Of a stretch of 64,000 nucleotides of DNA, positions 1 through 64,000 are shown in pieces; position 1 is the stretch's first letter, and each line of letters starts with the position of its first letter. The stretch is from Bosea sp. BIWAKO-01 (GTDB lineage Bacteria > Pseudomonadota > Alphaproteobacteria > Rhizobiales > Beijerinckiaceae), in the NCBI RefSeq assembly GCF_001748145.1, contig NZ_BCQA01000001.1:2816501-2880500 (forward strand). The letters are read 5' to 3'. The notes under the pieces are model-generated. The model did no database searches. It was not told where the DNA came from and saw only the letters and a list, made by a program, of their open reading frames with translations. Both the position numbers and the translations under genes were made by a program.

Positions 1-177
1 CTCAGCCTCGAACACCGCGAGGTCATCGATCTCGTCTATTATCACGAGACCTCCGTGGAGGAGGTGGCGCGGATCGTCGGCATCCCCGAGAACACCGTCA
101 AGACGCGGCTCTTCCATGCCCGCAAGAAGCTGGGCGAGCTGCTCAACGCCGCCGGGATCGATCGGGGCTGGCCATGA
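1..177 (+). CDS. ECF RNA polymerase sigma factor, C-terminal part (region 4)
   Basis: The reading frame is open from the first base and ends in TGA at 175-177, giving the last 58 residues of a protein whose start lies outside the window. The visible part is a sigma-70 region 4 helix-turn-helix: an L-x-x-x-x-R-E-V-I-D-L opening helix, then EEVARIVGIPENTVKTRLF and a basic ARKKL tail. In ECF sigma factors this region reads the -35 element. The anti-sigma gene follows 45 bases downstream on the same strand, as is usual for ECF pairs. The family call is firm. The ECF subgroup cannot be assigned from this fragment. Confidence 0.9.
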   Translation, partial: LSLEHREVIDLVYYHETSVEEVARIVGIPENTVKTRLFHARKKLGELLNAAGIDRGWP

Positions 178-222
178 GTGTTTTCGGATGCCGGTTCGAT
201 CCGCCCAATCGGGAGCTGCGCC

Positions 223-906
223 ATGACTGACAGCATCGCGACCGATCCGAGGCGCCGTGAGCTCGAAGAGCTGCTGCCTTTCTACGCCAATGACCGCATC
301 TCGGTTGCCGACAAGGCGCGCGTCGAGACGGCGCTGACGACTGATCCTGAACTCGCGGCACGGCTCGAGATCGTCCGTGAGGATATGGCGGAGACGATCC
401 TGCTCAACGAGAGCCTGGGCGCCCCTTCGCCGCGCGCACTCGACCGTCTGATGGCCGGCATCGAAACCGAACCGCAGCAGGCGCCGCTTCTGGCGCGGGC
501 CCGCGGAGGCTTCCTGAGCTGGCTCGGCCAATGGCTGGCGGCGCTGCCGCCGCGAAAGCTTGCCTATGCCAGCGCCGCGGCCCTGGCGTTGATCGCGATT
601 CAGGGCGTCGCGCTGACGGGCCTTGCTCTGCGCGGTGGCGGGGGTGGGTTCCGAACTGCGTCTGCGCCGGGAACATCATCCTCGGAGCGTTATGTCCTGC
701 TCAGCTTCGCACCGGATGCAAGGGCCGCTGATATCGCCGCTTTCTTCAAGCGCTACGAGGCGTCGGTGGTCGACGGTCCGCGCGCCAACGGCTTCTTCAA
801 GGTGCGCGTCGGCGACGCGAAGCTGACGCCGGCACAGGTCGACGCCATCGCGGCGCGGATGAAGGCCGAGGCTGCGATCATCAGCTTCGTCGCGCCGGCC
901 CCGTAG
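223..906 (+). CDS. Membrane-anchored anti-sigma factor, zinc-less, with propeptide-like outer domain
   Basis: Protein of 227 aa starting at ATG 223 behind GGGAG at 211-215; a GTG at 178 is possible but lacks a good ribosome site. Residues 12-80 form the anti-sigma helical domain with the usual ELLPFYANDRIS signature, but the His-x3-Cys-x2-Cys zinc ligands are missing. One membrane helix spans about 112-136, followed by a glycine-rich linker. The outer part (about 157-227) has the beta-alpha-beta look of an I9-type protease propeptide and resembles the prodomain of the next gene (see findings). It presumably holds the upstream ECF sigma factor at the inner membrane until released by proteolysis. 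The anti-sigma role rests on domain pattern and position. Confidence 0.85.
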   Translation: MTDSIATDPRRRELEELLPFYANDRISVADKARVETALTTDPELAARLEIVREDMAETILLNESLGAPSPRALDRLMAGIETEPQQAPLLARARGGFLSWLGQWLAALPPRKLAYASAAALALIAIQGVALTGLALRGGGGGFRTASAPGTSSSERYVLLSFAPDARAADIAAFFKRYEASVVDGPRANGFFKVRVGDAKLTPAQVDAIAARMKAEAAIISFVAPAP

Positions 907-928
907 CGGGCGCAACGGGGGCTTTGGG

Positions 929-2707
929 ATGCACACCTTGGGGCCGAAATGGGGAGTGGGTGCCGTGCTCCGTCAAACCAGCAACGAGCAGCGGCGACAT
1001 CTCGCGCCATTCGTTGGTTGTGTCGGGCTTGCCATGCTGATTGGCCTGCCGGTTTCAGCCCAGGAATTCGGTGGTCGTGGACAGGGATTGACTCCCGGCA
1101 TTCAAAGGCCGGCACCGAGTATCCAGAGGATCCCGGCGACGCGCCCGCCCGTGGGGCGTCCTGATGGGGTTCCGACCCGTCCGCCGCGCTATCCCGGACG
1201 CTATCCGGGCGGCGCTAGCTGGGGGCCTGCGGCCGTCGGTGTCGGAGCAGGCATCATCGGCGGGCTGATCCTGGATCAAGCGAGCCGCCGGCCGGTCATT
1301 ATCGAGGATTATGAGGATGAGCCGGTGTTGCGCAGGCCGCGGCGGCCGCCACCGGATCGGGAGGCGGCGCCGCCCCGGACGCATCGCGCCGCGCCTCCCG
1401 TCGCTCCGCCGCCGACCCGAACAGCCCGGCCGGCCCCGCGCCAGCCCAATGTGATCGTGCCGTCGGCCTCCGAGCGGAGATTGGTCAATGAGGAGATCCT
1501 GTTCGAGCTTGCGCCGAATGCGCAGGCCGAGGCGGTGCTGCGCCGTTATCGCGCGACGCAGATTGCCAGCCGGCGCTTCGGGCTGGCCGGCATGACCATC
1601 ATCCGTGCGCGCCTCGAGGGCGGCCGCAGCGCCAGGAGCGTGCTCGCCCAGATGGCGGGCGATCCGCGCGTCGCCAGTGCCCAGCCAAATTATCTCTATG
1701 CCTTGCAGCAGGACGAGCCGAAGGGCGGCGTCCAGCCGGCGGGCACGGATGTTGCGCCGGTACTGCCAGCAAGCAAGCCTGACGATGCCGAAAAACTGAT
1801 CGTCATCCCGGATCTTCCACCGATCCCGCCACTTGTCTCGATGGCGCCGAAGCGCGAGCTGCAACCGCAATATGTGGTCGAGAAGCTGCATCTCGACGAT
1901 CTGCACAAGATCGCGCGCGGTACGGCGATCCGCGTGGCCGTAATCGATTCCGGCGCCGATACGAGCCATCCGGAGCTGCAGGGTGTTCTTGCCGGCTCAT
2001 TCGATGCGCTCGGCGGGGAAGGTCAACCCGATGCGCATGGCACTGCGATGGCGGCGGCGATCCTCGCGCAGGCACAGTTGCAGGGTGTCGCTCCAGGCGC
2101 GCGGCTTCTTGCGGCGCGCGCCTTCTCGGGAGCGGCGGCGGCGGGGCCCGCCAATGGCACGACCTTCCATATCCTGGCGGCGCTCGACTGGGCGGCAGGC
2201 GAGGGCGCCCGTGTTCTCAATCTGAGCTTTGCCGGCCCGCAGGACCGGCTGCTCTCACGCTCGCTCGCAGGGGCCAAGACCAAGGGCATGGTCGCGGTCG
2301 CGGCCGCGGGCAATGGCGGAGCCAAGGCGGCGCCGCTCTATCCCGCTGCCGATCCGAATGTCATTGCCGTCACCGCGACCGATGCGGACGACAAGCCGTT
2401 CTCCGGGGCCAATCGCGGGGACTACATCGCTGTTGCCGCACCGGGAGTCGATGTCCTCGCGGCGGAGCCGCAAGGACGCTACGCCTTTTCGTCAGGCACC
2501 TCGATCGCAGCGGCCCATGTCTCGGGGCTCGTGGCGCTGCTGCTCGAGAAGCGTCCGGAACTCGGCCTTGACGATGTGCGCAGGCTCCTCAGCGAAAGCG
2601 CCGTCGATCTCGGCGGCAGGGGCAAGGATCCTGTCTTCGGAGCGGGCCGGGTCGATGGACAGGCGGCCCTGTCGCGCGTCCTGCCGGTGTCGACGGCTCG
2701 CCCCTGA
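929..2707 (+). CDS. Exported S8 (subtilisin-like) serine protease with prodomain
   Basis: Protein of 592 aa. Counting from ATG 929, a long signal peptide ends near PVSAQ (residue 45). A Pro/Arg-rich stretch follows, with a hydrophobic glycine-zipper-like segment at about 103-116 and an acidic Y-E-D-E motif. Next are an I9/fervidolysin-type prodomain (about 187-257) and the S8 catalytic domain (about 330-590). The triad is visible as D340 in AVIDSGAD, H370 in DAHGT and S525 in SSGTSIAAAHVSG, with oxyanion Asn462. All residues needed for activity are present. GTG 965 behind GGGGAG is a credible shorter start. It lies 22 bases after the anti-sigma gene, so it may be that protein's processing partner or a target of the sigma factor. 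Confidence 0.9.
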   Translation: MHTLGPKWGVGAVLRQTSNEQRRHLAPFVGCVGLAMLIGLPVSAQEFGGRGQGLTPGIQRPAPSIQRIPATRPPVGRPDGVPTRPPRYPGRYPGGASWGPAAVGVGAGIIGGLILDQASRRPVIIEDYEDEPVLRRPRRPPPDREAAPPRTHRAAPPVAPPPTRTARPAPRQPNVIVPSASERRLVNEEILFELAPNAQAEAVLRRYRATQIASRRFGLAGMTIIRARLEGGRSARSVLAQMAGDPRVASAQPNYLYALQQDEPKGGVQPAGTDVAPVLPASKPDDAEKLIVIPDLPPIPPLVSMAPKRELQPQYVVEKLHLDDLHKIARGTAIRVAVIDSGADTSHPELQGVLAGSFDALGGEGQPDAHGTAMAAAILAQAQLQGVAPGARLLAARAFSGAAAAGPANGTTFHILAALDWAAGEGARVLNLSFAGPQDRLLSRSLAGAKTKGMVAVAAAGNGGAKAAPLYPAADPNVIAVTATDADDKPFSGANRGDYIAVAAPGVDVLAAEPQGRYAFSSGTSIAAAHVSGLVALLLEKRPELGLDDVRRLLSESAVDLGGRGKDPVFGAGRVDGQAALSRVLPVSTARP

Positions 2708-2808
2708 AAAAAAATTCAGCGCGGCTTTGAACCTTCTGCGCGTCCGCCACGACCAATGGTCATGGAGGGCGAATGGTTCGCTCCCGATCGAGCCGCAGGA
2801 GACTGACG

Positions 2809-3108
2809 ATGACCAATTTCAGGAAGAGCATGGCCACCACTCTCGCCGCGCTCACGCTCGGTACCGCGCTCCTCGCCAGCGCCAGTGGCGCCGAAGCCCG
2901 CCCGCGCTATCGCGGCCCGTATTGGGGTGTCGGTGCGGGCATCGTCGGAGCGCTGGCCGTCGGCGGATTGATCGCCGCCTCAACCGGCCGTGCCTATGCC
3001 GAGCCGGTCTATGAGGAGGATGCTCCCGTGCGCCGCTGCGAGCTGGTCGAGCGCATCAACCGTTTCGGCGACGTCGTCGGCCATCGCCGGGTCTGCAGCC
3101 TCTACTGA
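2809..3108 (+). CDS. Small exported protein with glycine-zipper segment
   Basis: A 99-aa protein. ATG 2809 is chosen over an upstream ATG at 2773 because CAGGAG lies at 2795-2800. It has a signal peptide (about 1-27), then RPRYRG and a hydrophobic glycine-rich stretch GVGAGIVGALAVGGLIAAS, an acidic YEEDAPVRR motif, and a C-terminal part with two cysteines (CELVERINR, RRVCSLY). The function is unknown; such small exported proteins are common in this order. The stretch from RYRG to APVRR resembles the linker region of the adjacent protease. It may be the last gene of the sigma/anti-sigma/protease locus, 101 bases downstream. Confidence 0.75.
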   Translation: MTNFRKSMATTLAALTLGTALLASASGAEARPRYRGPYWGVGAGIVGALAVGGLIAASTGRAYAEPVYEEDAPVRRCELVERINRFGDVVGHRRVCSLY

Positions 3109-3281
3109 GCCCGCGCGTGGCTCCCGACAATCCGGCTCTCCGGTGCTTCCGGAGGGCCGGATGCCGTTTGCGGAGCAGAATTGCAGGTCGGAGGAAGCCG
3201 GTCATTCGCCCAGTGCCCAGGTTGTGGACAGCGAGGAATGGCCGGACCGGGCGCATCGCCTGGAATGTTCGAGATCCAGGC

Positions 3282-3494
3282 TCAGCGGATGACGGTTGTT
3301 CGCCGTACTACGGTTCGATGCGGCGCAACGACAGCCCTCGGAGCTGCGACAGGGCGCCGGACCACGGCCGCGCCGCCAGCGGAGACACAACCGGCCCGAA
3401 CCACGCCCCGGGCGCAAACGACAGCGCTTGCTTCGGTCGCAGTGAAAACAGTCAGTCCGCCAAAGAGGCCAACGGCAATGAGCAGATGCTTCAT
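3282..3494 (-). CDS. Small exported Ala/Val/Arg-rich protein
   Basis: A 70-aa protein on the minus strand, with GGAG six bases before its ATG. The N-terminus MKHLLIAVGLFGGLTVFTA is a clear signal peptide ending near ATEASA. The mature part is about 47 residues, has two cysteines and is rich in Ala, Val and Arg, with repeated VVRR/VVAPHR motifs. No known domain is recognised. Such short basic exported proteins recur in Hyphomicrobiales and are usually left as hypothetical. The signal peptide and ribosome site support a real gene. It converges on the small exported gene at 2809-3108. Confidence 0.6.
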   Translation of the reverse strand: MKHLLIAVGLFGGLTVFTATEASAVVCARGVVRAGCVSAGGAAVVRRPVAAPRAVVAPHRTVVRRTTVIR

Positions 3495-3881
3495 AACTCG
3501 TCTCCATCGGTAGCCATTGGTGCCAGCGTTCTCGTCGTATCAAGATTGACGCCGCCGATCGTATCGGCGGCTCGTCTTCTTTCGACTTCGGGCAGGCAAG
3601 GGATTGCGAAGGCGCGTCGCTACGAAAGGCTTGCAGGCCGAGTGACCATACATCCTTTGGCTCTGGCGCACACAGCCAATTCCCGCGCTGCGGATCCCGC
3701 ACGCTCGTCGCGCCGACGATGCGTTCCAATCCGACACATCACCGACAACTGGTCCTGCCGTGACGTATCCGCGCTGGGCGACGCGCAGTATCGCTTGCAG
3801 AGCATGGCAATGAAATTGTCCGGCCTCTCGGCTTGCTTTAGTGAACGACGGACTGGTTAGCCGAAACATAAGTCATAGCTC
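3495..3881. other. Intergenic region with one strong hairpin
   Basis: I find no credible gene here. The notable element is a perfect inverted repeat at 3551-3571 with 9-base arms (GCCGCCGAT / ATCGGCGGC) and a CGT loop, followed by the pyrimidine-rich TCGTCTTCTTT. It could end transcription running rightward, but no rightward gene lies directly before it. The remainder should hold the promoters of the leftward small gene (start 3494) and the rightward efflux gene (start 3882); I could not place them with confidence. Confidence 0.5.
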
Positions 3882-5096
3882 ATGAACGTGACTACGCCGG
3901 TCGGGGTCGCCCGTCGCGCAACAATGCCCGTGCTGATCGCGCTCAGCGTCACGCACCTGCTCAACGACATGATTCAGTCGCTGATTCCGGCGATCTATCC
4001 GATCATCAAGACCGCCTATGCGCTGGACTTCGGACAGATCGGGCTGATTACCCTGACATTTCAGGTCTCGGCCTCGCTGCTGCAGCCGCTGGTCGGTCTC
4101 TACACCGACAAGAAGCCGATGCCGTATTCGATGGTCGTCGGCATGGGGTTCTCCCTGTTCGGCCTCGTCGGCCTGGCCTTTGCCAGCAGCTATCCGCTGC
4201 TGTTGCTGGCGGCAGCCTGCGTCGGCATCGGTTCATCGATCTTTCATCCCGAGGCGACGCGGATGGCGCGCAATGCGTCCGGCGGGCAGCATGGCTTGGC
4301 ACAGGGGATCTTCCAGGTCGGCGGTCAGACCGGGGGTGCCCTCGGGCCCTTGCTGGCAGCCTTCATCATCGTGCCGAACGGCCAGGGCAGCCTTGCCTGG
4401 TTCTCGGCGGCGGCACTGACCGCCATGGCGCTGATGGTCTGGACCGCAGGACAGTCCGCGCGCGTCGGTCCGCGGCAGGTGCGCGGCAAGGTCGCGGGTG
4501 CAGCCGCCCCGGTGGCGATCCCGGCACCGCCCCTGGCGAGCGTTGCTCCGGCCGTCGCAATCCTGATTATCCTGCTGTTCTCGAAGAACGCGTACAGCGC
4601 GAGCTTCAGCTCGTTCTACACCTTCTACCTGATCGGGAAGTTCGGTGTTTCCGTCCAGACCTCCCAGGTCATGCTGTTCCTGTTCCTGGGGTCCTCGGCG
4701 GCCGGCGCCCTGTTCGGCGGCATGCTCGGTGACAGGATCGGGCGCAACAAGATCATCTGGTTCTCGATCCTGGGTGCGCTGCCTTTCACGCTCGTGCTGC
4801 CCTATGCCGACCTCTTCTGGACGGGCGTCCTGACCATCATCATCAACCTGATCATGTCCAGCGCGTTTGCCGCCATCCTGATCTACGCGATGGAACTGAT
4901 GCCGGGCCGTATCGGACTGGTTGGGGGCTTTTTCTACGGGCTGTCCTTCGGACTCGGTGGCATTGCGGCAGCCCTGCTCGGCGAATTTGCCGACCAGCTC
5001 GGCATCGAGACGATCTATCGAATTTGCTCGTTCCTGCCGGCGATAGGCCTGCTCGCCTGGTTCCTGCCGACCCTGAAGGAACCGCGCCATAGCTGA
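3882..5096 (+). CDS. MFS efflux transporter, fosmidomycin resistance (Fsr) type
   Basis: A 404-aa polytopic membrane protein with about 12 hydrophobic segments. The N-terminal LSVTHLLNDMIQSLIPAIYP is typical of the Fsr branch of the major facilitator superfamily. GLYTDKKP follows in the loop after helix 2, and GIGSSIFHPEATRMAR after helix 4 is another Fsr hallmark. Fsr proteins export fosmidomycin and some other small compounds, but many chromosomal members have no demonstrated substrate. The gene is monocistronic and followed directly by a hairpin. ispG, in the pathway blocked by fosmidomycin, lies about 4.5 kb away; this may be coincidence. Confidence 0.85.
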   Translation: MNVTTPVGVARRATMPVLIALSVTHLLNDMIQSLIPAIYPIIKTAYALDFGQIGLITLTFQVSASLLQPLVGLYTDKKPMPYSMVVGMGFSLFGLVGLAFASSYPLLLLAAACVGIGSSIFHPEATRMARNASGGQHGLAQGIFQVGGQTGGALGPLLAAFIIVPNGQGSLAWFSAAALTAMALMVWTAGQSARVGPRQVRGKVAGAAAPVAIPAPPLASVAPAVAILIILLFSKNAYSASFSSFYTFYLIGKFGVSVQTSQVMLFLFLGSSAAGALFGGMLGDRIGRNKIIWFSILGALPFTLVLPYADLFWTGVLTIIINLIMSSAFAAILIYAMELMPGRIGLVGGFFYGLSFGLGGIAAALLGEFADQLGIETIYRICSFLPAIGLLAWFLPTLKEPRHS

Positions 5097-5125
5097 GCCA
5101 TGGAGGGTTTGGCCCTTCATGGCTC
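5095..5125 (+). terminator. Strong hairpin after the Fsr-type gene
   Basis: An inverted repeat starts inside the stop codon of the preceding gene. Arms at 5095-5107 and 5113-5125 (GAGCCATGGAGGG / CCCTTCATGGCTC) pair over 13 bases with one G-T wobble around a TTTGG loop. There is no following T-run, so it may be an RNA-stabilising or weak termination structure. Confidence 0.5.
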
Positions 5126-5208
5126 GTGACCGGACAGGTCTGCGGCACGGCCCCCGACAGGCGGACGGCTTGACCTTCTTGTCCGCTTCAGCCTCATGTC
5201 CGGCCATC

Positions 5209-6363
5209 ATGCGCCGCCCCAAACTCCTCTTCGTCGTCACGGAAGACTGGTTCTTCGCCTCGCATTTCCTGCCGATGGCGCGGGCTGCGCGCGAGCTGGA
5301 TCTGGATGTCGTCGTGATCGCGCGTGAGCGCCAGCATCGTCGCGTCATCGAGGCGACGGGTGCCCGGCTGATTGCACTCGAAGCGGAGCGGGGCAGCCTC
5401 TCGCCGCTGGCGCTGCTGCGCCAGGTACAGACACTGAAGCGTCTGATCGCATCCGAACGGCCGGACATCCTGCACTGCATCGCGCTGAAGCCGATCGCGC
5501 TGGCAGGGCTGGCCGGCAGGCTCGCCGGGATCGACCGGCGTGTCTATGCGCTGACCGGGCTCGGCTTCCTCGGAGCAAGACAGGGGCAGCTCGCCGCCCT
5601 GGCGCGGCTGGCCGCCCGGACCTGGCTGCGTGAGGCGATCGACGGACCCGGCGTCCGTTTCCTGTTCGAGAATCCCGACGATCCGGTGATGCTGGGGTTC
5701 GATCCGCAAGACAAGGGCAAGGTCGCGATCGTCGGCGGCGCGGGGGTCGATCCGCTCGTGCTGATGCCGGAGCCGATGCCGCCGACGCCGCCGCTCAAGG
5801 TCGCGCTGGTCGCGCGCATGCTCTGGTCGAAGGGCGTCGACCTCGCCGTCGAGGCGGTGAAGCTCGCCAGGGCGCAGGGCGCGCGCGTCGAACTCACCAT
5901 CCATGGTGCGCCCGACGCGTCGAATCCGAAGGCGATCCCCGAGACGACTCTCAAGGAATGGGCTGCGCGTCCCGGCATCAATTGGGCCGGTCCGACGCGC
6001 GATATCGAGGGTGTCTGGCGGAACCACCATCTCTGCTGCCTGCCATCGCGCGGCGGCGAAGGGCTGCCGCGAACGATCCTCGAGGCCGCGGCCTGCGGGC
6101 GGGCTATCCTGACGACCGATGTGCCGGGCTGCCGCAGCTTCGTGCGCGACGGGCAGGACGGCATGGTGGTGCCGTCGGACGATGCGGCTGCGCTCGCCAA
6201 GGCGCTGATCGTGCTCGCAGCTGCGCCGGGGCTGGTCGAGCGGATGGGCGCGAGCGCGCGCAACCGCCTGCTCGATGGCCACACCGAACGTGATGTCATG
6301 GATGCGGTGAAGGCGCTTTATCGTGGCCTGCTGGCCCGGCCCCAGACGGATGTCGCAGCGTGA
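5209..6363 (+). CDS. Glycosyltransferase, GT-B fold, family 1/4 type
   Basis: Protein of 384 aa starting at ATG 5209. The N-terminal half (KLLFVVTEDWFFASHFLPMA) is the acceptor-binding Rossmann domain of the CapM/PglA type. The C-terminal half carries KVALVARMLWSKGVD and the sugar-nucleotide binding stretch LPSRGGEGLPRTILEAAACG with the E-x7-E pattern, then TTDVPGC. It probably transfers a sugar to a lipid-linked or surface glycan. Donor and acceptor cannot be read from sequence. The next gene starts within its stop codon, so the two are translationally coupled. No other polysaccharide genes are nearby. Confidence 0.88.
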   Translation: MRRPKLLFVVTEDWFFASHFLPMARAARELDLDVVVIARERQHRRVIEATGARLIALEAERGSLSPLALLRQVQTLKRLIASERPDILHCIALKPIALAGLAGRLAGIDRRVYALTGLGFLGARQGQLAALARLAARTWLREAIDGPGVRFLFENPDDPVMLGFDPQDKGKVAIVGGAGVDPLVLMPEPMPPTPPLKVALVARMLWSKGVDLAVEAVKLARAQGARVELTIHGAPDASNPKAIPETTLKEWAARPGINWAGPTRDIEGVWRNHHLCCLPSRGGEGLPRTILEAAACGRAILTTDVPGCRSFVRDGQDGMVVPSDDAAALAKALIVLAAAPGLVERMGASARNRLLDGHTERDVMDAVKALYRGLLARPQTDVAA

Positions 6364-7025
6364 GCGCGCCCCTCGCCACGCTAGACCGGCGCGGCTTCAT
6401 CCTCGCGCATACGCGGCTGATGCCGGTGCCTCATGCGTCCGAAATCAGCCTGCATGTCGCCGAGGAGGCGACCGAGCTCTGGCAGAAGACAGAGGACGAG
6501 CTTGCGGTCATCGGGCTGCCGCCGCCGTTCTGGGCCTTCGCCTGGGCAGGCGGGCAGGCGCTGGCACGGTATCTTCTCGATCATCCCGAGATCGTGCGCG
6601 GCAAGCGCGTGCTCGATTTTGCCAGCGGCTCGGGTCTCGTCGCGATCGCGGCGGCCAAAGCAGGGGCGGCCCATGTCCAGGCTTGCGACATCGATGCTTT
6701 CGCGGCTGAGGCGATCATGCTGAATGCGGAGGCGAACGACGTCTCGGTGACTGCCGCTTTGGAAGACCTGATCGGGCGCGATGACGGCTGGGAGCTGATC
6801 TGCGCGGGCGATGTCTGCTATGAACGGGCGATGGCCGAAAGCGTGGTTGGCTGGCTTTCGGGGCTGGTTGCCCGCGGCGCCGAGGTGCTGATCGGCGATC
6901 CCGGCCGCAGCTATCTGCCGCGGCAGCGCTTGCAGGAACTGGCGACCTATGAAGTTCCCGTGACGCGCTCGCTGGAAGACGCCGAGATCAAGAAGAGCAC
7001 GGTCTGGCGATTGGCGATCGCCTGA
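6360..7025 (+). CDS. Class I SAM methyltransferase, ETF-beta lysine methyltransferase-like
   Basis: A 221-aa protein starting at GTG 6360, which overlaps the previous stop (GTGA). The SAM-binding motif I is VLDFASGSGLVAIAAAKAGA, followed by acidic DIDAFA; the post-motif is AGDVCYE. PPFWAFAWAGGQALARYLL before motif I and this overall layout match COG3897 and the METTL20/ETFBKMT family, which methylates lysines of electron transfer flavoprotein beta in mitochondria and some alphaproteobacteria. The substrate is inferred from the family; no ETF genes are in the window. A ribosomal-protein-type methyltransferase is the main alternative. A 51-bp palindromic element lies between this gene and the convergent patatin gene. 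Confidence 0.75.
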   Translation: MSAPLATLDRRGFILAHTRLMPVPHASEISLHVAEEATELWQKTEDELAVIGLPPPFWAFAWAGGQALARYLLDHPEIVRGKRVLDFASGSGLVAIAAAKAGAAHVQACDIDAFAAEAIMLNAEANDVSVTAALEDLIGRDDGWELICAGDVCYERAMAESVVGWLSGLVARGAEVLIGDPGRSYLPRQRLQELATYEVPVTRSLEDAEIKKSTVWRLAIA

Positions 7026-7087
7026 CCTGATGGCCTCGATCATGGGGCAGGATATCGTATCCGATCCCATGATCTAACGTCTGCGGT

Positions 7088-7138
7088 TGCATAGGCTTTC
7101 GCGAAAGCCGCAATCCGCCTTTCGGGCCGATGCCCTAG
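7088..7138. repeat. 51-bp palindromic intergenic element, copy 1
   Basis: This stretch matches 27303-27353 over 51 bases without gaps, with 42 identical. It contains a perfect 16-base palindrome (GGCTTTCGCGAAAGCC, 7094-7109) and ends in CTAG, which holds the TAG stop codon of the leftward patatin gene. The pattern resembles the short palindromic intergenic elements (RIME-like) of Hyphomicrobiales. It sits between two convergent genes and could fold into a 3' hairpin for either transcript. Confidence 0.7.
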
Positions 7139-8205
7139 GAGATCGCCTCCTTGAGGTCGAGCGTGCCCTGGACGCCGATGGCGTCGTAATTGCGTTTCAG
7201 CCAGCGCTTCGCGGCAGCGCGGCCCATGTCGCGCAGGCGCAGCAGAAAGTCCCATTCCGCGTTCATGCGCGTGGAACTGGTCAACTCGGCCAGAGGCGGC
7301 CCGCCATCGATGCGGTGCATCAGTACGCGCTTGTACTCGTCCTTGGGCAGCTTGCCGGCATCGACCAGGCGATTGACGAAATCGATGGCGCGCAGCTCGC
7401 GCAGCAGCGAGGCGTTGAAGGTGATTTCGTTCAGCCGGTCCTGGATGGCGCGGGCATTGGTCGGCAGTTCCTTGCGCTGCAGAGGGTTGATCTGCACCAG
7501 CAGGATGTCGTCGCCGGCGGCCTCATAGAACAGGGGAAACAGGGCCGGGTTACCCATATAGCCGCCGTCCCAGTAGGCCTCGCCCTTGATCTCGACCGCC
7601 TGGAACAGCATCGGCAGGCAGGCGGAGGCCATCAGGTGATCGGCGGTCAGTTCGTCGCCATTGAAGACCTTGATCTTGCCGGTGCGGACATTGGTTGCGG
7701 CAATGAAGAGCTTGACCGCCCGGCATGCCTGAACCTTGTCGAAGTCGATCAGGTCGGCGATCACGCCGCGCAGCGGGTTGATGTTCAGCGGGTTGACGTC
7801 ATAGGGGCTCGCGACCTTGGAAAAGAGCTCGAACCAGAGCAGTCCGGGCTGGGCGCCGTTCTTGCCCCAGGCGCCGAGCATGGTGTCGATCAGCGAACGC
7901 TCGGAGCCGCCATATTTGCCGTCGACGCTGATGCGCCGCCAGAAATTCTCGAGCTGGGTGCGGGCGCCGTCGATACCGCCGTCAATCCAGCCCTCGCTGA
8001 GCACGACGGCGTTCATCGCGCCGGCGCTGGTGCCCGACAGCGCCTCGATGGCGAGGCGTCCGTCCTCGAGGATCGCATCGAGCACGCCCCAGGTGAAGGC
8101 GCCATGGGCGCCACCACCCTGGAGAGCGAGCGAGACGCTTTTCTCGGCCTTGGGACCGGCGAGGCCCTCGACCTGACGCGCGCCGGTCTTGCGCCGGCCG
8201 GTCAC
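7135..8205 (-). CDS. Patatin-like phospholipase/esterase
   Basis: A 356-aa protein starting at GTG 8205, overlapping the stop of the upstream dehydrogenase gene (GTGA). It has the complete patatin catalytic apparatus: oxyanion loop GGGAHG (30-35), nucleophile Ser60 in GTSAG, and Asp213 in YWDGGYMGNP. Patatins hydrolyse lipid acyl esters, and some bacterial ones act on polyhydroxybutyrate granules. Coupling to 3-hydroxybutyrate dehydrogenase, an arrangement I recall from other alphaproteobacteria, suggests a role in storage polyester or lipid turnover; this is inference. No signal peptide is visible, so it is probably cytoplasmic. The stop codon lies in the palindromic element. Confidence 0.88.
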   Translation of the reverse strand: MTGRRKTGARQVEGLAGPKAEKSVSLALQGGGAHGAFTWGVLDAILEDGRLAIEALSGTSAGAMNAVVLSEGWIDGGIDGARTQLENFWRRISVDGKYGGSERSLIDTMLGAWGKNGAQPGLLWFELFSKVASPYDVNPLNINPLRGVIADLIDFDKVQACRAVKLFIAATNVRTGKIKVFNGDELTADHLMASACLPMLFQAVEIKGEAYWDGGYMGNPALFPLFYEAAGDDILLVQINPLQRKELPTNARAIQDRLNEITFNASLLRELRAIDFVNRLVDAGKLPKDEYKRVLMHRIDGGPPLAELTSSTRMNAEWDFLLRLRDMGRAAAKRWLKRNYDAIGVQGTLDLKEAIS

Positions 8206-8987
8206 GCTGCGGTCCAGCCGCCATCCATTGGCAAGGTGGCGCCGGTGATGGATTTCGCCGCATCCGTGCAAAGGAAGATGGCGAGCGCCGCGACCTGCTC
8301 GACCGTCACGAATTCCTTGGTGGGCTGGGCCTCGAGCAGCACGTCATTGATGACCTGCTCCTTGGTCAATCCGCGCGCCTTCATCGTATCGGGGATCTGC
8401 TTCTCGACCAGCGGCGTCCAGACGTAACCGGGTGCGATGGCGTTGACCGTGATGCCTTTGGTTGCGACTTCCAGTGCGACTGTCTTGGTGAAGCCGGCAA
8501 TGCCGTGCTTGGCCGAGACATAGGCCGACTTGAAGGGCGAGGCGACAAAGGCATGGGCCGACGCCGTGTTGATGATCCGGCCCCAGCCCTTGCGCTTCAT
8601 TCCAGGCAGGGCGGCGCGGGTGGTGTGGAACGCCGAGGACAGGTTGATCGCGATGATCTGGTCCCATTTCTCGATCGGGAACTCGTCGACCGGCGCGACA
8701 TGCTGGATCCCGGCATTGTTCACCAGGATGTCGACGGCGCCGAATGCCTTCTCCGCCTCCGCGACCATGGCGGCGATCTCGGCCGGCTTGGTCATGTCGG
8801 CCGGCGAGAACTGGGCCTTGATGCCAAACTCCTTCTCGAGTCCGCTGCGCAGCGCCTCGGCATCGGGGGGCGGCATGATGCCGTTGATGACGAGATGGGC
8901 GCCTTCCTTGGCGAGTGCGCGCGCATAGGCGAGACCGATGCCGGAGGTCGATCCGGTGACGAGGGCGGTACGATCTTTAAGGAACAT
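8202..8987 (-). CDS. bdhA: 3-hydroxybutyrate dehydrogenase (SDR family)
   Basis: A 261-aa short-chain dehydrogenase. The NAD-binding motif TGSTSGIG is at 11-18, NNAG at 90-93, and the catalytic Ser143, Tyr156 and Lys160 (YVSAK) are in place. Length, the C-terminal LPMDGGWTAA and the HxF/W-rich substrate region match D-3-hydroxybutyrate dehydrogenase, which oxidises 3-hydroxybutyrate to acetoacetate in polyhydroxybutyrate and ketone-body catabolism. The patatin gene follows with a four-base overlap. It is transcribed away from zur, with about 120 bases between the two starts. Confidence 0.92.
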   Translation of the reverse strand: MFLKDRTALVTGSTSGIGLAYARALAKEGAHLVINGIMPPPDAEALRSGLEKEFGIKAQFSPADMTKPAEIAAMVAEAEKAFGAVDILVNNAGIQHVAPVDEFPIEKWDQIIAINLSSAFHTTRAALPGMKRKGWGRIINTASAHAFVASPFKSAYVSAKHGIAGFTKTVALEVATKGITVNAIAPGYVWTPLVEKQIPDTMKARGLTKEQVINDVLLEAQPTKEFVTVEQVAALAIFLCTDAAKSITGATLPMDGGWTAA

Positions 8988-9088
8988 GAGCGTCTAGGCT
9001 CCTGACACGGGCTGAGAAAATGCTTACGTTGCATGTTTGAACGGGCAGTCTTTCCGTCCCCGCAAAGGCGGTCGCGGCACGTTGCCCG

Positions 9089-9110
9089 ATGTAGTATTGC
9101 AACGCAACAT
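9089..9110. promoter_or_regulatory. Inverted repeat over the zur start, possible autoregulatory operator
   Basis: The half sites ATGTAGTATTG and CAACGCAACAT match at 8 of 11 positions as an inverted repeat, and the right half runs into the zur start codon. Fur-family regulators bind AT-rich dyads of this kind and often control themselves. No Shine-Dalgarno sequence precedes the ATG. Whether Zur binds here is inference. Confidence 0.4.
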
Positions 9111-9642
9111 GATGAAAATGCAGCCACACGCCCACGCGCATGACGGCCATGACCATGCGGCCTGTCGCCATGCCCAGGATCACCAGCGTCATGCCGCGGA
9201 AGCGCTGGCGCGGGCCGAGAAGCTCTGCCGGGAGCGCGGCCTGAGACTGACGCCGATTCGGCGCAAGGCCCTAGAGGCCCTGCATGCCGACCATCGCCCG
9301 GTCGGCGCCTATGATCTGGCCGATCGCATCTCGCCGCCCGGTGGCCGGCGTCTCGCACCGATCTCGGTCTATCGCGCCCTGGATTTCCTGGTCGAGCAGG
9401 GGTTCGTGCACCGCCTGAGCTCGCGCAATGCCTATGTCGCCTGTCTGCACGGTCACGGCGCCAGCGACGTTGTCGCCTTCCTGATCTGCGAGACCTGTGG
9501 CGGCGTCGACGAGGATTCCTCGCCGGCCATGCGTCAGGCGGTGGCGGCGATCGTGCAAGGGCGACAATTCGTGCCCTCGCATCAGGTCGTCGAGATCGTC
9601 GGTCGCTGCGACCATTGCCGGAGCGCACATCCCCATGAATGA
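9109..9642 (+). CDS. zur: Fur-family regulator, zinc uptake regulator Zur
   Basis: A 177-aa protein (ATG 9109; ATG 9112 or 9118 also possible, with no clear ribosome site for any). After a His-rich N-terminus with eight histidines in residues 7-28, a winged helix follows (about 40-105; [30 protein letters not shown]). The dimerisation domain has C127-x2-C130 and C167-x2-C170 structural zinc pairs. [10 protein letters not shown] with NAYVAC and FLICETCG is the Zur rather than Fur or PerR pattern. With zinc bound it should repress zinc import genes, here most likely the znu operon at 27-32 kb. ispG starts inside its last codons. Confidence 0.88.
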
Positions 9643-10909
9643 AACGGTTCTTACGGCCGCGCTTGCCGATGTCGCCGGGCCGCGACCGCGCCGCTACACA
9701 GTTCCGGTGAAGGTCGGAGCCGTCGAGGTGGGCGGCGGCGCGCCGATCGTCGTGCAGTCGATGACGAATACCGATACTGCCGATATCGCGGCCACCGTCG
9801 GGCAGGTCGCCGCGCTTGCGCGTGCGGGGTCCGAGCTCGTTCGCATCACCGTCGATCGTGACGAGGCTGCGGCTGCCGTGCCGCATATCCGCGAGCGCCT
9901 CGATATCCTCGGCATCGACGTGCCGCTGGTCGGCGATTTCCACTATATCGGCCACAAGCTGCTGACGGATCACCCCGCCTGCGCGGAGGCGCTGGCAAAA
10001 TACCGGATCAATCCCGGTAATGTCGGCTTCAAGGACAAGAAGGACCGGCAATTCGGCCAGATCGTCGAACTCGCGATCAAGCATGGCAAGGCAGTCCGTA
10101 TCGGCGCCAACTGGGGCTCGCTCGATCAGGAACTGCTGACCGCGCTGATGGACGAGAACGCCTCCTCCCCGCAGCCGCTCGATGCACGGGCAGTGATGCG
10201 CGAGGCCATGGTGCAGTCGGCCTTGCTCTCGGCTCAACGGGCCGAAGAGATCGGTCTGGCCAAGGACCGCATCATCCTTTCGGCCAAGGTCTCGGGCGTG
10301 CAGGATCTGATCGCAGTCTACCGGACGCTTGCCGAGCGCGGCGACTATGCCATCCATCTCGGCCTGACCGAAGCGGGCATGGGGTCGAAGGGGCTGGTCG
10401 CGTCCTCGGCTGCGCTCGGTATCCTGCTGCAGGAAGGCATTGGCGACACTATCCGCTTCTCGCTGACCCCGGAGCCCGGCGGCGACCGGACGCTGGAGGT
10501 CAAGGCGTCGCAGGAATTGCTGCAGACCATGGGGTTCCGCGCCTTCGTGCCGCTGGTCGCGGCCTGTCCCGGCTGCGGCCGCACGACATCGACGGTGTTC
10601 CAGGAACTGGCGCGGGATATCCAGAACTGGATTTCCTCCTCGATGCCGGACTGGAAGACCCGCTATCCCGGCGTCGAGATGCTGAACGTCGCGGTGATGG
10701 GCTGCATCGTGAATGGGCCGGGCGAATCCAAGCATGCCGATATCGGCATCTCGCTGCCGGGAACCGGCGAGGTCCCGACCGCTCCGGTCTTCGTCGACGG
10801 CAAGAAGGTCGCGACATTGCGCGGCGCCGGAATCGCATCCGAATTCAAGGACATGGTCAACGCCTATATCGAGCGACGCTACGGGATGCGCGCCGATGCG
10901 GCGGAGTGA
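9635..10909 (+). CDS. ispG: 4-hydroxy-3-methylbut-2-enyl diphosphate synthase (flavodoxin type)
   Basis: A 424-aa protein of the MEP isoprenoid pathway, converting methylerythritol cyclodiphosphate to HMBPP. It starts [26 protein letters not shown], a split of the conserved N-terminus, and carries the three [4Fe-4S] cysteines as C-x2-C in [10 protein letters not shown] and one in [12 protein letters not shown]. Length and motifs are normal for the bacterial enzyme. ATG 9635 overlaps the end of zur by eight bases, so translation is probably coupled and part of ispG expression may follow zur. About 100 bases separate it from kup. Confidence 0.96.
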
Positions 10910-11015
10910 GCCGGCTCTCCTTGTGCGCGGTTCGGCTGCGCTCCTTTGCGCGGTGGCGGCGTTATGTTAGAGGCCCCGGCCTTTCGCTGCATTGCAGCAC
11001 CCGCGGAGAACCCTG

Positions 11016-12995
11016 ATGGGGCATGACCAGCCGACTCCGCCGACCGGACAGGTTGGCGATACACGTTTCGGCCTTGAAGATGGGCACGGCTCTTCTGCGA
11101 CAGGCGGGCATTCGACGGCAAGCTACACGGCTCTCGCACTTGGGGCGCTTGGCGTCGTCTATGGCGATATCGGTACGAGCCCGCTTTACGCTCTGCGCGA
11201 GACCATCGTCACAGCCGCGGCGGTGCATAGCGGCGGCGGGAGTGAAGCCGCGGCCGTGCCGCGTGACATCGTCATTGGCGTGCTTTCGCTGATCCTGTGG
11301 TCGCTCGTCATTGTCGTCACGCTGAAATATGTCGTGCTGCTGATGCGGGCCGACAATAACGGTGAAGGCGGCATCCTGACATTGGTGGCGCTAGCGCAGC
11401 GTGCGCTTGGCCGCATGCGGGGAGGAGTGGTGCTCTTCCTCGGCATGGCCGGCGCTGCACTGTTCTATGGCGATGCGGTGATTACACCGGCGATCTCGGT
11501 GCTCTCCGCGGTCGAAGGCATCAAGCTCGTGACGCCGGCTCTCGACGACTACGTCGTCACGATCGCGTCCGTGATCCTCGTCGGCCTGTTCATGGTGCAA
11601 AGCCATGGCACCGCCAAGGTGGCGACCTTCTTCGGGCCGATCATGCTGGTCTGGTTCGCGACCCTCGCGGGGCTCGGCATTCTCCACATCGCGGACGATG
11701 TCGGCGTACTCGCAGCGATCAATCCCTATTATGGCCTGCGCTTCTTCGTCGACCATCCCAACGTGTCGCTGGCCGTGCTCGGCTCGGTCTGCCTGGCTGT
11801 GACGGGCGCAGAAGCGCTCTATGCCGATATGGGCCATTTCGGGCGTGGACCGATCCGCGGCGCCTGGATCTACCTCGTCTTCCCGGCCCTCGTGCTGAAT
11901 TATCTCGGCCAGGGCGCGCTGGTTCTGTCCGACCCGACCGCGATCGACAACCCGTTCTACAAGCTGGCCCCGGAAGGCTTCATCCTGCCGCTCGTGATCA
12001 TGGCGACGGTTGCGACGATCATTGCCAGCCAGGCCGTGATTACCGGAGCCTTCTCGCTGACCCGCCAGGCAATCCAGCTCGGCCTGATGCCGCGCCTGGA
12101 AATCCGCCATACCTCCGAGCACACCTCCGGGCAGATCTATATTCCGCGCATCAACATGCTGCTGCTGCTCGTGGTGCTGCTGCTGGTCTGGAGCTTCAAG
12201 ACGTCGTCGAGCCTCTCGCATGCCTATGGCATCGCGGTGTTCGGCACGATGGTCGTCAGTTCGCTGCTCGCCTTCATCGTCATCGAGAAGAGCTGGGGCT
12301 GGAGCCGCCCGGCCGCCGCCGCCTTGATCCTGCCGTTCCTGGTGATCGACGTCGCATTCTTTACCGCGAACCTGCTGAAGCTCTTCAGTGGCGGCTATAT
12401 GCCGGTGCTGCTGGCCATCGCCCTGGTTGTCCTGATGGCGACCTGGGTGCGCGGCACCCGGATCCTGTTCGACAAGACCCGCAAGACCGATGTCCCGCTG
12501 CTCGAGCTGGTCGCGATGCTTTCCAAAAGCCCGCCCGTCCGGGTCAAGGGCATGGCGGTGTTCCTGACCAGCGACCCGCAGACGGCGCCGGCGTCGCTGC
12601 TGCACAACCTGAAGCACAACAAGGTGCTGCATGATCGCAACGTCATCCTGACCGTGCGCTCGGCCGATACGCCACGCGTCGCCGACGAAGAGCGCGTTCG
12701 CCTCTCGCGCATCACCGACGATTTCTGGCGTGTCGAACTGGTCTATGGCTACATGGAGAGCCCGAACGTGCCCAAGGGGCTCGCCATGCTGCGCAAGCAG
12801 GGCTTCAAGTTCGACATCATGTCGACCTCGTTCTTCCTGTCGCGGCGCTCGATCAAGGCCTCGCCGCAATCGGGCATGCCGATCTGGCAGGACAAGCTTT
12901 ATATCACCCTGACCAAGAGCGCGACGGACGCGACCAGCTTCTTCCAGATCCCGACGGGACGCGTGGTCGAGGTCGGGACGCAGGTGACGGTGTAG
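11016..12995 (+). CDS. kup: Kup-type potassium uptake protein
   Basis: A 659-aa KUP/HAK/KT transporter starting at ATG 11016 behind GGAG (11005-11008). A hydrophilic N-terminus is followed by [22 protein letters not shown], the family signature of the first membrane helix. About 12 membrane helices follow (residues 40-450), with [17 protein letters not shown] among the conserved stretches. A cytoplasmic C-terminal domain has [12 protein letters not shown] and ends in [11 protein letters not shown]. It imports K+ with H+. No operon partner is evident. Confidence 0.96.
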
Positions 12996-13007
12996 CGCAG
13001 GATGATG

Positions 13008-13034
13008 GGGACGGTGGCAAGCCGGTCCCGTCCC
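13008..13034 (+). terminator. Possible hairpin after kup
   Basis: GGGACGG (13008-13014) and CCGTCCC (13028-13034) can pair around a 13-base loop shortly after the kup stop. There is no T-run, so a terminator role is uncertain. Confidence 0.3.
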
Positions 13035-13111
13035 TGATTGCCGCCTGCCGATGTTCGGGCCTGGATCGCGGGCCTATCCTGGGTCGCCGGTGAAGGCGGC
13101 CAAGGTATGTG

Positions 13112-13873
13112 TCATTCCAGGATGCGCGTCTCGTAAGCATAGAGCCGGCGAAAGCCGAGGCTCGCATAGAGGCTGATCGCGACCGCATTTGTCTGATCGA
13201 CCTGGAGATAGGCGCGGTCGCAATCGAGCAGACGCGCCCAGGACATGAGCCCGGACACCATGCGCCGGCCAAGGCCCTGTCCGCGGTGACCGGGATCGAC
13301 GACGATCGAGCCGATTTCGGCCATGCCGCGCTCGGCGACGCACATGCCATAGGCTACCGGCTCGCCGCCATGGAACAGCGTGGCGAAAGCCGCAGGCAGG
13401 CGCACCTTCTCGACGATGGCCGCCAGCTTGGTCTCGCTGCGTCTCGAGCCGGTCTGATGCGACGTCACTCCCGCAATCCAGTCCCGGCTCGGACGGGCCT
13501 CGATCTGAAGCGCGGATTCGACCTCCGGCGGCTTGCCGTCGAGATCGGCGATCAGCCCAAAGGATGCATCCTTCAGCCGGTAGCCGCGGGCGAGGATGCG
13601 CTCGCGCGTTGCCGCCGAGATCAGCGGGGTCAGCCTGACACAGGGCGGCAGGCCGTCGGCCTTGTAGAATTCCTCGATCAGTTCGAGGGTCGCATCGTCG
13701 AGTTCGGCCTCCAGCTTCAAGGCTGAGGCGGAATTCGCCCGGCCGGAATAGCCGTTGGCGAAGCGCACGACCCAGTCGCCGATCAGCAAAGTCGAGGGAG
13801 CCGGCCAGGCGTTGACGATGCGCCTTTCGCATTCGGCGATGCATGCCGGGTCGTACGGAACATCAGAGATCAT
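13112..13873 (-). CDS. GNAT family N-acetyltransferase
   Basis: A 253-aa protein. ATG 13873 shares one base with the stop of the upstream cupin gene (TGATG), which favours it over longer starts. The C-terminal half is the GNAT fold with the acetyl-CoA loop IVVDPGHRGQGLGRRMV and the final YLQVDQTNAVAISLYASLGF; the N-terminal half is a degenerate GNAT-like domain (about 1-130). Double-GNAT proteins of this kind act on small molecules or proteins; the substrate is unknown. It is last in a leftward unit with the cupin and GloB-like genes. Confidence 0.85.
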   Translation of the reverse strand: MISDVPYDPACIAECERRIVNAWPAPSTLLIGDWVVRFANGYSGRANSASALKLEAELDDATLELIEEFYKADGLPPCVRLTPLISAATRERILARGYRLKDASFGLIADLDGKPPEVESALQIEARPSRDWIAGVTSHQTGSRRSETKLAAIVEKVRLPAAFATLFHGGEPVAYGMCVAERGMAEIGSIVVDPGHRGQGLGRRMVSGLMSWARLLDCDRAYLQVDQTNAVAISLYASLGFRRLYAYETRILE

Positions 13874-14337
13874 CAGGCGCCTCGTGCCGCGCGGGGTTGA
13901 GGCCGCCAGCCCGGTGGCGCCATCTCGAAGCCGGAGAAGTCGAAACCGGGCGCGACCGTGCAGCCGACCAGCGTCCAGGCGCCGAGCGACGCCGCACTTT
14001 GCCACCAGCCGGTCGGCACGACGAATTGCGGGCGCTGTCCGGCGAGGAGATCGCGGCCGAGATGATGCGCCGAGGCGTCATGGCCGTTTGGGGACACGCT
14101 GATCACCAACGGCGCACCGGCATAGTGGTGCCAGATCTCGGCTGCATCGACGCGGTGCCATTCCGATGTCTCGCCGGTGTCGAGCAGATAATAGATCGCC
14201 GTCGAAAAGCCGCGCCCCTCCGGTCCTGCCTCGTCGCGAAAGGTCTCGCGATAATGCCCGCCTTCCGGATGCGGCTTGAGCTCGAGCAGGCGAATGATCT
14301 CTGCTGCGCTCAGCCCGTCGAGCCGGTTCATCGTCAT
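13873..14337 (-). CDS. DUF985 cupin-fold protein
   Basis: A 154-aa protein with the DUF985 (cupin_5) pattern: LELKPHPEGGHYRETFRD near the start, then STAIYYLLDTGETSEWHRVDAAEIWHHYAG, and VPTGWWQSAA toward the end. The His and Glu residues suit a cupin metal or ligand site. The biochemical role of the family is not well established. It begins three bases after the GloB-like gene ends and overlaps the GNAT gene by one base, so the three are probably co-transcribed. Confidence 0.85.
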   Translation of the reverse strand: MTMNRLDGLSAAEIIRLLELKPHPEGGHYRETFRDEAGPEGRGFSTAIYYLLDTGETSEWHRVDAAEIWHHYAGAPLVISVSPNGHDASAHHLGRDLLAGQRPQFVVPTGWWQSAASLGAWTLVGCTVAPGFDFSGFEMAPPGWRPQPRAARGA

Positions 14338-14340
14338 CGC

Positions 14341-15105
14341 TCAGAACCTGTTCTTGGCTTCACGAAGGGCAGCGAAGACCTCGCCGGGGTCACCTCCGGC
14401 AAGGCCGGCTGAGGTTGCGAGCGCGGCTTGCCCGGCGCGGAAGAAGGGGTTGGTGGCCTTTTCCTCGCCGATCGTGGTCAGCGCCCAGAACCGTCCGGCC
14501 GCCTTGGCCGCTTCGGCCTCGGCGAGCCTGGCTTTCAGTACGGCATTGGCGGGATCCACCGACATCGCGAAACGGGCGTTGGCGAGGGTGTAGTCGTGCC
14601 CCGTGATCAACTGGGTGTCGTCGAGTAGGGTCATGATCCGCGACAGCGACGTCCACATGGCGGGCAACTGCCCGGGCTGAACGCGTCCGCAGCCCATGAC
14701 GAAGACGACGTCGCCGACGAGCGCGAGCCGGGTCTGCTCGCCGACAAAGCTGAGATGCCCATCGGCGTGGCCGGGCGTGTGCCAGACGTCGAAGACGAAG
14801 CCTCCGAGTGGAACGCGGTCGCCTTCGCCGACGACGGTATCGACGGGGGCTGCGTCGCGTGCGTCCGCGGGGCCGAAGACGTTCGCTCCCGTCGCCTGCT
14901 TGAGTTCGGCGACGCCCTGAACATGGTCGAAATGCGAATGGGTGATGAAGATGTCGGAGATGTCCCAGCCCTTCTCTTCGGCTGCAGCCAGCACCGCCTT
15001 TGCATCGGGGACGTCGACCGCCGCGCAGGCATGGGTCGCGGGATCGCGAATCAAGGCGCCGGCATTGTCGCTCAGCGTGCGGAAGACGTGGATGTCGAGG
15101 GACAT
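14341..15105 (-). CDS. gloB: Hydroxyacylglutathione hydrolase (glyoxalase II)
   Basis: A 254-aa metallo-beta-lactamase-fold hydrolase. The binuclear metal motif is THSHFDH (about 55-61), with HTPGHADGH and LVGDVVF supplying further ligands and GHDYTLANARF the glutathione-site region. The C-terminal domain ends with ATNPFFR, the substrate-binding signature of glyoxalase II. It hydrolyses S-lactoylglutathione to lactate and glutathione in methylglyoxal detoxification. It heads a leftward three-gene unit and is divergent from a methyltransferase gene. Confidence 0.9.
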   Translation of the reverse strand: MSLDIHVFRTLSDNAGALIRDPATHACAAVDVPDAKAVLAAAEEKGWDISDIFITHSHFDHVQGVAELKQATGANVFGPADARDAAPVDTVVGEGDRVPLGGFVFDVWHTPGHADGHLSFVGEQTRLALVGDVVFVMGCGRVQPGQLPAMWTSLSRIMTLLDDTQLITGHDYTLANARFAMSVDPANAVLKARLAEAEAAKAAGRFWALTTIGEEKATNPFFRAGQAALATSAGLAGGDPGEVFAALREAKNRF

Positions 15106-15258
15106 GGAAGGCTCCTGGCGCGGGAAGCGAAGGATAACCGCCGGGAGGCGATCAGCGCATCATGAATTGGGGCATGACCGGCACGCGATCAAGCATGGCC
15201 GCGGGCTGCACGAGCAGAACCCGGTGCCCTTGCGTCGGCGCCGTCGCCGGTCCATTTC

Positions 15259-16032
15259 ATGCTCATGGCTCTCGACGTCGTCGACCTTCGCGCCTTCTAT
15301 GCCAGCCCCCTCGGCCATGTCGCCCGGCGCTTCATCGGCCGGGCGATGCTGCGTTTCTGGCCGGATTGCGGGCGCCAGCGCCTGCTCGGCCTGGGTTTCT
15401 GCACCCCCTACCTGACGGTACTTGGCGCCAATGCTGAGCGCGTGCTCGCCTTCATGCCTGCGGCGCAGGGCGTGGTGAACTGGCCGTCGGAAGGTCTCTC
15501 CGCCTCGGCGCTGGTCGAGCCGACGCTGCTGCCCTTGCCGACAGCCTCGGTCGACAGGGTCGTGCTGGTTCATGCTCTCGAAGAGACCGAGAGCCCCGAC
15601 GACCTGCTCGACGAGGTGGCGCGCGTGCTCAGCCCCGGTGGCCGCATGCTCGTCGTGGCGCCCAATCGCCGTGGGCTCTGGGCCCGGATGGACGGAACGC
15701 CCTTCGGTCACGGCCGCCCGTTCAGCCGCTCGCAGCTCGAATCGCTGATGCGCGGCGCGACTTTCGCGCCGGAGAACTGGGCTGAGGCGCTCTATGTGCC
15801 ACCGCTCAAGCGCAAGCTGTTCATGCGCTCCGCTCCAGCCTGGGAGCGGGTTGGCTCGGGGCTGTCGCTGCCTTTTGCCGGCGTCCATGTCATCGATGCG
15901 ACCAAACAGTTCTATCGCCGGGCGCCGCTGCGTGCGACGCGGCGCAGTTTTGCCTTTCGCCCTGTTCTTCTGCCCCAGCCCACCCCCACGCCGCGATTGC
16001 GCGAAACGCCGGACGAGCGCCCGGCGGGTTGA
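15259..16032 (+). CDS. SAM-dependent methyltransferase (Methyltransf_11 type)
   Basis: A 257-aa protein, starting at ATG 15259 or 15265. The core has a weak motif I (LLGLGFCTPYL), the SVDRVVLVHALEETESPDDLLDEVARVLSPGG stretch typical of Methyltransf_11, and LVVAPNRRGLWARMDGTPFGHG. The N-terminal VDLRAFYASPLGHVARRFIGR is characteristic of a conserved alphaproteobacterial family found next to gloB. The methyl acceptor is not known. The C-terminus is proline-rich. It reads away from gloB with about 150 bases between. Confidence 0.82.
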   Translation: MLMALDVVDLRAFYASPLGHVARRFIGRAMLRFWPDCGRQRLLGLGFCTPYLTVLGANAERVLAFMPAAQGVVNWPSEGLSASALVEPTLLPLPTASVDRVVLVHALEETESPDDLLDEVARVLSPGGRMLVVAPNRRGLWARMDGTPFGHGRPFSRSQLESLMRGATFAPENWAEALYVPPLKRKLFMRSAPAWERVGSGLSLPFAGVHVIDATKQFYRRAPLRATRRSFAFRPVLLPQPTPTPRLRETPDERPAG

Positions 16033-16130
16033 CAATCGCAGCGTGGCACGGCCAAGGTCCGCCGCTTTTCGGGCCCCGGTCTTCCGTCTCCCCCTGCGGA
16101 TCGACGGCCCCGCCCCAGAACTGGATCACA

Positions 16131-17084
16131 ATGCGTAGCTATCTTGATTTCGAGAAACCGGTCGCCGAGCTTGAGGCGAAGGCGGATGAGTTGCGTGCCC
16201 TGGATGCAAAGGGAGACGGCTATTCTCTGTCCGAGGAGATCGGAAAGCTCGATGCCAAGGCGAGCCAGGCGCTCAAGGACCTCTATGGCGCCCTGACGCC
16301 CTGGCAGAAGACGCTGGTCGCCCGGCATCCGCAGCGACCGCATTTCATCGACTACTGCGCGGCGCTGATCACCGAATTCACGCCGCTGGCGGGCGACCGC
16401 ACCTTCGGTGAGGACGAGGCGATCGTCGGCGGTTTCGGGCGCTTCCGGGGCCAGCCGGTCTGCGTGATGGGCCAGGAGAAGGGCAACAGCACCGAGACCC
16501 GCATCCGGCACAATTTCGGCATGCCGAAGCCTGAAGGCTATCGCAAGGCCGTCCGTCTGGCCGAGCTTGCCGACCGTTTCGGCTTGCCGGTTCTGAGCTT
16601 CGTCGACACCGCCGGTGCCTATCCGGGGATCGAGGCCGAGGAGCGCGGGCAGGCGGAAGCGATTGCGCGCTCGACTGAAGCCTGGCTCGGTCTGCGCAGC
16701 CCGAGCGTCGCGCTCGTGATCGGCGAGGGCGGATCAGGCGGCGCCATCGCGATCGCAGCCGCGAGCCGCGTGATCATGATGGAACATGCGATCTATTCGG
16801 TGATCTCGCCGGAGGGCGCTGCCTCGATTCTCTGGCGCGATACGGCGCGAGCCCAGGACGCCGCGACCGGCATGAAGATCACGGCGCAGGACCTGCTGAA
16901 GTTCGGCATCATCGACCGGATCGTCAGCGAGCCCACCGGAGGGGCGCATCGCGATCCCGAGATGGCGATTTCGCGCGCTGGCGATGCGATCGCAGCTGCC
17001 CTGTCCGATCTCGCGGGGCTCTCGGCCGAGCAGGTCGTCGCCCAGCGCGAGGAGAAATTCCTCGCGATCGGCCGCAGCCTCTGA
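16131..17084 (+). CDS. accA: Acetyl-CoA carboxylase carboxyltransferase subunit alpha
   Basis: A 317-aa protein starting at ATG 16131 (MRSYLDFEKPVAELE), the usual start for the family. It has an N-terminal helical segment, then the crotonase-like carboxyltransferase core with QEKGNSTETRIRHNFGMPKPEGYRKA, FVDTAGAYPGIEAEERGQ and IGEGGSGGAIAI. It forms the carboxyltransferase with AccD and transfers carboxyl from biotin to acetyl-CoA in fatty acid synthesis. accD is not in the window, as expected. It appears to be a single-gene unit. Confidence 0.96.
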   Translation: MRSYLDFEKPVAELEAKADELRALDAKGDGYSLSEEIGKLDAKASQALKDLYGALTPWQKTLVARHPQRPHFIDYCAALITEFTPLAGDRTFGEDEAIVGGFGRFRGQPVCVMGQEKGNSTETRIRHNFGMPKPEGYRKAVRLAELADRFGLPVLSFVDTAGAYPGIEAEERGQAEAIARSTEAWLGLRSPSVALVIGEGGSGGAIAIAAASRVIMMEHAIYSVISPEGAASILWRDTARAQDAATGMKITAQDLLKFGIIDRIVSEPTGGAHRDPEMAISRAGDAIAAALSDLAGLSAEQVVAQREEKFLAIGRSL

Positions 17085-17252
17085 GCTTCGCGATCCCGCT
17101 GTTTACGCTTCCTTTACCGTATGGCCAGATCTGACCCCCTTGTGGTAAGGAACGGTCAAGCCTAACGCTTCACAACCATGATGAGCGGCACGATTTCGCC
17201 GTCTTGAGCATACAAGGTCGGCGACGACCGCTTGATCAATGGGATCGACGAC

Positions 17253-18683
17253 GTGGCAGCAAGACACTTCGCCCTCGTGGCGCTCGTTGCTTTGACCCTG
17301 GGCGCCTGCGAAGAGGAGCGGTATCGCGGCTCTGCGCGCCATAACATCCCGATCCCGTCGGCGACCTACGCGCTGATGTCCCAGAAGGGCATGAGCAAGG
17401 ATCAGCCGATCCTGATCCGCTCCTACAAGAAGGAGTCGGAGCTCGAGGTCTGGAAGCGCAAAGGCGATGGCCGCTACGAGTTGCTGAAGACCTTCCCGAT
17501 GTGCCGCTGGTCCGGCCAGCTCGGTCCGAAGGTCCGCGAAGGCGATCGCATGGCGCCGGAGGGCTTCTATGCCATCTCTCCGGGGCAGATGAACCCGAAT
17601 TCGTCGTATTATGTCTCATTCAACATGGGCTATCCCAATGCCTATGACCGGTCGCATGGGCGCACCGGTGCGCATTTGATGGTTCATGGCGCCTGCTCCT
17701 CGGCGGGCTGCTATTCGATGACCGACGATCAGATCGGCGAGATCTATGCGCTGGTGCGCGAAGCGCAGGGCGCCGGCCAGAAGGCCGTGCAGATGCAGGC
17801 CTTCCCCTTCCGGATGACGCCGGAAAACCTCGCCAAGCACCGGCTCGATCCCAATATCGCCTTCTGGAAGAACCTGAAGGAAGGCTCGGACTATTTCGAG
17901 GTCGCCAAGGACGAGCCGAGCGTCGGCGTCAGCGGCGGCCGCTACGTCTTCAACGGTGGCAATCTCGGCGGGGCCGTGGCGCAGAAGCGCCAGCAGGATG
18001 ACGCTCAGGTTGCGGCGCTGGTGGCCAAGGGCACACCGGCGGTGAAGCTGATCTATGATGATGGCGACCAGCACAACTCCTTCAAGCAGACGCTCGTCGC
18101 GGGCGGTTCCGATTCGCTGAACAAGTCGGCATCCTGGGCTTCGCGGGATGTCGGCATCAGCCGTCCGGACGCGCTGACCGTTGGCCCACGCGTCGTCGTG
18201 CTGGACGACAAGGGACGGACCAAGGCGACCGTGCGTGCGACCTCGGCGGACAATGAGGCCGTGCTTGCTGCTGTGGCCTCCGCGCCGGCCGAGGTGGCGG
18301 CGACACCGGCTGCTGCTCCCGCTGTGGTGGCGAAACCCGCCGCTGCGCCGGCCGCGGCCGTTGCCGCGACCCAGGTGGCCAAGGTCCTGCCAGGTGCCGC
18401 CCAGCAGGCGCCAGTCGTTGCCAGCGCGGTGCCGGCTGCCCCTGCCGTGGGCACCGTCGCCGATAACCGCCCCTTCTATCAGCGTGCGCTGAGCTTCGTG
18501 CCCTTGATCGGGGGCTCGGCGCAGCCTGTGGAGGCGCCTGCGGCCGCGCCAGTCGCTTCCGTGGTCCCGGCGAAGCCGACCAACATGCGCACGCCGCTGC
18601 CGCCGCGCCGGGCGGACACGCTGCGCACGACGCAACTCGACCAGTCGAACGCTGCCTATTCCAGTCAGTCCGCGACCCGTTGA
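17253..18683 (+). CDS. L,D-transpeptidase lipoprotein of the YafK type
   Basis: About 476 aa from GTG 17253 (TTG 17232 would add seven residues). The signal sequence ends in a lipobox LGAC with Cys19, so it is probably a lipoprotein. The YkuD/L,D-transpeptidase domain follows (about 35-190), with MVHGACSSAGCYSMTDDQI giving the catalytic His and the Cys of HG-x5-GC. The last 180 residues are Ala/Pro/Val-rich and low in complexity, ending in a basic RTPLPPRRAD stretch, which suits a cell-wall-facing linker. The enzyme should make or process peptidoglycan crosslinks or attachments. Confidence 0.87.
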   Translation: MAARHFALVALVALTLGACEEERYRGSARHNIPIPSATYALMSQKGMSKDQPILIRSYKKESELEVWKRKGDGRYELLKTFPMCRWSGQLGPKVREGDRMAPEGFYAISPGQMNPNSSYYVSFNMGYPNAYDRSHGRTGAHLMVHGACSSAGCYSMTDDQIGEIYALVREAQGAGQKAVQMQAFPFRMTPENLAKHRLDPNIAFWKNLKEGSDYFEVAKDEPSVGVSGGRYVFNGGNLGGAVAQKRQQDDAQVAALVAKGTPAVKLIYDDGDQHNSFKQTLVAGGSDSLNKSASWASRDVGISRPDALTVGPRVVVLDDKGRTKATVRATSADNEAVLAAVASAPAEVAATPAAAPAVVAKPAAAPAAAVAATQVAKVLPGAAQQAPVVASAVPAAPAVGTVADNRPFYQRALSFVPLIGGSAQPVEAPAAAPVASVVPAKPTNMRTPLPPRRADTLRTTQLDQSNAAYSSQSATR

Positions 18684-18692
18684 GTTTCCTTC

Positions 18693-18713
18693 GTCACGCA
18701 TTCGATGCGTGAC
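18693..18713. repeat. Perfect hairpin just after the transpeptidase gene
   Basis: Arms GTCACGCAT (18693-18701) and ATGCGTGAC (18705-18713) around a TCG loop, followed by AAAAATA. The run of A after the stem does not suit a rightward terminator; it would precede a T-run only if read leftward. Confidence 0.4.
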
Positions 18714-18761
18714 AAAAATATCACCAGATCCTGGCTTCGTTGCAGAAGCTCATTCTGACAG

Positions 18762-18797
18762 CGCAGATGCCGCCCGACAGGCGGCTTCTGCGATTTT
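18762..18797 (+). terminator. Rho-independent terminator before the porin gene
   Basis: Thirteen pairs with one T-T mismatch form between 18762-18774 and 18780-18792 around a CGACA loop, followed at 18794 by TTTTCTT. This is a good intrinsic terminator for the L,D-transpeptidase gene. Confidence 0.7.
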
Positions 18798-18909
18798 CTT
18801 ATGCAGGATGCCAAAAAGCTCGTCTTGCTGAGAATCCGGTTCCATCGGCCTGATTGAGGCAGAAACGCGGCAATTCGCGCGCGGTTTCTGTCTTTTGACG
18901 GAGCTACTG

Positions 18910-19833
18910 ATGGTTCTCGATCTGATACGTCTTCCGGCGACTGGCGCGGCGCTGTCGCTCGCCATGTTTGCTGGTGCGGCCCAGGCATCCGACCTGCCAA
19001 GCAAGAAGGGGCCGCCGCCGGCGCCGGTTCCGCCGAGCATCACCTGGATCGATGCTGCGGTCAGCATCAAGGGCGTGACCGACTACGTTTTCCGCGGCAT
19101 CTCGCAGACGGACCGCAAGCCGGGCGTTCAAGGCTCGGTCGAGCTGCAGTTCTATGACAACCTGTTCTATCTCGGCGTCTTCGGTGCCAATGTCGATCTC
19201 GCGACCAACCCGCCGGCCGAGATCGACTTCTATGGCGGTATCCGTCCGAAGTTCGGCCCGGTCACCTTCGACCTGGGCGTGATCCAATATTACTATCCGA
19301 ACGAGAAGCGCTTCATCGACGGGCTCGGCGTGATCTGGACGCCGCGCAATACCGACTTCACCGAGCTTGCCGGCAAGGTCTCCTATAACTGGGAGGACAA
19401 GGCCACGCTCGGCGCCAATATCTTCTACGCCTGGGATTGGCTCGGCACGGGCGCAACGGGCACCTACGCTTCGCTGACGGCCAAGTACAATCTGCCCTTC
19501 CTCGAAGGTCTCTCGGTCTCCGGCGAGTTCGGTCGCTACTGGCTCGGCACCACCAGCACCAATATCGCGTTCCCGACGGCGATCCGGCTGCCCGACTACA
19601 ATTACTGGAATGCCGGCCTGTCCTACACCTACAAGAACCTGACCGCCGATCTGCGCTATCACGACACCAACCTGTCCAAAGCCAACTGCTTCCTGCTGAC
19701 CTCCGATCCGCGCGGGATCGCCCGAGGCAACGCGGGAGGCGGGTACAGCTCGAACTGGTGCAACCCGACCGTGGTCGGGACGCTCTCCTTCGATATCACG
19801 GCGAGCAGCGTCGGAATCTTCGCGCCGAAGTGA
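18910..19833 (+). CDS. TorF-family putative outer-membrane porin
   Basis: A 307-aa protein starting at ATG 18910 behind GGAG (18900-18903). The signal peptide ends near AAQASD. After a short proline-rich stretch the protein is built of alternating amphipathic strands: VSIKGVTDYVFRGISQTDRKPGVQGS is the signature of the TIGR02001/TorF family, followed by FYDNLFYLGVFGANVD and EIDFYGGIRP. Aromatic-rich strands run to the C-terminus. It is predicted to be an outer-membrane channel, possibly for small organic solutes; the substrate is unknown. Strong terminators flank the gene on both sides. Confidence 0.85.
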   Translation: MVLDLIRLPATGAALSLAMFAGAAQASDLPSKKGPPPAPVPPSITWIDAAVSIKGVTDYVFRGISQTDRKPGVQGSVELQFYDNLFYLGVFGANVDLATNPPAEIDFYGGIRPKFGPVTFDLGVIQYYYPNEKRFIDGLGVIWTPRNTDFTELAGKVSYNWEDKATLGANIFYAWDWLGTGATGTYASLTAKYNLPFLEGLSVSGEFGRYWLGTTSTNIAFPTAIRLPDYNYWNAGLSYTYKNLTADLRYHDTNLSKANCFLLTSDPRGIARGNAGGGYSSNWCNPTVVGTLSFDITASSVGIFAPK

Positions 19834-19857
19834 CGCTGCGCTCCTCCAGGACAAACG

Positions 19858-19889
19858 AAAGAGGGCCGCTCGTGAGAGCGGCCCTCTTT
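19858..19889. terminator. Bidirectional terminator between porin and secA
   Basis: A perfect 14-base stem (19858-19871 with 19876-19889) closes a GTGA loop. AAAGAGGGCC on one side and GGCCCTCTTT on the other give both strands a short T-run. It separates the convergent porin and secA genes and should stop transcription from both. Confidence 0.85.
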
Positions 19890-19920
19890 CCTATTCCAAG
19901 GACTGAAGCGGCCGACTGTG

Positions 19921-22698
<2,778 letters not shown>

Positions 22699-23048
22699 GT
22701 CTGGCCTTCTTTCGGTGCCTGGCTCGCGGCGGCGCATGGTCATCATCCTGCGCCGACGGAAGCCGGATTATCTCAATTCGACCGCGTGTTTAGACGCGTG
22801 CGGGTGCGGGGTCCAGCGTCGCTTTTGCCGGAGCCGGCGCGCTGATCGTGAGGCATCGCTCGCCGGGATGTGGGGTTTTGCACCGCAGGTGCCAAGGGGA
22901 TCGGTGGCGGGGATGTAAAAAGCGCCTGCGGATTACCGAAAAGCAACGTTCAGGCAACCTCTAAGTGGCTCAATCGCCTTGCCTTCGCCGTGTTCAACTG
23001 GCAGTGGAGCGCCAGCATTATTCTGGACATCAGCGAAAGGCCGTCCCG
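22699..23048. other. Divergent intergenic region between secA and the parvulin gene
   Basis: This 350-base region holds no gene I can support. It should contain the promoters of secA (leftward) and of the peptidyl-prolyl isomerase gene (rightward). I see no clean -35/-10 pair, no recognisable leader peptide gene for secA and no riboswitch. Confidence 0.4.
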
Positions 23049-23909
23049 ATGAAATTGTCCCGTTTCGCCATGCTGCCGCTTGGGCTTGCATTGGCCGGCG
23101 CACCGATGCTTGCCCTGCCGGCCTTCGCTCAGGCGGACAAGGTCGTGGCCAAGGTCGACGGAATCGCGATCACCGAGCGCGACATGACGCTGGCCAGCGA
23201 AGATCTGGCCGAGCGTCTCGCGCAGCTCCCCGAGGACCGCAAGCGCGACGAGGTGATCAACTACCTCGTCGACCTCAAGCTTGGGGCCAAGGCTGCCGTG
23301 GCAGCCAAGATCGCGGAAGGGCCGGATTTCGCGTCGCGCCTCGCCTATTACCGCGAGAAGGTTCTGCTCGACGAGTATCTGACGCGCGAGGCCAAGAAGG
23401 CTGCGACGCCGGAAGCGGCGAAGAAGCTCTTCGAAGATACCGTCAAGGCCATGGCGCCCGAGGAAGAGGTGCATGCGCGCCACATCCTGGTCGAGGATGA
23501 AGCCAAGGCCAAGGACGCTGCGGCACGGGTGAAGAAGGGCGAGGATTTCGCCAAGGTCGCAGCCGAGCTCTCCAAGGATCCGGGTTCGGGCAAGGAAGGC
23601 GGCGATCTCGGCTGGTTCACGAAGGAGCGCATGGTTCCGCAGTTCTCGGAGGCTGCCTTCAAGCTCGAGAAGGGACAGATCTCGGACCCGGTGCAGAGCC
23701 AGTTTGGCTGGCATGTCATCAAGGTCGAGGACAAGCGCTCCAAGCCGCTGCCCAAGTTCGAGGATGTCAAGCCGCAGATCGACCAGTATCTCGAGCGCAA
23801 GGCCCAGCAGGACATCGTGCTGGCGCTACGCGAGAAGGCCAAGGTCGAGCGGCTCGACAAGCCAGCCGAGAAGCCCGCGGACAAGCCGGTCGAGCCGAAG
23901 AAGCCCTGA
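23049..23909 (+). CDS. Exported peptidyl-prolyl isomerase, parvulin type
   Basis: A 286-aa protein starting at ATG 23049. A signal peptide ends near PAFAQA (about 27). An N-terminal helical chaperone-like domain (about 28-135; VDGIAITERDM) is followed by a parvulin rotamase domain (about 139-231) with VHARHILVEDE, GGDLGWFTKERMVPQFSEAAF and SQFGWHVIKVED. The tail is rich in Lys, Pro and Glu. It resembles SurA/PrsA-type periplasmic foldases, which help outer-membrane and exported proteins fold. A palindromic repeat separates it from argJ. Confidence 0.9.
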   Translation: MKLSRFAMLPLGLALAGAPMLALPAFAQADKVVAKVDGIAITERDMTLASEDLAERLAQLPEDRKRDEVINYLVDLKLGAKAAVAAKIAEGPDFASRLAYYREKVLLDEYLTREAKKAATPEAAKKLFEDTVKAMAPEEEVHARHILVEDEAKAKDAAARVKKGEDFAKVAAELSKDPGSGKEGGDLGWFTKERMVPQFSEAAFKLEKGQISDPVQSQFGWHVIKVEDKRSKPLPKFEDVKPQIDQYLERKAQQDIVLALREKAKVERLDKPAEKPADKPVEPKKP

Positions 23910-23929
23910 GCGGCTGATCGTTGCGCTCA

Positions 23930-23997
23930 TTCCCGGGCCTGGCCCGGGAACGTCAGAGAGAATTGCGACATGATGCCCGGGCAAGCCCGGGCATCAT
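23930..23997. repeat. GC-rich double palindrome, REP-like
   Basis: Two perfect inverted repeats lie side by side. TTCCCGGGCC / GGCCCGGGAA (23930-23939, 23941-23950) has a one-base centre. The second has 13-base arms (23970-23982 with 23985-23997), reading ATGATGCCCGGGC on the left, around AA. The common CCCGGG core is typical of REP-like intergenic elements in alphaproteobacteria. It lies between the parvulin gene and argJ. Confidence 0.65.
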
Positions 23998-24079
23998 GCG
24001 TTTGGGCTCTGCATTTCCAACTCTTGTCTTCCGCCCGCTGCTGCGGCACATCGGACGCCTCGTTTCAGGAGATGCTTCG

Positions 24080-25330
24080 ATGGCTGGCAAGGATGTTCCC
24101 GTTTCCCCGCTCGCGCCGAAGCGCCAGCCAAAGGTTCCGGCCGTGCCGGGCGTGCGCTTTGCCACCGCCGAAGCGGGCATTCGTTACAAGGGCCGGACCG
24201 ATGTGGTCTTCATGCTGCTCGACGAGGGCACGCAGGCCGCCGGTGTCTTCACCCGCTCGAAATGCCCCTCCGCGCCGGTCGACTGGTGCCGTGAGAACCT
24301 GGCGCAAGGCAAGGCGCGGGCGATCGTCGTCAATTCCGGCAACGCCAATGCCTTTACCGGCCTTAGGGGCCGCGATTCCGTCAAGCTGACCGCCGAGATC
24401 GCCGCCAAGGCGGCCGGCTGCAAGCCGCAGGAGGTTTTCATCGCCTCTACGGGTGTGATCGGCGAGCCGTTGGATGCGACGAAGTTCGAGGGCGTGCTGA
24501 AGGACTGCGCCTCCCGCGCGGCTGACGGCCCGTGGATCGATGCGGCCAAGGCGATCATGACCACCGACACCTTCCCGAAGGCGCTCTCGCGCAAGGCGAA
24601 GATCGACGGGCATGAGGTGGTCATCGCCGGTATTGCCAAGGGCGCCGGCATGATCGCGCCCGACATGGCGACGATGCTTTCCTTCGTCTTCACCGACGCG
24701 CCGATTGCCGCGCCGGTGCTGCAGGCGCTGCTCTCCAAGGGCGTCAAGGGTTCGTTCAATGCCGTAACGGTCGACAGCGACACCTCGACCTCCGACACGT
24801 TGATGCTGTTCGCTACGGGGAAGGCGGCGGCACGCGGCGTGCCGGTGATCACCGAGGTCAACGATGCACGCCTCTCCGGCTTCAAGCGTGCGCTCAATGC
24901 ATTGCTGCTCGAGCTGTCCCATCTCGTCTGCAAGGACGGCGAAGGTGCGCGGAAATTCGTGGAGGTGCGGGTCACCGGTGCGACCTCCGCGCGCTCTGCC
25001 AAGCGCGTTGCGCTCTCGATCGCGAACTCGCCGCTGGTCAAGACGGCGATCGCCGGCGAGGACGCCAATTGGGGCCGCGTCGTCATGGCCGTCGGCAAGG
25101 CCGGCGAGCCGGCCGATCGCGACAGGCTCGACATCTCCTTCGGCGACATCACAGTCGCGAAGCAGGGCGCCCGTGCACCGTCCTACGACGAGACCGCCGT
25201 CTCCGATTACATGAAGGGCGACGACATCGTCATCACGGCCGATCTCGGGCTGGGCCGGGGCAAGTCCACCGTCTGGACCTGCGATCTCACCAAGGCCTAT
25301 GTCGAGATCAATGGCGATTATCGCTCCTGA
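24080..25330 (+). CDS. argJ: Bifunctional glutamate N-acetyltransferase / amino-acid acetyltransferase
   Basis: A 416-aa protein starting at ATG 24080 behind AGGAGA (24067-24072). It contains the self-cleavage site in [17 protein letters not shown], cut between Ala and Thr so that Thr becomes the N-terminal nucleophile of the beta chain. [13 protein letters not shown] in the alpha chain and [13 protein letters not shown] in the beta chain are typical. It moves acetyl from N-acetylornithine to glutamate in the arginine cycle. Sequence alone does not show whether it also uses acetyl-CoA. The next gene overlaps its end. Confidence 0.96.
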
Positions 25331-26237
25331 GGCGACCGCTCCGGCTGAACCCAGCCGGAGCTTCATCGTCGGCAATCTGTTCCTCTGCTCGTTCTTCTGG
25401 GGCTGCAGCTTCCTGTTCATCAAGCTGATGAGCGGCGAGGTGCCGCCGCTGGCTGTCGCGGCGGGGCGCGGCCTGCTCGGGGCAACGGCGCTGGCCCTCT
25501 GGGTGAGCTTTCTCGGGCAGAGCCCATTGCCACGGCGGCATGAACTCCGGCACTGGCTCGTGCTCGGCACCACCAATGGCTGGGTGCCGAACGTGCTCGT
25601 CGCCTATGCGCTGACGCAGCTCGCCAGCGGGCCTGCAGCGATGATCCAGGCCGCCGGTCCGTTGGTGACTGCGATCTTCGCGCATTTTCTCTTTGCGGAG
25701 GAGCGGCTCTCCGGACGTAGGGTTCTTGGCGTGCTGCTCGGGATGGTCGGCGTCGCGATCCTGATCGGCCCCCGCCTGGTCGCAGGCGGCGGGACCGCCT
25801 ATGGCGTCGCCGCCATGGTCGGTGTGATGCTCGCCTATGCTGCCGGGAATCTCTATGTCCGTGCGGTGCCCGCACCGGCCGGAAATCCCGCGCGCCTCGC
25901 GCTCGGCCAGCAGGTCGTCTCCGGGATTGTCGCGCTTGGGCTGACCCTCGTCTTCATCGGGCCCGCCGGACTGCTTCCGATCCAGAATCACCTGCTTGTC
26001 ATGCTCGCGCTCGGTATCGCCTCGACGGCCATCCCGATGGCGATCTTCATGAAGCTGATCCGTGCTGCGGGTCCGACGCGGGCGGCGATGACCGGCTATC
26101 TCGTTCCCACCGTCGCGACCGTCATGGGGGTGCTCATCCTTGGTGAAACACTGGAGCTGCGTCAGCTCGTCGGGGGCTGCATCATCCTCGCCGGAGTGTT
26201 TCTGGTCTCGACAGCACGGCGGGTGGGGGTGACCTGA
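25311..26237 (+). CDS. EamA/DMT-family membrane transporter
   Basis: About 308 aa with ten hydrophobic helices in two EamA repeats. The start is ATG 25311 or 25299; either overlaps the end of argJ by about 20-30 bases. Helix 1 has [23 protein letters not shown], and the second repeat ends [24 protein letters not shown], both typical of drug/metabolite transporters. The overlap with argJ and the closeness of mutT point to one transcript. The substrate (amino acid, metabolite or drug) is unknown. Confidence 0.87.
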
Positions 26238-26412
26238 GCCGCACGCGGGGGCCCGCGCTTGCCTTGATCCTCCGGGCCAGAGCGTCATCGCCCAGAAGAT
26301 CCGGCCGCGACGCGGATGCACTCACCGGAGCAGACGGTTCGGCCTATGACACGGCCACCGATGACGGTAAGGAGCGTGAGCCATCACCATCCTCTCCGGG
26401 ACCTGAGCCTTC

Positions 26413-26817
26413 GTGAAACTGCTTCTCGTTGTTGCCTGTGCACTGATCGATACCGACAACCGCGTCCTCGTCACGCAGCGTCCGGAGGGCAAGTCGCTTG
26501 CCGGACTGTGGGAATTCCCCGGCGGCAAGCTCGAAGCGGGGGAGCGGCCGGAGCCGGCGCTGATCCGCGAGCTGTCTGAGGAACTCGGCATCAGCGTGAA
26601 AGAGGATTGCCTGGCGCCCCTGACCTTCGCGAGCTACGCCTATCCGGAATTCCACCTGCTGATGCCGCTCTATATCTGCCGGCGTTGGGAAGGTGCGGTC
26701 GTCTCGGCCGAAGGTCAGGCGCTGAAATGGGTGCGGCCCGGCAAGCTGCGGGATCTCGCCATGCCACCGGCCGACGAGCCGCTGATCCCGCACCTGATCG
26801 ATCTCCTGGGGGCGTAA
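26413..26817 (+). CDS. mutT: Nudix hydrolase, MutT (8-oxo-dGTP diphosphatase) type
   Basis: A 134-aa protein starting at GTG 26413 (MKLLLVVACALIDTDNRVL). The Nudix box is complete as G-x5-E-x7-REL-x-EELGI, reading GGKLEAGERPEPALIRELSEE. LAGLWEFPGGK before the box and PLYICRRWEG after it match MutT, which clears oxidised dGTP. It follows argJ and the DMT gene, an order I recall from related bacteria. About 175 bases with a GC-rich palindrome separate it from the DMT gene. Confidence 0.9.
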   Translation: MKLLLVVACALIDTDNRVLVTQRPEGKSLAGLWEFPGGKLEAGERPEPALIRELSEELGISVKEDCLAPLTFASYAYPEFHLLMPLYICRRWEGAVVSAEGQALKWVRPGKLRDLAMPPADEPLIPHLIDLLGA

Positions 26818-26836
26818 CGGGCCGCCCGGGGCCACT

Positions 26837-27265
26837 TCATGGCGGCGAAAGGACCTTCTGGAAGCAGGTCGACTGCGTGTCGGTATAGCCCAGGTGCTCG
26901 TAGAATTGCTTGACCCTGGCGTTGTCGCCGCGGACCAGCAGGTTCAGCTTCCACACCCCACGCTCGGCAAGCCAGCGCTCGGCTGCGGCCATGATGGTCC
27001 GGCCGAGGCCCTTGCCCTGGTGCGCCGGATCGGCCGCGACATAGTAGACCCAGCCGCGATGCCCGTCCTCGCCGACCATCACTGTCGCGACGATCGTGCC
27101 GTCCAGCACTGCGACGAGGACGGTCGAGTGCGAATCGCGGCACGCAAAGGCAATATCGGTTTCAGGGTCGTTCCAGGGGCGCGCGACGCCGGCGGCGCGC
27201 CAGAGAGTGCTGACCTGTTCGATGTCATCACCGCTGATATCGCGGATCAAGAGTGAGTCCGTCAC
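26837..27265 (-). CDS. GNAT acetyltransferase, YpeA-like
   Basis: A 142-aa protein, starting at GTG 27265 behind GAGAGG; a TTG two codons upstream is less likely. It has RDISGDDIEQVSTLWRAAG and RPWNDPETDI, then the acetyl-CoA loop YYVAADPAHQGKGLGRTIM and the final NARVKQFYEHLGY. This is the GNAT branch including E. coli YpeA. The substrate is unknown. It lies downstream of the zinc operon in the same direction, separated by the palindromic element, and converges on mutT. Confidence 0.87.
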   Translation of the reverse strand: MTDSLLIRDISGDDIEQVSTLWRAAGVARPWNDPETDIAFACRDSHSTVLVAVLDGTIVATVMVGEDGHRGWVYYVAADPAHQGKGLGRTIMAAAERWLAERGVWKLNLLVRGDNARVKQFYEHLGYTDTQSTCFQKVLSPP

Positions 27266-27302
27266 GCGCAACCTCTCGGTTCAGGTACCTGGCTCTCGTG
27301 TC

Positions 27303-27353
27303 TGCATCGGCTTCCCGGAAAACCGCAATCCACTTTTCGGGTCGACGCCCTAG
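27303..27353. repeat. 51-bp palindromic intergenic element, copy 2
   Basis: This copy matches 7088-7138 at 42 of 51 positions with no gaps. It starts TGCATCGGCTTCCCGG and ends CTAG, which again holds the TAG stop of a leftward gene (27350-27634). The partial inverted arms CGGCTTCC and GGAAAACCG remain pairable. It sits between the last gene of the zinc operon and a GNAT gene, so it may act as a 3' end element. Confidence 0.7.
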
Positions 27354-27634
27354 CGATCCGTGGCCAGTTCCAATGTCACGATCAGAGCCTCACGCGTCAG
27401 CTCCGCCATCGGCATCTGCGCCTTGTAGGCCCTGGTCTTCTCTCGTGGGTTCATCACCAGGATCACCGTCTCGGTGCCGGGGCAGGCAGGGTCCGCACAG
27501 AGGATCTCGTTGACGGCGATCGCGGCCTGCTCCGGCAGGCCGAGGAGGTCCCGGGTCTCGGCCTTGATACGGGTGGCCGCTTCCGAAGCGACGGCCTTGC
27601 CCGCATTGCCCTTGCCGAAGAGGCCGAAGCGCAT
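27350..27634 (-). CDS. Conserved 94-aa protein of unknown function with CADPACPG motif
   Basis: I recognise no domain in this 94-aa protein. It is basic at the N-terminus (MRFGLFGKGNAGKAVASE) and has a helical middle. The striking stretch ILCADPACPGTETVILVM places two cysteines five residues apart and could bind metal. It starts three bases after the WD40 gene, so it is certainly co-transcribed with it and is the last gene of the zinc operon. Its stop codon lies in a palindromic element. A role in zinc trafficking is a guess from position. Confidence 0.75.
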   Translation of the reverse strand: MRFGLFGKGNAGKAVASEAATRIKAETRDLLGLPEQAAIAVNEILCADPACPGTETVILVMNPREKTRAYKAQMPMAELTREALIVTLELATDR

Positions 27635-27637
27635 CGC

Positions 27638-28645
27638 TCAGGTCGGCAGGGTCAGGATGCCGGCCGCGCCATCCTCAGCGCCGAAGGCGAGGCGCTTGCC
27701 GAGCTTGTCCCAGGCGAAGGCCGTAATACCGCTGGCCTTGAGCGGCGGGCGCACCAGCAGCTCGGAGGCATCGGTCAGCCGGACCAGCAGGATGCAGCCA
27801 TCATCATAGCCGACGGCCAGCACGAGTGCCTTGGGATGGAAGGCGACGCGGGTGACCTTGGCATGGCGCGCGCCGCATTCGCGCGGGGCCTTGCCGGTGG
27901 GCCCCTCGCCCTGGAAGGGCCAGATGATCGCCGCATCCGCGCCGCTGGAGGCGAGCCAGAGCCCGTCATGCGACCAGGACAGCGAGCGTGGCTTTGCCGG
28001 ATAGCCTGTCATGCGCATATGCGCCGGCTTGTCGCCGAGGCGCCAGCCATGCAGCGCGTTCTCCTGCATCGAGGAGACGACGAAGCGGCCGTCGGCGGAC
28101 CAGGTCACGTCGAGATGCGACCCCTTCCATTCCAGGAAGTCGGGCTTCGCTTCGGTGTTCGGATACCAGAGCGAGACGCCGTTCATCTGCGCGACGGCGA
28201 GCCTGTAGCCCTTCGGAGCAAAGACGAGGCCCTGCGGCGTCGAGGCGAAGTCGAAGGACCGGAGCTTGCCCTTGTCGTCGCGGGCATGGACGGTCTTTCC
28301 GGTGTTCCAGGCGATGGCCCCCGAGCCTGAGAACGTCACGGCATCGATCCAGCGCCGCTTGGGATCACGATAGATCTCGATCGGCTCACCCTCGGCCGCC
28401 GTGGCGACGACACGTCCGTCATCGCCGCCGCTGATCAGGCGCTCGCCATCGGAGCAGGCGGAGAGGATACCGCCAGCATGGGCGTCAATGCTCTCGGCCT
28501 CACCGTCACGCCAGCGCAGCACGCGCCCGTCGGCGAGCGCAAACACCAGCGTCTGCTTGAGCCATGAAGCCGAGACGACATGCTCGCCGGCCGTGACCGG
28601 GACGACATGCTCGCGGAGCGAAACGGGTTTTGTCTGCGTGTCCAT
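27638..28645 (-). CDS. WD40-repeat beta-propeller protein
   Basis: A 335-aa protein without signal peptide, made of about seven degenerate WD40 blades. Recognisable blade motifs are SGGDDGRVVATAAEGE, VTWSADGRFVVSSMQENALHGWRL and SWSHDGLWLASSGADAAIIWPF. Such propellers are scaffolds for protein contacts; no enzyme motif is visible. Its place 14 bases after the COG0523 GTPase gene and three bases before the 94-aa gene indicates a job with the zinc GTPase, perhaps in client recognition. The pairing of COG0523 and WD40 genes recurs in Hyphomicrobiales as far as I recall. Confidence 0.85.
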   Translation of the reverse strand: MDTQTKPVSLREHVVPVTAGEHVVSASWLKQTLVFALADGRVLRWRDGEAESIDAHAGGILSACSDGERLISGGDDGRVVATAAEGEPIEIYRDPKRRWIDAVTFSGSGAIAWNTGKTVHARDDKGKLRSFDFASTPQGLVFAPKGYRLAVAQMNGVSLWYPNTEAKPDFLEWKGSHLDVTWSADGRFVVSSMQENALHGWRLGDKPAHMRMTGYPAKPRSLSWSHDGLWLASSGADAAIIWPFQGEGPTGKAPRECGARHAKVTRVAFHPKALVLAVGYDDGCILLVRLTDASELLVRPPLKASGITAFAWDKLGKRLAFGAEDGAAGILTLPT

Positions 28646-28659
28646 GGCGTGGCTTTAGC

Positions 28660-29622
28660 TCACGCCGCGCAGGCCATAAACCCCTTGCGCAACTCGTTCT
28701 CGTCGAGATCGCGGCCGATGAAGACGAGACGCGATTCACGCTTCTCGTCTGCCTTCCAATCACGCTGCAGATCGCCGTCGAGAATCATGTGCACGCCCTG
28801 GAAAACGAAGCGGCGCGGCTCGTTCTTGAAGGACAGGATGCCCTTGGAGCGCAGGATGTTCGGACCCTGCGCCTGAGAGATGTCGTTGATCCAGGGCATG
28901 AATTTGTCGGGATCGACATCGCCGGGGATCGTGAACGACATCGAGCGCACATCATCGGAATGGTGATGGTGATGGCCGGACTCGAGGAAGTCGGGCTCGA
29001 TGTCGAGAATCCGGTCGAGATCGAAGGCGTTGCGGTCGAGCAGCTTGTCGATCGCGACGTCGCAGCGGGTCGCCTTGTGCAGTTTGGCATAGGGGTTGAT
29101 CGCGCGGATCGCCGCCTCGACCCCGGCCAGCTCCTCGGCCGTGACCAGATCGGTCTTGTTGAGAATGATGACGTCGGCGAAGGCGATCTGGTTCTTCGCC
29201 TCGGGAGCATCCTTCAGGCGGTCCTTCAGCCATTTGGCGTCGGTCACGGTGACGACGGCGTCGAGCTTGGTCGCATCGCCGACATCCTGGTCGACAAAGA
29301 AGGTCTGGGCGACGGGGGCCGGGTCGGCGAGGCCGGTGGTCTCGACGATGATCGCGTCGAACTTGCCCTTGCGCTTCATCAGCCCGTCGAGGATGCGGAT
29401 CAGGTCGCCGCGGACGGTGCAGCAGATGCAACCGTTGTTCATCTCGAAGACTTCCTCGTCGGCGCCGACGACGAGGTCGCCATCGATGCCGGCCTCGCCG
29501 AACTCGTTGACGATCACGGCGAACTTCTTGCCGTGGTCTTCGGTGAGGATGCGGTTGAGGAGCGTGGTCTTGCCGGCTCCGAGATAGCCGGTGAGCACGG
29601 TAACGGGGATCTTTTCAGACAT
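28660..29622 (-). CDS. COG0523 (CobW/YjiA) GTPase, probable zinc metallochaperone
   Basis: A 320-aa G3E GTPase. Walker A is GYLGAGKT (12-19), the metal site is the CxCC motif C65-I-C67-C68, Walker B-like ETTGLADP follows, and base recognition is NKTD (155-158). A run of five histidines (217-221) is inserted near the start of the C-terminal CobW_C domain, typical of zinc-related members. Such proteins hand zinc to client enzymes when zinc is scarce. Its position directly after znuA supports zinc over cobalt. No cobalamin genes are present. Confidence 0.9.
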
Positions 29623-29664
29623 GGGACGACCTGATTGCTGCCGAGTGCCGTTCGTCAGCGCAGC

Positions 29665-30606
29665 TTACGCTGCGCCTGTGCCGAGCGCCTTTTCGATCTG
29701 CCTTATATTGTGTCGCATCATCTCGATGTAAGTCCCGGCAGGGCCGGATGCGGTCGAGAGTGCATCGGAGTAGAGCCGGCCGCCGATCTTGGCTCCGGTT
29801 TCGCGCGCGATCTGCTCGATCAACCGCGGATTGGTGATATTCTCGAGGAAGACCGCCGGAATTTTCTGCGCCTTGACCTGGCGAATGATGCGCACCACGT
29901 CCTTGGCAGAGGCTTCAGCCTCGGTCGAAACACCCTGTGGCGCCACGAATTCAATGCCATATGCCTTGACGAAATAACCAAAGGCATCGTGCGACGTGAT
30001 GGCCTTGCGTCGGTCGACCGGGATGCGGGCCACGGCAGCCTGGATCTCGCCTTGAAGTGCATCGAGCTTGCCGAGATAGGCCGCGGCATTGGCCTCGTAG
30101 GCCGCCTTGCCGGCAGGGTCGGCTGCGCTCAGCGCATCGCGGATATTCGCGACATAGAGCCTGGCGTTGACGACGCTCTGCCAGGCATGAGGGTCGTCCC
30201 CACCCGCATGATCATGGCCACCCGACTTGCCGTGGTCATGATCGTCGTCCTTCAGCTTCAGGGGTGAGACACCCTGCGTCGCCGTCGCGATGATTGCGCT
30301 CGTGCCGGAGGACTTGATCAGCCGGGACAACCAGCCTTCGAATTTGAGCCCGTTGATCAGGACCAGCTTCGCTGCGGCCACGCTCTTCGCATCGGCCGGC
30401 GTCGGCGAATAGACATGGGCATCGCCATCGGGCCCGACCAGAATCGTCACCGCGACGCGTTCGCCACCGATCTCCCTGGCGAAGTCGCCAAGGATCGAGA
30501 AGCTCGCAACGACCGGCAGTTTCTCCTGGGCACGCGCGATCAGCGGCGCGGCCGAGAGGGCCAGTCCCGCGGTGAGCCCAGCGATGAGGTGACGACGATT
30601 CAACAT
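29665..30606 (-). CDS. znuA: Zinc ABC transporter substrate-binding protein
   Basis: A 313-aa cluster A-I binding protein starting at ATG 30606 behind GGAG. The N-terminus LNRRHLIAGL is twin-arginine-like, so export may use Tat. Metal ligands are readable as H64 (DAHVYSPTP), H140 (DPHAW), H206 (SHDAFGYF) and D281. An extra loop at 119-141 is rich in His and Asp (DDDHDHGKSGGHDH), the mark of zinc rather than manganese members. It captures zinc in the periplasm for ZnuBC. An AT-rich Zur-like box lies just upstream, overlapping the end of znuB. Confidence 0.93.
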   Translation of the reverse strand: MLNRRHLIAGLTAGLALSAAPLIARAQEKLPVVASFSILGDFAREIGGERVAVTILVGPDGDAHVYSPTPADAKSVAAAKLVLINGLKFEGWLSRLIKSSGTSAIIATATQGVSPLKLKDDDHDHGKSGGHDHAGGDDPHAWQSVVNARLYVANIRDALSAADPAGKAAYEANAAAYLGKLDALQGEIQAAVARIPVDRRKAITSHDAFGYFVKAYGIEFVAPQGVSTEAEASAKDVVRIIRQVKAQKIPAVFLENITNPRLIEQIARETGAKIGGRLYSDALSTASGPAGTYIEMMRHNIRQIEKALGTGAA

Positions 30607-30624
30607 GCGGCTCTCCAGCGAATA

Positions 30625-30644
30625 ATGAAACACTATAACATAAC
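30625..30644 (-). promoter_or_regulatory. Zur-like box at the znuB-znuA junction
   Basis: Read leftward this is GTTATGTTATAGTGTTTCAT, starkly AT-rich in a GC-rich genome, and half of it (ATGTTATA) matches the half-site of published Zur boxes as I remember them. It lies 19 bases before the znuA start and touches the znuB stop codon. It may give znuA its own zinc-controlled promoter so that the binding protein is made in excess. Confidence 0.45.
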
Positions 30645-31519
30645 TAACGCTGGAGATGGGACCGAGGCAAGAGCCGGCGTGCGAGCCCGCCCTGCGTGCC
30701 GAACAGGAGTGAGCCGAGATAGAGTGCGCCGGCGGAGAGAATGACGGCTGGTCCCGCGGGAAGATTGCTGCCGGCCGAGTAGGAGACAACCAGCCCGGCA
30801 TAGCCGGAAAGGATACCGAAACCGGAGGCGAGCAGGATCAGTCGCGTGATGTCGGCTGTCCAGAAGCGCGCTGCGGCGGCCGGCAGCATCATCAGGCCGA
30901 CCGCAAGCAGGGTGCCGAGCGCATGGAAGCCGGCGACCAGATTGAGCACGACGAGGCCAAGGAAGGTGAGATGGACGACCCCGCCAGAGCGGCTGACCGA
31001 GCGCAGGAAGCCCGGATCGACGCATTCGAGCACGAGAGGGCGATAGGCCAAGGCCAGCGTGACCAGGGTCAGTGTCGCGACACTTGAAAGCAGCATCAGC
31101 ACATCGTCATCGAGCGCCAGCACATTGCCGAACAGGACATGGAAGAGGTCGACCGCCGAGCCGCGCAGCGAGACGATGGTGACGCCGAGCGCCAGTGAGA
31201 TCAGGTAGAAGGCGGCAAGCGAGGCATCCTCCTTCATGACGGTCAGCCGGGCGACCGCGCCTGCCGCGAGCGCTACGGCAAAGCCGGCGACAAGGCCGCC
31301 AATCGTCATGGCTGGCAGCGAGAACCCGGCGACGAGATAGCCGATGGCGGCGCCGGGCAGGATCGCATGCGCCATGGCATCGCCGGTCAAGCTCATGCGT
31401 CGCAGCATCAGGAAGACGCCGATCGGCGCGCCGGAGACAGCGAGCGCGAAGACGCCGACCAGGGCCCGGCGCATGAAGTCGAATTCGGCGAAGGGGCCGA
31501 TGAAAATATCGTGGAGCAT
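30644..31519 (-). CDS. znuB: Zinc ABC transporter permease
   Basis: A 291-aa ABC-3 family permease with about eight hydrophobic helices. GVFLMLRRMSLTGDAMAHAILPGAAIGYL is the characteristic region around helix 2, and ALGTLLAVGLMMLPAAAARF the conserved later segment. It forms the membrane channel with ZnuC and ZnuA. The gene begins 24 bases after znuC and ends 37 bases before znuA, all leftward. Confidence 0.93.
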   Translation of the reverse strand: MLHDIFIGPFAEFDFMRRALVGVFALAVSGAPIGVFLMLRRMSLTGDAMAHAILPGAAIGYLVAGFSLPAMTIGGLVAGFAVALAAGAVARLTVMKEDASLAAFYLISLALGVTIVSLRGSAVDLFHVLFGNVLALDDDVLMLLSSVATLTLVTLALAYRPLVLECVDPGFLRSVSRSGGVVHLTFLGLVVLNLVAGFHALGTLLAVGLMMLPAAAARFWTADITRLILLASGFGILSGYAGLVVSYSAGSNLPAGPAVILSAGALYLGSLLFGTQGGLARRLLPRSHLQR

Positions 31520-31543
31520 CGGCGTGCCAGGTTTGCGGAAGGT

Positions 31544-32278
31544 TCAGGCCGCGTCGCGGTCGCAGGCGGGCGCATGGCTGTCGAAAGCCTCGACCATGCG
31601 CCGGGCCTTGAGCTGGTTTTCGGGCGTCAGGACATCGTTGGTCGCGCCCCAGGCGACAGCCTCGCGGGCCAGAAGCAGTGTCTCGGGGAAGGCGCGTTTC
31701 ACAGTCTCGATATCGTGGAGGACGGCAACCACGGTGCGCGCCTCGCCATGCCAGCGTTGAACCAGGGCGAGCAGATCGGCCGTGGTCCGGGCATCGATGG
31801 CGGTGAAGGGTTCGTCGAGCAGGATAATATCAGCGTCCTGCAGCAGCAGGCGGGCGAAGAGCGCGCGCTGCATCTGGCCGCCGGAGAGATTGCCGATGGG
31901 CCGGCGCTCGAAGCCGGTCAGGCCGACGGCGGCGATCGCTTCCTCGATCCTGGTTCTTGCTCCGAAGCCAATGCGGCCAAAGATGCCGGCCGTGCCCCAC
32001 AGCCCCATGGCGACGAGATCATAGACATGAATCGGGAAGGAACGATCGAGCTCCGCCGATTGCGGGAGATAGGCGAGGCGCTTGCCGCGGGCGAGAGTCA
32101 GGTGACCGTCAAGTGGGGCCAAGGCGCCGGCAATGGCCTTCAGCAGCGTCGATTTTCCCGCACCATTCGGGCCGACGATTGCAGTCAGGCTTCCGGCGGC
32201 GATTTCTCCGGAGAGGTGATGAACCGCTGGGTGGCGGTCATACCCGAGCGTAAGGTCATCGAGGCGAATGGCGGGCAC
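31544..32278 (-). CDS. znuC: Zinc ABC transporter ATP-binding protein
   Basis: A 244-aa ATPase starting at GTG 32278. Walker A is GPNGAGKS (36-43), the signature LSGGQMQRALFARLLL, and Walker B DIILLDEPF with TAID as D-loop. LTLGYDRHPAVHHLSGEI is the A-loop region. It powers zinc import with ZnuB. It starts 15 bases after the small membrane-protein gene. The C-terminus is short, without the long extra domain of enterobacterial ZnuC. Confidence 0.93.
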   Translation of the reverse strand: MPAIRLDDLTLGYDRHPAVHHLSGEIAAGSLTAIVGPNGAGKSTLLKAIAGALAPLDGHLTLARGKRLAYLPQSAELDRSFPIHVYDLVAMGLWGTAGIFGRIGFGARTRIEEAIAAVGLTGFERRPIGNLSGGQMQRALFARLLLQDADIILLDEPFTAIDARTTADLLALVQRWHGEARTVVAVLHDIETVKRAFPETLLLAREAVAWGATNDVLTPENQLKARRMVEAFDSHAPACDRDAA

Positions 32279-32293
32279 GAAGGGCAGCTTTCG

Positions 32294-32443
32294 TCAGGAG
32301 ATGACTGCAAATGTGGCAAGCCAGAGCAGGGCGATGATGCCGAGCGCGAGCCCGAGCCGACCCGCCGCCGAAAGGCGCAGCAGCGACCAGCCCGGATCTT
32401 CCGAGAGGGCAGCGGCTGCGGGGCGGCGGTGAGAATGGCTCAT
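32294..32443 (-). CDS. 49-aa single-pass membrane protein heading the zinc operon
   Basis: A short frame from ATG 32443 to TGA 32294 encodes 49 residues: a His/Arg-containing start MSHSHRRP, a hydrophilic part with EDPGWSLL, then one membrane helix LGLALGIIALLWLATFAV. It lies 15 bases before znuC and directly under the operon promoter. No Shine-Dalgarno sequence is seen, and the predicted transcription start falls at or within two bases of the ATG, suggesting leaderless translation. I recognise no family. Small membrane proteins next to importers often tune the transporter; the N-terminal SHSH could touch zinc. Function is inference. Confidence 0.65.
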   Translation of the reverse strand: MSHSHRRPAAAALSEDPGWSLLRLSAAGRLGLALGIIALLWLATFAVIS

Positions 32444-32447
32444 GAGT

Positions 32448-32480
32448 GAATGATATAATGTTACGCGATCTCCGGAGCAA
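32448..32480 (-). promoter_or_regulatory. Promoter of the zinc operon with Zur-like box
   Basis: Reading leftward, TTGCTC (32480-32475) and TATATC (32457-32452) are spaced by 17 bases, a good sigma-70-type pair. An AT-rich stretch (32448-32464, read leftward GTAACATTATATCATTC) covers the -10 and resembles the Zur operator consensus as I recall it. Zinc-bound Zur here would block RNA polymerase. The start of transcription would lie near 32445-32443. Confidence 0.55.
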
Positions 32481-32558
32481 GCGAGATCGCTATTGTTGTC
32501 GGCTTCCGGCAGTGGCGTTATCCACCATGGTCAATGGCAGCAGAACCGGAGCGCGCGC

Positions 32559-32822
32559 GTGAGTGGTGACCGAGTGACCTTCAGAGCCGTCCGTGACGGC
32601 GTCGTCACGGAGATTCCGGCCGATGCGATCGAGATCGGCCTGCCTGACGGCCTGAGCTTCCGCATCATGGCCTTTGCCGGCCGCAAGGGGGCCGCGGCGC
32701 TGCACATGCCAGCCGATCATCCGGATGCGCCGAGCTTCGACGTGTTCAACGTCGAACCTGGCGCAGCCAATACCCTGTTCGTGTCGGTGGAGCGGGTGCG
32801 CAAACGCCAGATGGAGGGCTGA
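32559..32822 (+). CDS. Hypothetical 87-aa cytoplasmic protein
   Basis: GTG 32559 has GGAG seven bases upstream; longer starts lack one. The protein has no signal peptide or membrane segment. It reads VTFRAVRDGVVTEIPADAIEIGL and continues with SFRIMAFAGRKGAAALHMPAD and a tail NTLFVSVERVRKRQMEG, suggesting a small beta-rich fold. I recognise no family. It is divergent from the zinc operon, about 115 bases away, and convergent with the opgD-type gene 12 bases later. A link to zinc control through a shared regulatory region is possible but not shown. Confidence 0.6.
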   Translation: MSGDRVTFRAVRDGVVTEIPADAIEIGLPDGLSFRIMAFAGRKGAAALHMPADHPDAPSFDVFNVEPGAANTLFVSVERVRKRQMEG

Positions 32823-32834
32823 AGCGGTTCCCGC

Positions 32835-34454
32835 TCAGAACGGCAGATACTGGTACAGCCAGGTTTCGGTCAGGACGGTGTCGCCGCCGCGCAGGAAGCA
32901 GCGCATTTCGACCGGATCCGCGCCGTCGACCGTCAGGTCGAATTGCGCGCGCCAATGGCCGGGCACGTCGTTCGGCACGGCCTCGGCGAAGACATAGGAG
33001 AACGAGCCGCGCGAAGCCGAGAGCACGACCTCGGGCTTCACGCCGAAGGGAATGTTCTCCAGCACCGGGCCTTTGAACTCGACCATGAATTTGCGCACAC
33101 CCTTCGGCCGGGTGGTCCCGGGCTGGCCGCCGTTGCCGAGCCGTGTCGCGACGACGCGGCCGAGCGGCGAGGGGAAGGGCTCGTCCGCGAGCCAATGCAG
33201 CTTGTAGTGGAATTCGTAGGCGGCGCCGGCCTTGGCGGGGCCCTCGGGCACCCACATCGCGACAATATTGTCGTGGATCTCGTCGTCAGTCGGGATTTCG
33301 ATGAGCTGAACGGCGCCTTTGCCCCATTGGCCTATCGTCTCGATCCAGAGGCTGGGGCGGCGCTCGTAGAAGACGCCGTCGAGATAATGACCGACCTCCC
33401 GGTCGCGCTGCATCAGGCCGAAACCGCGCGGATTATTGTCGACGAAGGACGAGGCGGTGGTGCGGCTGGGATTGTTGAGGGGCCGCCAGGCGCGCTCTCC
33501 GGAGCCGGTCCAGAGTGCGAGGCCGTCGGAATCATGCACTTCGGGGCGCCAGTCGACGGCGGTCGATTTCGCCGTCTCCGAATACCAGTACATCGAGGTC
33601 AGGGGCGCGATGCCGAGCCGGGCGACGTCATTGCGCAGGAAGATCGTCTTCTCGATCTCCATGTCGACGCCCTTGCCCCGATGCATGCGGAAACGATAGG
33701 CGCCGGCGACGCTGGGGCCGGAGAGCAGGGCATAGACAACGACATATTCGGCCGAGGCCTGCGGCGTCTCCAGCCAGATATGGGTGAAATCCGGAAACTC
33801 CTCAGGCTTGCCGCCGACGGCGGGATCGATGGCAAGGCCGCGGGCAGACAGGCCATATTGGTAGAGTTCGCCGATGGCGCGGAAATAGGAGGCGCCGAGG
33901 AACGCGACCCAGTCATTCTTCTGCCAGTCGAGCTTTTCGCCCTTGCGGCCGGGATGTCCGGAGCGGCTCTCCTGGAAGCGGAAACCCGCGAAGCCCGCTC
34001 CCGCCGGCAATTGGCGCGCCGGTGAATCCGTCGGCATTTCGAAATAGCTCTCGTCATAGACGATCTCGCGCGCCTTGCCGCTGTCCAGGACATGCATGCG
34101 CACCGGCTTCTGGAAGTAGCGGCCGAGATGGAAGAAGGTCACCGGCCAGGGTGAGGGGCCGTTCGCCCATAAGGCCATCTCCGGCTTGAATTTGATCTTG
34201 CCATGGGCGTCGTAATCGATCCGCTCCAGGATATCGGCGCGTGGCGGCGGGGGCGGCGCATAAGGCTTGTTCGCGAGGTCGCGGGCGCGCGCCTTCAGCC
34301 CTTCGAAGGTGAACCCTTCCGCCTCGCCGAGCTTCAGCCCCTGCTGCGCGAGAGCTGCCGGTGCGAAGCCGAGCGCGGCGAGCGCCGCCGTGGCGCTTGC
34401 GCCGGCGAGCAGCGTGCGGCGGTCCAGGGAAGGCGATTTCGTGCAGGCTTGCAT
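32835..34454 (-). CDS. opgD: Periplasmic glucan biosynthesis protein, OpgD/OpgG family
   Basis: A 539-aa protein starting at ATG 34454 (MQACTKSPSLDRRTLLAG). The N-terminus is a Tat signal with the RR pair at 12-13, ending near LAQQG. The body is the MdoG domain, with FTFEGLKARARDLANKPY, FHLGRYFQKPVRMHVLDSG and WIETIGQWGKGAVQLIEIPTD, then a C-terminal Ig-like domain. The family makes or trims osmoregulated periplasmic glucans. Tat export fits OpgD rather than OpgG, but the paralogues are similar. No glucosyltransferase OpgH is in the window. Confidence 0.85.
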   Translation of the reverse strand: MQACTKSPSLDRRTLLAGASATAALAALGFAPAALAQQGLKLGEAEGFTFEGLKARARDLANKPYAPPPPPRADILERIDYDAHGKIKFKPEMALWANGPSPWPVTFFHLGRYFQKPVRMHVLDSGKAREIVYDESYFEMPTDSPARQLPAGAGFAGFRFQESRSGHPGRKGEKLDWQKNDWVAFLGASYFRAIGELYQYGLSARGLAIDPAVGGKPEEFPDFTHIWLETPQASAEYVVVYALLSGPSVAGAYRFRMHRGKGVDMEIEKTIFLRNDVARLGIAPLTSMYWYSETAKSTAVDWRPEVHDSDGLALWTGSGERAWRPLNNPSRTTASSFVDNNPRGFGLMQRDREVGHYLDGVFYERRPSLWIETIGQWGKGAVQLIEIPTDDEIHDNIVAMWVPEGPAKAGAAYEFHYKLHWLADEPFPSPLGRVVATRLGNGGQPGTTRPKGVRKFMVEFKGPVLENIPFGVKPEVVLSASRGSFSYVFAEAVPNDVPGHWRAQFDLTVDGADPVEMRCFLRGGDTVLTETWLYQYLPF

Positions 34455-34693
34455 TGTCAGACGGATCTCGGAGGCTTCTGGGGGAGTATTGTCCGGGCTA
34501 ACCTGTCCAATGGGCAAGGGCAACCGGAGACGGGAGCCCGTCCGATGCACTGAAAAAATGGCGAAAGCGTCACCGACGCGCGGCGGAGCCGCCCCGGCAA
34601 TGCATTTCCTGGGCTTTCCTTGTCTCAACGGGCCGTTCTACAACGGTCAAAGCCCGGCCGCTCGTGCTGGGAAATAAGGTTCTGGGAGGATCC

Positions 34694-35662
34694 ATGAAGA
34701 CGCTGTTTCGCGGCCGGTCTCTGGCCGGCATCGCTACCGCCTTGCTGATCGCTGCCGCTCCGGCGGGGGCTCGCGCGCAAGAATTCGTCAACGTGCTGAC
34801 CGGCGGCACCTCCGGCGTCTATTATCCGATGGGCGTTGCGCTCTCGAAGATCTATGGCGAGAAGATTCCCGGCACCCGCCCGACGGTGCAGGCGACCAAG
34901 GCATCAGTCGAGAATCTCGTGCTCCTGCAGCAGGGACGTGGCGAACTCGCCTTCACGCTCGGCGATTCCCTCGATGCGGCCTGGAAGGGCGATGAGGACG
35001 CCGGCTTCAAGAGCCCGCTGAAGAAATTGCGCGGCATCACCGCGATCTATCCGAATTTCGTGCAGATCGTCGCGTCCAAGGAGAGCGGCATCAAGACGCT
35101 CGCCGATCTCAAGGGCAAGCGGCTTTCGGTGGGAGCCCCGAAATCCGGTACCGAGCTGAATGCGCGAGCGATCCTCGCGGCGGCAGGCCTGGCCTACAAG
35201 GATCTCGGCAAGATCGAGTATCTGCCCTTCGCCGAATCGGTCGAGCTGATGAAGAACCGCCAGCTCGATGCGACGCTTCAGTCGGCAGGCCTCGGCGTGG
35301 CATCGATCCGCGATCTCGCATCCTCGGTCGAGATCGTCGTCGTCGAGGTGCCGAAGGCGGTCATCGACAAGGCCGGAGCGCCCTTCGTCAGCGCGACCAT
35401 TCCCGCCAACACCTATGGCGGCCAGACGGCTGCGGTGAATACCGCGGCGGTGGTGAACTACCTCGTCACCCATGAGGGGGTGAAGGAGGAGCTCGTCTAC
35501 CAGATGACGAAGAACATCTTCGATAATCTGGGGGAGCTTGGCGCGGCGCATTCGGCCGGCAAGGCGATCAAGCTGGAGAGGGCGCTCGAGGGCATGCCTG
35601 TGCCGCTGCATCCGGGCGCGGCGCGCTATCTGAAGGAAAAGGGCCTCAAAGTCGGGTCCTGA
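34694..35662 (+). CDS. TAXI-family TRAP transporter substrate-binding protein
   Basis: A 322-aa exported protein, ATG 34694 behind GGGAGG. A signal peptide ends near GARAQEF. The TAXI signature is clear: VNVLTGGTSGVYYPMGVALSKIY, then TKASVENLVLLQQGRGELAFTLGDS. It binds a small organic acid in the periplasm for the permease encoded next. TAXI ligands include glutamate and other dicarboxylates, but most are untested. The permease gene starts about 90 bases downstream. Confidence 0.92.
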   Translation: MKTLFRGRSLAGIATALLIAAAPAGARAQEFVNVLTGGTSGVYYPMGVALSKIYGEKIPGTRPTVQATKASVENLVLLQQGRGELAFTLGDSLDAAWKGDEDAGFKSPLKKLRGITAIYPNFVQIVASKESGIKTLADLKGKRLSVGAPKSGTELNARAILAAAGLAYKDLGKIEYLPFAESVELMKNRQLDATLQSAGLGVASIRDLASSVEIVVVEVPKAVIDKAGAPFVSATIPANTYGGQTAAVNTAAVVNYLVTHEGVKEELVYQMTKNIFDNLGELGAAHSAGKAIKLERALEGMPVPLHPGAARYLKEKGLKVGS

Positions 35663-35749
35663 TCGCCTCTTGCAGTTAACTCACCCGGCGCAGGCCCCTC
35701 AGACGGGCTGCGCCGGCGCATGCGCACGCCATTGGGGATACGCGACGCG

Positions 35750-37888
35750 ATGACGAGTCAGACGGACCAACTGCACGAGCTCTCCGGAGCAAGCGAGACG
35801 CCGGTCGAGAATGCGGCGCTCGACAATTTCGAGCACGGCTTTCCGCCGGGCTTCGGGCCCGGCCGCTGGGGCCTGCTGGCCTATGCCGTCGCGCTCGCAT
35901 TCGCCTGTTTCCAGATCGTGATCTCGGCATGGCACGTGCTGCCGAGCCAGGCGGTGCGCGGCATCCATGTCGGCTTCCTTCTGCTGCTCAGCTTCGGCCT
36001 CGTCGCCAATTTCAAGGCGAAGACCAATGCCGGGCGCTGGGCCGGCTGGGCGCTGGGCGTCATCGGTTTCGGTGTCGGTCTCTATCAGCTCGTCTTCTAC
36101 GCCGATCTGATCCTGCGCGATGGCGATCCCTCGACGGCCGATCTCGTGGTCGGGACCCTGTTGATCGTTCTCATCTTCGAGGCCGCGCGGCGGCTGATGG
36201 GCAATGCCCTGCCGATCATGTGCGGCGTGTGCCTGCTATACTGGTTCTTCGGCCAGTATCTGCCGTCGCCATTCAACCATCGTGGCTACGGCTTCGATCA
36301 GATCATCGGCCATCTGTCCTTCGGCACGGAGGGGTTCTACGGCGTGCCGACCTATGTGTCGGCGACCTATATCTTCCTCTTCATCGTCTTCGGCTCCTTC
36401 CTGGAGAAGGCCGGGATGATCCACCTCTTCAATGACGTCTCGCTTGGCCTCTTCGGCAGCGCACGTGGCGGCCCGGCCAAGGTCGCGGTGTTCTCGTCTG
36501 GACTGATGGGCATGATCTCGGGCTCGGGCGTCGCGAATGTCGTCACGGTCGGACAGTTCACGATCCCGCTCATGATCAAGTTTGGCTATCGGCGCGCCTT
36601 TGCCGCCGGTGTCGAAGCCACTGCCTCGATGGGCGGGCAGATCATGCCGCCAGTCATGGGGGCGGCCGCCTTCATCATGGCCGAGACGCTGGGCGTGGAT
36701 TACTCGGAGATCGTCAAGGCCGCAGCCATTCCCGCGGTGCTCTATTTCGCTTCGGCGTTCTGGATGGTGCATCTCGAGGCGGGCAAACACGGCCTCAAGG
36801 GCATCGAGCGGCGCTTGCTGCCCAGCCCGCTCAAGGCGCTGCGCGAGCGCTGGTATCTGGCGCTGCCGCTCGCCGTTCTGGTGTTCATGCTGTTCCACGG
36901 CTTCACCCCGCTCTTCGCCGGCACGATCGGGCTGGCGCTCACCGTCGGTCTGCTGCTGGGCACCGGTGTCGCGCTCGGATTCAAGACGATGACGCTGCGC
37001 GTGATCTTCTGGGTCGGCCTCGGCCTGATTGCGGGTGCGCTGCTGCGCGACGGGATGGACGTCAGGGTTGTTGCAGGGCTGATCGCCGGTTTGATCGCCC
37101 TGAATGCGCTCACCATCGGCGGTCGCGCGACGCTGGTGATCTGCCGCAATGCGCTGGCCGATGCGGCCAAGACGGCGCTGCCGGTCGGCATCGCGTGCGC
37201 GATCGTTGGAACCATCATTGGCCTGATGACGCAGACGGGCATCGGCACGACCTTCGGCGCCTGGGTCATCGGGCTCGGCAAGACCAGCCTGTTCCTGGCA
37301 TTGGTCCTGACGATGATCCTGTCGATCCTGCTCGGCACCGGGATCCCGACGATCCCGACCTACATCATCGTGGCAGCCTTGGCGGCGCCGGCTTTGCAGC
37401 AGCTCGGTGTACCGCTGATCGTGAGCCACATGTTTGCGTTCTATTACGGCATCATGGCCGACCTCTCCCCGCCCGTGGCCCTGGCGGCGCTCGCGGCAGC
37501 GCCGATTGCGAAGGAAAACCCCGACAAGATCGGCTGGGAAGCGATGCGTGTCGCGCTGGCGGGCTACGTCATCCCATTCATCGCCGTCTATTCGCCGGCA
37601 CTGATGCTGCAACAGGGCGACCCGATGTCGGCCCTGATCGGCTTCTGGCCTTCGGTGATCTACGCTGTCTTCAAGGCCAGTGTCGCCATCGGACTCTTCG
37701 GGATCGTCGCCATCGGCTATCTGTTCGACCGTCTCAATGTGACGGAGCGCATCCTCGCCTTCGTCGCAGCGGTGTTCCTGTTCGGAGAGTTCGCCTACAG
37801 CGATGCGCTCGGCTATCTGCTCACGGCGGCATTGGTTGCACGCCACTGGTGGGAGACGCGCGGCCAGCGGGCGAGCAGCACAGCGTGA
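35750..37888 (+). CDS. TRAP transporter permease, fused DctQ-DctM (TAXI type)
   Basis: A 712-aa membrane protein from ATG 35750. The first 200 residues carry about four to five helices (DctQ-like small subunit) and the remainder the DctM/DUF3394-like large subunit with a dozen or more helices. GFDQIIGHLSFGTEGFYGVPTYVSATYIFLFI and SGLMGMISGSGVANVVTVGQFTIPLM mark the DctM substrate region, and PPVMGAAAFIMAE and LLGTGIPTIPTYIIVAALA follow. It takes up the TAXI ligand using a sodium or proton gradient. The DUF1850 gene starts inside its stop. Confidence 0.92.
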   Translation: MTSQTDQLHELSGASETPVENAALDNFEHGFPPGFGPGRWGLLAYAVALAFACFQIVISAWHVLPSQAVRGIHVGFLLLLSFGLVANFKAKTNAGRWAGWALGVIGFGVGLYQLVFYADLILRDGDPSTADLVVGTLLIVLIFEAARRLMGNALPIMCGVCLLYWFFGQYLPSPFNHRGYGFDQIIGHLSFGTEGFYGVPTYVSATYIFLFIVFGSFLEKAGMIHLFNDVSLGLFGSARGGPAKVAVFSSGLMGMISGSGVANVVTVGQFTIPLMIKFGYRRAFAAGVEATASMGGQIMPPVMGAAAFIMAETLGVDYSEIVKAAAIPAVLYFASAFWMVHLEAGKHGLKGIERRLLPSPLKALRERWYLALPLAVLVFMLFHGFTPLFAGTIGLALTVGLLLGTGVALGFKTMTLRVIFWVGLGLIAGALLRDGMDVRVVAGLIAGLIALNALTIGGRATLVICRNALADAAKTALPVGIACAIVGTIIGLMTQTGIGTTFGAWVIGLGKTSLFLALVLTMILSILLGTGIPTIPTYIIVAALAAPALQQLGVPLIVSHMFAFYYGIMADLSPPVALAALAAAPIAKENPDKIGWEAMRVALAGYVIPFIAVYSPALMLQQGDPMSALIGFWPSVIYAVFKASVAIGLFGIVAIGYLFDRLNVTERILAFVAAVFLFGEFAYSDALGYLLTAALVARHWWETRGQRASSTA

Positions 37889-38250
37889 GCCTGTGTCTGG
37901 CGGCCGGCGCACTGGTCGTCGCGCTCGGCGCCGACGAGATCACGCTCGGCTGGCGGCACTCGGTGCAGAAGACGCGGTGGGAAGAGGTCTGGCGGGAGAC
38001 GCCGGACGGCCTGCGGCTGGGCGAGGCCCGCATCGAAGGATCCGGCGCCGGCATGGATCCGCCCGACGGCGCGACATTGCGCGACGGCTTCTGGCGCTGG
38101 ACGCCGGCCTTGCCGGCGTTGCCCGAAGTCGTGATGCGGCGTTCGGGGGCAACGGCGGACTGGACGATCTGCGTCCAGTCAGCTTGCCGGCCGATGGGCA
38201 GTTATCTGCCCGAGGAGGCCGACCCGGTCGTTCTCAGGCCGTGCGGCTGA
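37885..38250 (+). CDS. DUF1850 protein linked to the TRAP transporter
   Basis: A 121-aa protein starting at GTG 37885, overlapping the permease stop (GTGA). An N-terminal hydrophobic stretch (LCLAAGALVVALG) looks like a signal anchor or signal peptide. The rest matches DUF1850: ITLGWRHSVQKTRWEEVWRETPDGL, EARIEGSGAGMDPPDGATLRDGFW, and a pair of cysteines in ICVQSACRPM. DUF1850 genes travel with TAXI TRAP transporters, but their job is unknown. It is convergent with a two-helix protein gene, with only two bases between stops. Confidence 0.85.
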   Translation: MSLCLAAGALVVALGADEITLGWRHSVQKTRWEEVWRETPDGLRLGEARIEGSGAGMDPPDGATLRDGFWRWTPALPALPEVVMRRSGATADWTICVQSACRPMGSYLPEEADPVVLRPCG

Positions 38251-38252
38251 GT

Positions 38253-38492
38253 TCAGTGGCGCTCGCCAATATGCTCGAACTTGAACACGCGACGCATGAA
38301 GGCGAGCATTCCGTAGGCCGCGAAGCCCGAGAAGATTGCCATCAGGATATAGCCGACGATATGGCCGAGTTCGAAAAGGCCGGCGAGAGCCCAGCCCGAC
38401 GCCAAGGCGACGCCGAAGAGCTCGACAGCGATCAGGATGCCCAGCGAGATCACCATGATCAGGGTACGCCAGGTGCCACGCTCTTCAGCCAT
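38253..38492 (-). CDS. Small two-helix membrane protein
   Basis: A 79-aa protein with two membrane helices (about 10-38 and 43-66) joined by a short turn (FELGHI), and a basic C-terminus MRRVFKFEHIGERH. No family is recognised. The stop is two bases from the DUF1850 stop and the start reads toward the gamma-glutamyltransferase-like gene's upstream region. Hydrophobic pattern and clean frame support a real gene. Confidence 0.65.
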   Translation of the reverse strand: MAEERGTWRTLIMVISLGILIAVELFGVALASGWALAGLFELGHIVGYILMAIFSGFAAYGMLAFMRRVFKFEHIGERH

Positions 38493-38605
38493 GTTCGTTC
38501 CTTGATAATTCGTGCGCGCTACGACCTAGCCGACGCGCTGCCGGCATGCAACAAAATCGCGCCGCCCGGCAAATGGTTGCTCCCCGCTGGATTGAAAACC
38601 CCTCG

Positions 38606-40195
38606 ATGATCGATACGCCTGTTTTCTCAACCGGGGCCGCTGCTGCGCCGCATCGTCTTGCTTCCGAAGCCGGACGCGCCGTTCTCGCCGAAGGGGGCAA
38701 TGCGATCGAGGCGATGGTGGCGATGGCGGCGACCATTGCCGTGGTCTATCCGCATATGAACGCCATCGGCGGCGACGGGTTCTGGCTGGTGCACGAGCCC
38801 GGCGGCAAGGTGCATGCGATCGAGGCCTGCGGCCCGGCGGGCGCATTGGCGACGATCGAGCGCTATCGCGAGAAGGGGCATGACAGCATCCCCTCCCGCG
38901 GCGCCGATGCGGCGGTGACGGTTGCCGGTGCGGTCGGCGGTTGGCAGGCCGCTCTGGAACTGGCGAAGGCGCTCGGCGGCAAGATGCCGCTGCGCGATCT
39001 CCTCGCGGATGCGATCAGCCATTGCGACGCCGGTTACGCCGTCTCGGATTCGGAGCTGCGGACCTGGCCGCAGGAGGCCGAGGCCACCAAGCTTGCACCG
39101 GGTTTCTCCAGTTTCTTCTGGCCGGACGGCGAACGGCCGACGGCCGGTGCGCGCCGGAAGCCGGACGCGCTCGGCGGGACCTTCAAACAGCTCGCCGATG
39201 CGGGGCTCGACGATTTCTATCGCGGCGATATCGGCCGGGAGATTGGCGCCGATCTTGAGGCGATCGGTGCGCCGGTGACACGGGCGGATCTCGCTGCTTT
39301 CAAGGCGCGTGCCGTCCAGCCGCTGTCGATGAAGCTGCCGGGCCTGACCGTCTACAATTTCCCGCCTCCGACCCAGGGGCTCGCCTCACTGCTGATCCTC
39401 GGCATCTTCGAGAAGCTCGGCGTGACGCGGGCGGAGGGCTTCGACCATCATCACGGGCTGGTCGAGGCGACCAAGCGGGCCTTTGCCATCCGCGACCGCC
39501 AGATCACCGATCCGGCGCATATGAAGGCCGATCCTGCGAGCTTCCTCAGCGAGGCAGTCCTGACCCGCGAGGCGGCGGCGATCGACCGCAAGCGGGCCGC
39601 GAACTGGCCCTTCGCGCCTCGCGAGGGCGACACGGTCTGGATGGGCGCGATCGACGGCAAGGGGCTCGCCGTTTCCTATATCCAGTCGATCTATTGGGAA
39701 TACGGCTCGGGATGCGTCCTGCCCAAGACCGGGATCCACTGGCAGAACCGCGGTGTCTCCTTCTCGCTCGACAAGGCCGCGCTGAATCCGCTGGCGCCGG
39801 GCCGCAAGCCCTTCCACACGTTGAATCCGCCGCTCGCCCGCTTCGACGACGGGCGCGTGGTCTCCTATGGCGCGATGGGCGGCGACGGTCAGCCACAATT
39901 CCAGGCGCAGATCCTGACCCGCTATCGTTTCGGCCAGAATCCCGCGACCGCCGTCGATGCGCCACGCTGGCTCTTCGGCAAGACCTGGGGTGCGGGTTCG
40001 CTTTCGCTCAAGCTGGAAAGCCGGTTCGACCCGATGCTGCTGGCAAGGCTCACTGCCGCCGGCCATCCGGTCGAGGAGTACAGCGAGGCTTATGCCGACA
40101 GCTTCGGCCATGCCGGCATGCTGGTGAAACACCAGAAGGGCCATGTCGAAGCGACGCATGATCCACGCTCCGATGGCGACGCGAGGGGAGTTTGA
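38606..40195 (+). CDS. Gamma-glutamyltransferase-family protein
   Basis: A 529-aa Ntn-hydrolase starting at ATG 38606. No signal peptide is seen, unlike periplasmic GGTs, so it is probably cytoplasmic. APHRLASEAGRAVLAEGGNAIEAMVAMAATIAVVYPHMNAIGGDGFWLV is the family N-terminus. The precursor should cleave before the nucleophile Thr343 in GDTVWMG. GYAVSDSEL and FPPPTQG are typical of a subgroup distinct from classical glutathione-cleaving GGT. It may hydrolyse amide bonds of an acyl compound. The amidase gene follows immediately, so it may belong with the amide and nitrile degradation genes. Confidence 0.87.
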   Translation: MIDTPVFSTGAAAAPHRLASEAGRAVLAEGGNAIEAMVAMAATIAVVYPHMNAIGGDGFWLVHEPGGKVHAIEACGPAGALATIERYREKGHDSIPSRGADAAVTVAGAVGGWQAALELAKALGGKMPLRDLLADAISHCDAGYAVSDSELRTWPQEAEATKLAPGFSSFFWPDGERPTAGARRKPDALGGTFKQLADAGLDDFYRGDIGREIGADLEAIGAPVTRADLAAFKARAVQPLSMKLPGLTVYNFPPPTQGLASLLILGIFEKLGVTRAEGFDHHHGLVEATKRAFAIRDRQITDPAHMKADPASFLSEAVLTREAAAIDRKRAANWPFAPREGDTVWMGAIDGKGLAVSYIQSIYWEYGSGCVLPKTGIHWQNRGVSFSLDKAALNPLAPGRKPFHTLNPPLARFDDGRVVSYGAMGGDGQPQFQAQILTRYRFGQNPATAVDAPRWLFGKTWGAGSLSLKLESRFDPMLLARLTAAGHPVEEYSEAYADSFGHAGMLVKHQKGHVEATHDPRSDGDARGV

Positions 40196-40200
40196 GCTTG

Positions 40201-41397
40201 ATGGTCAAGGACGATCCCTTCCGCTGTTTCATGCCCTATCCGGAGGCGCCGGTTAAGCACGCGACGGATGGCCCGCTCGCCGGGCTGACGCTCGCGGTCA
40301 AGGATCTGTTCGACGTCAAAGGCTATCCTACGGGGGCAGGCTCGCCGACGGTGCTGGCGCAGTCGGGGATCAAGACCAAGACGGCGCCCATCGTGAAGGC
40401 GCTGCTGGATGCCGGGGCTCGCTTCGTCGGCAAGACGATCACCGACGAACTCGCCTTCTCGATGAATGGCAAGAACGCGCATTTCGGCGCGCCGATCAAT
40501 CCGGCTGCGCCCGACCGCATCACCGGCGGCTCGTCCTCGGGCTCGATGGCGGCCGTTGCCGGCAAACTCGCCGATATCGCGCTTGGCTCCGACACGGGCG
40601 GCTCCGTCCGCGCGCCGGCGAGCTATGGCGGGCTCTTCGGCATCAGGCCGACACATGGCCGACTTTCACTGAAGCGGACCTGGCCGCTGGCCGAGAGCCT
40701 GGATACACCGGGCTGGTTCGCGCGCGACGGCAAGACCTTTGCCCGCGTCGCCGATGTCGTGCTCGGCAAGGATCGGTCGGTTCTGCCGGAGATCCCGCGT
40801 CTCCTGCTGGCACAGGACATGTTTGCGCAAGCGACGCCAGATGCCGAGAATGTGCTACGCAATGTCGTGCAGCGCGCGCTGCCGCTGCTGGGTCAGCCGG
40901 AGACCATCAAGGTCGCGCGCGATATCGATGCGCTGTACTGGGCGTTCCGCTGGGTGCAGGGCCGCGATGCCTGGAAGGCCGATGGTGCGATGATCGAGCG
41001 GTTCCAACCGCCGCTCGGACCGGGCGTCGCCGAACGCTTCGCCTTTTCGAAATCGGTGAGTGACGAGGACTACGCCAAGGGTGAAAGCCTGCGCAAAGCC
41101 TTCCGGACCAAGCTTGCGCGACTGCTGGGCTCGGACGGCGTCTTGATCCTGCCGACGGTGCCGGATATCGCGCCGCTGGTCAGCGCGACCGAGGGCGAGC
41201 TGGAGGATTTCCGGAACCGGGCGCTGCGGCTACTCTGCCTTTCCGGCCTCTCCGGCTTTCCGCAGGTGACGATTCCGGCGGCGCAGCGCGAGGAGGCTCC
41301 GCTCGGCCTGTCGCTGATCGGGCCGAAGGGTTCGGACAAGTCGCTGGTGCATTTCGCCGTCAAGTTCGAGCGGGCGGCACGGATCAGGATTGCCTGA
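40201..41397 (+). CDS. Amidase-signature amidase
   Basis: A 398-aa amidase, ATG 40201 preferred (TTG 40192 overlaps the previous stop). The Ser-cisSer-Lys triad is present as K34 (LAVKDLFD), Ser111/112 in GGSSSGS, and nucleophile S135 in [14 protein letters not shown]. Such enzymes hydrolyse amides to acids. Placed directly before nitrile hydratase genes it should finish the nitrile to amide to carboxylic acid pathway. It is about 100 residues shorter than typical Rhodococcus-type amidases. Substrate range cannot be read from sequence. Confidence 0.92.
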
Positions 41398-41407
41398 GGA
41401 GGCTGCC

Positions 41408-42034
41408 ATGAGCGGGCACGATCACCACCATCATCACGACCATGACAATCACTTCACGCCAATCGAGGCGCGGGTGAAGGCGCTGGAAACGCTCCTTGTC
41501 GCCAAGGGCTATGTCGACCCGGCGGCGCTCGATGCCATCGTCGAGACCTACGAAACCAAGGTCGGCCCGCGTAACGGCGCGCTGGTCGTGGCGAAGGCCT
41601 GGACGGACCCCGCTTTCGCGGAACGGCTCAGGCAGGACGGCACGGCGGCCGTTGCCGAGCTTGGCTATGGCGGCCGCGGCGGGGAGCATATCGTCGCCGT
41701 GTTCAACACTCCCGACGAGCACAACCTCATCGTCTGCACGCTGTGCTCCTGCTATCCGTGGCCGGTGCTCGGCCTGCCGCCGGTCTGGTACAAGTCACCG
41801 CCCTACCGTTCGCGCGCCGTCATCGATCCACGCGGGGTGCTGGCCGATTTCGGCGTGACGCTGCCTGCAGACCAGCGCATCCGGGTCTGGGACTCGACGG
41901 CCGAGACGCGCTTCCTCGTCATCCCGCAGCGCCCCGCCGGCACCGAGGGCTGGGATGAGGAGAGACTTGCCCGGATTGTCACGCGGGATTCGATGATTGG
42001 CGTCGGGTTGCCGGATGCGGGAGCGTCAGCATGA
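41408..42034 (+). CDS. nthA: Nitrile hydratase subunit alpha, cobalt type
   Basis: A 208-aa protein from ATG 41408. The metal site C110-T-L-C113-S114-C115 ([11 protein letters not shown]) with Thr in second place marks the cobalt rather than iron class. Cys113 and Cys115 would be oxidised to sulfinic and sulfenic acid. The N-terminus carries eight histidines in the first 15 residues, an unusual tag that could hold metal. The enzyme hydrates nitriles to amides. The beta gene starts within its stop (ATGA), and the amidase gene ends ten bases upstream. Confidence 0.95.
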
Positions 42035-42690
42035 ATGGCGGGCAGGATCTCGGCGGCCAGATGGGCTTCGGGCCCGTCATGCCGGAGCCAAACGAGCCGG
42101 TCTTCCATGGCGGATGGGAGAGCCGCATGCTCGCGCTGAATGTCGCGGCGGGCGCCATGGGGCACTGGACCATCGACGAGATCCGGCATGCGCGCGAGAG
42201 CATTCCACCGGCCGATTACCTTTCCTTCTCCTATTACGAGATCTGGTACGAAGGGTTGCGGACGGTGCTGCAGCGGCACGGCTTTGCGACGCCGGCCGAG
42301 ATGGACAGCGGCACATCGGCAGGGGCGGGGACAACACCCAAACGCGTGCTGAAGGGCGCAGATGTCCCTGCCGTCTTGCGGCGCGGCTTTCCCTATGAGC
42401 GGGAGGCTTCGGCGCCGGCGCGGTTTGCGATCGGAGATCCGGTACGCACCATCGTGATGCACCCCGCCGGCCATACGCGCCTGCCGCGCTATGCCCGTGG
42501 CAAGCTCGGTCGGATCGAGGCTGTGCGCGGCAACCACGTCTTCCCGGATTCCGGGGCCCATGGTGCGCCGGAAACAGCGCAATGGCTCTACACGGTGGTC
42601 TTCAGTGGCCCCGAGCTCTGGGGCCGTGATGCGGACCCGATGTCCAGCGTCAGCGTCGAGGCGTGGGAGAGCTATCTTGAGCCGGCCTGA
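42031..42690 (+). CDS. nthB: Nitrile hydratase subunit beta
   Basis: A 219-aa protein that overlaps nthA by four bases (ATGA). [16 protein letters not shown] is the standard beta-subunit start. [33 protein letters not shown] helices (42170-42270) give the alpha-binding arm, and the C-terminal barrel contains [24 protein letters not shown] and [12 protein letters not shown]. It pairs with NthA in the heterotetramer. The activator gene starts 14 bases before its end. Confidence 0.95.
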
Positions 42691-43066
42691 CGCAGCCCTT
42701 GCCGATGCACTTGCGGCGGGAACGCCGATCCCGCGCGATGCCGAAGGGCCGGTCTTCGCGGAACCATGGCAGGCCCAGGCTTTCGCGCTGGTCGTTGCGC
42801 TGCAGAACCGGGGCGTCTTTTCCGCGCAGGAATGGGCGGAAGCGCTCGGGGCCGAAATCCGGGAAGCGGTCGCGGCCGGCGGCTGCCGCGACGGTTCCGA
42901 TTATTACGAACGCTGGTGCGAGGCGCTGGAGCATCTCCTGATCGCCAAGGGGCTGGCCTCGCATGAGGGCGTCGACGCTCTGGCGGCGTCCTGGGAGCGC
43001 GCAGCCGAGGCGACGCCGCATGGCAAGCCGATCCTGCTGGAGAACGATCCGCAGCGCGCGAGCTGA
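42677..43066 (+). CDS. Nitrile hydratase accessory (activator) protein
   Basis: A 129-aa protein starting at TTG 42677 behind GGGAGA, overlapping nthB by 14 bases. The motifs GPVFAEPWQAQAFALVVALQ, FSAQEWAEALGAEI and SDYYERWCEALEHLL are those of the P14K/P15K-type activators, which resemble the beta-subunit N-terminus and carry cobalt-loaded alpha subunit into the enzyme (self-subunit swapping). Tight overlap fits balanced expression. No P-type metal GTPase activator of the iron class is nearby, in agreement with a cobalt enzyme. Confidence 0.87.
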   Translation: MSRPDAALADALAAGTPIPRDAEGPVFAEPWQAQAFALVVALQNRGVFSAQEWAEALGAEIREAVAAGGCRDGSDYYERWCEALEHLLIAKGLASHEGVDALAASWERAAEATPHGKPILLENDPQRAS

Positions 43067-43197
43067 GGGCGCGCGCATCGCTTCGGCGAGACTGCAGCGC
43101 AGCCTTGTCACATCGCTTTCCCGGGCGCTGGATAGAGGCGACATTGCAATCGGCATCGGCTCCGCTCACGGAGAAACATGCCGTCTGGGAGGGCATG

Positions 43198-44145
43198 ATG
43201 ACGATGCATAAGACGATAACTTGCCTGGTCGGACTCGCTGCTTTCTGTCTGAGTGCGCCTGCCCATGCGGCCGATCCGGCACTCAACGGACGCATCGAAA
43301 AACTCACCCGCAACACCCAATGGACGCAGAAGGCTGCGGTTCCGCTGCAATTCCCGACACATCACCCGCAAGGCATGCTGAAGATCGGCGATGCCTTCTT
43401 CGTCTCCTCGGTCGAGATCACGAAGCCGACGATCCGCTTCTCCGAGCCGAAAGACGGTTATGATCGCGATACCGGCGAGGGCGTCGGCCATCTCTTCAAG
43501 GTCGATGCCGAGGGGAAGCTGCTGGCCGGCATCACGCTCGGCGAAGGCTCGATGTACCATCCAGGCGGCATCGATTTCGATGGGAAGCATATCTGGGTGA
43601 CGGTTGCCGAGTATCGGCCGAACAGTCAGTCGATCATCTACAAGGTCGATCCGGAGGCGCTGAAGGCGACCGAGGTGCTGCGCTTCAAGGACCATATCGG
43701 CGGTATCGTCCACAACACCGACGACAAATCGCTGCACGGGGTGAGCTGGGGGTCGCGCCGCTTCTACAAATGGACCCTGGATGGCGAGGGCCGGGTGACC
43801 AATGCGGGCGCGGCGCCCGAGCAATTGCGGGTCATCAATCCCGCGCTCTATATCGACTATCAGGACTGCCACTATATCGGCATGAGCCGGATGCTCTGCT
43901 CGGGCCTCAACGCCTATCGCGCCACGAAGGACGGGCCGATCTTTCGCCTCGGCGGATTCGAGATCGTCGACCTCAGGGATAACCGGCCAGTCTATCAGGT
44001 GCCGATCGAGCTCTGGTCGCCGTCCGGGCTGCCGATGACGCAGAATCCGTTCTGGGTCGAGCCGACGGCCGACGGCGTGCGCGCCCATTTCATCCCGGAT
44101 GACGACAAGTCGGTGCTCTTCATCTACGAGGCGGCAGCCAAATAG
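43198..44145 (+). CDS. Exported DUF6454-like protein, beta-propeller type
   Basis: About 315 aa; the start is ATG 43195, 43198 or 43204 behind GGGAGGG (43187-43193). A signal peptide ends near PAHAADP. The mature protein has repeats of the kind GHLFKVDAEGKLLAGITLG, HPGGIDFDGKHIWVTVAEYRP and HGVSWGSRRFYKWTLDGEG, matching a phytase-like or SMP-30-like propeller (DUF6454). A cysteine pair in DCHYIGMSRMLCSG may form a disulfide. It follows the nitrile hydratase genes by about 130 bases; a role in the same pathway is not evident. Confidence 0.78.
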   Translation: MTMHKTITCLVGLAAFCLSAPAHAADPALNGRIEKLTRNTQWTQKAAVPLQFPTHHPQGMLKIGDAFFVSSVEITKPTIRFSEPKDGYDRDTGEGVGHLFKVDAEGKLLAGITLGEGSMYHPGGIDFDGKHIWVTVAEYRPNSQSIIYKVDPEALKATEVLRFKDHIGGIVHNTDDKSLHGVSWGSRRFYKWTLDGEGRVTNAGAAPEQLRVINPALYIDYQDCHYIGMSRMLCSGLNAYRATKDGPIFRLGGFEIVDLRDNRPVYQVPIELWSPSGLPMTQNPFWVEPTADGVRAHFIPDDDKSVLFIYEAAAK

Positions 44146-44176
44146 ACCGAACCAGGCGCGGTGGCGCCCCGGGGGC

Positions 44177-45196
44177 TCAATTCCCCTGGGCGGCCCAGAG
44201 GCCGAGGAACAGTGCCGCGCCGAGCACGGCGACGAAGGCGGCGGCGAGCAGTTCGAGCCCTGCGATCACTTTTGCTCCGCGCAGGCTGCTGCCTCCGGCG
44301 AGTTTCAGGGCGGCGAACTTGAAGAAGACCGCGAGCGCAGCGAGTGCTCCCGTGGTCAGGGCCGTGCCGAGCGCCATGGCGAAGGTCGCGGCGATGCCGG
44401 CCCAGAGCAACCCCTGCGAGAAGGCGAAGACCAGGATGATCAGCGCGCCGGCGCAGGGGCGCAGGCCCGCCGCGAAAACGACGCCGGCCATCTCGCGCCA
44501 ACCGCGCAATCTGGCGATCTCGTCGGGGCCTGGCATGTGAACATGGTCGCAGGCCGGATCATGTGCGGCGGCATCTCCCGACAGGACGAGCAGCGCTCCG
44601 GCCTTGCGCCAGAGCACCCATAATCCGACCAGCCCGACCAGCGCGAAGCTCGCCTGCTCGATCATCGTCGTCGTCGCGCTCATGGTCGCAGCGGTTGCTC
44701 TCAACGCGATCGTCAAGATCAGGACCAGTGCAATGGCGACCGCAGCCTGGAGGATCGCGGCGGCAAAGCTCAAGGCGAGGCCACGCCTGAGGCTGCGATT
44801 ATCGGCGACGATGTAGCCGGAGATCACTGCCTTGCCGTGGCCGGGGCCGGCTGCATGAAAGACGCCATAGCCGAAGGCCAGCGCAAGCAGGCCGGGCAGG
44901 GCCGCGCTGCTGGTGTGGATCGCCTTCAGCGTCGCGGTGAGTTCGCGATAGAAGGCCGATTGCCAGGACAGGAGCAGCGCGCCGATGCCCGTCGTCGAAG
45001 GCAGTGCCTCGCGGGGTAAGGCAGTCCCGAAGGGGTTGCGCGGTGGCGGGGGCGGTGGTGGGCTCACGCTCGCAATCACATAGGCCAGGACGGCAAGGGC
45101 TCCTGCGACAGCCAGAATCGAGAGGGCCATCAGGGCGAGCCTGCGCGAGACGATAGGCAGGCGCAGCGACGTCGCATGCGGCGCACTCAGGGACAT
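44177..45196 (-). CDS. NicO-family nickel/cobalt transporter
   Basis: A 339-aa membrane protein with about seven helices. The NicO/RcnA motifs are present: GYGVFHAAGPGHGKAVISGYI and, later, GLRPCAGALIILVFAFSQGL; a loop DPACDHVHMPG supplies His and Cys. These proteins move nickel or cobalt; direction varies. It overlaps the end of the DUF1007 gene by ten bases. Its location about 1 kb from a cobalt-type nitrile hydratase makes cobalt an attractive substrate, though NicO-DUF1007 pairs also occur elsewhere. Confidence 0.87.
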   Translation of the reverse strand: MSLSAPHATSLRLPIVSRRLALMALSILAVAGALAVLAYVIASVSPPPPPPPRNPFGTALPREALPSTTGIGALLLSWQSAFYRELTATLKAIHTSSAALPGLLALAFGYGVFHAAGPGHGKAVISGYIVADNRSLRRGLALSFAAAILQAAVAIALVLILTIALRATAATMSATTTMIEQASFALVGLVGLWVLWRKAGALLVLSGDAAAHDPACDHVHMPGPDEIARLRGWREMAGVVFAAGLRPCAGALIILVFAFSQGLLWAGIAATFAMALGTALTTGALAALAVFFKFAALKLAGGSSLRGAKVIAGLELLAAAFVAVLGAALFLGLWAAQGN

Positions 45197-45837
45197 GCGA
45201 CCAGTGCGCGCGTCGTGACCTGGTATCCGCTCATGTCGGGCTGGGCCGTGATGTCTTCCTGCGCGAGCTTCTGCTGGACGCTTGCGTCGAGCTTGGGCGG
45301 TCGAGCGATGCGGACGACGCAGCCCTTGGGTGCATCGCGCGCGATCACGGCGTCCGCTGCCTCGGCGATGTCGAAGGCGACGAAATAGGTCGGGTCACCG
45401 ATCTCGATGCCGAAGGACCGATTGGCGGCGGCTGGCTGCTTGAGGGGCAGGACATAGGTCAAGGTCAGGATCTTGTTTTCGAAGGCGAGTGCAGCCTCGC
45501 TCGGCTCACCGAAGGCCTGCACCTTGCCGTTTGCCTTGGCGATGGTGAAGAAGCCGACATCGGGCAGGGATTCCATGTTGACCTTGGCAAGCTCCGCCAG
45601 CTCGTCAGGTGTCAGTTTGCCGTCGCCATTCTTGTCGAGCCCCTGCGTGATGAAGGCGGAATAAGCCTCGTCGAAGCTCCAGATATGCTTCAGCGCCTTC
45701 ACGCTGCCGTCGGGAGCGTAGAGGATCTCGGTGCGCGCACTGACGAATACATGGGGATGCGCGGCCGCGAGGCCGGTGAACCCGAGCCAGGCCGCAAGTC
45801 CGGCGAGAATGAGTAGGCCGCGGCGGCATCGGGTCAC
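45187..45837 (-). CDS. DUF1007 exported protein, partner of the metal transporter
   Basis: A 216-aa protein with a signal peptide ending at LAAAHPHVFV, so the mature N-terminus would be H-P-H, a natural divalent-metal site. The DUF1007 body includes LKHIWSFDEAYSAFITQGLD and an EF-hand-like loop DKNGDGKLTPDE. Later FVAFDIAEAADAV and APKGCVVRI follow. DUF1007 proteins are the usual periplasmic companions of NicO-type transporters and probably deliver metal. Its gene heads the two-gene leftward unit. Confidence 0.87.
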   Translation of the reverse strand: MTRCRRGLLILAGLAAWLGFTGLAAAHPHVFVSARTEILYAPDGSVKALKHIWSFDEAYSAFITQGLDKNGDGKLTPDELAELAKVNMESLPDVGFFTIAKANGKVQAFGEPSEAALAFENKILTLTYVLPLKQPAAANRSFGIEIGDPTYFVAFDIAEAADAVIARDAPKGCVVRIARPPKLDASVQQKLAQEDITAQPDMSGYQVTTRALVACP

Positions 45838-46005
45838 GACAGGGAATCCCTCGATTTCAGCGGCGAAGCTGGCCCGACATGGTTAACCAACCGTAAACGG
45901 CGGCCAATGCCAAGGCCGGTTCGAAGCCCACCCATCACTTGCAAAGGGGGCCAAATCGCGGCGCATTCTGGAACGATCCCAGAGTGATTGACCGTAACGA
46001 AGAGA

Positions 46006-46026
46006 TATGTCAGCATTGCTGACATA
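46006..46026. promoter_or_regulatory. Perfect 21-base inverted repeat upstream of the indolepyruvate oxidoreductase gene
   Basis: Arms TATGTCAGC and GCTGACATA flank ATT. The site lies 68 bases before the ATG, in AT-rich sequence followed by TAATATC. Size and symmetry suit a dimeric repressor or activator (GntR, TetR or Lrp/AsnC class). No regulator gene is adjacent. Confidence 0.55.
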
Positions 46027-46093
46027 ATATCAAGTTGGAGGCCGGACCAACTGGCCCCATTCTGCCGTAACGGGACGATCGGGGAGGTCGGCC

Positions 46094-49000
46094 ATGGCCG
46101 AGATGGAACAGAAGTCCGGCACCGCAGACCTGGCCGAGGCCGGCGCGTTGCGCGAGGTCGCGCTGGACGACAAATACGACCTCTCGAAACAGCAGATATT
46201 CCTGACCGGGACGCAGGCGATCGCCCGCATGCTGATGGTCCAGCGCGAGCGCGACCGCCGCGCCGGCCTGAGCACGGCGGGCTTCGTCTCGGGCTATCGC
46301 GGCTCGCCGCTGGGCGGGCTCGACCAGCAATTGCTCCGGGCCGGCAAACAGCTCAAGGCCTCCGATATCGTCTTCCAGCCGGGACTGAACGAGGATCTGG
46401 CCGCGACCGCGGTCTGGGGCACGCAGCAGGCCGAACTGCAGGGCGAAGGCAAGCATGACGGCGTCTTCGCGCTTTGGTACGGCAAGGGCCCGGGGGTGGA
46501 CCGCAGTGGCGACGTTTTCCGCCATGGCAACATGGCGGGCACCTCGCCCCATGGCGGCGTCATTTGCCTGATGGGCGACGACCACACCGCTGAATCGTCC
46601 ACCAATGCGCATCAGACCGAGTTCGTCTTCGTCGACCGGATGATGCCGATCCTGAACCCGGCCGGCGTTCAGGAGATCATGGATTATTCCCTGCACGGCA
46701 TCGCGCTCTCGCGCTTTGCCTCGGTCTGGGTCGGCATCAAATGCGTGAAGGACAATATCGAGTCGACGGCATCCGTCGATGGCTCGGTCGACCGGGTCAA
46801 GATCGTCTCGCCGATTGATTTCGTCATGCCGCCGGGCGGGTTGAGCATCCGCCGCGAGCTGGATTTCGTCGATCAGGAGAAGCGGCTGCATATCCACAAG
46901 CGCGCAGCGATGCTGGCCTATCTGCGCGCCAACAAGCTCAACCAGACCATCACCTCCGGGGGCAAGAAGCCGCGCATCGGCATCATCACCGTCGGAAAAT
47001 CCTATCTCGATGTCCGCCAGGCGATGGAGGATCTCGGCATCGACGAGGTTCGCGCCAATGATCTCGGTATCCGCCTGTTCAAGGTCGCCTGTCCCTGGCC
47101 GATCGATCCGGGCGAGCTGAAGGACTTCGCCGCCAAGCTCGACCTCGTCATGGTGGTCGAGGAAAAGCGCTCGCTGATCGAGGTGCAGGTCCGCGAGGAG
47201 CTCTATGGCTCCAAGCACCAACCGATGGTGATCGGCAAGAAGGACGAGAACGGCGAATGGCTCTTCCCGGTCCATGGCGCGCTCGATCCCAACGACGTCG
47301 CGATCGCGCTTGGCGCGCGGCTGCTGCAGTACAAGGACGACCCGGCGCTGCGGGCGAGGCTCGAGGAGATCGCCCAGGCGCAAGGGCGCCTCGCCGAGGC
47401 CCAGGACATCGCCAAGCGCACGCCGTACTATTGCTCGGGCTGCCCGCATAACAGCTCCACCGTGGTGCCCGAAGGCTCGCGCGCCTATGCCGGCATCGGC
47501 TGCCATTACATGGTGCAGTGGATGGACCGGAGCACCGCCGGCTTCACCCAGATGGGCGGCGAAGGCGCGAACTGGATCGGCGAAGCGCCGTTCTCGACGC
47601 GGCAGCACGTCTTCCAGAATCTCGGGGACGGCACCTATACGCATTCCGGCTCGCTCGCGATCCGCTGGGCGGTCGCTGCCGGCGTCAATGTCACCTACAA
47701 GCTGCTGTACAATGATGCCGTGGCCATGACAGGCGGCCAGCAGGCGGAAGGACATCTGACGCCCGACCAGATGGCCCGCCAGATCGCAGCGGAAGGTGTG
47801 CATCGCGTCGCGGTGGTCAGCGACGAACCGGACAAATACCCGCCGGGCACGCAATGGCCCGCCGGCACGACGATCCATCATCGCGACGATCTCGACGCCG
47901 TGCAGCGCGAGCTTGCGCAGGTTCCGGGCGTGTCGTTGCTGCTTTACGACCAGACCTGCGCCACCGAGAAGCGCCGCCGGCGCAAGCGTGGCGCCTATCC
48001 CGATCCCGACAAGCGGGTGATCGTCAATGAACTCGTCTGCGAAGGCTGTGGCGATTGCGGCGTGCAGTCGAACTGCGTCTCCGTGCAGCCGCTGGAGACC
48101 GAGTTCGGCCGCAAGCGCCAGATTGACCAGTCGAACTGCAACAAGGACTTTTCCTGCGTGAAGGGCTTCTGCCCCTCCTTCGTCACCGTGCATGGCGCCC
48201 GGCCGAAGAAGGCGGCGCCGCGCCGGCTCGATGCCGGAGCGTTCAGTGCAGGCGAGCTTCCCGAGCCGCAGGTTCCGGCCCTCGATCGCAGTTTCGCGGT
48301 CGTCGTCACCGGTGTCGGTGGCACCGGCGTGGTGACGATCGGCGCCATTCTCGGCATGGCGGCGCATCTCGAAGGCAAGGGCTGCGGCATGATCGACATG
48401 GCCGGTCTTGCCCAGAAGGGCGGGGCGGTCTTCAGCCATGTCAAGCTCGCGCCGCGGCCCGAAGACATTCACGCCATTCGCGTCGCCGCCGGTCAGGCGG
48501 ATCTGGTGCTCGGTTGCGATCTCACGGTCACTGGCTCGAAGAAGGTCCTTGGCGCGATACGACCGGATGGCGCGACCGTCGTGGTCAATACGGCCGAGAG
48601 CATGCCGGGGGATTTCACCCGCAATGCGGATTTCTCGCTGCCGATCGAGCGGCTGAAGCGGGCGATCATCTCGGCGTCAGGGCGTGAGCGGACGCATCTT
48701 GTCGATGCGACGGCGGCTGCGAACGCTTTCCTCGGCAACGCCATTGCCGCCAACATGTTCATGCTCGGTTATGCGTGGCAGTTCGGCGGCGTGCCGCTGT
48801 CGCGCGCCTCGCTGCTCCGGGCGATCGAGCTCAACGGCGAAGCGGTCGCCATGAACAAGCAGGCCTTCGAGCTCGGCCGGCGTGCGGCGCATGATCCGGA
48901 CGCTTTGATCTCTGCCCTTGCGGAGGCCAAGGCGCCGACGCGGGCGCGGCATCTCTCGCAGACGCTGGAGGAGATCATCGCGCGCCGCGTCGATTATCTC

Positions 49001-49651
49001 ACCGCCTACCAGAATGCGGCCTATGCGGCGCGCTATCGCCATCTTGTCGCGCGCATCCAGGTCAAGGAAGTCCAGGTCTTGCCAGGGCAGAGCGCGCTTG
49101 CCGAGAGCGTGGCGCGCTATCTTTTCAAGCTGATGGCCTACAAGGACGAGTATGAGGTTGCGCGCCTCTATGCCGATGGCGCGTTCCAGAGGCAGGTGGC
49201 CGCCACCTTCGAGAAGGACAGCGCTTCGGGTGAGAGGCTGCGCTACGAGTTTCATCTCGCGCCGCCTCTGCTCGCCAAGGTCGATCCCCATACCGGCCTG
49301 CCGCGCAAGATGAGCTTCGGCCCCTGGATGATGAAGGCCTTTGGCCTGCTGGCGAAGCTGAAGGGCCTGCGCGGCACGGCCTTCGACATCTTCGGCCGTA
49401 CCGAGGAACGCAGAACGGAGCGTCGGCTGATCGCTGAATACGACGCGCTGATCGGCGAGCTGGTGAACCGGCTGACACCGGAGAACCATGCGCTTTGCGT
49501 GGCACTGGCGGCAATCCCGGAGAAGATCCGTGGGTTTGGCCATGTCAAGGAACGCCACCTCAAGCAGGCCAAGGCCGAGGAAACGGATCTCCTGGTCCGG
49601 CTGCGTGACGGCTCCGCTGCGGCATTGGCGATGCCGAGAGCGGCCGAGTAG
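46094..49651 (+). CDS. Fused indolepyruvate ferredoxin oxidoreductase
   Basis: An 1185-aa protein starting at ATG 46094 behind GGGGAGG. It joins IorA and IorB in one chain. The N-terminal half has the pyrimidine-binding region (FVSGYRGSPLGGLDQQL) and the TPP-binding part (YCSGCPHNSSTVVPEGSRAYAGIGCH). A ferredoxin-like cluster motif NELVCEGCGDCGVQSNC follows near residue 640. The C-terminal half is the gamma domain (GVGGTGVVTIGAILGMAAHLEGKG). It oxidatively decarboxylates arylpyruvates to aryl-acetyl-CoA with ferredoxin. The large fused form works under aerobic conditions in alphaproteobacteria, to my knowledge. Confidence 0.95.
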   Translation: MAEMEQKSGTADLAEAGALREVALDDKYDLSKQQIFLTGTQAIARMLMVQRERDRRAGLSTAGFVSGYRGSPLGGLDQQLLRAGKQLKASDIVFQPGLNEDLAATAVWGTQQAELQGEGKHDGVFALWYGKGPGVDRSGDVFRHGNMAGTSPHGGVICLMGDDHTAESSTNAHQTEFVFVDRMMPILNPAGVQEIMDYSLHGIALSRFASVWVGIKCVKDNIESTASVDGSVDRVKIVSPIDFVMPPGGLSIRRELDFVDQEKRLHIHKRAAMLAYLRANKLNQTITSGGKKPRIGIITVGKSYLDVRQAMEDLGIDEVRANDLGIRLFKVACPWPIDPGELKDFAAKLDLVMVVEEKRSLIEVQVREELYGSKHQPMVIGKKDENGEWLFPVHGALDPNDVAIALGARLLQYKDDPALRARLEEIAQAQGRLAEAQDIAKRTPYYCSGCPHNSSTVVPEGSRAYAGIGCHYMVQWMDRSTAGFTQMGGEGANWIGEAPFSTRQHVFQNLGDGTYTHSGSLAIRWAVAAGVNVTYKLLYNDAVAMTGGQQAEGHLTPDQMARQIAAEGVHRVAVVSDEPDKYPPGTQWPAGTTIHHRDDLDAVQRELAQVPGVSLLLYDQTCATEKRRRRKRGAYPDPDKRVIVNELVCEGCGDCGVQSNCVSVQPLETEFGRKRQIDQSNCNKDFSCVKGFCPSFVTVHGARPKKAAPRRLDAGAFSAGELPEPQVPALDRSFAVVVTGVGGTGVVTIGAILGMAAHLEGKGCGMIDMAGLAQKGGAVFSHVKLAPRPEDIHAIRVAAGQADLVLGCDLTVTGSKKVLGAIRPDGATVVVNTAESMPGDFTRNADFSLPIERLKRAIISASGRERTHLVDATAAANAFLGNAIAANMFMLGYAWQFGGVPLSRASLLRAIELNGEAVAMNKQAFELGRRAAHDPDALISALAEAKAPTRARHLSQTLEEIIARRVDYLTAYQNAAYAARYRHLVARIQVKEVQVLPGQSALAESVARYLFKLMAYKDEYEVARLYADGAFQRQVAATFEKDSASGERLRYEFHLAPPLLAKVDPHTGLPRKMSFGPWMMKAFGLLAKLKGLRGTAFDIFGRTEERRTERRLIAEYDALIGELVNRLTPENHALCVALAAIPEKIRGFGHVKERHLKQAKAEETDLLVRLRDGSAAALAMPRAAE

Positions 49652-49778
49652 CCGGGTCTGGGCCGGGGCCGTCCCAGCGGGATGACCTCTGCCGGCCGAT
49701 CTGGCCCGCACGATCGTTCAAGACATTCAGCTGCCCAGGCCTGACAACATGCTGCTCGTCCACCAGCGGAGGCGCAGC

Positions 49779-50372
49779 ATGGAGGAGTTGTTCGGTTTCG
49801 TGCTTGCCGGGCTCGCACTCGCGGGCAGTCCTGGACCTGCCACGTTGAGCCTGGCTGCAACCGGTGCTGCCTTCGGTGCCCGCGGGGGGCTCGTCTATGC
49901 TGCCGGCATCACCAGCGGTATGGCCGCGGTCATCGCGATCACCGCCAGCGGCATGGTCGGGGTGCTGATGGCGCTGCCTGGCGTGGCGCCGCTGGTGACG
50001 ATCGCTGCGGCTGGGTATTTTCTCTATCTGGCCTATCGCATCGCCACTGCGCCGCCCCTGAGAGAGGCGAGTGAACGCGGCCAGCGACCGTCCTTCGCCG
50101 CAGGTGCCCTGCTGTCGCTCGTCAATCCGAAGGGCTATGCGGCGATGGCGGCACTGTTCTCCGGTTTCGTCCTGTTGCGCGAGCGGGTTGCCGCCGATGC
50201 GCTGGCGAAGGCGGCAGTGCTGATGGCGATCATCGCCGCGGTCAATCTGCTCTGGCTCGCCACGGGAGCGGCGTTGACCCGCTGTTTTCGCCGACCGCGG
50301 TTGAACCGGGCCATCAATATCGTCTTCGCCATTCTGCTGATCGCGTCGGTCGCATTCGCGCTGGTGCGTTGA
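49779..50372 (+). CDS. LysE-family amino acid exporter
   Basis: A 197-aa protein, ATG 49779, with about six hydrophobic helices. FVLAGLALAGSPGPATLSLAATGAAFGARGGLVYAAGI is the LysE/RhtB signature with SPGP in helix 1, and LSLVNPKGYAAM the conserved mid-protein NPK motif. It should export amino acids or related metabolites. It follows the oxidoreductase gene by about 125 bases and converges on the HxlR gene. Confidence 0.88.
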   Translation: MEELFGFVLAGLALAGSPGPATLSLAATGAAFGARGGLVYAAGITSGMAAVIAITASGMVGVLMALPGVAPLVTIAAAGYFLYLAYRIATAPPLREASERGQRPSFAAGALLSLVNPKGYAAMAALFSGFVLLRERVAADALAKAAVLMAIIAAVNLLWLATGAALTRCFRRPRLNRAINIVFAILLIASVAFALVR

Positions 50373-50387
50373 GGCCCGCCCGCAGGC

Positions 50388-50864
50388 TCAGGCCCCGCCA
50401 TGGGGCTTTGTGGACGGTGATGCGGCCAAGCGCACGGTCGTGTTGAGCGGGCCAAGGACTCGCCCGTCGGCGGAACGCAATTCGAGGCGCCCGACAGGCT
50501 GCCCGGTCTCGTTGTCGATAAGTGCGGAGTGGGGCTCACCCGGCTCGTAGCACTGGTCTTCCCCCCATTGCCGCAATCCCGCAACGACGACGAAGAGGCC
50601 GCGGCCTTTCTCGGTCAGCACATATTCCTGATAGGCGCTGCCATCCGAGGCTGGCGCGATCTCGAGGACGCCGAGTTCGACCAGGTTGCGCAGCCGCGTG
50701 GCGAGGATGCCCTTGGCAACGCCGAGGCTCCTCTGGAATTCACCGAAACGCCGCACGTCGCTGAATGCATCGCGAATGATCAGCAGGGACCACCAATCGC
50801 CGATCGCGTCCAGGGCGCGGGCGACGGGGCAATCTGCCTCCTTGAGGCTGGTGCGTCTGACCAT
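50388..50864 (-). CDS. HxlR-family transcriptional regulator
   Basis: A 158-aa protein, ATG 50864 (MVRRTSLKEADCPVARALDAIG). The winged helix is the HxlR type: C-P-V-A-R-A-L-D near the start with a conserved cysteine, then WWSLLIIRDAFSDVRRFGEFQRSLGVAKGILATRLRNLVELG. The C-terminal extension of about 50 residues (LRSADGRVLGPLN) may bind a ligand. The cysteine suggests redox or electrophile sensing, as in some relatives. It is divergent from an MFS gene with strong inverted repeats between them, so it probably controls that gene. Confidence 0.9.
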   Translation of the reverse strand: MVRRTSLKEADCPVARALDAIGDWWSLLIIRDAFSDVRRFGEFQRSLGVAKGILATRLRNLVELGVLEIAPASDGSAYQEYVLTEKGRGLFVVVAGLRQWGEDQCYEPGEPHSALIDNETGQPVGRLELRSADGRVLGPLNTTVRLAASPSTKPHGGA

Positions 50865-50903
50865 CGGTCCCCATCTCACTTTCCCGTGAAGTCTGGTTTT
50901 AAG

Positions 50904-50958
50904 ATAGGACTTGATTCGATATCGCGCAATATGGTCCTATTATAAGACCATATTGCGC
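50904..50958. promoter_or_regulatory. Operator/promoter region between HxlR and MFS genes
   Basis: GCGCAATATGGTC (50924-50936) and its exact complement GACCATATTGCGC (50946-50958) flank a nine-base AT-rich spacer with TATTAT (50938-50943), a plausible -10 for the MFS gene. A second pair, ATAGGAC (50904-50910) and GTCCTAT (50934-50940), overlaps it. This looks like a binding site for the HxlR dimer overlapping the MFS promoter. Confidence 0.65.
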
Positions 50959-50969
50959 AGGACGACTCG

Positions 50970-52247
50970 ATGAAGCCCCAGAATTCAGCACTTGCCGTCT
51001 CATCACTGGCAGAGCGTCCCACTCGTAGCGGGGCGCCGGGACAGGAACCAGACATCACGGCGAGCACCGGCCCTTCACGCGCCGTGACACTTCTCTTCGC
51101 CGTTGCTTGCGGCCTCAGCGTGGCAAATATCTATTACGCCCAGCCGCTGCTCGATGTGATGGCGCGCGATCTTGCGATCAGCCCGGCGGCGATCGGCGGC
51201 GTCGTGACGATGACGCAAATCGGCTACGCGCTCGGGCTGATCTTCATCGTGCCGCTTGGCGATCTGCTGGATCGGCGGCGGCTGATCGGCGCGCAGGCAT
51301 TGCTCTCTGGCTTGGCGCTGCTCGTCGTCGGCTTGGCACCGAACGCTGCCTTCCTGCTGGCGGGGATGGTGGCCGTTGGCCTGCTTGCCGTCGTCGTGCA
51401 GGTGCTCGTTGCCTTTGCAGCAAGCATGGCGGCGGACAGGGAGCGCGGGCGGATCGTCGGCAGGATCACGAGCGGGATCGTGATCGGCATCCTGCTGGCG
51501 CGTTTCGTTTCGGGCGTGCTTGCCGATGTCGGGGGTTGGCGCCTGGTCTATCTGGCGTCGGCGGTGCTCACGGTGCTGATGGCCTGCCTGCTGTTCCAGG
51601 TGCTGCCGAAACATCACCGCGTCGCGACAAGGATCTCCTATCCGGAGCTGCTCGCGTCCGTTGTGGGCCTGTTCGTCAAAGAGCCGATCCTGCGGGTACG
51701 AGCCGTGCTCGCCTTGTTGATCTTTGCCGGTTTCAGCGTGTTCTGGACGTCGCTGGTCCTACCGCTCAGCGCTGCACCCTTCTCGCTGTCTCATACCGAG
51801 ATCGGAATGTTCGGTCTCGTCGGACTGGCGGGGGCACTTGCTGCCTCCTGGGCGGGATCGCTCGCTGACCGCGGCTATGGCCAGCACGTGACCGGTTTGT
51901 CGCTCGGCCTGATGGCGCTGTCCTGGATTCCGATCGCCTTGATGGGCATATCGCTCTGGAACCTGATCCTCGGCGTTGTCCTGCTCGATCTCGCGATCCA
52001 GGCCGTGCATATCACGAACCAGACCATGATCTTCGCGGTGCGGCCCGACGCCCGTAGCCGGCTCGTCGGCGGCTATATGGTCTTCTATTCGGTTGGCAGC
52101 GCGTTGGGCTCGATCGCCTCGACCATGGTCTTTGCCCGCGCAGGCTGGATCGGCGTCTGCGTGCTGGGAGCCGCGATCAGCCTGTCGGCGCTGCTGTTCT
52201 GGGCAGCGACCCGCCGACACCAGCCCGTGGAGATCCGAGCCGAATGA
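50970..52247 (+). CDS. MFS transporter, YgaY-like efflux pump
   Basis: A 425-aa protein with a 35-residue hydrophilic N-terminus and 12 helices. LLFAVACGLSVANIYYAQPLLDVMARDL is typical of a DHA1-like MFS group including E. coli YgaY. The A-loop motif GDLLDRRRLIG is in the helix 2-3 loop. It probably exports a small toxic compound or metabolite. Control by the divergent HxlR regulator is likely from the palindrome between them, which ends 11 bases before the ATG. Confidence 0.9.
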   Translation: MKPQNSALAVSSLAERPTRSGAPGQEPDITASTGPSRAVTLLFAVACGLSVANIYYAQPLLDVMARDLAISPAAIGGVVTMTQIGYALGLIFIVPLGDLLDRRRLIGAQALLSGLALLVVGLAPNAAFLLAGMVAVGLLAVVVQVLVAFAASMAADRERGRIVGRITSGIVIGILLARFVSGVLADVGGWRLVYLASAVLTVLMACLLFQVLPKHHRVATRISYPELLASVVGLFVKEPILRVRAVLALLIFAGFSVFWTSLVLPLSAAPFSLSHTEIGMFGLVGLAGALAASWAGSLADRGYGQHVTGLSLGLMALSWIPIALMGISLWNLILGVVLLDLAIQAVHITNQTMIFAVRPDARSRLVGGYMVFYSVGSALGSIASTMVFARAGWIGVCVLGAAISLSALLFWAATRRHQPVEIRAE

Positions 52248-52336
52248 ATGGGAAAGATCGATAGCAACGCGACCTGGCGCGCCGGGCTTGAGTTCGCCGC
52301 CTCCGACGCCGCATACTGAGCCGGCACTGCGGGTCC

Positions 52337-53041
52337 ATGCCCGCTCCAACGCGCGGTGAACATGCCTTGATCTCTCCCGAAGACCTGCGCCGCATCGCTG
52401 CCTGGTCCCGCGACCTGAAGCCGGAAGAGTTTGAGGAAGCGCGCCGCGGGATCAGCCTGAAATCCTACGGCAAGGGCAATTACATCTGCCATGTCGGCGA
52501 CCGGCTCGAATCCTGGACCGGCGTTGCCGAGGGGCTGGTGAAAATGAGCACCACCTCCAAGGAAGGCAAATCCGCGACGCTGGCCGGCTTGCGCGCGGGC
52601 GCCTGGTTCGGCGAGGGCACGGTGATCAAGGCTGAGCCACGCCGCTATGATCTGGTGGCTTTGCGCGACACGCAGCTCGCCCTGATGCGGCGCTCGACGT
52701 TCCTCTGGCTGTTCGAGCACAGTGCGGCCTTCAACCGCTTCCTCGTTCATCAGTTCAACGAACGACTCGGCCAGTTCATCGCGCTGGCGGAGAACGAGCG
52801 GATGCTGGATTCGACCGCCCGTCTGGCGCGCAACCTCGCCTGGCTGTTCAATCCGATCCTCTATCCCGACCAGAGCCTGACGCTGGCGATCTCGCAGGAG
52901 GAACTCGGCTTGCTCGCCGGCATGTCGCGGCAGATGGCCAATCAGGGGCTGGCAAAGCTTGCGGACCTCGGTCTGCTCGAGGTCGGCCACGGCTCGGTGA
53001 CCATCCTCGATCTGGATCGGCTCGCGCGCTACGAGGGCTAG
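52337..53041 (+). CDS. Crp/Fnr-family transcriptional regulator
   Basis: A 234-aa protein with the cyclic-nucleotide-binding fold (about 40-140; KGNYICHVGDRLESWTGVAEGLVKM, GAWFGEGTVIK) and a C-terminal Crp HTH (about 170-225; ISQEELGLLAGMSRQMANQGLAKLADLG). Residues for an FNR-type iron-sulfur cluster are absent and cAMP-binding residues are not convincing, so the signal is unknown. A long dimer helix joins the domains. The gene stands alone; no obvious target is adjacent. Confidence 0.87.
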   Translation: MPAPTRGEHALISPEDLRRIAAWSRDLKPEEFEEARRGISLKSYGKGNYICHVGDRLESWTGVAEGLVKMSTTSKEGKSATLAGLRAGAWFGEGTVIKAEPRRYDLVALRDTQLALMRRSTFLWLFEHSAAFNRFLVHQFNERLGQFIALAENERMLDSTARLARNLAWLFNPILYPDQSLTLAISQEELGLLAGMSRQMANQGLAKLADLGLLEVGHGSVTILDLDRLARYEG

Positions 53042-53067
53042 GGGCGGCTTGTCGCCAACGGGCGGGG

Positions 53068-53805
53068 CTACCGACCGAGGCGCCCGAGCGCCTGCCGCAA
53101 TGGTGCGTCCGAGATGCGGATGAGCCCGAGATAGGGATGATCCATGTCGATGATCAGCACCAGCGCTCCTGTCACGGACAAGGCGCAGACGAACAAGGTC
53201 GCCACCACCGTTCCATTGCCCGGGGCCAGGAGACCGAACGAGGCGAAGAGCAAGGCGAGCCAGAACACGAGAATGGCCAGGAATGCGCCAGGAAACCCTC
53301 CGACCTCGGTTTCGGCTCGCATCCACCGCGCTTCCGCGATCTGCCCGGTGAGTTGAAGGGCGCGTCCCTGAAGCCAGCGCTGGGCGTCGGTTGGTGGCGA
53401 CAGGTTTCGCAGCGCTCCCTGGACCGTTTCGATGTCGAGGCCGTCGTCCAGCGTTCTCTCGCTGCCGGCATCGCTCAGCCGCAGTTCGAGGAGCTTGCGG
53501 AGCACTTCGCGCGCCTCCCTTGTCTCCTCTCCGTACTGTGCCATGACCCGGTCGAGGAGGACGACGCGCGCTGCGGTTGTCCTCAGGCCCGTGCCGGCGT
53601 CGTCGAACGATCGTTTCGCGGAGGCGATCAGGAGGCCAAGTGCGAGCGCTGAGAGCGTTCCGATGATCGCGGTCGCGAGCTTGATGGCGTCACGGGAATC
53701 CGAGCTCAAGTGGTGTTCCGGCAGGCGCGCGCGCAAGAACATCCCGATCAGGGCCGCGCCGAACACGCACAGAAAGGCGATGCCGCCGATGACGTAAGGG
53801 TTCAT
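53068..53805 (-). CDS. DUF4239 (bestrophin-like) membrane protein
   Basis: A 245-aa membrane protein with helices at about 5-23, 45-62, 176-196 and 203-222, the middle being hydrophilic. LPEHHLSSDSRDAIKLATAIIGTLSALALGLLIASAKRSFDD is characteristic of DUF4239, and the end IIDMDHPYLGLIRISDAPL also matches. The family resembles bestrophin channels only distantly; function is unknown. It converges on the Crp/Fnr gene. Confidence 0.8.
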   Translation of the reverse strand: MNPYVIGGIAFLCVFGAALIGMFLRARLPEHHLSSDSRDAIKLATAIIGTLSALALGLLIASAKRSFDDAGTGLRTTAARVVLLDRVMAQYGEETREAREVLRKLLELRLSDAGSERTLDDGLDIETVQGALRNLSPPTDAQRWLQGRALQLTGQIAEARWMRAETEVGGFPGAFLAILVFWLALLFASFGLLAPGNGTVVATLFVCALSVTGALVLIIDMDHPYLGLIRISDAPLRQALGRLGR

Positions 53806-54135
53806 GGAGTGGCGCCTGGTTGTTGGCTGCCTTGCGGTGTTAATTTTCAGAACATCGAAAAGACAGCGCAGTCAGTTCGCACAACTCTCACAGATAGGGT
53901 CGTCCTCGGGCTCGGCAGGCCCGGAATTCTGGCTTGCCGAAGCTGCTCATGCTGCAAGAATTCAAGCTCTCGCACACCTCGGCGGGACAATAGCGACCAA
54001 ATAACAGGTTGTCTGTCAAGTGCCTCCTTGCGAAGATGTGTCGGGCCTGCAAGGCTTGCATGAACAAAGAGGTCGGAACCGGCCCGGAATGAAGGCTGCT
54101 GCAATGTACGGCGGCCGGACAGGGAGAACGCAACC
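53806..54135. other. Intergenic region without recognised gene
   Basis: The 330 bases before the acyl-CoA ligase gene contain short frames only, none with a ribosome site and credible composition. AGGGAGA near the right end (54121-54127) is the ligase's ribosome binding site. No strong hairpin or regulator box was seen. Confidence 0.4.
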
Positions 54136-56121
54136 GTGGCAAGCGCAACCGCCGGCCAGGCGGATACCTTTCCGAAATTGCTGATGCGCAATGCGCGTGA
54201 GCGCGGCAGCCGCACGGCATACCGGCACAAGGATCTCGGCATCTGGCAATCCTGGAACTGGGCCGAGATGGCCGAGCAGGTTCGTGCCTATGCCAGGGGA
54301 TTGCAGGAGCTCGGTCTCAAGCGTGGCGAGAAGGTCGCGATCATCGGCTACAACCGGCCACGCCTCTACTGGTCGATGTGCGCGGCGCAATGGCTCGGCG
54401 CCATTCCGGTGCCGGTCTATGCGGATTCCGTCGCCGACGAGATGGCCTATGTGCTCGACCATGCCGAGGCGGTCTTTGCCTGCGTCCAGGACCAGGAACA
54501 GGTCGACAAGGTGCTCTCGATCGCCGATCGCCTGCCGCGCCTGAGGAACATGCTCTACGACGAGCAGCGCGGCCTGCGCGATTACGACCATGCCAAGCTG
54601 CACGACATCGGTCGCGTGATCGAAGCCGGCGCCAAGGCGCTGCAGGCGAATTCAGCCGCTCCGGCTGCGCTCGACCGCGAGATGGAGGCCGGCATCGGCT
54701 CGGACCTCGCCGTCATCCTCTACACCTCGGGCACCACCGGCCGCCCCAAGGGCGTGATGCTCAGCCATTACAACGTCATCACGGCCGCCGAGATCGGCTG
54801 CCAGTTCGACGGGCTGAACGAGGAAGACGAGGTCATCGCCTATCTGCCGATCGCCTGGGTCGGCGACCATGTCTTCTCCTATGCGCAGGCGATCGTCGCC
54901 GGCTTCTGCGTCAACTGCCCGGAAGGGCCTGAGACGGTGATCGATGATCGCCGCGAGGTCGGCACGACCTACGCTTTCGCGCCGCCCCGGGTCTTCGAGA
55001 ACATGCTGACCATCACCATGGTGCGCATGGAGGATGCCGGGCCCCTGATGCGCAAGATGTTCCATTTCTTCCTCGGCGTGGCGAAGAAGCATGGCGAGAA
55101 GATCCTGAACGGCGAACCGGTCCCGCTCGGAGCGCGGCTGCTCTACAAGCTCGGCGACGCGTTGATCTACGCTCCGCTGCGCAATCGTTTCGGCCTGACC
55201 AGCATCAAGGTCGGCTACACCGCCGGCGAGGCGATCGGCCCCGAGATCTTCCGGTTCTACCGGTCGATCGGCGTCAACCTGAAGCAGCTCTACGGCCAGA
55301 CCGAGGCCGGGGTCTACATCACCATGCAGCCCAATGGCGAAATCCGGGCCGACACCGTCGGCCGCCCGGCGCCGCTGGTCGAAATCAAGCTCGATGAGAA
55401 TGGCGAGGTCCTCTACCGGTCACCCTCGATCTTCGGCGGCTATTACAAGGATCCGGAGAAGACGGCCGAGACGATGACGGCGGATGGTTATGTCCGTTCC
55501 GGCGATGCCGGTTTCTTCGACGAGACCGGCCATCTCAAGATCATCGATCGGGCCAAGGATGTCGGGAAACTCAATTCCGGCGAGCTGTTCCCGCCGAAAT
55601 ACATCGAGAACAAGCTCAAGTTCTATCCGAACATCAAGGAGGCGGTCGCTTTCGGCCAGGGCCGCGACTACGCAACCGTTGCGCTCAATATCGACCTGAC
55701 TGCCGTTGGCAACTGGGCCGAGCGCAACAATGTCGTCTATGCCTCCTATCAGGAACTGGCCGGCCACGATCTCGTCTACGGCATGATCGCCAAACATATC
55801 GACGAGGTGAACAAGTCGCTGGCGTCCGAGCCGGCGATGGGCGGGGCCCAGGTGAAGCGCTTCCTGATCCTGCACAAGGAACTCGACGCCGACGACGGCG
55901 AGCTGACGCGGACCCAGAAGGTCCGGCGCGGCTTCATCGCCGAACGCTACGCGCCCCTGGTGAACGCGCTCTATGACGGCTCGAGTGAGGCTGACATCTC
56001 CACCGAAGTCACCTTTGAGGATGGCCGCAAGGGCGTGATCTCCGCACGGGTCAAGGTGCGTGACGCCAAGACCTACCCGGCAACGGCGCCCGAGCGACCC
56101 GGCGCGGCGAGGGCAGCATGA
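54136..56121 (+). CDS. Long-chain acyl-CoA ligase (AMP-forming)
   Basis: A 661-aa protein starting at GTG 54136 behind GGGAGA. AMP-binding motif VILYTSGTTGRPKGVMLSH (P-loop), then YGQTEAG and, at the C-terminal hinge, YVRSGDAGFFDETGHLKIIDRAKD. A long insert and length match long-chain (FadD15-like) ligases. It activates an acid to its CoA thioester. It overlaps the following ABC ATPase gene (ATGA), so transport and activation are coupled. In related bacteria this ligase precedes livG-type genes, suggesting uptake of an aromatic or acyl acid rather than amino acids. Confidence 0.9.
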   Translation: MASATAGQADTFPKLLMRNARERGSRTAYRHKDLGIWQSWNWAEMAEQVRAYARGLQELGLKRGEKVAIIGYNRPRLYWSMCAAQWLGAIPVPVYADSVADEMAYVLDHAEAVFACVQDQEQVDKVLSIADRLPRLRNMLYDEQRGLRDYDHAKLHDIGRVIEAGAKALQANSAAPAALDREMEAGIGSDLAVILYTSGTTGRPKGVMLSHYNVITAAEIGCQFDGLNEEDEVIAYLPIAWVGDHVFSYAQAIVAGFCVNCPEGPETVIDDRREVGTTYAFAPPRVFENMLTITMVRMEDAGPLMRKMFHFFLGVAKKHGEKILNGEPVPLGARLLYKLGDALIYAPLRNRFGLTSIKVGYTAGEAIGPEIFRFYRSIGVNLKQLYGQTEAGVYITMQPNGEIRADTVGRPAPLVEIKLDENGEVLYRSPSIFGGYYKDPEKTAETMTADGYVRSGDAGFFDETGHLKIIDRAKDVGKLNSGELFPPKYIENKLKFYPNIKEAVAFGQGRDYATVALNIDLTAVGNWAERNNVVYASYQELAGHDLVYGMIAKHIDEVNKSLASEPAMGGAQVKRFLILHKELDADDGELTRTQKVRRGFIAERYAPLVNALYDGSSEADISTEVTFEDGRKGVISARVKVRDAKTYPATAPERPGAARAA

Positions 56122-56936
56122 ATGCAGAACCCATGAACGTCACAGGCACGCCGATCCCCGCCAAGAAGGGCGAGATCCTGCTCTCGGTCGAGAATGTCTC
56201 GCTGCGCTTCGGCGGCGTGAAGGCGATCTCCGGCGTCTCCTTCGACATCCGCAAGGGCGAGGTGCGCGCCATCATCGGCCCCAACGGGGCCGGCAAGACC
56301 TCGATGCTGAATTGCATCAATGGTTTCTATCATCCGCAGGAAGGCCAGATCACCTACAAGGGCGTGCGTCGCGCCAGGATGAAGCCGCATCAGGCGGCTG
56401 CGGCCGGCATCGCGCGGACCTTCCAGAACGTCGCGCTGTTCAAGGGCATGTCGACGCTCGACAACATCATGACCGGGCGCACGCTGAAGATGCGGCGCGG
56501 CTTCTTCTGGCAGGCCGTGCGGCAGGGGCCGGCGATGGCCGAGGAGATCGAGCATCGCAAGGTGGTCGAGGATATCATCGACTTCCTGCAGATCGAGCAC
56601 ATCCGCAAGCTGCCGGTCGGCAAGCTGCCCTACGGGCTGCAGAAGCGTGTCGAGCTGGGCCGGGCGTTGGCGATGGAGCCGGAACTCCTGCTGCTCGACG
56701 AGCCGATGGCCGGCATGAACCTCGAGGAGAAGGAGGACATGTGCCGCTTCATCCTCGACGTGAACAACCAGTTCGGCACGACGATCGCGCTGATCGAGCA
56801 CGATATGGGCGTGGTCATGGACCTGTCCGATCGTGTCGTCGTGCTCGAATACGGCCGCAAGATCGCCGACGGCACTCCCGACGAGGTCAAGCAGGATCAG
56901 AAGGTGATCGATGCCTATCTCGGCGTGGCGCATTGA
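56118..56936 (+). CDS. livG: Branched-chain-type ABC transporter ATP-binding protein (LivG-like)
   Basis: A 272-aa ATPase starting at ATG 56118, overlapping the ligase stop. Walker A GPNGAGKT follows RAII, the signature is replaced by LPYGLQKRVELGRALA, and Walker B is LLLLDEPMAGMN. The insertion after IARTFQNVALFKGMS and the C-terminal DAYLGVAH are LivG-like. Its partner ATPase LivF is encoded at 60.9 kb. The substrate of the importer is unknown. Confidence 0.9.
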   Translation: MNAEPMNVTGTPIPAKKGEILLSVENVSLRFGGVKAISGVSFDIRKGEVRAIIGPNGAGKTSMLNCINGFYHPQEGQITYKGVRRARMKPHQAAAAGIARTFQNVALFKGMSTLDNIMTGRTLKMRRGFFWQAVRQGPAMAEEIEHRKVVEDIIDFLQIEHIRKLPVGKLPYGLQKRVELGRALAMEPELLLLDEPMAGMNLEEKEDMCRFILDVNNQFGTTIALIEHDMGVVMDLSDRVVVLEYGRKIADGTPDEVKQDQKVIDAYLGVAH

Positions 56937-56947
56937 GGGAGGCATCA

Positions 56948-57082
56948 ATGCTGCACGGATCCGATACGCGGAGTTCGAGGGGATGCCGGCTGATGTCGGA
57001 ATCATCGAAGCTTCCACTTGCGACCCCGAGCGCCGCCGTCATGGGGCCTCTCGGCCTTACCCGGATCGGGAGACGGCCATGA
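56948..57082 (+). CDS. Candidate 44-aa ORF between livG and livH
   Basis: ATG 56948 has a strong GGGAGG six bases upstream. The 44-residue product is basic, with a proline-rich end (SAAVMGPLGLTRIGRRP) and no membrane helix. It could be a small protein or only a translation relay to livH. I have no family match, and the 174-base gap could equally be an untranslated linker. Confidence 0.3.
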   Translation: MLHGSDTRSSRGCRLMSESSKLPLATPSAAVMGPLGLTRIGRRP

Positions 57083-57110
57083 TGGGATCGCCAACCAAGG
57101 ACATCCAGCC

Positions 57111-58184
57111 ATGAGCGACGTCGCTGCGCGGCCCGCGCCCAATCTCCTTGCCAATGGCTGGATCAAGGCTGGCCTGATCCTCGTCGGCGTTGTCCTTGCG
57201 GCCATCGTCGGGGCCCAGCTCGATTCCTCCGGCACGCTGCACAAGGTGTTGATCGACCCGTTCCAGCAAATGGTTTCGGCTCCGGACCTGCTGGTTCAGA
57301 CGGTCTGGGAAGGGCTCGTTTCGGGCGTGCTCTATGCGCTGATCGCGCTCGGTTTCGTGCTGATCTTCAAGGCATCGGGCGTCTTCAACTTCGCCCAGGG
57401 CATCATGGTCGTCTTTGCCGCGCTGACGCTGGTCGGCCTGCATGAGAAGGGCGTACCGGCTTTCCTGGCCGTCATCCTGACGCTCGGCGTGATGTTCCTG
57501 CTCGCCTTCACCATTGAGCGGGTGGTGCTGCGTCCGTTGGTCAACCAGCCCGACATCATCCTGTTCATGGCGACTTTCGGCATCACCTATTTCCTGATCG
57601 GCTTCGGCGAGGCCGTCTTCGGCGGCAATCCGAAGCAGATGATCACGAGCGAACTCTATCTGCCGAAAGGGGCGATCGACGCGAAGATCCTCGGCGGCTT
57701 CGTCTCCTTCCAGAAGATCGATATTGCGGCCGCGATCATCGCCTCGATCATGATCGCGGCGCTGGCCGTGTTCTTTCAGTATACCCGCATCGGCCGGGCG
57801 CTGCGCGCGGTCGCCGACAGCCACAAGGCGGCGCTCTCGGTCGGCATCTCGCTGAACCAGATCTGGGTCATCGTCTGGTTCACCGCCGGCATTGTCGCAC
57901 TGATCACCGGCATCATGTGGGGTGCGCGCTCGGACGTGTCCTTCGCGCTGGAGATCGTGGCGCTGAAAGCGCTGCCGGTGCTGATCCTCGGCGGCTTCAC
58001 CTCGATCCCGGGCGCCATTGTCGGCGGCTTGATCATCGGCATCGGCGAGAAGCTCGGCGAGTTCTACTGGGGGCCGCTGATCGGCGGCGGCATCGAGAGC
58101 TGGCTCGCCTATTTCATCGCGCTCGGCTTCCTGCTGTTCCGGCCGCAGGGCCTGTTCGGCGACAAGATCATCGAACGAATCTGA
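57111..58184 (+). CDS. livH: Branched-chain-type ABC transporter permease (LivH-like)
   Basis: A 357-aa membrane protein from ATG 57111 with about nine helices. VWEGLVSGVLYALIALGFVLIFKASGVFNFAQG is the LivH signature region, and GRALRAVADSHKAALSVGISLNQIW the cytoplasmic coupling loop to the ATPase. The N-terminus is longer than in E. coli LivH. It forms the channel with LivM. Confidence 0.92.
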   Translation: MSDVAARPAPNLLANGWIKAGLILVGVVLAAIVGAQLDSSGTLHKVLIDPFQQMVSAPDLLVQTVWEGLVSGVLYALIALGFVLIFKASGVFNFAQGIMVVFAALTLVGLHEKGVPAFLAVILTLGVMFLLAFTIERVVLRPLVNQPDIILFMATFGITYFLIGFGEAVFGGNPKQMITSELYLPKGAIDAKILGGFVSFQKIDIAAAIIASIMIAALAVFFQYTRIGRALRAVADSHKAALSVGISLNQIWVIVWFTAGIVALITGIMWGARSDVSFALEIVALKALPVLILGGFTSIPGAIVGGLIIGIGEKLGEFYWGPLIGGGIESWLAYFIALGFLLFRPQGLFGDKIIERI

Positions 58185-58196
58185 AGGGCTGAAACC

Positions 58197-59276
58197 GTGT
58201 TCTATCGCGAAGCCGGCCAATACAAGAGCACCTATGCCGCCGACATGGCCGTGTTCCCGCTCCGACAGGACCGGATCGGCATTGCGGTCATCCTCGCCAT
58301 CGCCTTCATCGGCATCCCGATGATCGGCAACGACTTCTTCATCGCGACGGTGATGATCCCGTTCCTGGTCTTCTCGCTGGCGGCGATCGGGCTCAACATC
58401 CTCACGGGCTATACCGGGCTGATCTCGCTCGGCACGGCCGCCTTCATGGGGGTGGGCGCCTATGCCTGCTACAAGCTGACGACCCTCTTTCCGGGCGTGA
58501 ACATCATCGTCCTGATCCTGGTCTCCGGCCTGTTCTCGGCCGCGATCGGCGTGCTGTTCGGGCTGCCCTCGCTGCGCATCAAGGGCTTCTATCTTGCGGT
58601 CGCGACGCTTGCCGCGCAGTTCTTCCTGCAATGGGCCTTCGTGCGCGTGCCCTGGCTGTTCAACTACAATGCGTCGGGGGCCATCGAGGTGCCGCTGCGC
58701 AGTCTGTTCGGCATTCCGGTCACGGGTGCTTCGGCCTCGGCGGAAACGCGTTATTTCGTCTGCCTCGGTCTTGTCGTCGTCCTGACCTGGTTCGCCTCGA
58801 ACCTGGTGCACGGCAGGCTCGGCCGCTCCTGGATGGCGGTGCGCGACATGGATATCGCGGCCGAGTTGATGGGCATCAAGCTGCTGAACGCCAAGCTGCT
58901 CGCCTTTGCGGTGTCGTCCTTCTATGCCGGCGTCGCCGGCGCGATGATGATCTTCCTCTGGTATGGCGGTGGCGAAGCCGCGGACGTCTTCAATATCCGC
59001 CTGTCCTTCAACATCCTGTTCATGGTGATCATCGGCGGCCTGGGCTCGCTGATCGGTTCCTTCTTCGGCGCGGCCTTCATCGCGAGCCTGCCAACCATCC
59101 TGAAATTCGGCCTGCCGGCGCTGGGCGTGCCGCTCTCGGGCGCGGCAGCCGAGCATGTCACCTTCATGCTGGTTGGTGCCCTGATCATCATCTTCCTGAT
59201 CGTCGAGCCGCATGGCCTGGCGCGGCTCTGGCAGATCACCAAGCAGAAGTTGCGGACGTGGCCCTTCCCCTATTGA
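58197..59276 (+). CDS. livM: Branched-chain-type ABC transporter permease (LivM-like)
   Basis: A 359-aa protein starting at GTG 58197. FSLAAIGLNILTGYTGLISLGTAAFMGVGAY marks LivM, and GRSWMAVRDMDIAAELMGIKLLNAKLLAFAVSSFYAGVAGA contains the ATPase coupling loop. About ten membrane helices are visible. It lies 12 bases after livH and about 120 bases before the binding-protein gene. Confidence 0.92.
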   Translation: MFYREAGQYKSTYAADMAVFPLRQDRIGIAVILAIAFIGIPMIGNDFFIATVMIPFLVFSLAAIGLNILTGYTGLISLGTAAFMGVGAYACYKLTTLFPGVNIIVLILVSGLFSAAIGVLFGLPSLRIKGFYLAVATLAAQFFLQWAFVRVPWLFNYNASGAIEVPLRSLFGIPVTGASASAETRYFVCLGLVVVLTWFASNLVHGRLGRSWMAVRDMDIAAELMGIKLLNAKLLAFAVSSFYAGVAGAMMIFLWYGGGEAADVFNIRLSFNILFMVIIGGLGSLIGSFFGAAFIASLPTILKFGLPALGVPLSGAAAEHVTFMLVGALIIIFLIVEPHGLARLWQITKQKLRTWPFPY

Positions 59277-59394
59277 GGCGCATGCCTCGGCCGGGAGGGC
59301 CCAAGAATACGACCCGCCGCCATCGTCAAGCGGAGGGCAGGAGACAACGGGCAGGCTGAGAAACGGCCGCCCGATGCAACCACGGAGGGAACAG

Positions 59395-60726
59395 ATGAAG
59401 AAGACTGGTTTGATGAAGGGCGCGGCGCTCGGCGCGCTGCTCGCAGCGGGAACGGCGATCGCTCCGGTGGCGGCGCAGGACAGCGTCTATTTCGCCAACA
59501 ATGCCTATCGCACCGGACCGTTCTCGGGCTCCGGTATCCCGATCGGCGACGGCATGCGCGACTATATCGCGATGATCAACGAGCGCGACGGCGGCGTGAA
59601 CGGCGTCAAGGTCATCTATGAGGAGTGCGAGACCGGCTACGACACCAAGAAGTCGATCGAGTGCTACGAGCAGGCGAAGTCGAAGAACACCATCGTCTAC
59701 AGCCCGTGGTCGACCGGCGCGACGCTGGCGGCGATCCCGCGCGCCCATATCGACAAGATCCCGATCCTGTCGATGGCCTATGGCCTGTCTGCTTCGGCCG
59801 AAGGCTCGACCTTCCCCTGGGTCTTCATCCCGCCTTTCACCTATTGGGATGGCGCTTCGGTCATGGTCAAGCACATGGCCAACGAACTCGGCGGCATGGA
59901 CAAGCTCAAGGGCAAGAAGCTCGGCCTGATCCATCTCGATGCGCCCTTCGGCAAGGAGCCGATCCCGGTCCTCGAGAATCTCGCCAAGAAATACGGCTTC
60001 GAGCTCAAGCTGTACCCCGTCGCCGCAGCCGACATGCAGAACCAGGGCTCGCTCTGGCTCTCGATCCGACGTGACCGCCCGGACTATCTCTACAATCAGG
60101 GCTGGGGCGCGATGAACCCGACGGCGGTGAAGGAGGCCATCAAGAACGGCTTCCCGATCAACAAGCTGGTCGGTGTCTGGTGGGCTGGCGGCGACGACGA
60201 TGCGCGGGCCGGCGGGGCCGAGGCAAAGGGCTACAAGTCGCTCAACTTCAATGCGGCGGGCACCAATTTCCCGGTCATCCAGGACATCATCAAGCATGTC
60301 GTGGAGAAGGGTAAGAGCCTGGCGCCGAAGGATAAGGTCGGCGAGAACCTCTATAACCGCGGCGTCTACAACTCGATGCTCGTGGTCGAGGCGATCCGCA
60401 ACGCGCAGAAGCTCACCGGCAAGAAGGTCGTCAATGCCGAGGACATGCGCCGCGGTCTCGAAAGCCTGAACATCACCGAGGCCCGCCTGAAGGAAATCGG
60501 CATGGAGGGCTTCGGCACCCCATCGACGATCTCCTGCAGCGACCATTCCGGCCACAGCAAGATGTATGTCGCCGAATGGGACGGCACCAAGTGGACCAAG
60601 GGTTCGGACTGGATCGAGCCGCTGAAGGACGAGGTGCGTCCGCTGATCGAGGCCGCCGCCAAGGACTATGCCGAGAAGAACGCCGGCTGGCCGAAGCGGA
60701 CCGAGTCCTGCGAGAAGTCGTCCTGA
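59395..60726 (+). CDS. livK: ABC transporter substrate-binding protein (LivK-like)
   Basis: A 443-aa periplasmic binding protein, ATG 59395 behind GGAGGGA. The signal peptide ends at APVAAQD. It is a Peripla_BP_6-type protein with FSGSGIPIGDGMRDYIAMINERDGGVNGVKV, followed by DTKKSIECYEQAKSKN. It is longer than amino-acid binders, like those for aromatic acids or other carboxylates. It binds the ligand imported by the surrounding Liv-type components. A repeat follows it. Confidence 0.9.
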   Translation: MKKTGLMKGAALGALLAAGTAIAPVAAQDSVYFANNAYRTGPFSGSGIPIGDGMRDYIAMINERDGGVNGVKVIYEECETGYDTKKSIECYEQAKSKNTIVYSPWSTGATLAAIPRAHIDKIPILSMAYGLSASAEGSTFPWVFIPPFTYWDGASVMVKHMANELGGMDKLKGKKLGLIHLDAPFGKEPIPVLENLAKKYGFELKLYPVAAADMQNQGSLWLSIRRDRPDYLYNQGWGAMNPTAVKEAIKNGFPINKLVGVWWAGGDDDARAGGAEAKGYKSLNFNAAGTNFPVIQDIIKHVVEKGKSLAPKDKVGENLYNRGVYNSMLVVEAIRNAQKLTGKKVVNAEDMRRGLESLNITEARLKEIGMEGFGTPSTISCSDHSGHSKMYVAEWDGTKWTKGSDWIEPLKDEVRPLIEAAAKDYAEKNAGWPKRTESCEKSS

Positions 60727-60734
60727 TGTGAGAT

Positions 60735-60865
60735 CAGCCTTCTCCCCTCCGGGGGAGGAGGCACCTGCGAAGCAGACGGGCGAGGGCGGCAGCGCCTGAC
60801 CTCGGCTGTCCTTCACTCATCCGATCCGGCTGTGCCGGATCACCTTCTCCCATAAGGAGAGGGAA
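60735..60865. repeat. Mosaic intergenic palindrome element
   Basis: Three palindromic blocks lie in tandem: CTTCTCCCCTCC/GGGGGAGGAGG near 60740-60760, a perfect GATCCGGC-TGT-GCCGGATC (60823-60841), and CCTTCTCC/GGAGAGGGAAGG near 60843-60866. Such CCTTCTCC palindromes are abundant intergenic repeats in Hyphomicrobiales as I recall. The last block supplies the AAGGAG that serves as ribosome binding site of the next gene. Confidence 0.6.
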
Positions 60866-60875
60866 GGAGCACGCA

Positions 60876-61721
60876 ATGTCGACCGCCACCCTCGAGAAGC
60901 CTGCCCCCGCTGCTGCGACGGATACCATCCTGTCGCTGAACAATATCGAGGTGATCTATGATCACGTCATCCTGGTGCTCAAAGGCGTCTCCCTACAGGT
61001 GCCGCGCAAGGGCATTGTCGCAATCCTCGGCGCCAATGGCGCTGGCAAGACGACCACGCTGAAGGCGATCTCGAACCTGCTCAAGGCCGAGCGCGGCGAG
61101 GTCACCAAGGGCTCGATCGTGTTCGATGGCGAGCGGGTCGACCGGATGTCGCCGAATGAACTCGTCCGGCGCGGCTGCATCCAGGTCATGGAGGGGCGCC
61201 ACTGCTTCGGCCATCTCTCGATCGAGGAGAACCTGTTGACCGGCGCCTTCACCCGGCGCGACGGCAACGCCGCGATCAAGCGCGACCTCGAAAAGATCTA
61301 TGAGCTGTTCCCGCGCCTGAAGCAGCGGCGCAACTCGCAGGCCGGCTATACCTCGGGTGGCGAGCAGCAGATGTGCGCGGTCGGCCGTGCCATGATGTCG
61401 AAGCCCAAGATGATCCTGCTCGATGAACCATCGATGGGGCTCGCGCCACAGATCGTCGAGGAGATCTTCGAGATTGTCCGTCGCCTCAACGCGGAGGACG
61501 GTGTTTCCTTCCTCGTTGCCGAGCAGAACACCAACATGGCGCTACGCTACGCAACCTATGGCTACATCATGGAGACAGGCCGCGTCGTCATGGATGGCGA
61601 GGCGCAGATGCTGCGCGAAAACGAGGACGTGAAGGAGTTTTATCTGGGCGTGGCCGAGGGCGACAAGAAATCGTTCCGCGACGTCAAGAGCTACAAGCGC
61701 CGCAAGCGCTGGCTCTCGTGA
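60876..61721 (+). CDS. livF: Branched-chain-type ABC transporter ATP-binding protein (LivF-like)
   Basis: A 281-aa ATPase. Walker A GANGAGKT, Q-loop region GRHCFGHLSIEENLLTGAF, signature SGGEQQMCAVGRAMM, Walker B MILLDEPSMGLAP. The C-terminal extension (FRDVKSYKRRKRWLS) is longer than in E. coli LivF. It completes the five-part importer. Its ribosome site AAGGAG lies at the edge of the repeat upstream. Confidence 0.92.
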   Translation: MSTATLEKPAPAAATDTILSLNNIEVIYDHVILVLKGVSLQVPRKGIVAILGANGAGKTTTLKAISNLLKAERGEVTKGSIVFDGERVDRMSPNELVRRGCIQVMEGRHCFGHLSIEENLLTGAFTRRDGNAAIKRDLEKIYELFPRLKQRRNSQAGYTSGGEQQMCAVGRAMMSKPKMILLDEPSMGLAPQIVEEIFEIVRRLNAEDGVSFLVAEQNTNMALRYATYGYIMETGRVVMDGEAQMLRENEDVKEFYLGVAEGDKKSFRDVKSYKRRKRWLS

Positions 61722-61745
61722 TCCGGACAAGGCGGACGCGGTCGG

Positions 61746-62426
61746 ATGCTCTATCTTGTGATCGCAGTGCTGCTGATCGCGCTGATCTTCGGGCCGCAGG
61801 CCTGGGTGCGCAGCGAGATGCGCAAGCATGCGGCTGCCCGGCCGGATCTGCCGGGAACCGGAGGCGAGCTCGCCCGGCACCTGCTCGATCGCTTCTCGCT
61901 TGGGGCCGTCACGGTCGAGACCTCGGCGGCGGGCGATCACTATGACCCCGATGCGCGAGCGGTCAGGCTCTCGCCTGACAATCACGATGGGCGCTCGATC
62001 ACGGCCGTCGCCGTGGCGGCGCATGAGGTCGGGCATGCCATCCAGCACGCGCAAGGCAGCTCGCTCTTTGCCTGGCGTACGGCGCTCGCGCGCTTCCTCG
62101 GCATCTTCGACAAAGTCGCGATGGCGATCCTGCTGACGGCGCCTCTGGTGATGGCCGTCACCCATGTTCCTGCGATCGGGTTGATGCAGGCCGGCATCGC
62201 CATCGCAATGCTCGGTGTCGGCCTCGTCGTGCATCTCGTGACGCTGCCGCTGGAGTTCGACGCCAGCTTCGGCAAGGCGCTGCCGATCCTGTCCACAGAC
62301 GGCTATCTCGACGGGCGTGACCTCCCGGCAGCGCGCGGCGTGCTGAGGGCGGCCGCCTTTACCTATGTTGCCGGCGCCCTCGTCGGACTCCTCAATTTCC
62401 TGCGCATCCTGCGCATCATCCGCTGA
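61746..62426 (+). CDS. Zinc metallopeptidase, YugP-like membrane protease
   Basis: A 226-aa protein with a membrane helix at 1-18, zinc motif HEVGHAIQH (about 97-105) and two to three later helices. It matches the neutral zinc metallopeptidase 2 family (COG2738, YugP). These are cytoplasmic-membrane enzymes of uncertain targets. The start is ATG 61746, only 24 bases after livF, suggesting co-transcription with the transporter. The link is not understood. Confidence 0.87.
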   Translation: MLYLVIAVLLIALIFGPQAWVRSEMRKHAAARPDLPGTGGELARHLLDRFSLGAVTVETSAAGDHYDPDARAVRLSPDNHDGRSITAVAVAAHEVGHAIQHAQGSSLFAWRTALARFLGIFDKVAMAILLTAPLVMAVTHVPAIGLMQAGIAIAMLGVGLVVHLVTLPLEFDASFGKALPILSTDGYLDGRDLPAARGVLRAAAFTYVAGALVGLLNFLRILRIIR

Positions 62427-62452
62427 GCCAAAGCTCCGCAAGGACACAAGCG

Positions 62453-63685
62453 ATGAGCGATCATCTCGACGATCTCGAAACCCGCACTTCCGACGCGCGC
62501 GAGGCCGATCTGTTCGCGAGGCTGAGGCCCGTGCTCGAGGCTGCCTTATCCGCGCCTGCCTATGCCGAGCGGTTGAAAGGGCTCAATCCGGCGGCGATCA
62601 CCGATCGCAACGCGCTGTCGCGGCTGCCAGTACTCCGAAAGGCCGACCTGCCGGCACTGCACAGGGGCAATCCGCCCTTCGGCGGTTTCGTTCCGGCATC
62701 GCCAGGGTCCTTTGGCCGGTTGTTCACCTCGCCCGGCCCGATCTTCGAGCCCGAGGGCACGGGAGTTGATCCCTGGGGCGCGGCGCGCGGGCTCTTCGCG
62801 GCGGGTTTCCGTCGCGGCGATATCGTCATCAATACTCTCAGCTACCACCTGACGCCGGGCGGTTTCATCATGGATTCGGCCGCACGTGCGCTTGGATGCG
62901 CCGTGATACCGGCCGGCCCTGGCAATACCGAGCAGCAGATGGAGGTGATCTCGGCCTATCGGCCGCAGGCCTATGCCGGCACGCCGGATTTCCTGAAGAT
63001 CCTGATCGAGGCCGCCGAGGCGCGTGGCGTCGATATCTCCTGCATCAAGCGCGCTGTGGTGTCGGGAGCTGCGTTCCCGCCCTCGCTGCAGGCTTGGGTC
63101 AAGGAGCGCGGCATCGATGCCTATCAGCTCTATGCCACCGCCGATATCGGCGTCATCGCCTATGAGACGTCGGCGCGCGAAGGCATGCTTCTGAACGAGA
63201 ACCTGATCGTGGAGATCGTGCGGCCGGGTACGGGCGATCCGGTGGCCGAAGGCGAAGTTGGCGAGATCGTCGTCACCAATCTCGATCCGCATCATCCGCA
63301 AATCAGGCTTGCCGTCGGGGATCTCACGGCTGTGCTGCCGGGCGTGAGCGCGTGCGGCCGCAGCAACACGCGCATCAAGGGCTGGATGGGGCGCGCCGAC
63401 CAGACCGCCAAGATCAAGGGCATGTTCGTGCGCCCAGAGCAGGTCGCCGAGATCGCCAGGCGGCACGCGGAGATCGCCAAGCTCAGGCTGGTCATCGGCC
63501 GCGCCAATGAGCTCGACACGATGACGCTCAAGGCCGAGATCTATGCCGAGCCCGCCGGACTCGTCGATGCGATGTCCTCGACCCTGCAGCAGGTGACGAA
63601 ACTCAAGGGCGTAGTGGAGATCCTGCCGCTCGGGGCATTGCCCAATGACGGGAAGGTCATCGCCGACGAGCGGCCGGTGGGATAG
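62453..63685 (+). CDS. Phenylacetate-CoA ligase-like AMP-forming ligase
   Basis: A 410-aa protein in the PaaK-like branch of AMP-forming ligases. TSPGPIFEPEGTG occupies the place of the usual AMP P-loop, and AYAGTPDFLKILIEAAE, YATADIGVIAYE and GRADQTAKIKGMFVRPEQV are PaaK-like with the hinge Lys in KIKGMFV. It should make aryl-CoA or acyl-CoA. It ends the cluster that begins with another CoA ligase. Product specificity is unknown. Confidence 0.87.
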   Translation: MSDHLDDLETRTSDAREADLFARLRPVLEAALSAPAYAERLKGLNPAAITDRNALSRLPVLRKADLPALHRGNPPFGGFVPASPGSFGRLFTSPGPIFEPEGTGVDPWGAARGLFAAGFRRGDIVINTLSYHLTPGGFIMDSAARALGCAVIPAGPGNTEQQMEVISAYRPQAYAGTPDFLKILIEAAEARGVDISCIKRAVVSGAAFPPSLQAWVKERGIDAYQLYATADIGVIAYETSAREGMLLNENLIVEIVRPGTGDPVAEGEVGEIVVTNLDPHHPQIRLAVGDLTAVLPGVSACGRSNTRIKGWMGRADQTAKIKGMFVRPEQVAEIARRHAEIAKLRLVIGRANELDTMTLKAEIYAEPAGLVDAMSSTLQQVTKLKGVVEILPLGALPNDGKVIADERPVG

Positions 63686-63818
63686 GAATGCCGGGTCCTC
63701 GACTCCGGTCATCTGACCCGGTCGGTACTTCCGGTGCCAGCGTGCAGGATAGGCTGCGCTCCGCTTGCCCTAGCCATGCAGGTCAGCTCAGGAGGTTGAA
63801 GCGATCCAACGGCGCCCT

Positions 63819-64000
63819 TCACCAGGCGATCGGCGCCTCGCCCTTGGCCACCAGCCATTCATTCGCCCGGCTGAACGGCTTCGACCCGAAGAAGCCTCGC
63901 CGTGCCGAAAGTGGCGATGGATGCGCGCTGGCGATCACGTGATGCCGGTGCTCATCGATCAGGCCGCGCTTGGCCTGGGCCGGAGCACCCCAGAGCAGGA
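63819..64000 (-). CDS. ung: Uracil-DNA glycosylase, C-terminal part
   Basis: The minus-strand frame ends in TGA at 63821-63819 and is cut by the window edge. The visible 59 residues contain [34 protein letters not shown] and the C-terminal [23 protein letters not shown] is the DNA-intercalation motif of family 1 UDG, with the catalytic His. It removes uracil from DNA. About 130 bases separate it from the convergent ligase gene. Confidence 0.92.

Follow-up and report, generated by a model that had tools for sequence, protein, structure and literature searches.

The outer, C-terminal domain (CTD) of a membrane-bound anti-sigma factor shares ancestry with the prodomains of S8 (subtilisin-like) serine proteases, as judged by comparison of sequence profiles, and the gene for one such protease lies just downstream. 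The likeness of the CTD to the propeptide of this neighbouring protease suggests that the protease and the anti-sigma factor form a complex, and that the sigma factor is freed by the protease. The three genes may form an envelope circuit composed of an ECF sigma factor, a membrane anti-sigma factor and a dedicated S8 protease that docks on the CTD and cuts the anti-sigma factor, a proposal for which we find the balance evenly poised.

All of the features described here are on the forward strand at the start of the window, by which we mean the whole 64-kb stretch of DNA that was analysed. The window holds the 3′ end of the ECF sigma factor gene (1..177), most of which is situated farther 5′; the full ORF (L004:4557-5177) encodes 206 amino acids, with MHTESDEDL as the probable start chosen by comparison, and homologous sigma genes also adjoin the anti-sigma gene at related loci. 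The 227-amino-acid anti-sigma factor (223..906) consists of a cytoplasmic N-terminal domain, one membrane helix predicted at about residues 113-135 (559..627), a juxtamembrane FRTAS motif (residues 143-147; 649..663) that is a candidate site-1 cleavage site, and the CTD (residues 155-227; 685..903). The S8 protease (592 amino acids; 929..2707; PF00082, E 1.9e-39) begins with a stretch that by inspection resembles a signal peptide, and continues with a glycine-rich segment (residues 86-135; 1184..1333), a prodomain of the fervidolysin type (residues 181-259; 1469..1705) and the catalytic domain (residues 318-582; 1880..2674). An earlier, sequence-only reading of this DNA had placed both genes at these coordinates and had quoted strings that are indeed found in the two proteins. 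It had also described the catalytic triad as intact, and D340, H370 and S525 are present; its claim that a single membrane helix puts the CTD outside agrees with the hydropathy profile.

With an N-terminal sigma-binding domain, a single helix and a gene adjoining that of an ECF sigma factor, the protein belongs to the membrane class of ECF anti-sigma factors. No Pfam family matches the window anti-sigma, and NCBIfam anti-sigma models match it below their cut-offs. Among relatives, zf-HC2 is detected in the N-terminal part of 20 of 22 at E values up to 10, and it exceeds its cut-off in two homologues viewed singly (L055 and L119).

The sequence-only reading had rested on an alignment of the CTD with the prodomain of the protease. 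For the families this alignment stands, since their profiles match end to end, but for the window pair taken alone it is close to chance. BLASTP yields no alignment of the window CTD with the window prodomain at E values up to 100, and shuffled Smith-Waterman comparison of the pair gives z 2.8 (p 0.015; 2000 shuffles). For CTD and prodomain pairs from the same genome the median z is 0.7, and a z of 3 is reached in 7 of 43. The profile-profile comparison that had been suggested as a check was clearly positive: hhalign joins a profile of 60 CTDs (reduced to below about 80% identity) to one of 52 prodomains with a probability of 94% and an E value of 1.4e-7 over 63 columns, which is the whole domain. 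The score of 40.2 compares with a maximum of 16.8 among 300 shuffles of the columns, the probability is 94.8% when the two sets are taken from disjoint loci, and a separate tool applied to 59 CTDs and 52 prodomains returns 93.7% (E 2e-7). The fervidolysin prodomain family PF22148 matches 17/59 CTDs and 44/52 prodomains at E values up to 1. Its curated cut-off of 21 bits is passed by one of ten anti-sigma homologues viewed singly (L109; 27.0 bits, residues 169-226); the window prodomain falls just below it with 18.0 and 19.7 bits, and the window CTD has no Pfam match, PF22148 included. Judged from these profiles, the resemblance is real at the family level. We describe the CTD as a relative of S8 prodomains and not as one of them, because it ends a separate protein, and so is not covalently N-terminal to an S8 catalytic domain, and because the protease has a prodomain of its own.

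Structure prediction had been named as a second check, and the predicted folds do not differ: both the CTD (model pLDDT 84.9; strands and helices E8-13, H19-28, E31-35, E42-47, H54-65 and E71-77) and the protease prodomain (pLDDT 94.5) are modelled as beta-alpha-beta-beta-alpha-beta. The best match of the CTD among solved structures is the PCSK1 prodomain. A Foldseek comparison with the PDB alone gave nothing below E 0.001, and its top rows were mixed. POIA1, a stand-alone, propeptide-like inhibitor, resembles the CTD in fold, and PF22148 does so in both fold and sequence profile. Unlike these, the CTD forms the outer portion of an anti-sigma factor and, as modelled, has no C-terminal tail. 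Subtilisin propeptides carry such a tail, which reaches into the active site, whereas the modelled CTD extends at most a few residues past its last strand. This predicted ending cuts against a simple decoy inhibitor, and docking with subsequent cleavage of the linker therefore looks likelier to us than plain inhibition.

Gene order across genomes, also proposed earlier as a check, bears out the association. The CTD is accompanied by the protease gene in many Pseudomonadota, and the CTD family is spread over several classes of this phylum. When loci were collected with the N-terminal domain only, an S8 gene adjoined in 14/14 loci with a CTD (one of which, L284, shows no sigma gene in its flank) and in 0/12 ECF-linked loci without one, a count that leaves out L296, L298 and L299, which have neither a CTD nor an adjoining ECF sigma gene and in all of which S8 is absent; two places found by this search had no locus. 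A further count of 15/16 does not include L123, by inspection an amidotransferase, which we take as a chance match (15/17 with it), and six phylum matches without loci were left out, five being weak and one a repeat copy. In 77/100 loci the protease gene has the same orientation as the sigma and anti-sigma genes and lies 3′ of them; the 100 loci include apparent genome repeats such as L008/L058, L014/L084, L012/L074 and L015/L082; L199 likewise repeats L013. In five genomes the anti-sigma factor with its CTD is kept and no S8 protease of the same family was found at E 1e-15. Partial correlations of distances are 0.21 for CTD and prodomain, 0.24 for N-domain and prodomain, 0.18 for N-domain and catalytic domain, and 0.09 for CTD and catalytic domain, this last pair showing no correlation beyond the sigma/anti-sigma background.

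Each of the 80 aligned family copies of the protease retains a prodomain of its own, and thus the CTD duplicates the prodomain and does not replace it. Among 40 proteases from the wider class and phylum sets, the prodomain profile matches 28 at E 0.001, two others are truncated where the locus ends, and 10 miss this threshold, so that the shared-domain argument does not cover these 10. We do not claim true prodomain loss, because a similar stretch can be seen by eye in at least some of them.

The short linker between the membrane helix and the CTD carries a conserved motif, [FYLIVM]xTA[ST], in 53 of 80 non-redundant linkers, compared with a mean of 0.9 and at most 5 in shuffled linkers. This motif is a candidate cut site. 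Even a loose form is absent in 12/80 linkers, mostly those of distant homologues, and the strict form is kept in three of the five genomes without an S8 protease of the same family.

In the mechanism that we propose, the CTD would be a docking surface, to which the mature protease would bind where its own propeptide would otherwise bind. The protease would then cut the linker at [FYLIVM]xTA[ST], and once the outer domain is gone the site-2 protease, which is present in this genome, would cleave the remainder and so release the sigma factor. Once free, the sigma factor would raise expression of its own operon, protease included, together with that of a handful of small secreted proteins. One possible starting signal, for example, is that the protease is freed from its prodomain. 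We infer the docking, the cutting and its site, the order of events, the direction of control and the regulon.

A conserved element, [TC]GAACC-N16-CGAC, is found upstream of the sigma genes; a first pattern of the GGAAC/GGAAT type had given nothing in 18 upstream regions. The element is also present 5′ of a separately placed protease gene in five of eight assessable genomes and absent at the separately placed S8 gene in the other three. Its enrichment (67/98 and 20/36) was counted over sets that hold most of the upstream regions from which the element had been read by eye. Three promoters are predicted on G000:C1, at 2816058, 2819228 and 3886807. Of 30 genome matches scored with a matrix trained on the sigma-gene upstream sites of relatives, the best-scoring is TGAACC-N16-CGAC at 2728..2753. 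This site lies 5′ of a gene for a small secreted, glycine-zipper-like protein of 99 amino acids counted from the ATG at 2809 (2809..3108; ORF called from 2773), which, to judge from its upstream sequence, is a likely target of the sigma factor. The protein resembles residues 86-135 of the protease (42% over 50 columns, E 3e-6, in a comparison of two sequences without a low-complexity filter).

Control might instead run the other way, with the anti-sigma factor silencing the protease: the CTD would be a membrane-anchored inhibitor of the propeptide type, or a folding helper acting in trans, stress would free the protease as effector by release or displacement, and release of the sigma factor would be a parallel or reverse step. 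The relation of the CTD to prodomains and its structural likeness to POIA1 would suit such a role, as would a secreted protein in genome G009 that holds only a CTD-type domain and has a sigma-type promoter element upstream, as a soluble feedback inhibitor would. Nevertheless, every aligned copy of the protease brings its own prodomain, the CTD as modelled has no tail with which to fill an active site, and the conserved linker motif would go unexplained; we consider silencing unlikely, though still a serious contender. It is distinctly unlikely, in our view, that the CTD gauges the level of the protease or of free propeptide, with binding altering the activity of the anti-sigma factor, the protease being mainly an output of the regulon and site-1 cleavage being left to a general protease of the DegS or signal-peptidase type. 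Such feedback sensing would suit the downstream position of the protease gene at 77 of the 100 loci or the separate element in five of eight genomes, as well as the five genomes that keep the anti-sigma factor without this protease family, three of them with the strict motif, and the linker motif does resemble small-residue sites cut by other enzymes. By itself, however, it leaves the tight link between CTD and S8 gene unexplained unless binding occurs.

The CTD fold is a common one, no Foldseek match reaches E 0.001, and weak matches to SPOR (PF05036) occur in 19/59 CTDs (best E 0.0018). Against families of the same fold class, the CTD profile gives 60% for SPOR over 28 columns and 0.65% for ACT. 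The domain could accordingly be imagined as a SPOR-like or other ferredoxin-like sensor, for instance of peptidoglycan, that resembles prodomains through a shared common fold. We regard this as improbable: the match to prodomains is the stronger one and extends over the entire domain, and of the ten homologues viewed singly one exceeds the prodomain cut-off and none that of SPOR (15.8 bits, with a cut-off of 21, in the only homologue for which SPOR was listed). The S8 neighbour would also have no explanation. That no SPOR chain is among the structural matches listed for the CTD carries no evidential weight. We would be most surprised if control of the protease by the sigma factor were the sole reason why the genes adjoin, and if the domain similarity had no present function. 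The presence of a CTD predicts the protease neighbour (14/14 versus 0/12), although ECF sigma genes adjoining serine protease genes, without a CTD, are already known from an earlier report (PMC6180224).

The docking and cutting that we favour can be compared with several known systems. RpoE6-EcfR6 of S. meliloti, with the serine protease SMa0142, belongs to group ECF26; according to that report, overexpression of the sigma factor induces the protease gene, and the activation mechanism of ECF26 sigma factors is called hypothetical (PMC6180224). As in the window, an ECF sigma factor, a membrane anti-sigma factor and an S8 protease occur together, but the promoter reported there (-35 GGAATA, -10 GT; PMC6180224) differs from TGAACC/CGAC here, so that our element falls outside ECF26 as compared by promoter only. 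In the pSymA stretch (L106; genes assigned by profile, in a record without annotation), the protease gene is divergent and not downstream in the same direction. The outer part of EcfR6, unlike the CTD, matches neither the CTD profile nor the prodomain profile (hhalign 0.5% and 0.3%). We therefore rejected the S. meliloti pair as a family member, and since EcfR6 stands beside a related S8 protease and has no CTD, an ECF/S8 pair can exist without this domain.

In RseA-DegS-RseP (E. coli sigma E) and in RsiV/RsiP, a membrane anti-sigma factor is removed by a site-1 and then a site-2 protease, the site-1 enzyme being DegS or signal peptidase and not an S8 protease. To our knowledge, the outer domains of these anti-sigma factors are not prodomain-like. 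The window shares with these systems a membrane anti-sigma factor, and two-step proteolysis is only proposed here. Eukaryotic S1P is a subtilase, and no homology is known for its partner. According to PMC11231238, the regulator SREBP2 is released by two cuts, of which S1P makes the first, and the partner, SPRING, displaces the inhibitory pro-domain of S1P. Unlike the window system, this one is eukaryotic and under sterol control.

Literature searches, judged by title or the start of the abstract, returned no paper joining anti-sigma factors with subtilase prodomains, and the literature searched proposes no mechanism for anti-sigma factors that bear the CTD. In a broader view, which we hold tentatively and with a slight lean against it, a copy of a subtilase propeptide became part of the anti-sigma factor and gave rise to a widespread type of signalling, of which these searches returned no description. 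One docking surface would serve both protease maturation and dedicated site-1 use, the switch would be set by competition among the protease's own prodomain, the CTD and, at least in one genome, a copy that is secreted and has the same promoter element, and the whole would be a bacterial counterpart of S1P/SREBP. If the proposed circuit is correct, a receptor domain, its protease, a putative cleavage site and a promoter element can be named for a family found across several classes, and a propeptide would have gained a second use, in trans, as a docking domain for regulation.

The locus comprises an ECF sigma gene within which the window begins (ORF L004:4557-5177, numbered in locus L004), an anti-sigma gene (223-906), an S8-family protease gene that starts 22 bases past it (929-2707), and a gene for a small secreted protein (2809-3108); named relatives are mainly from Bosea. 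The cytoplasmic domain of the anti-sigma factor is of the type found in such proteins (NCBIfam anti-sigma models match with scores below cut-off, and zf-HC2 is matched by its relatives). It is followed by a single membrane helix (residues ~113-135) and an outer C-terminal domain (CTD) of 73 residues, joined to the helix by a linker of variable sequence. The protease, from a genome with only three S8 genes, matches PF00082 and, below threshold, the fervidolysin-type prodomain model PF22148 (Pfam); its triad (D340/H370/S525) is intact and its N-terminus is signal-peptide-like in appearance. The pair is patchily distributed within Bosea, the anti-sigma factor being absent from all three other same-genus genomes of the family set (G011, G052, G084) and present in many Bosea records among public genomes.

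The sequence-only reading had proposed that the CTD resembles the prodomain of the neighbouring protease, a resemblance that stands between the two families and nearly vanishes between the two window segments. We excised CTDs and prodomains from 20 further loci of the family and 80 from public genomes, thinned each set to below ~80% identity, and compared the resulting profiles. The match spans the domain from end to end (94% probability, E 1.4e-7); a repeat gave 93.7% (E 2e-7), and sets from disjoint loci gave 94.8%. The true match scores 40.2 versus a top score of 16.8 among 300 column shuffles, and a reversed CTD profile scores 9.9. A rotated profile, in which most local order is preserved, retains 48-78% among the six rotations listed, as expected of a real local match. 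Two control profiles of the same fold class, built from relatives' genomes, gave 60% over 28 columns only (SPOR, 29 sequences) and 0.65% (ACT, 27 sequences).

Searches of the 5858 open frames of the loci lend this result partial backing. With the prodomain profile, 22 anti-sigmas come ahead of the first other non-protease, at modest E-values (best 0.0006), and the CTD profile recovers just five proteases at E <10. The PF22148 model finds matches in 17 of 59 CTDs (best E 3.7e-6) and in 44 of 52 prodomains; among ten homologues checked singly, one, L109, exceeds the curated cut-off of this model. SPOR matches 19 of the 59 CTDs, at E-values no better than 0.0018. No Pfam family matches the CTD of the window anti-sigma, and direct pairwise comparison of this CTD with the window prodomain yields no alignment. 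A shuffle test of that pair gives p 0.015, and 43 same-genome pairs have a median z of 0.7. By these comparisons, the resemblance exceeds chance between the families, and hardly does so between the window segments.

The pairing of anti-sigma and protease genes, which the earlier reading proposed as a possible circuit, recurs across genomes. The strongest control used the anti-sigma N-terminal domain alone as query, and 29 loci were viewed beyond the window. An S8 gene accompanies all 14 loci that carry the CTD (the weakest match, E 1e-4, is a gene cut by the flank) versus none of 12 that have an ECF sigma neighbour and lack the CTD (best E 0.04). Three CTD-less loci were left out of the count for want of an adjacent sigma gene, and one of the 14 shows no sigma gene in its flank, so that an equal criterion on both sides gives 13/13. 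The Fisher p of 1e-7 overstates independence, because loci inside each group are kin.

Among 100 anti-sigma loci, which include some genomes twice, an S8 gene lies downstream on the same strand in 77, lies elsewhere in the locus in six, and was not found in the flank viewed in 17. Four of these 17 end at contig ends; whole-genome searches for the other 13 placed the protease close by and divergent from the sigma gene in five and elsewhere in three, two of which adjoin another anti-sigma of the same family. In the remaining five (L068, L069, L070, L090, L104), which keep the sigma/anti-sigma pair with its CTD, no member of this S8 family reaches E 1e-15. CTD-only searches found 17 anti-sigmas in 385 genomes of the class and 35 matches in 398 genomes of the phylum, the window's own included in each; S8 genes lie within 1.5 kb of 15 of the 16 beyond the window in the class and adjoin 25 of 27 further loci in the phylum. 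Loci from other classes occur both with an S8 neighbour (L205, L217, L220) and without one (L219, L221). The open frame called at L219:586-1722 encodes a protein of 387 aa that has a membrane helix and ends in a CTD, and its viewed flank holds neither an S8 nor a sigma gene.

The juxtamembrane linker contains a candidate cut site. The motif [FYLIVM]xTA[ST], present in the window as FRTAS (649-663), occurs in 53 of 80 non-redundant linkers, 5-14 residues from the hydrophobic window; 500 shuffles of these linkers gave a mean of 0.9 and a maximum of 5. A looser form occurs in 68 linkers versus 14.8 in shuffles, and 12 linkers have neither form. The spacing, with a small residue four places after one that is aromatic or aliphatic, suits the P4 preference of subtilisins. 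Small residues are also acceptable to other enzymes, and the motif is retained in three of the five genomes that lack the protease.

We favour docking plus cutting, at about an even chance of being correct: the protease would bind the CTD in the manner of its own prodomain and cut the linker, and the lone site-2 protease of the genome would complete release. In such folds the first strand begins at the same edge at which the last one ends, and by this topology the linker would come out close to the cleft of the active site. That the anti-sigma instead inhibits the protease we consider less likely, and the two modes may alternate. The protease has a prodomain of its own in 80 of 80 aligned family members and, at E 0.001, in 28 of 40 from the class and phylum; two of the 40 are truncated where the locus ends, and ten fall short of that threshold (L115, L116, L118, L119, L218, L220 and four more), a similar stretch being visible by eye in some. 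We claim no case of an anti-sigma domain replacing an absent prodomain. Several low-scoring distant S8 neighbours have an extra stretch ahead of the N-terminal part.

A conserved promoter-like element, [TC]GAACC-N16-CGAC, precedes the sigma gene in 67 of 98 family loci, where block shuffles predict 0.2 and the opposite strand yields 8, and in 20 of the 36 loci from the class and phylum. It was first spotted in 18 upstream regions that belong to the counted loci. A protease gene that is not both downstream and codirectional may carry a separate copy. In five of eight assessable genomes the element stands 85 to ~460 bases ahead of the separate protease frame (L224, L225, L229 = L058, L089, and L228, where sigma and protease are on different contigs); in three it is absent there (L135, L223 = L074, L226 = L084). 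Exact matches to the TGAACC form number 36 in the window genome, versus 8 with a reversed-pattern control. Thirty were scored with a matrix built from 48 sites of relatives; the other six each lie inside some open frame of at least 120 aa, which is little informative in a GC-rich genome. Three sites stand apart at 29-35 (next, 14.7): one at the sigma operon; one at 2728-2753, the best of those scored, before the gene for the small secreted protein, which is glycine-zipper-like and resembles a glycine-rich segment of the protease N-terminal part; and one at C1:3886807-3886832 (locus L266, G000:C1:3884500-3889000), far from the sigma operon, before a gene for a small secreted Gly/His/Trp-rich protein of 101 aa.

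Passages of PMC6180224 describe Sinorhizobium meliloti RpoE6 (group ECF26) as divergent from the serine protease gene SMa0142, which rises on RpoE6 overexpression; they state that this order is conserved in ECF26 and call the activation mechanism hypothetical. The S8 of that pSymA locus, which we placed by profile, is related to the family protease (E 2e-79), whereas EcfR6, unlike the window anti-sigma, is without such a CTD. A word search of a class I anti-sigma paper (PMC7406223) returned nothing on this matter, and no prodomain-like anti-sigma domain was found in open-licence literature, mostly at title and abstract level. In animals, an excerpt of PMC11231238 reports, the partner SPRING displaces the inhibitory pro-domain of site-1 protease (S1P).

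One genome (G009) has a gene for a secreted protein rich in glycine and histidine that carries the propeptide-like domain alone, at its end (L134:8127-8870, also L025; CTD E 3e-20). The surrounding 18 kb contain no S8 gene of the family, and the element stands 8 bases upstream of the frame as called (L134:8879-8904). The protein seems rare, since just two close relatives were found (P0121 and P0122). It may be a decoy in soluble form or an inhibitor that provides feedback.
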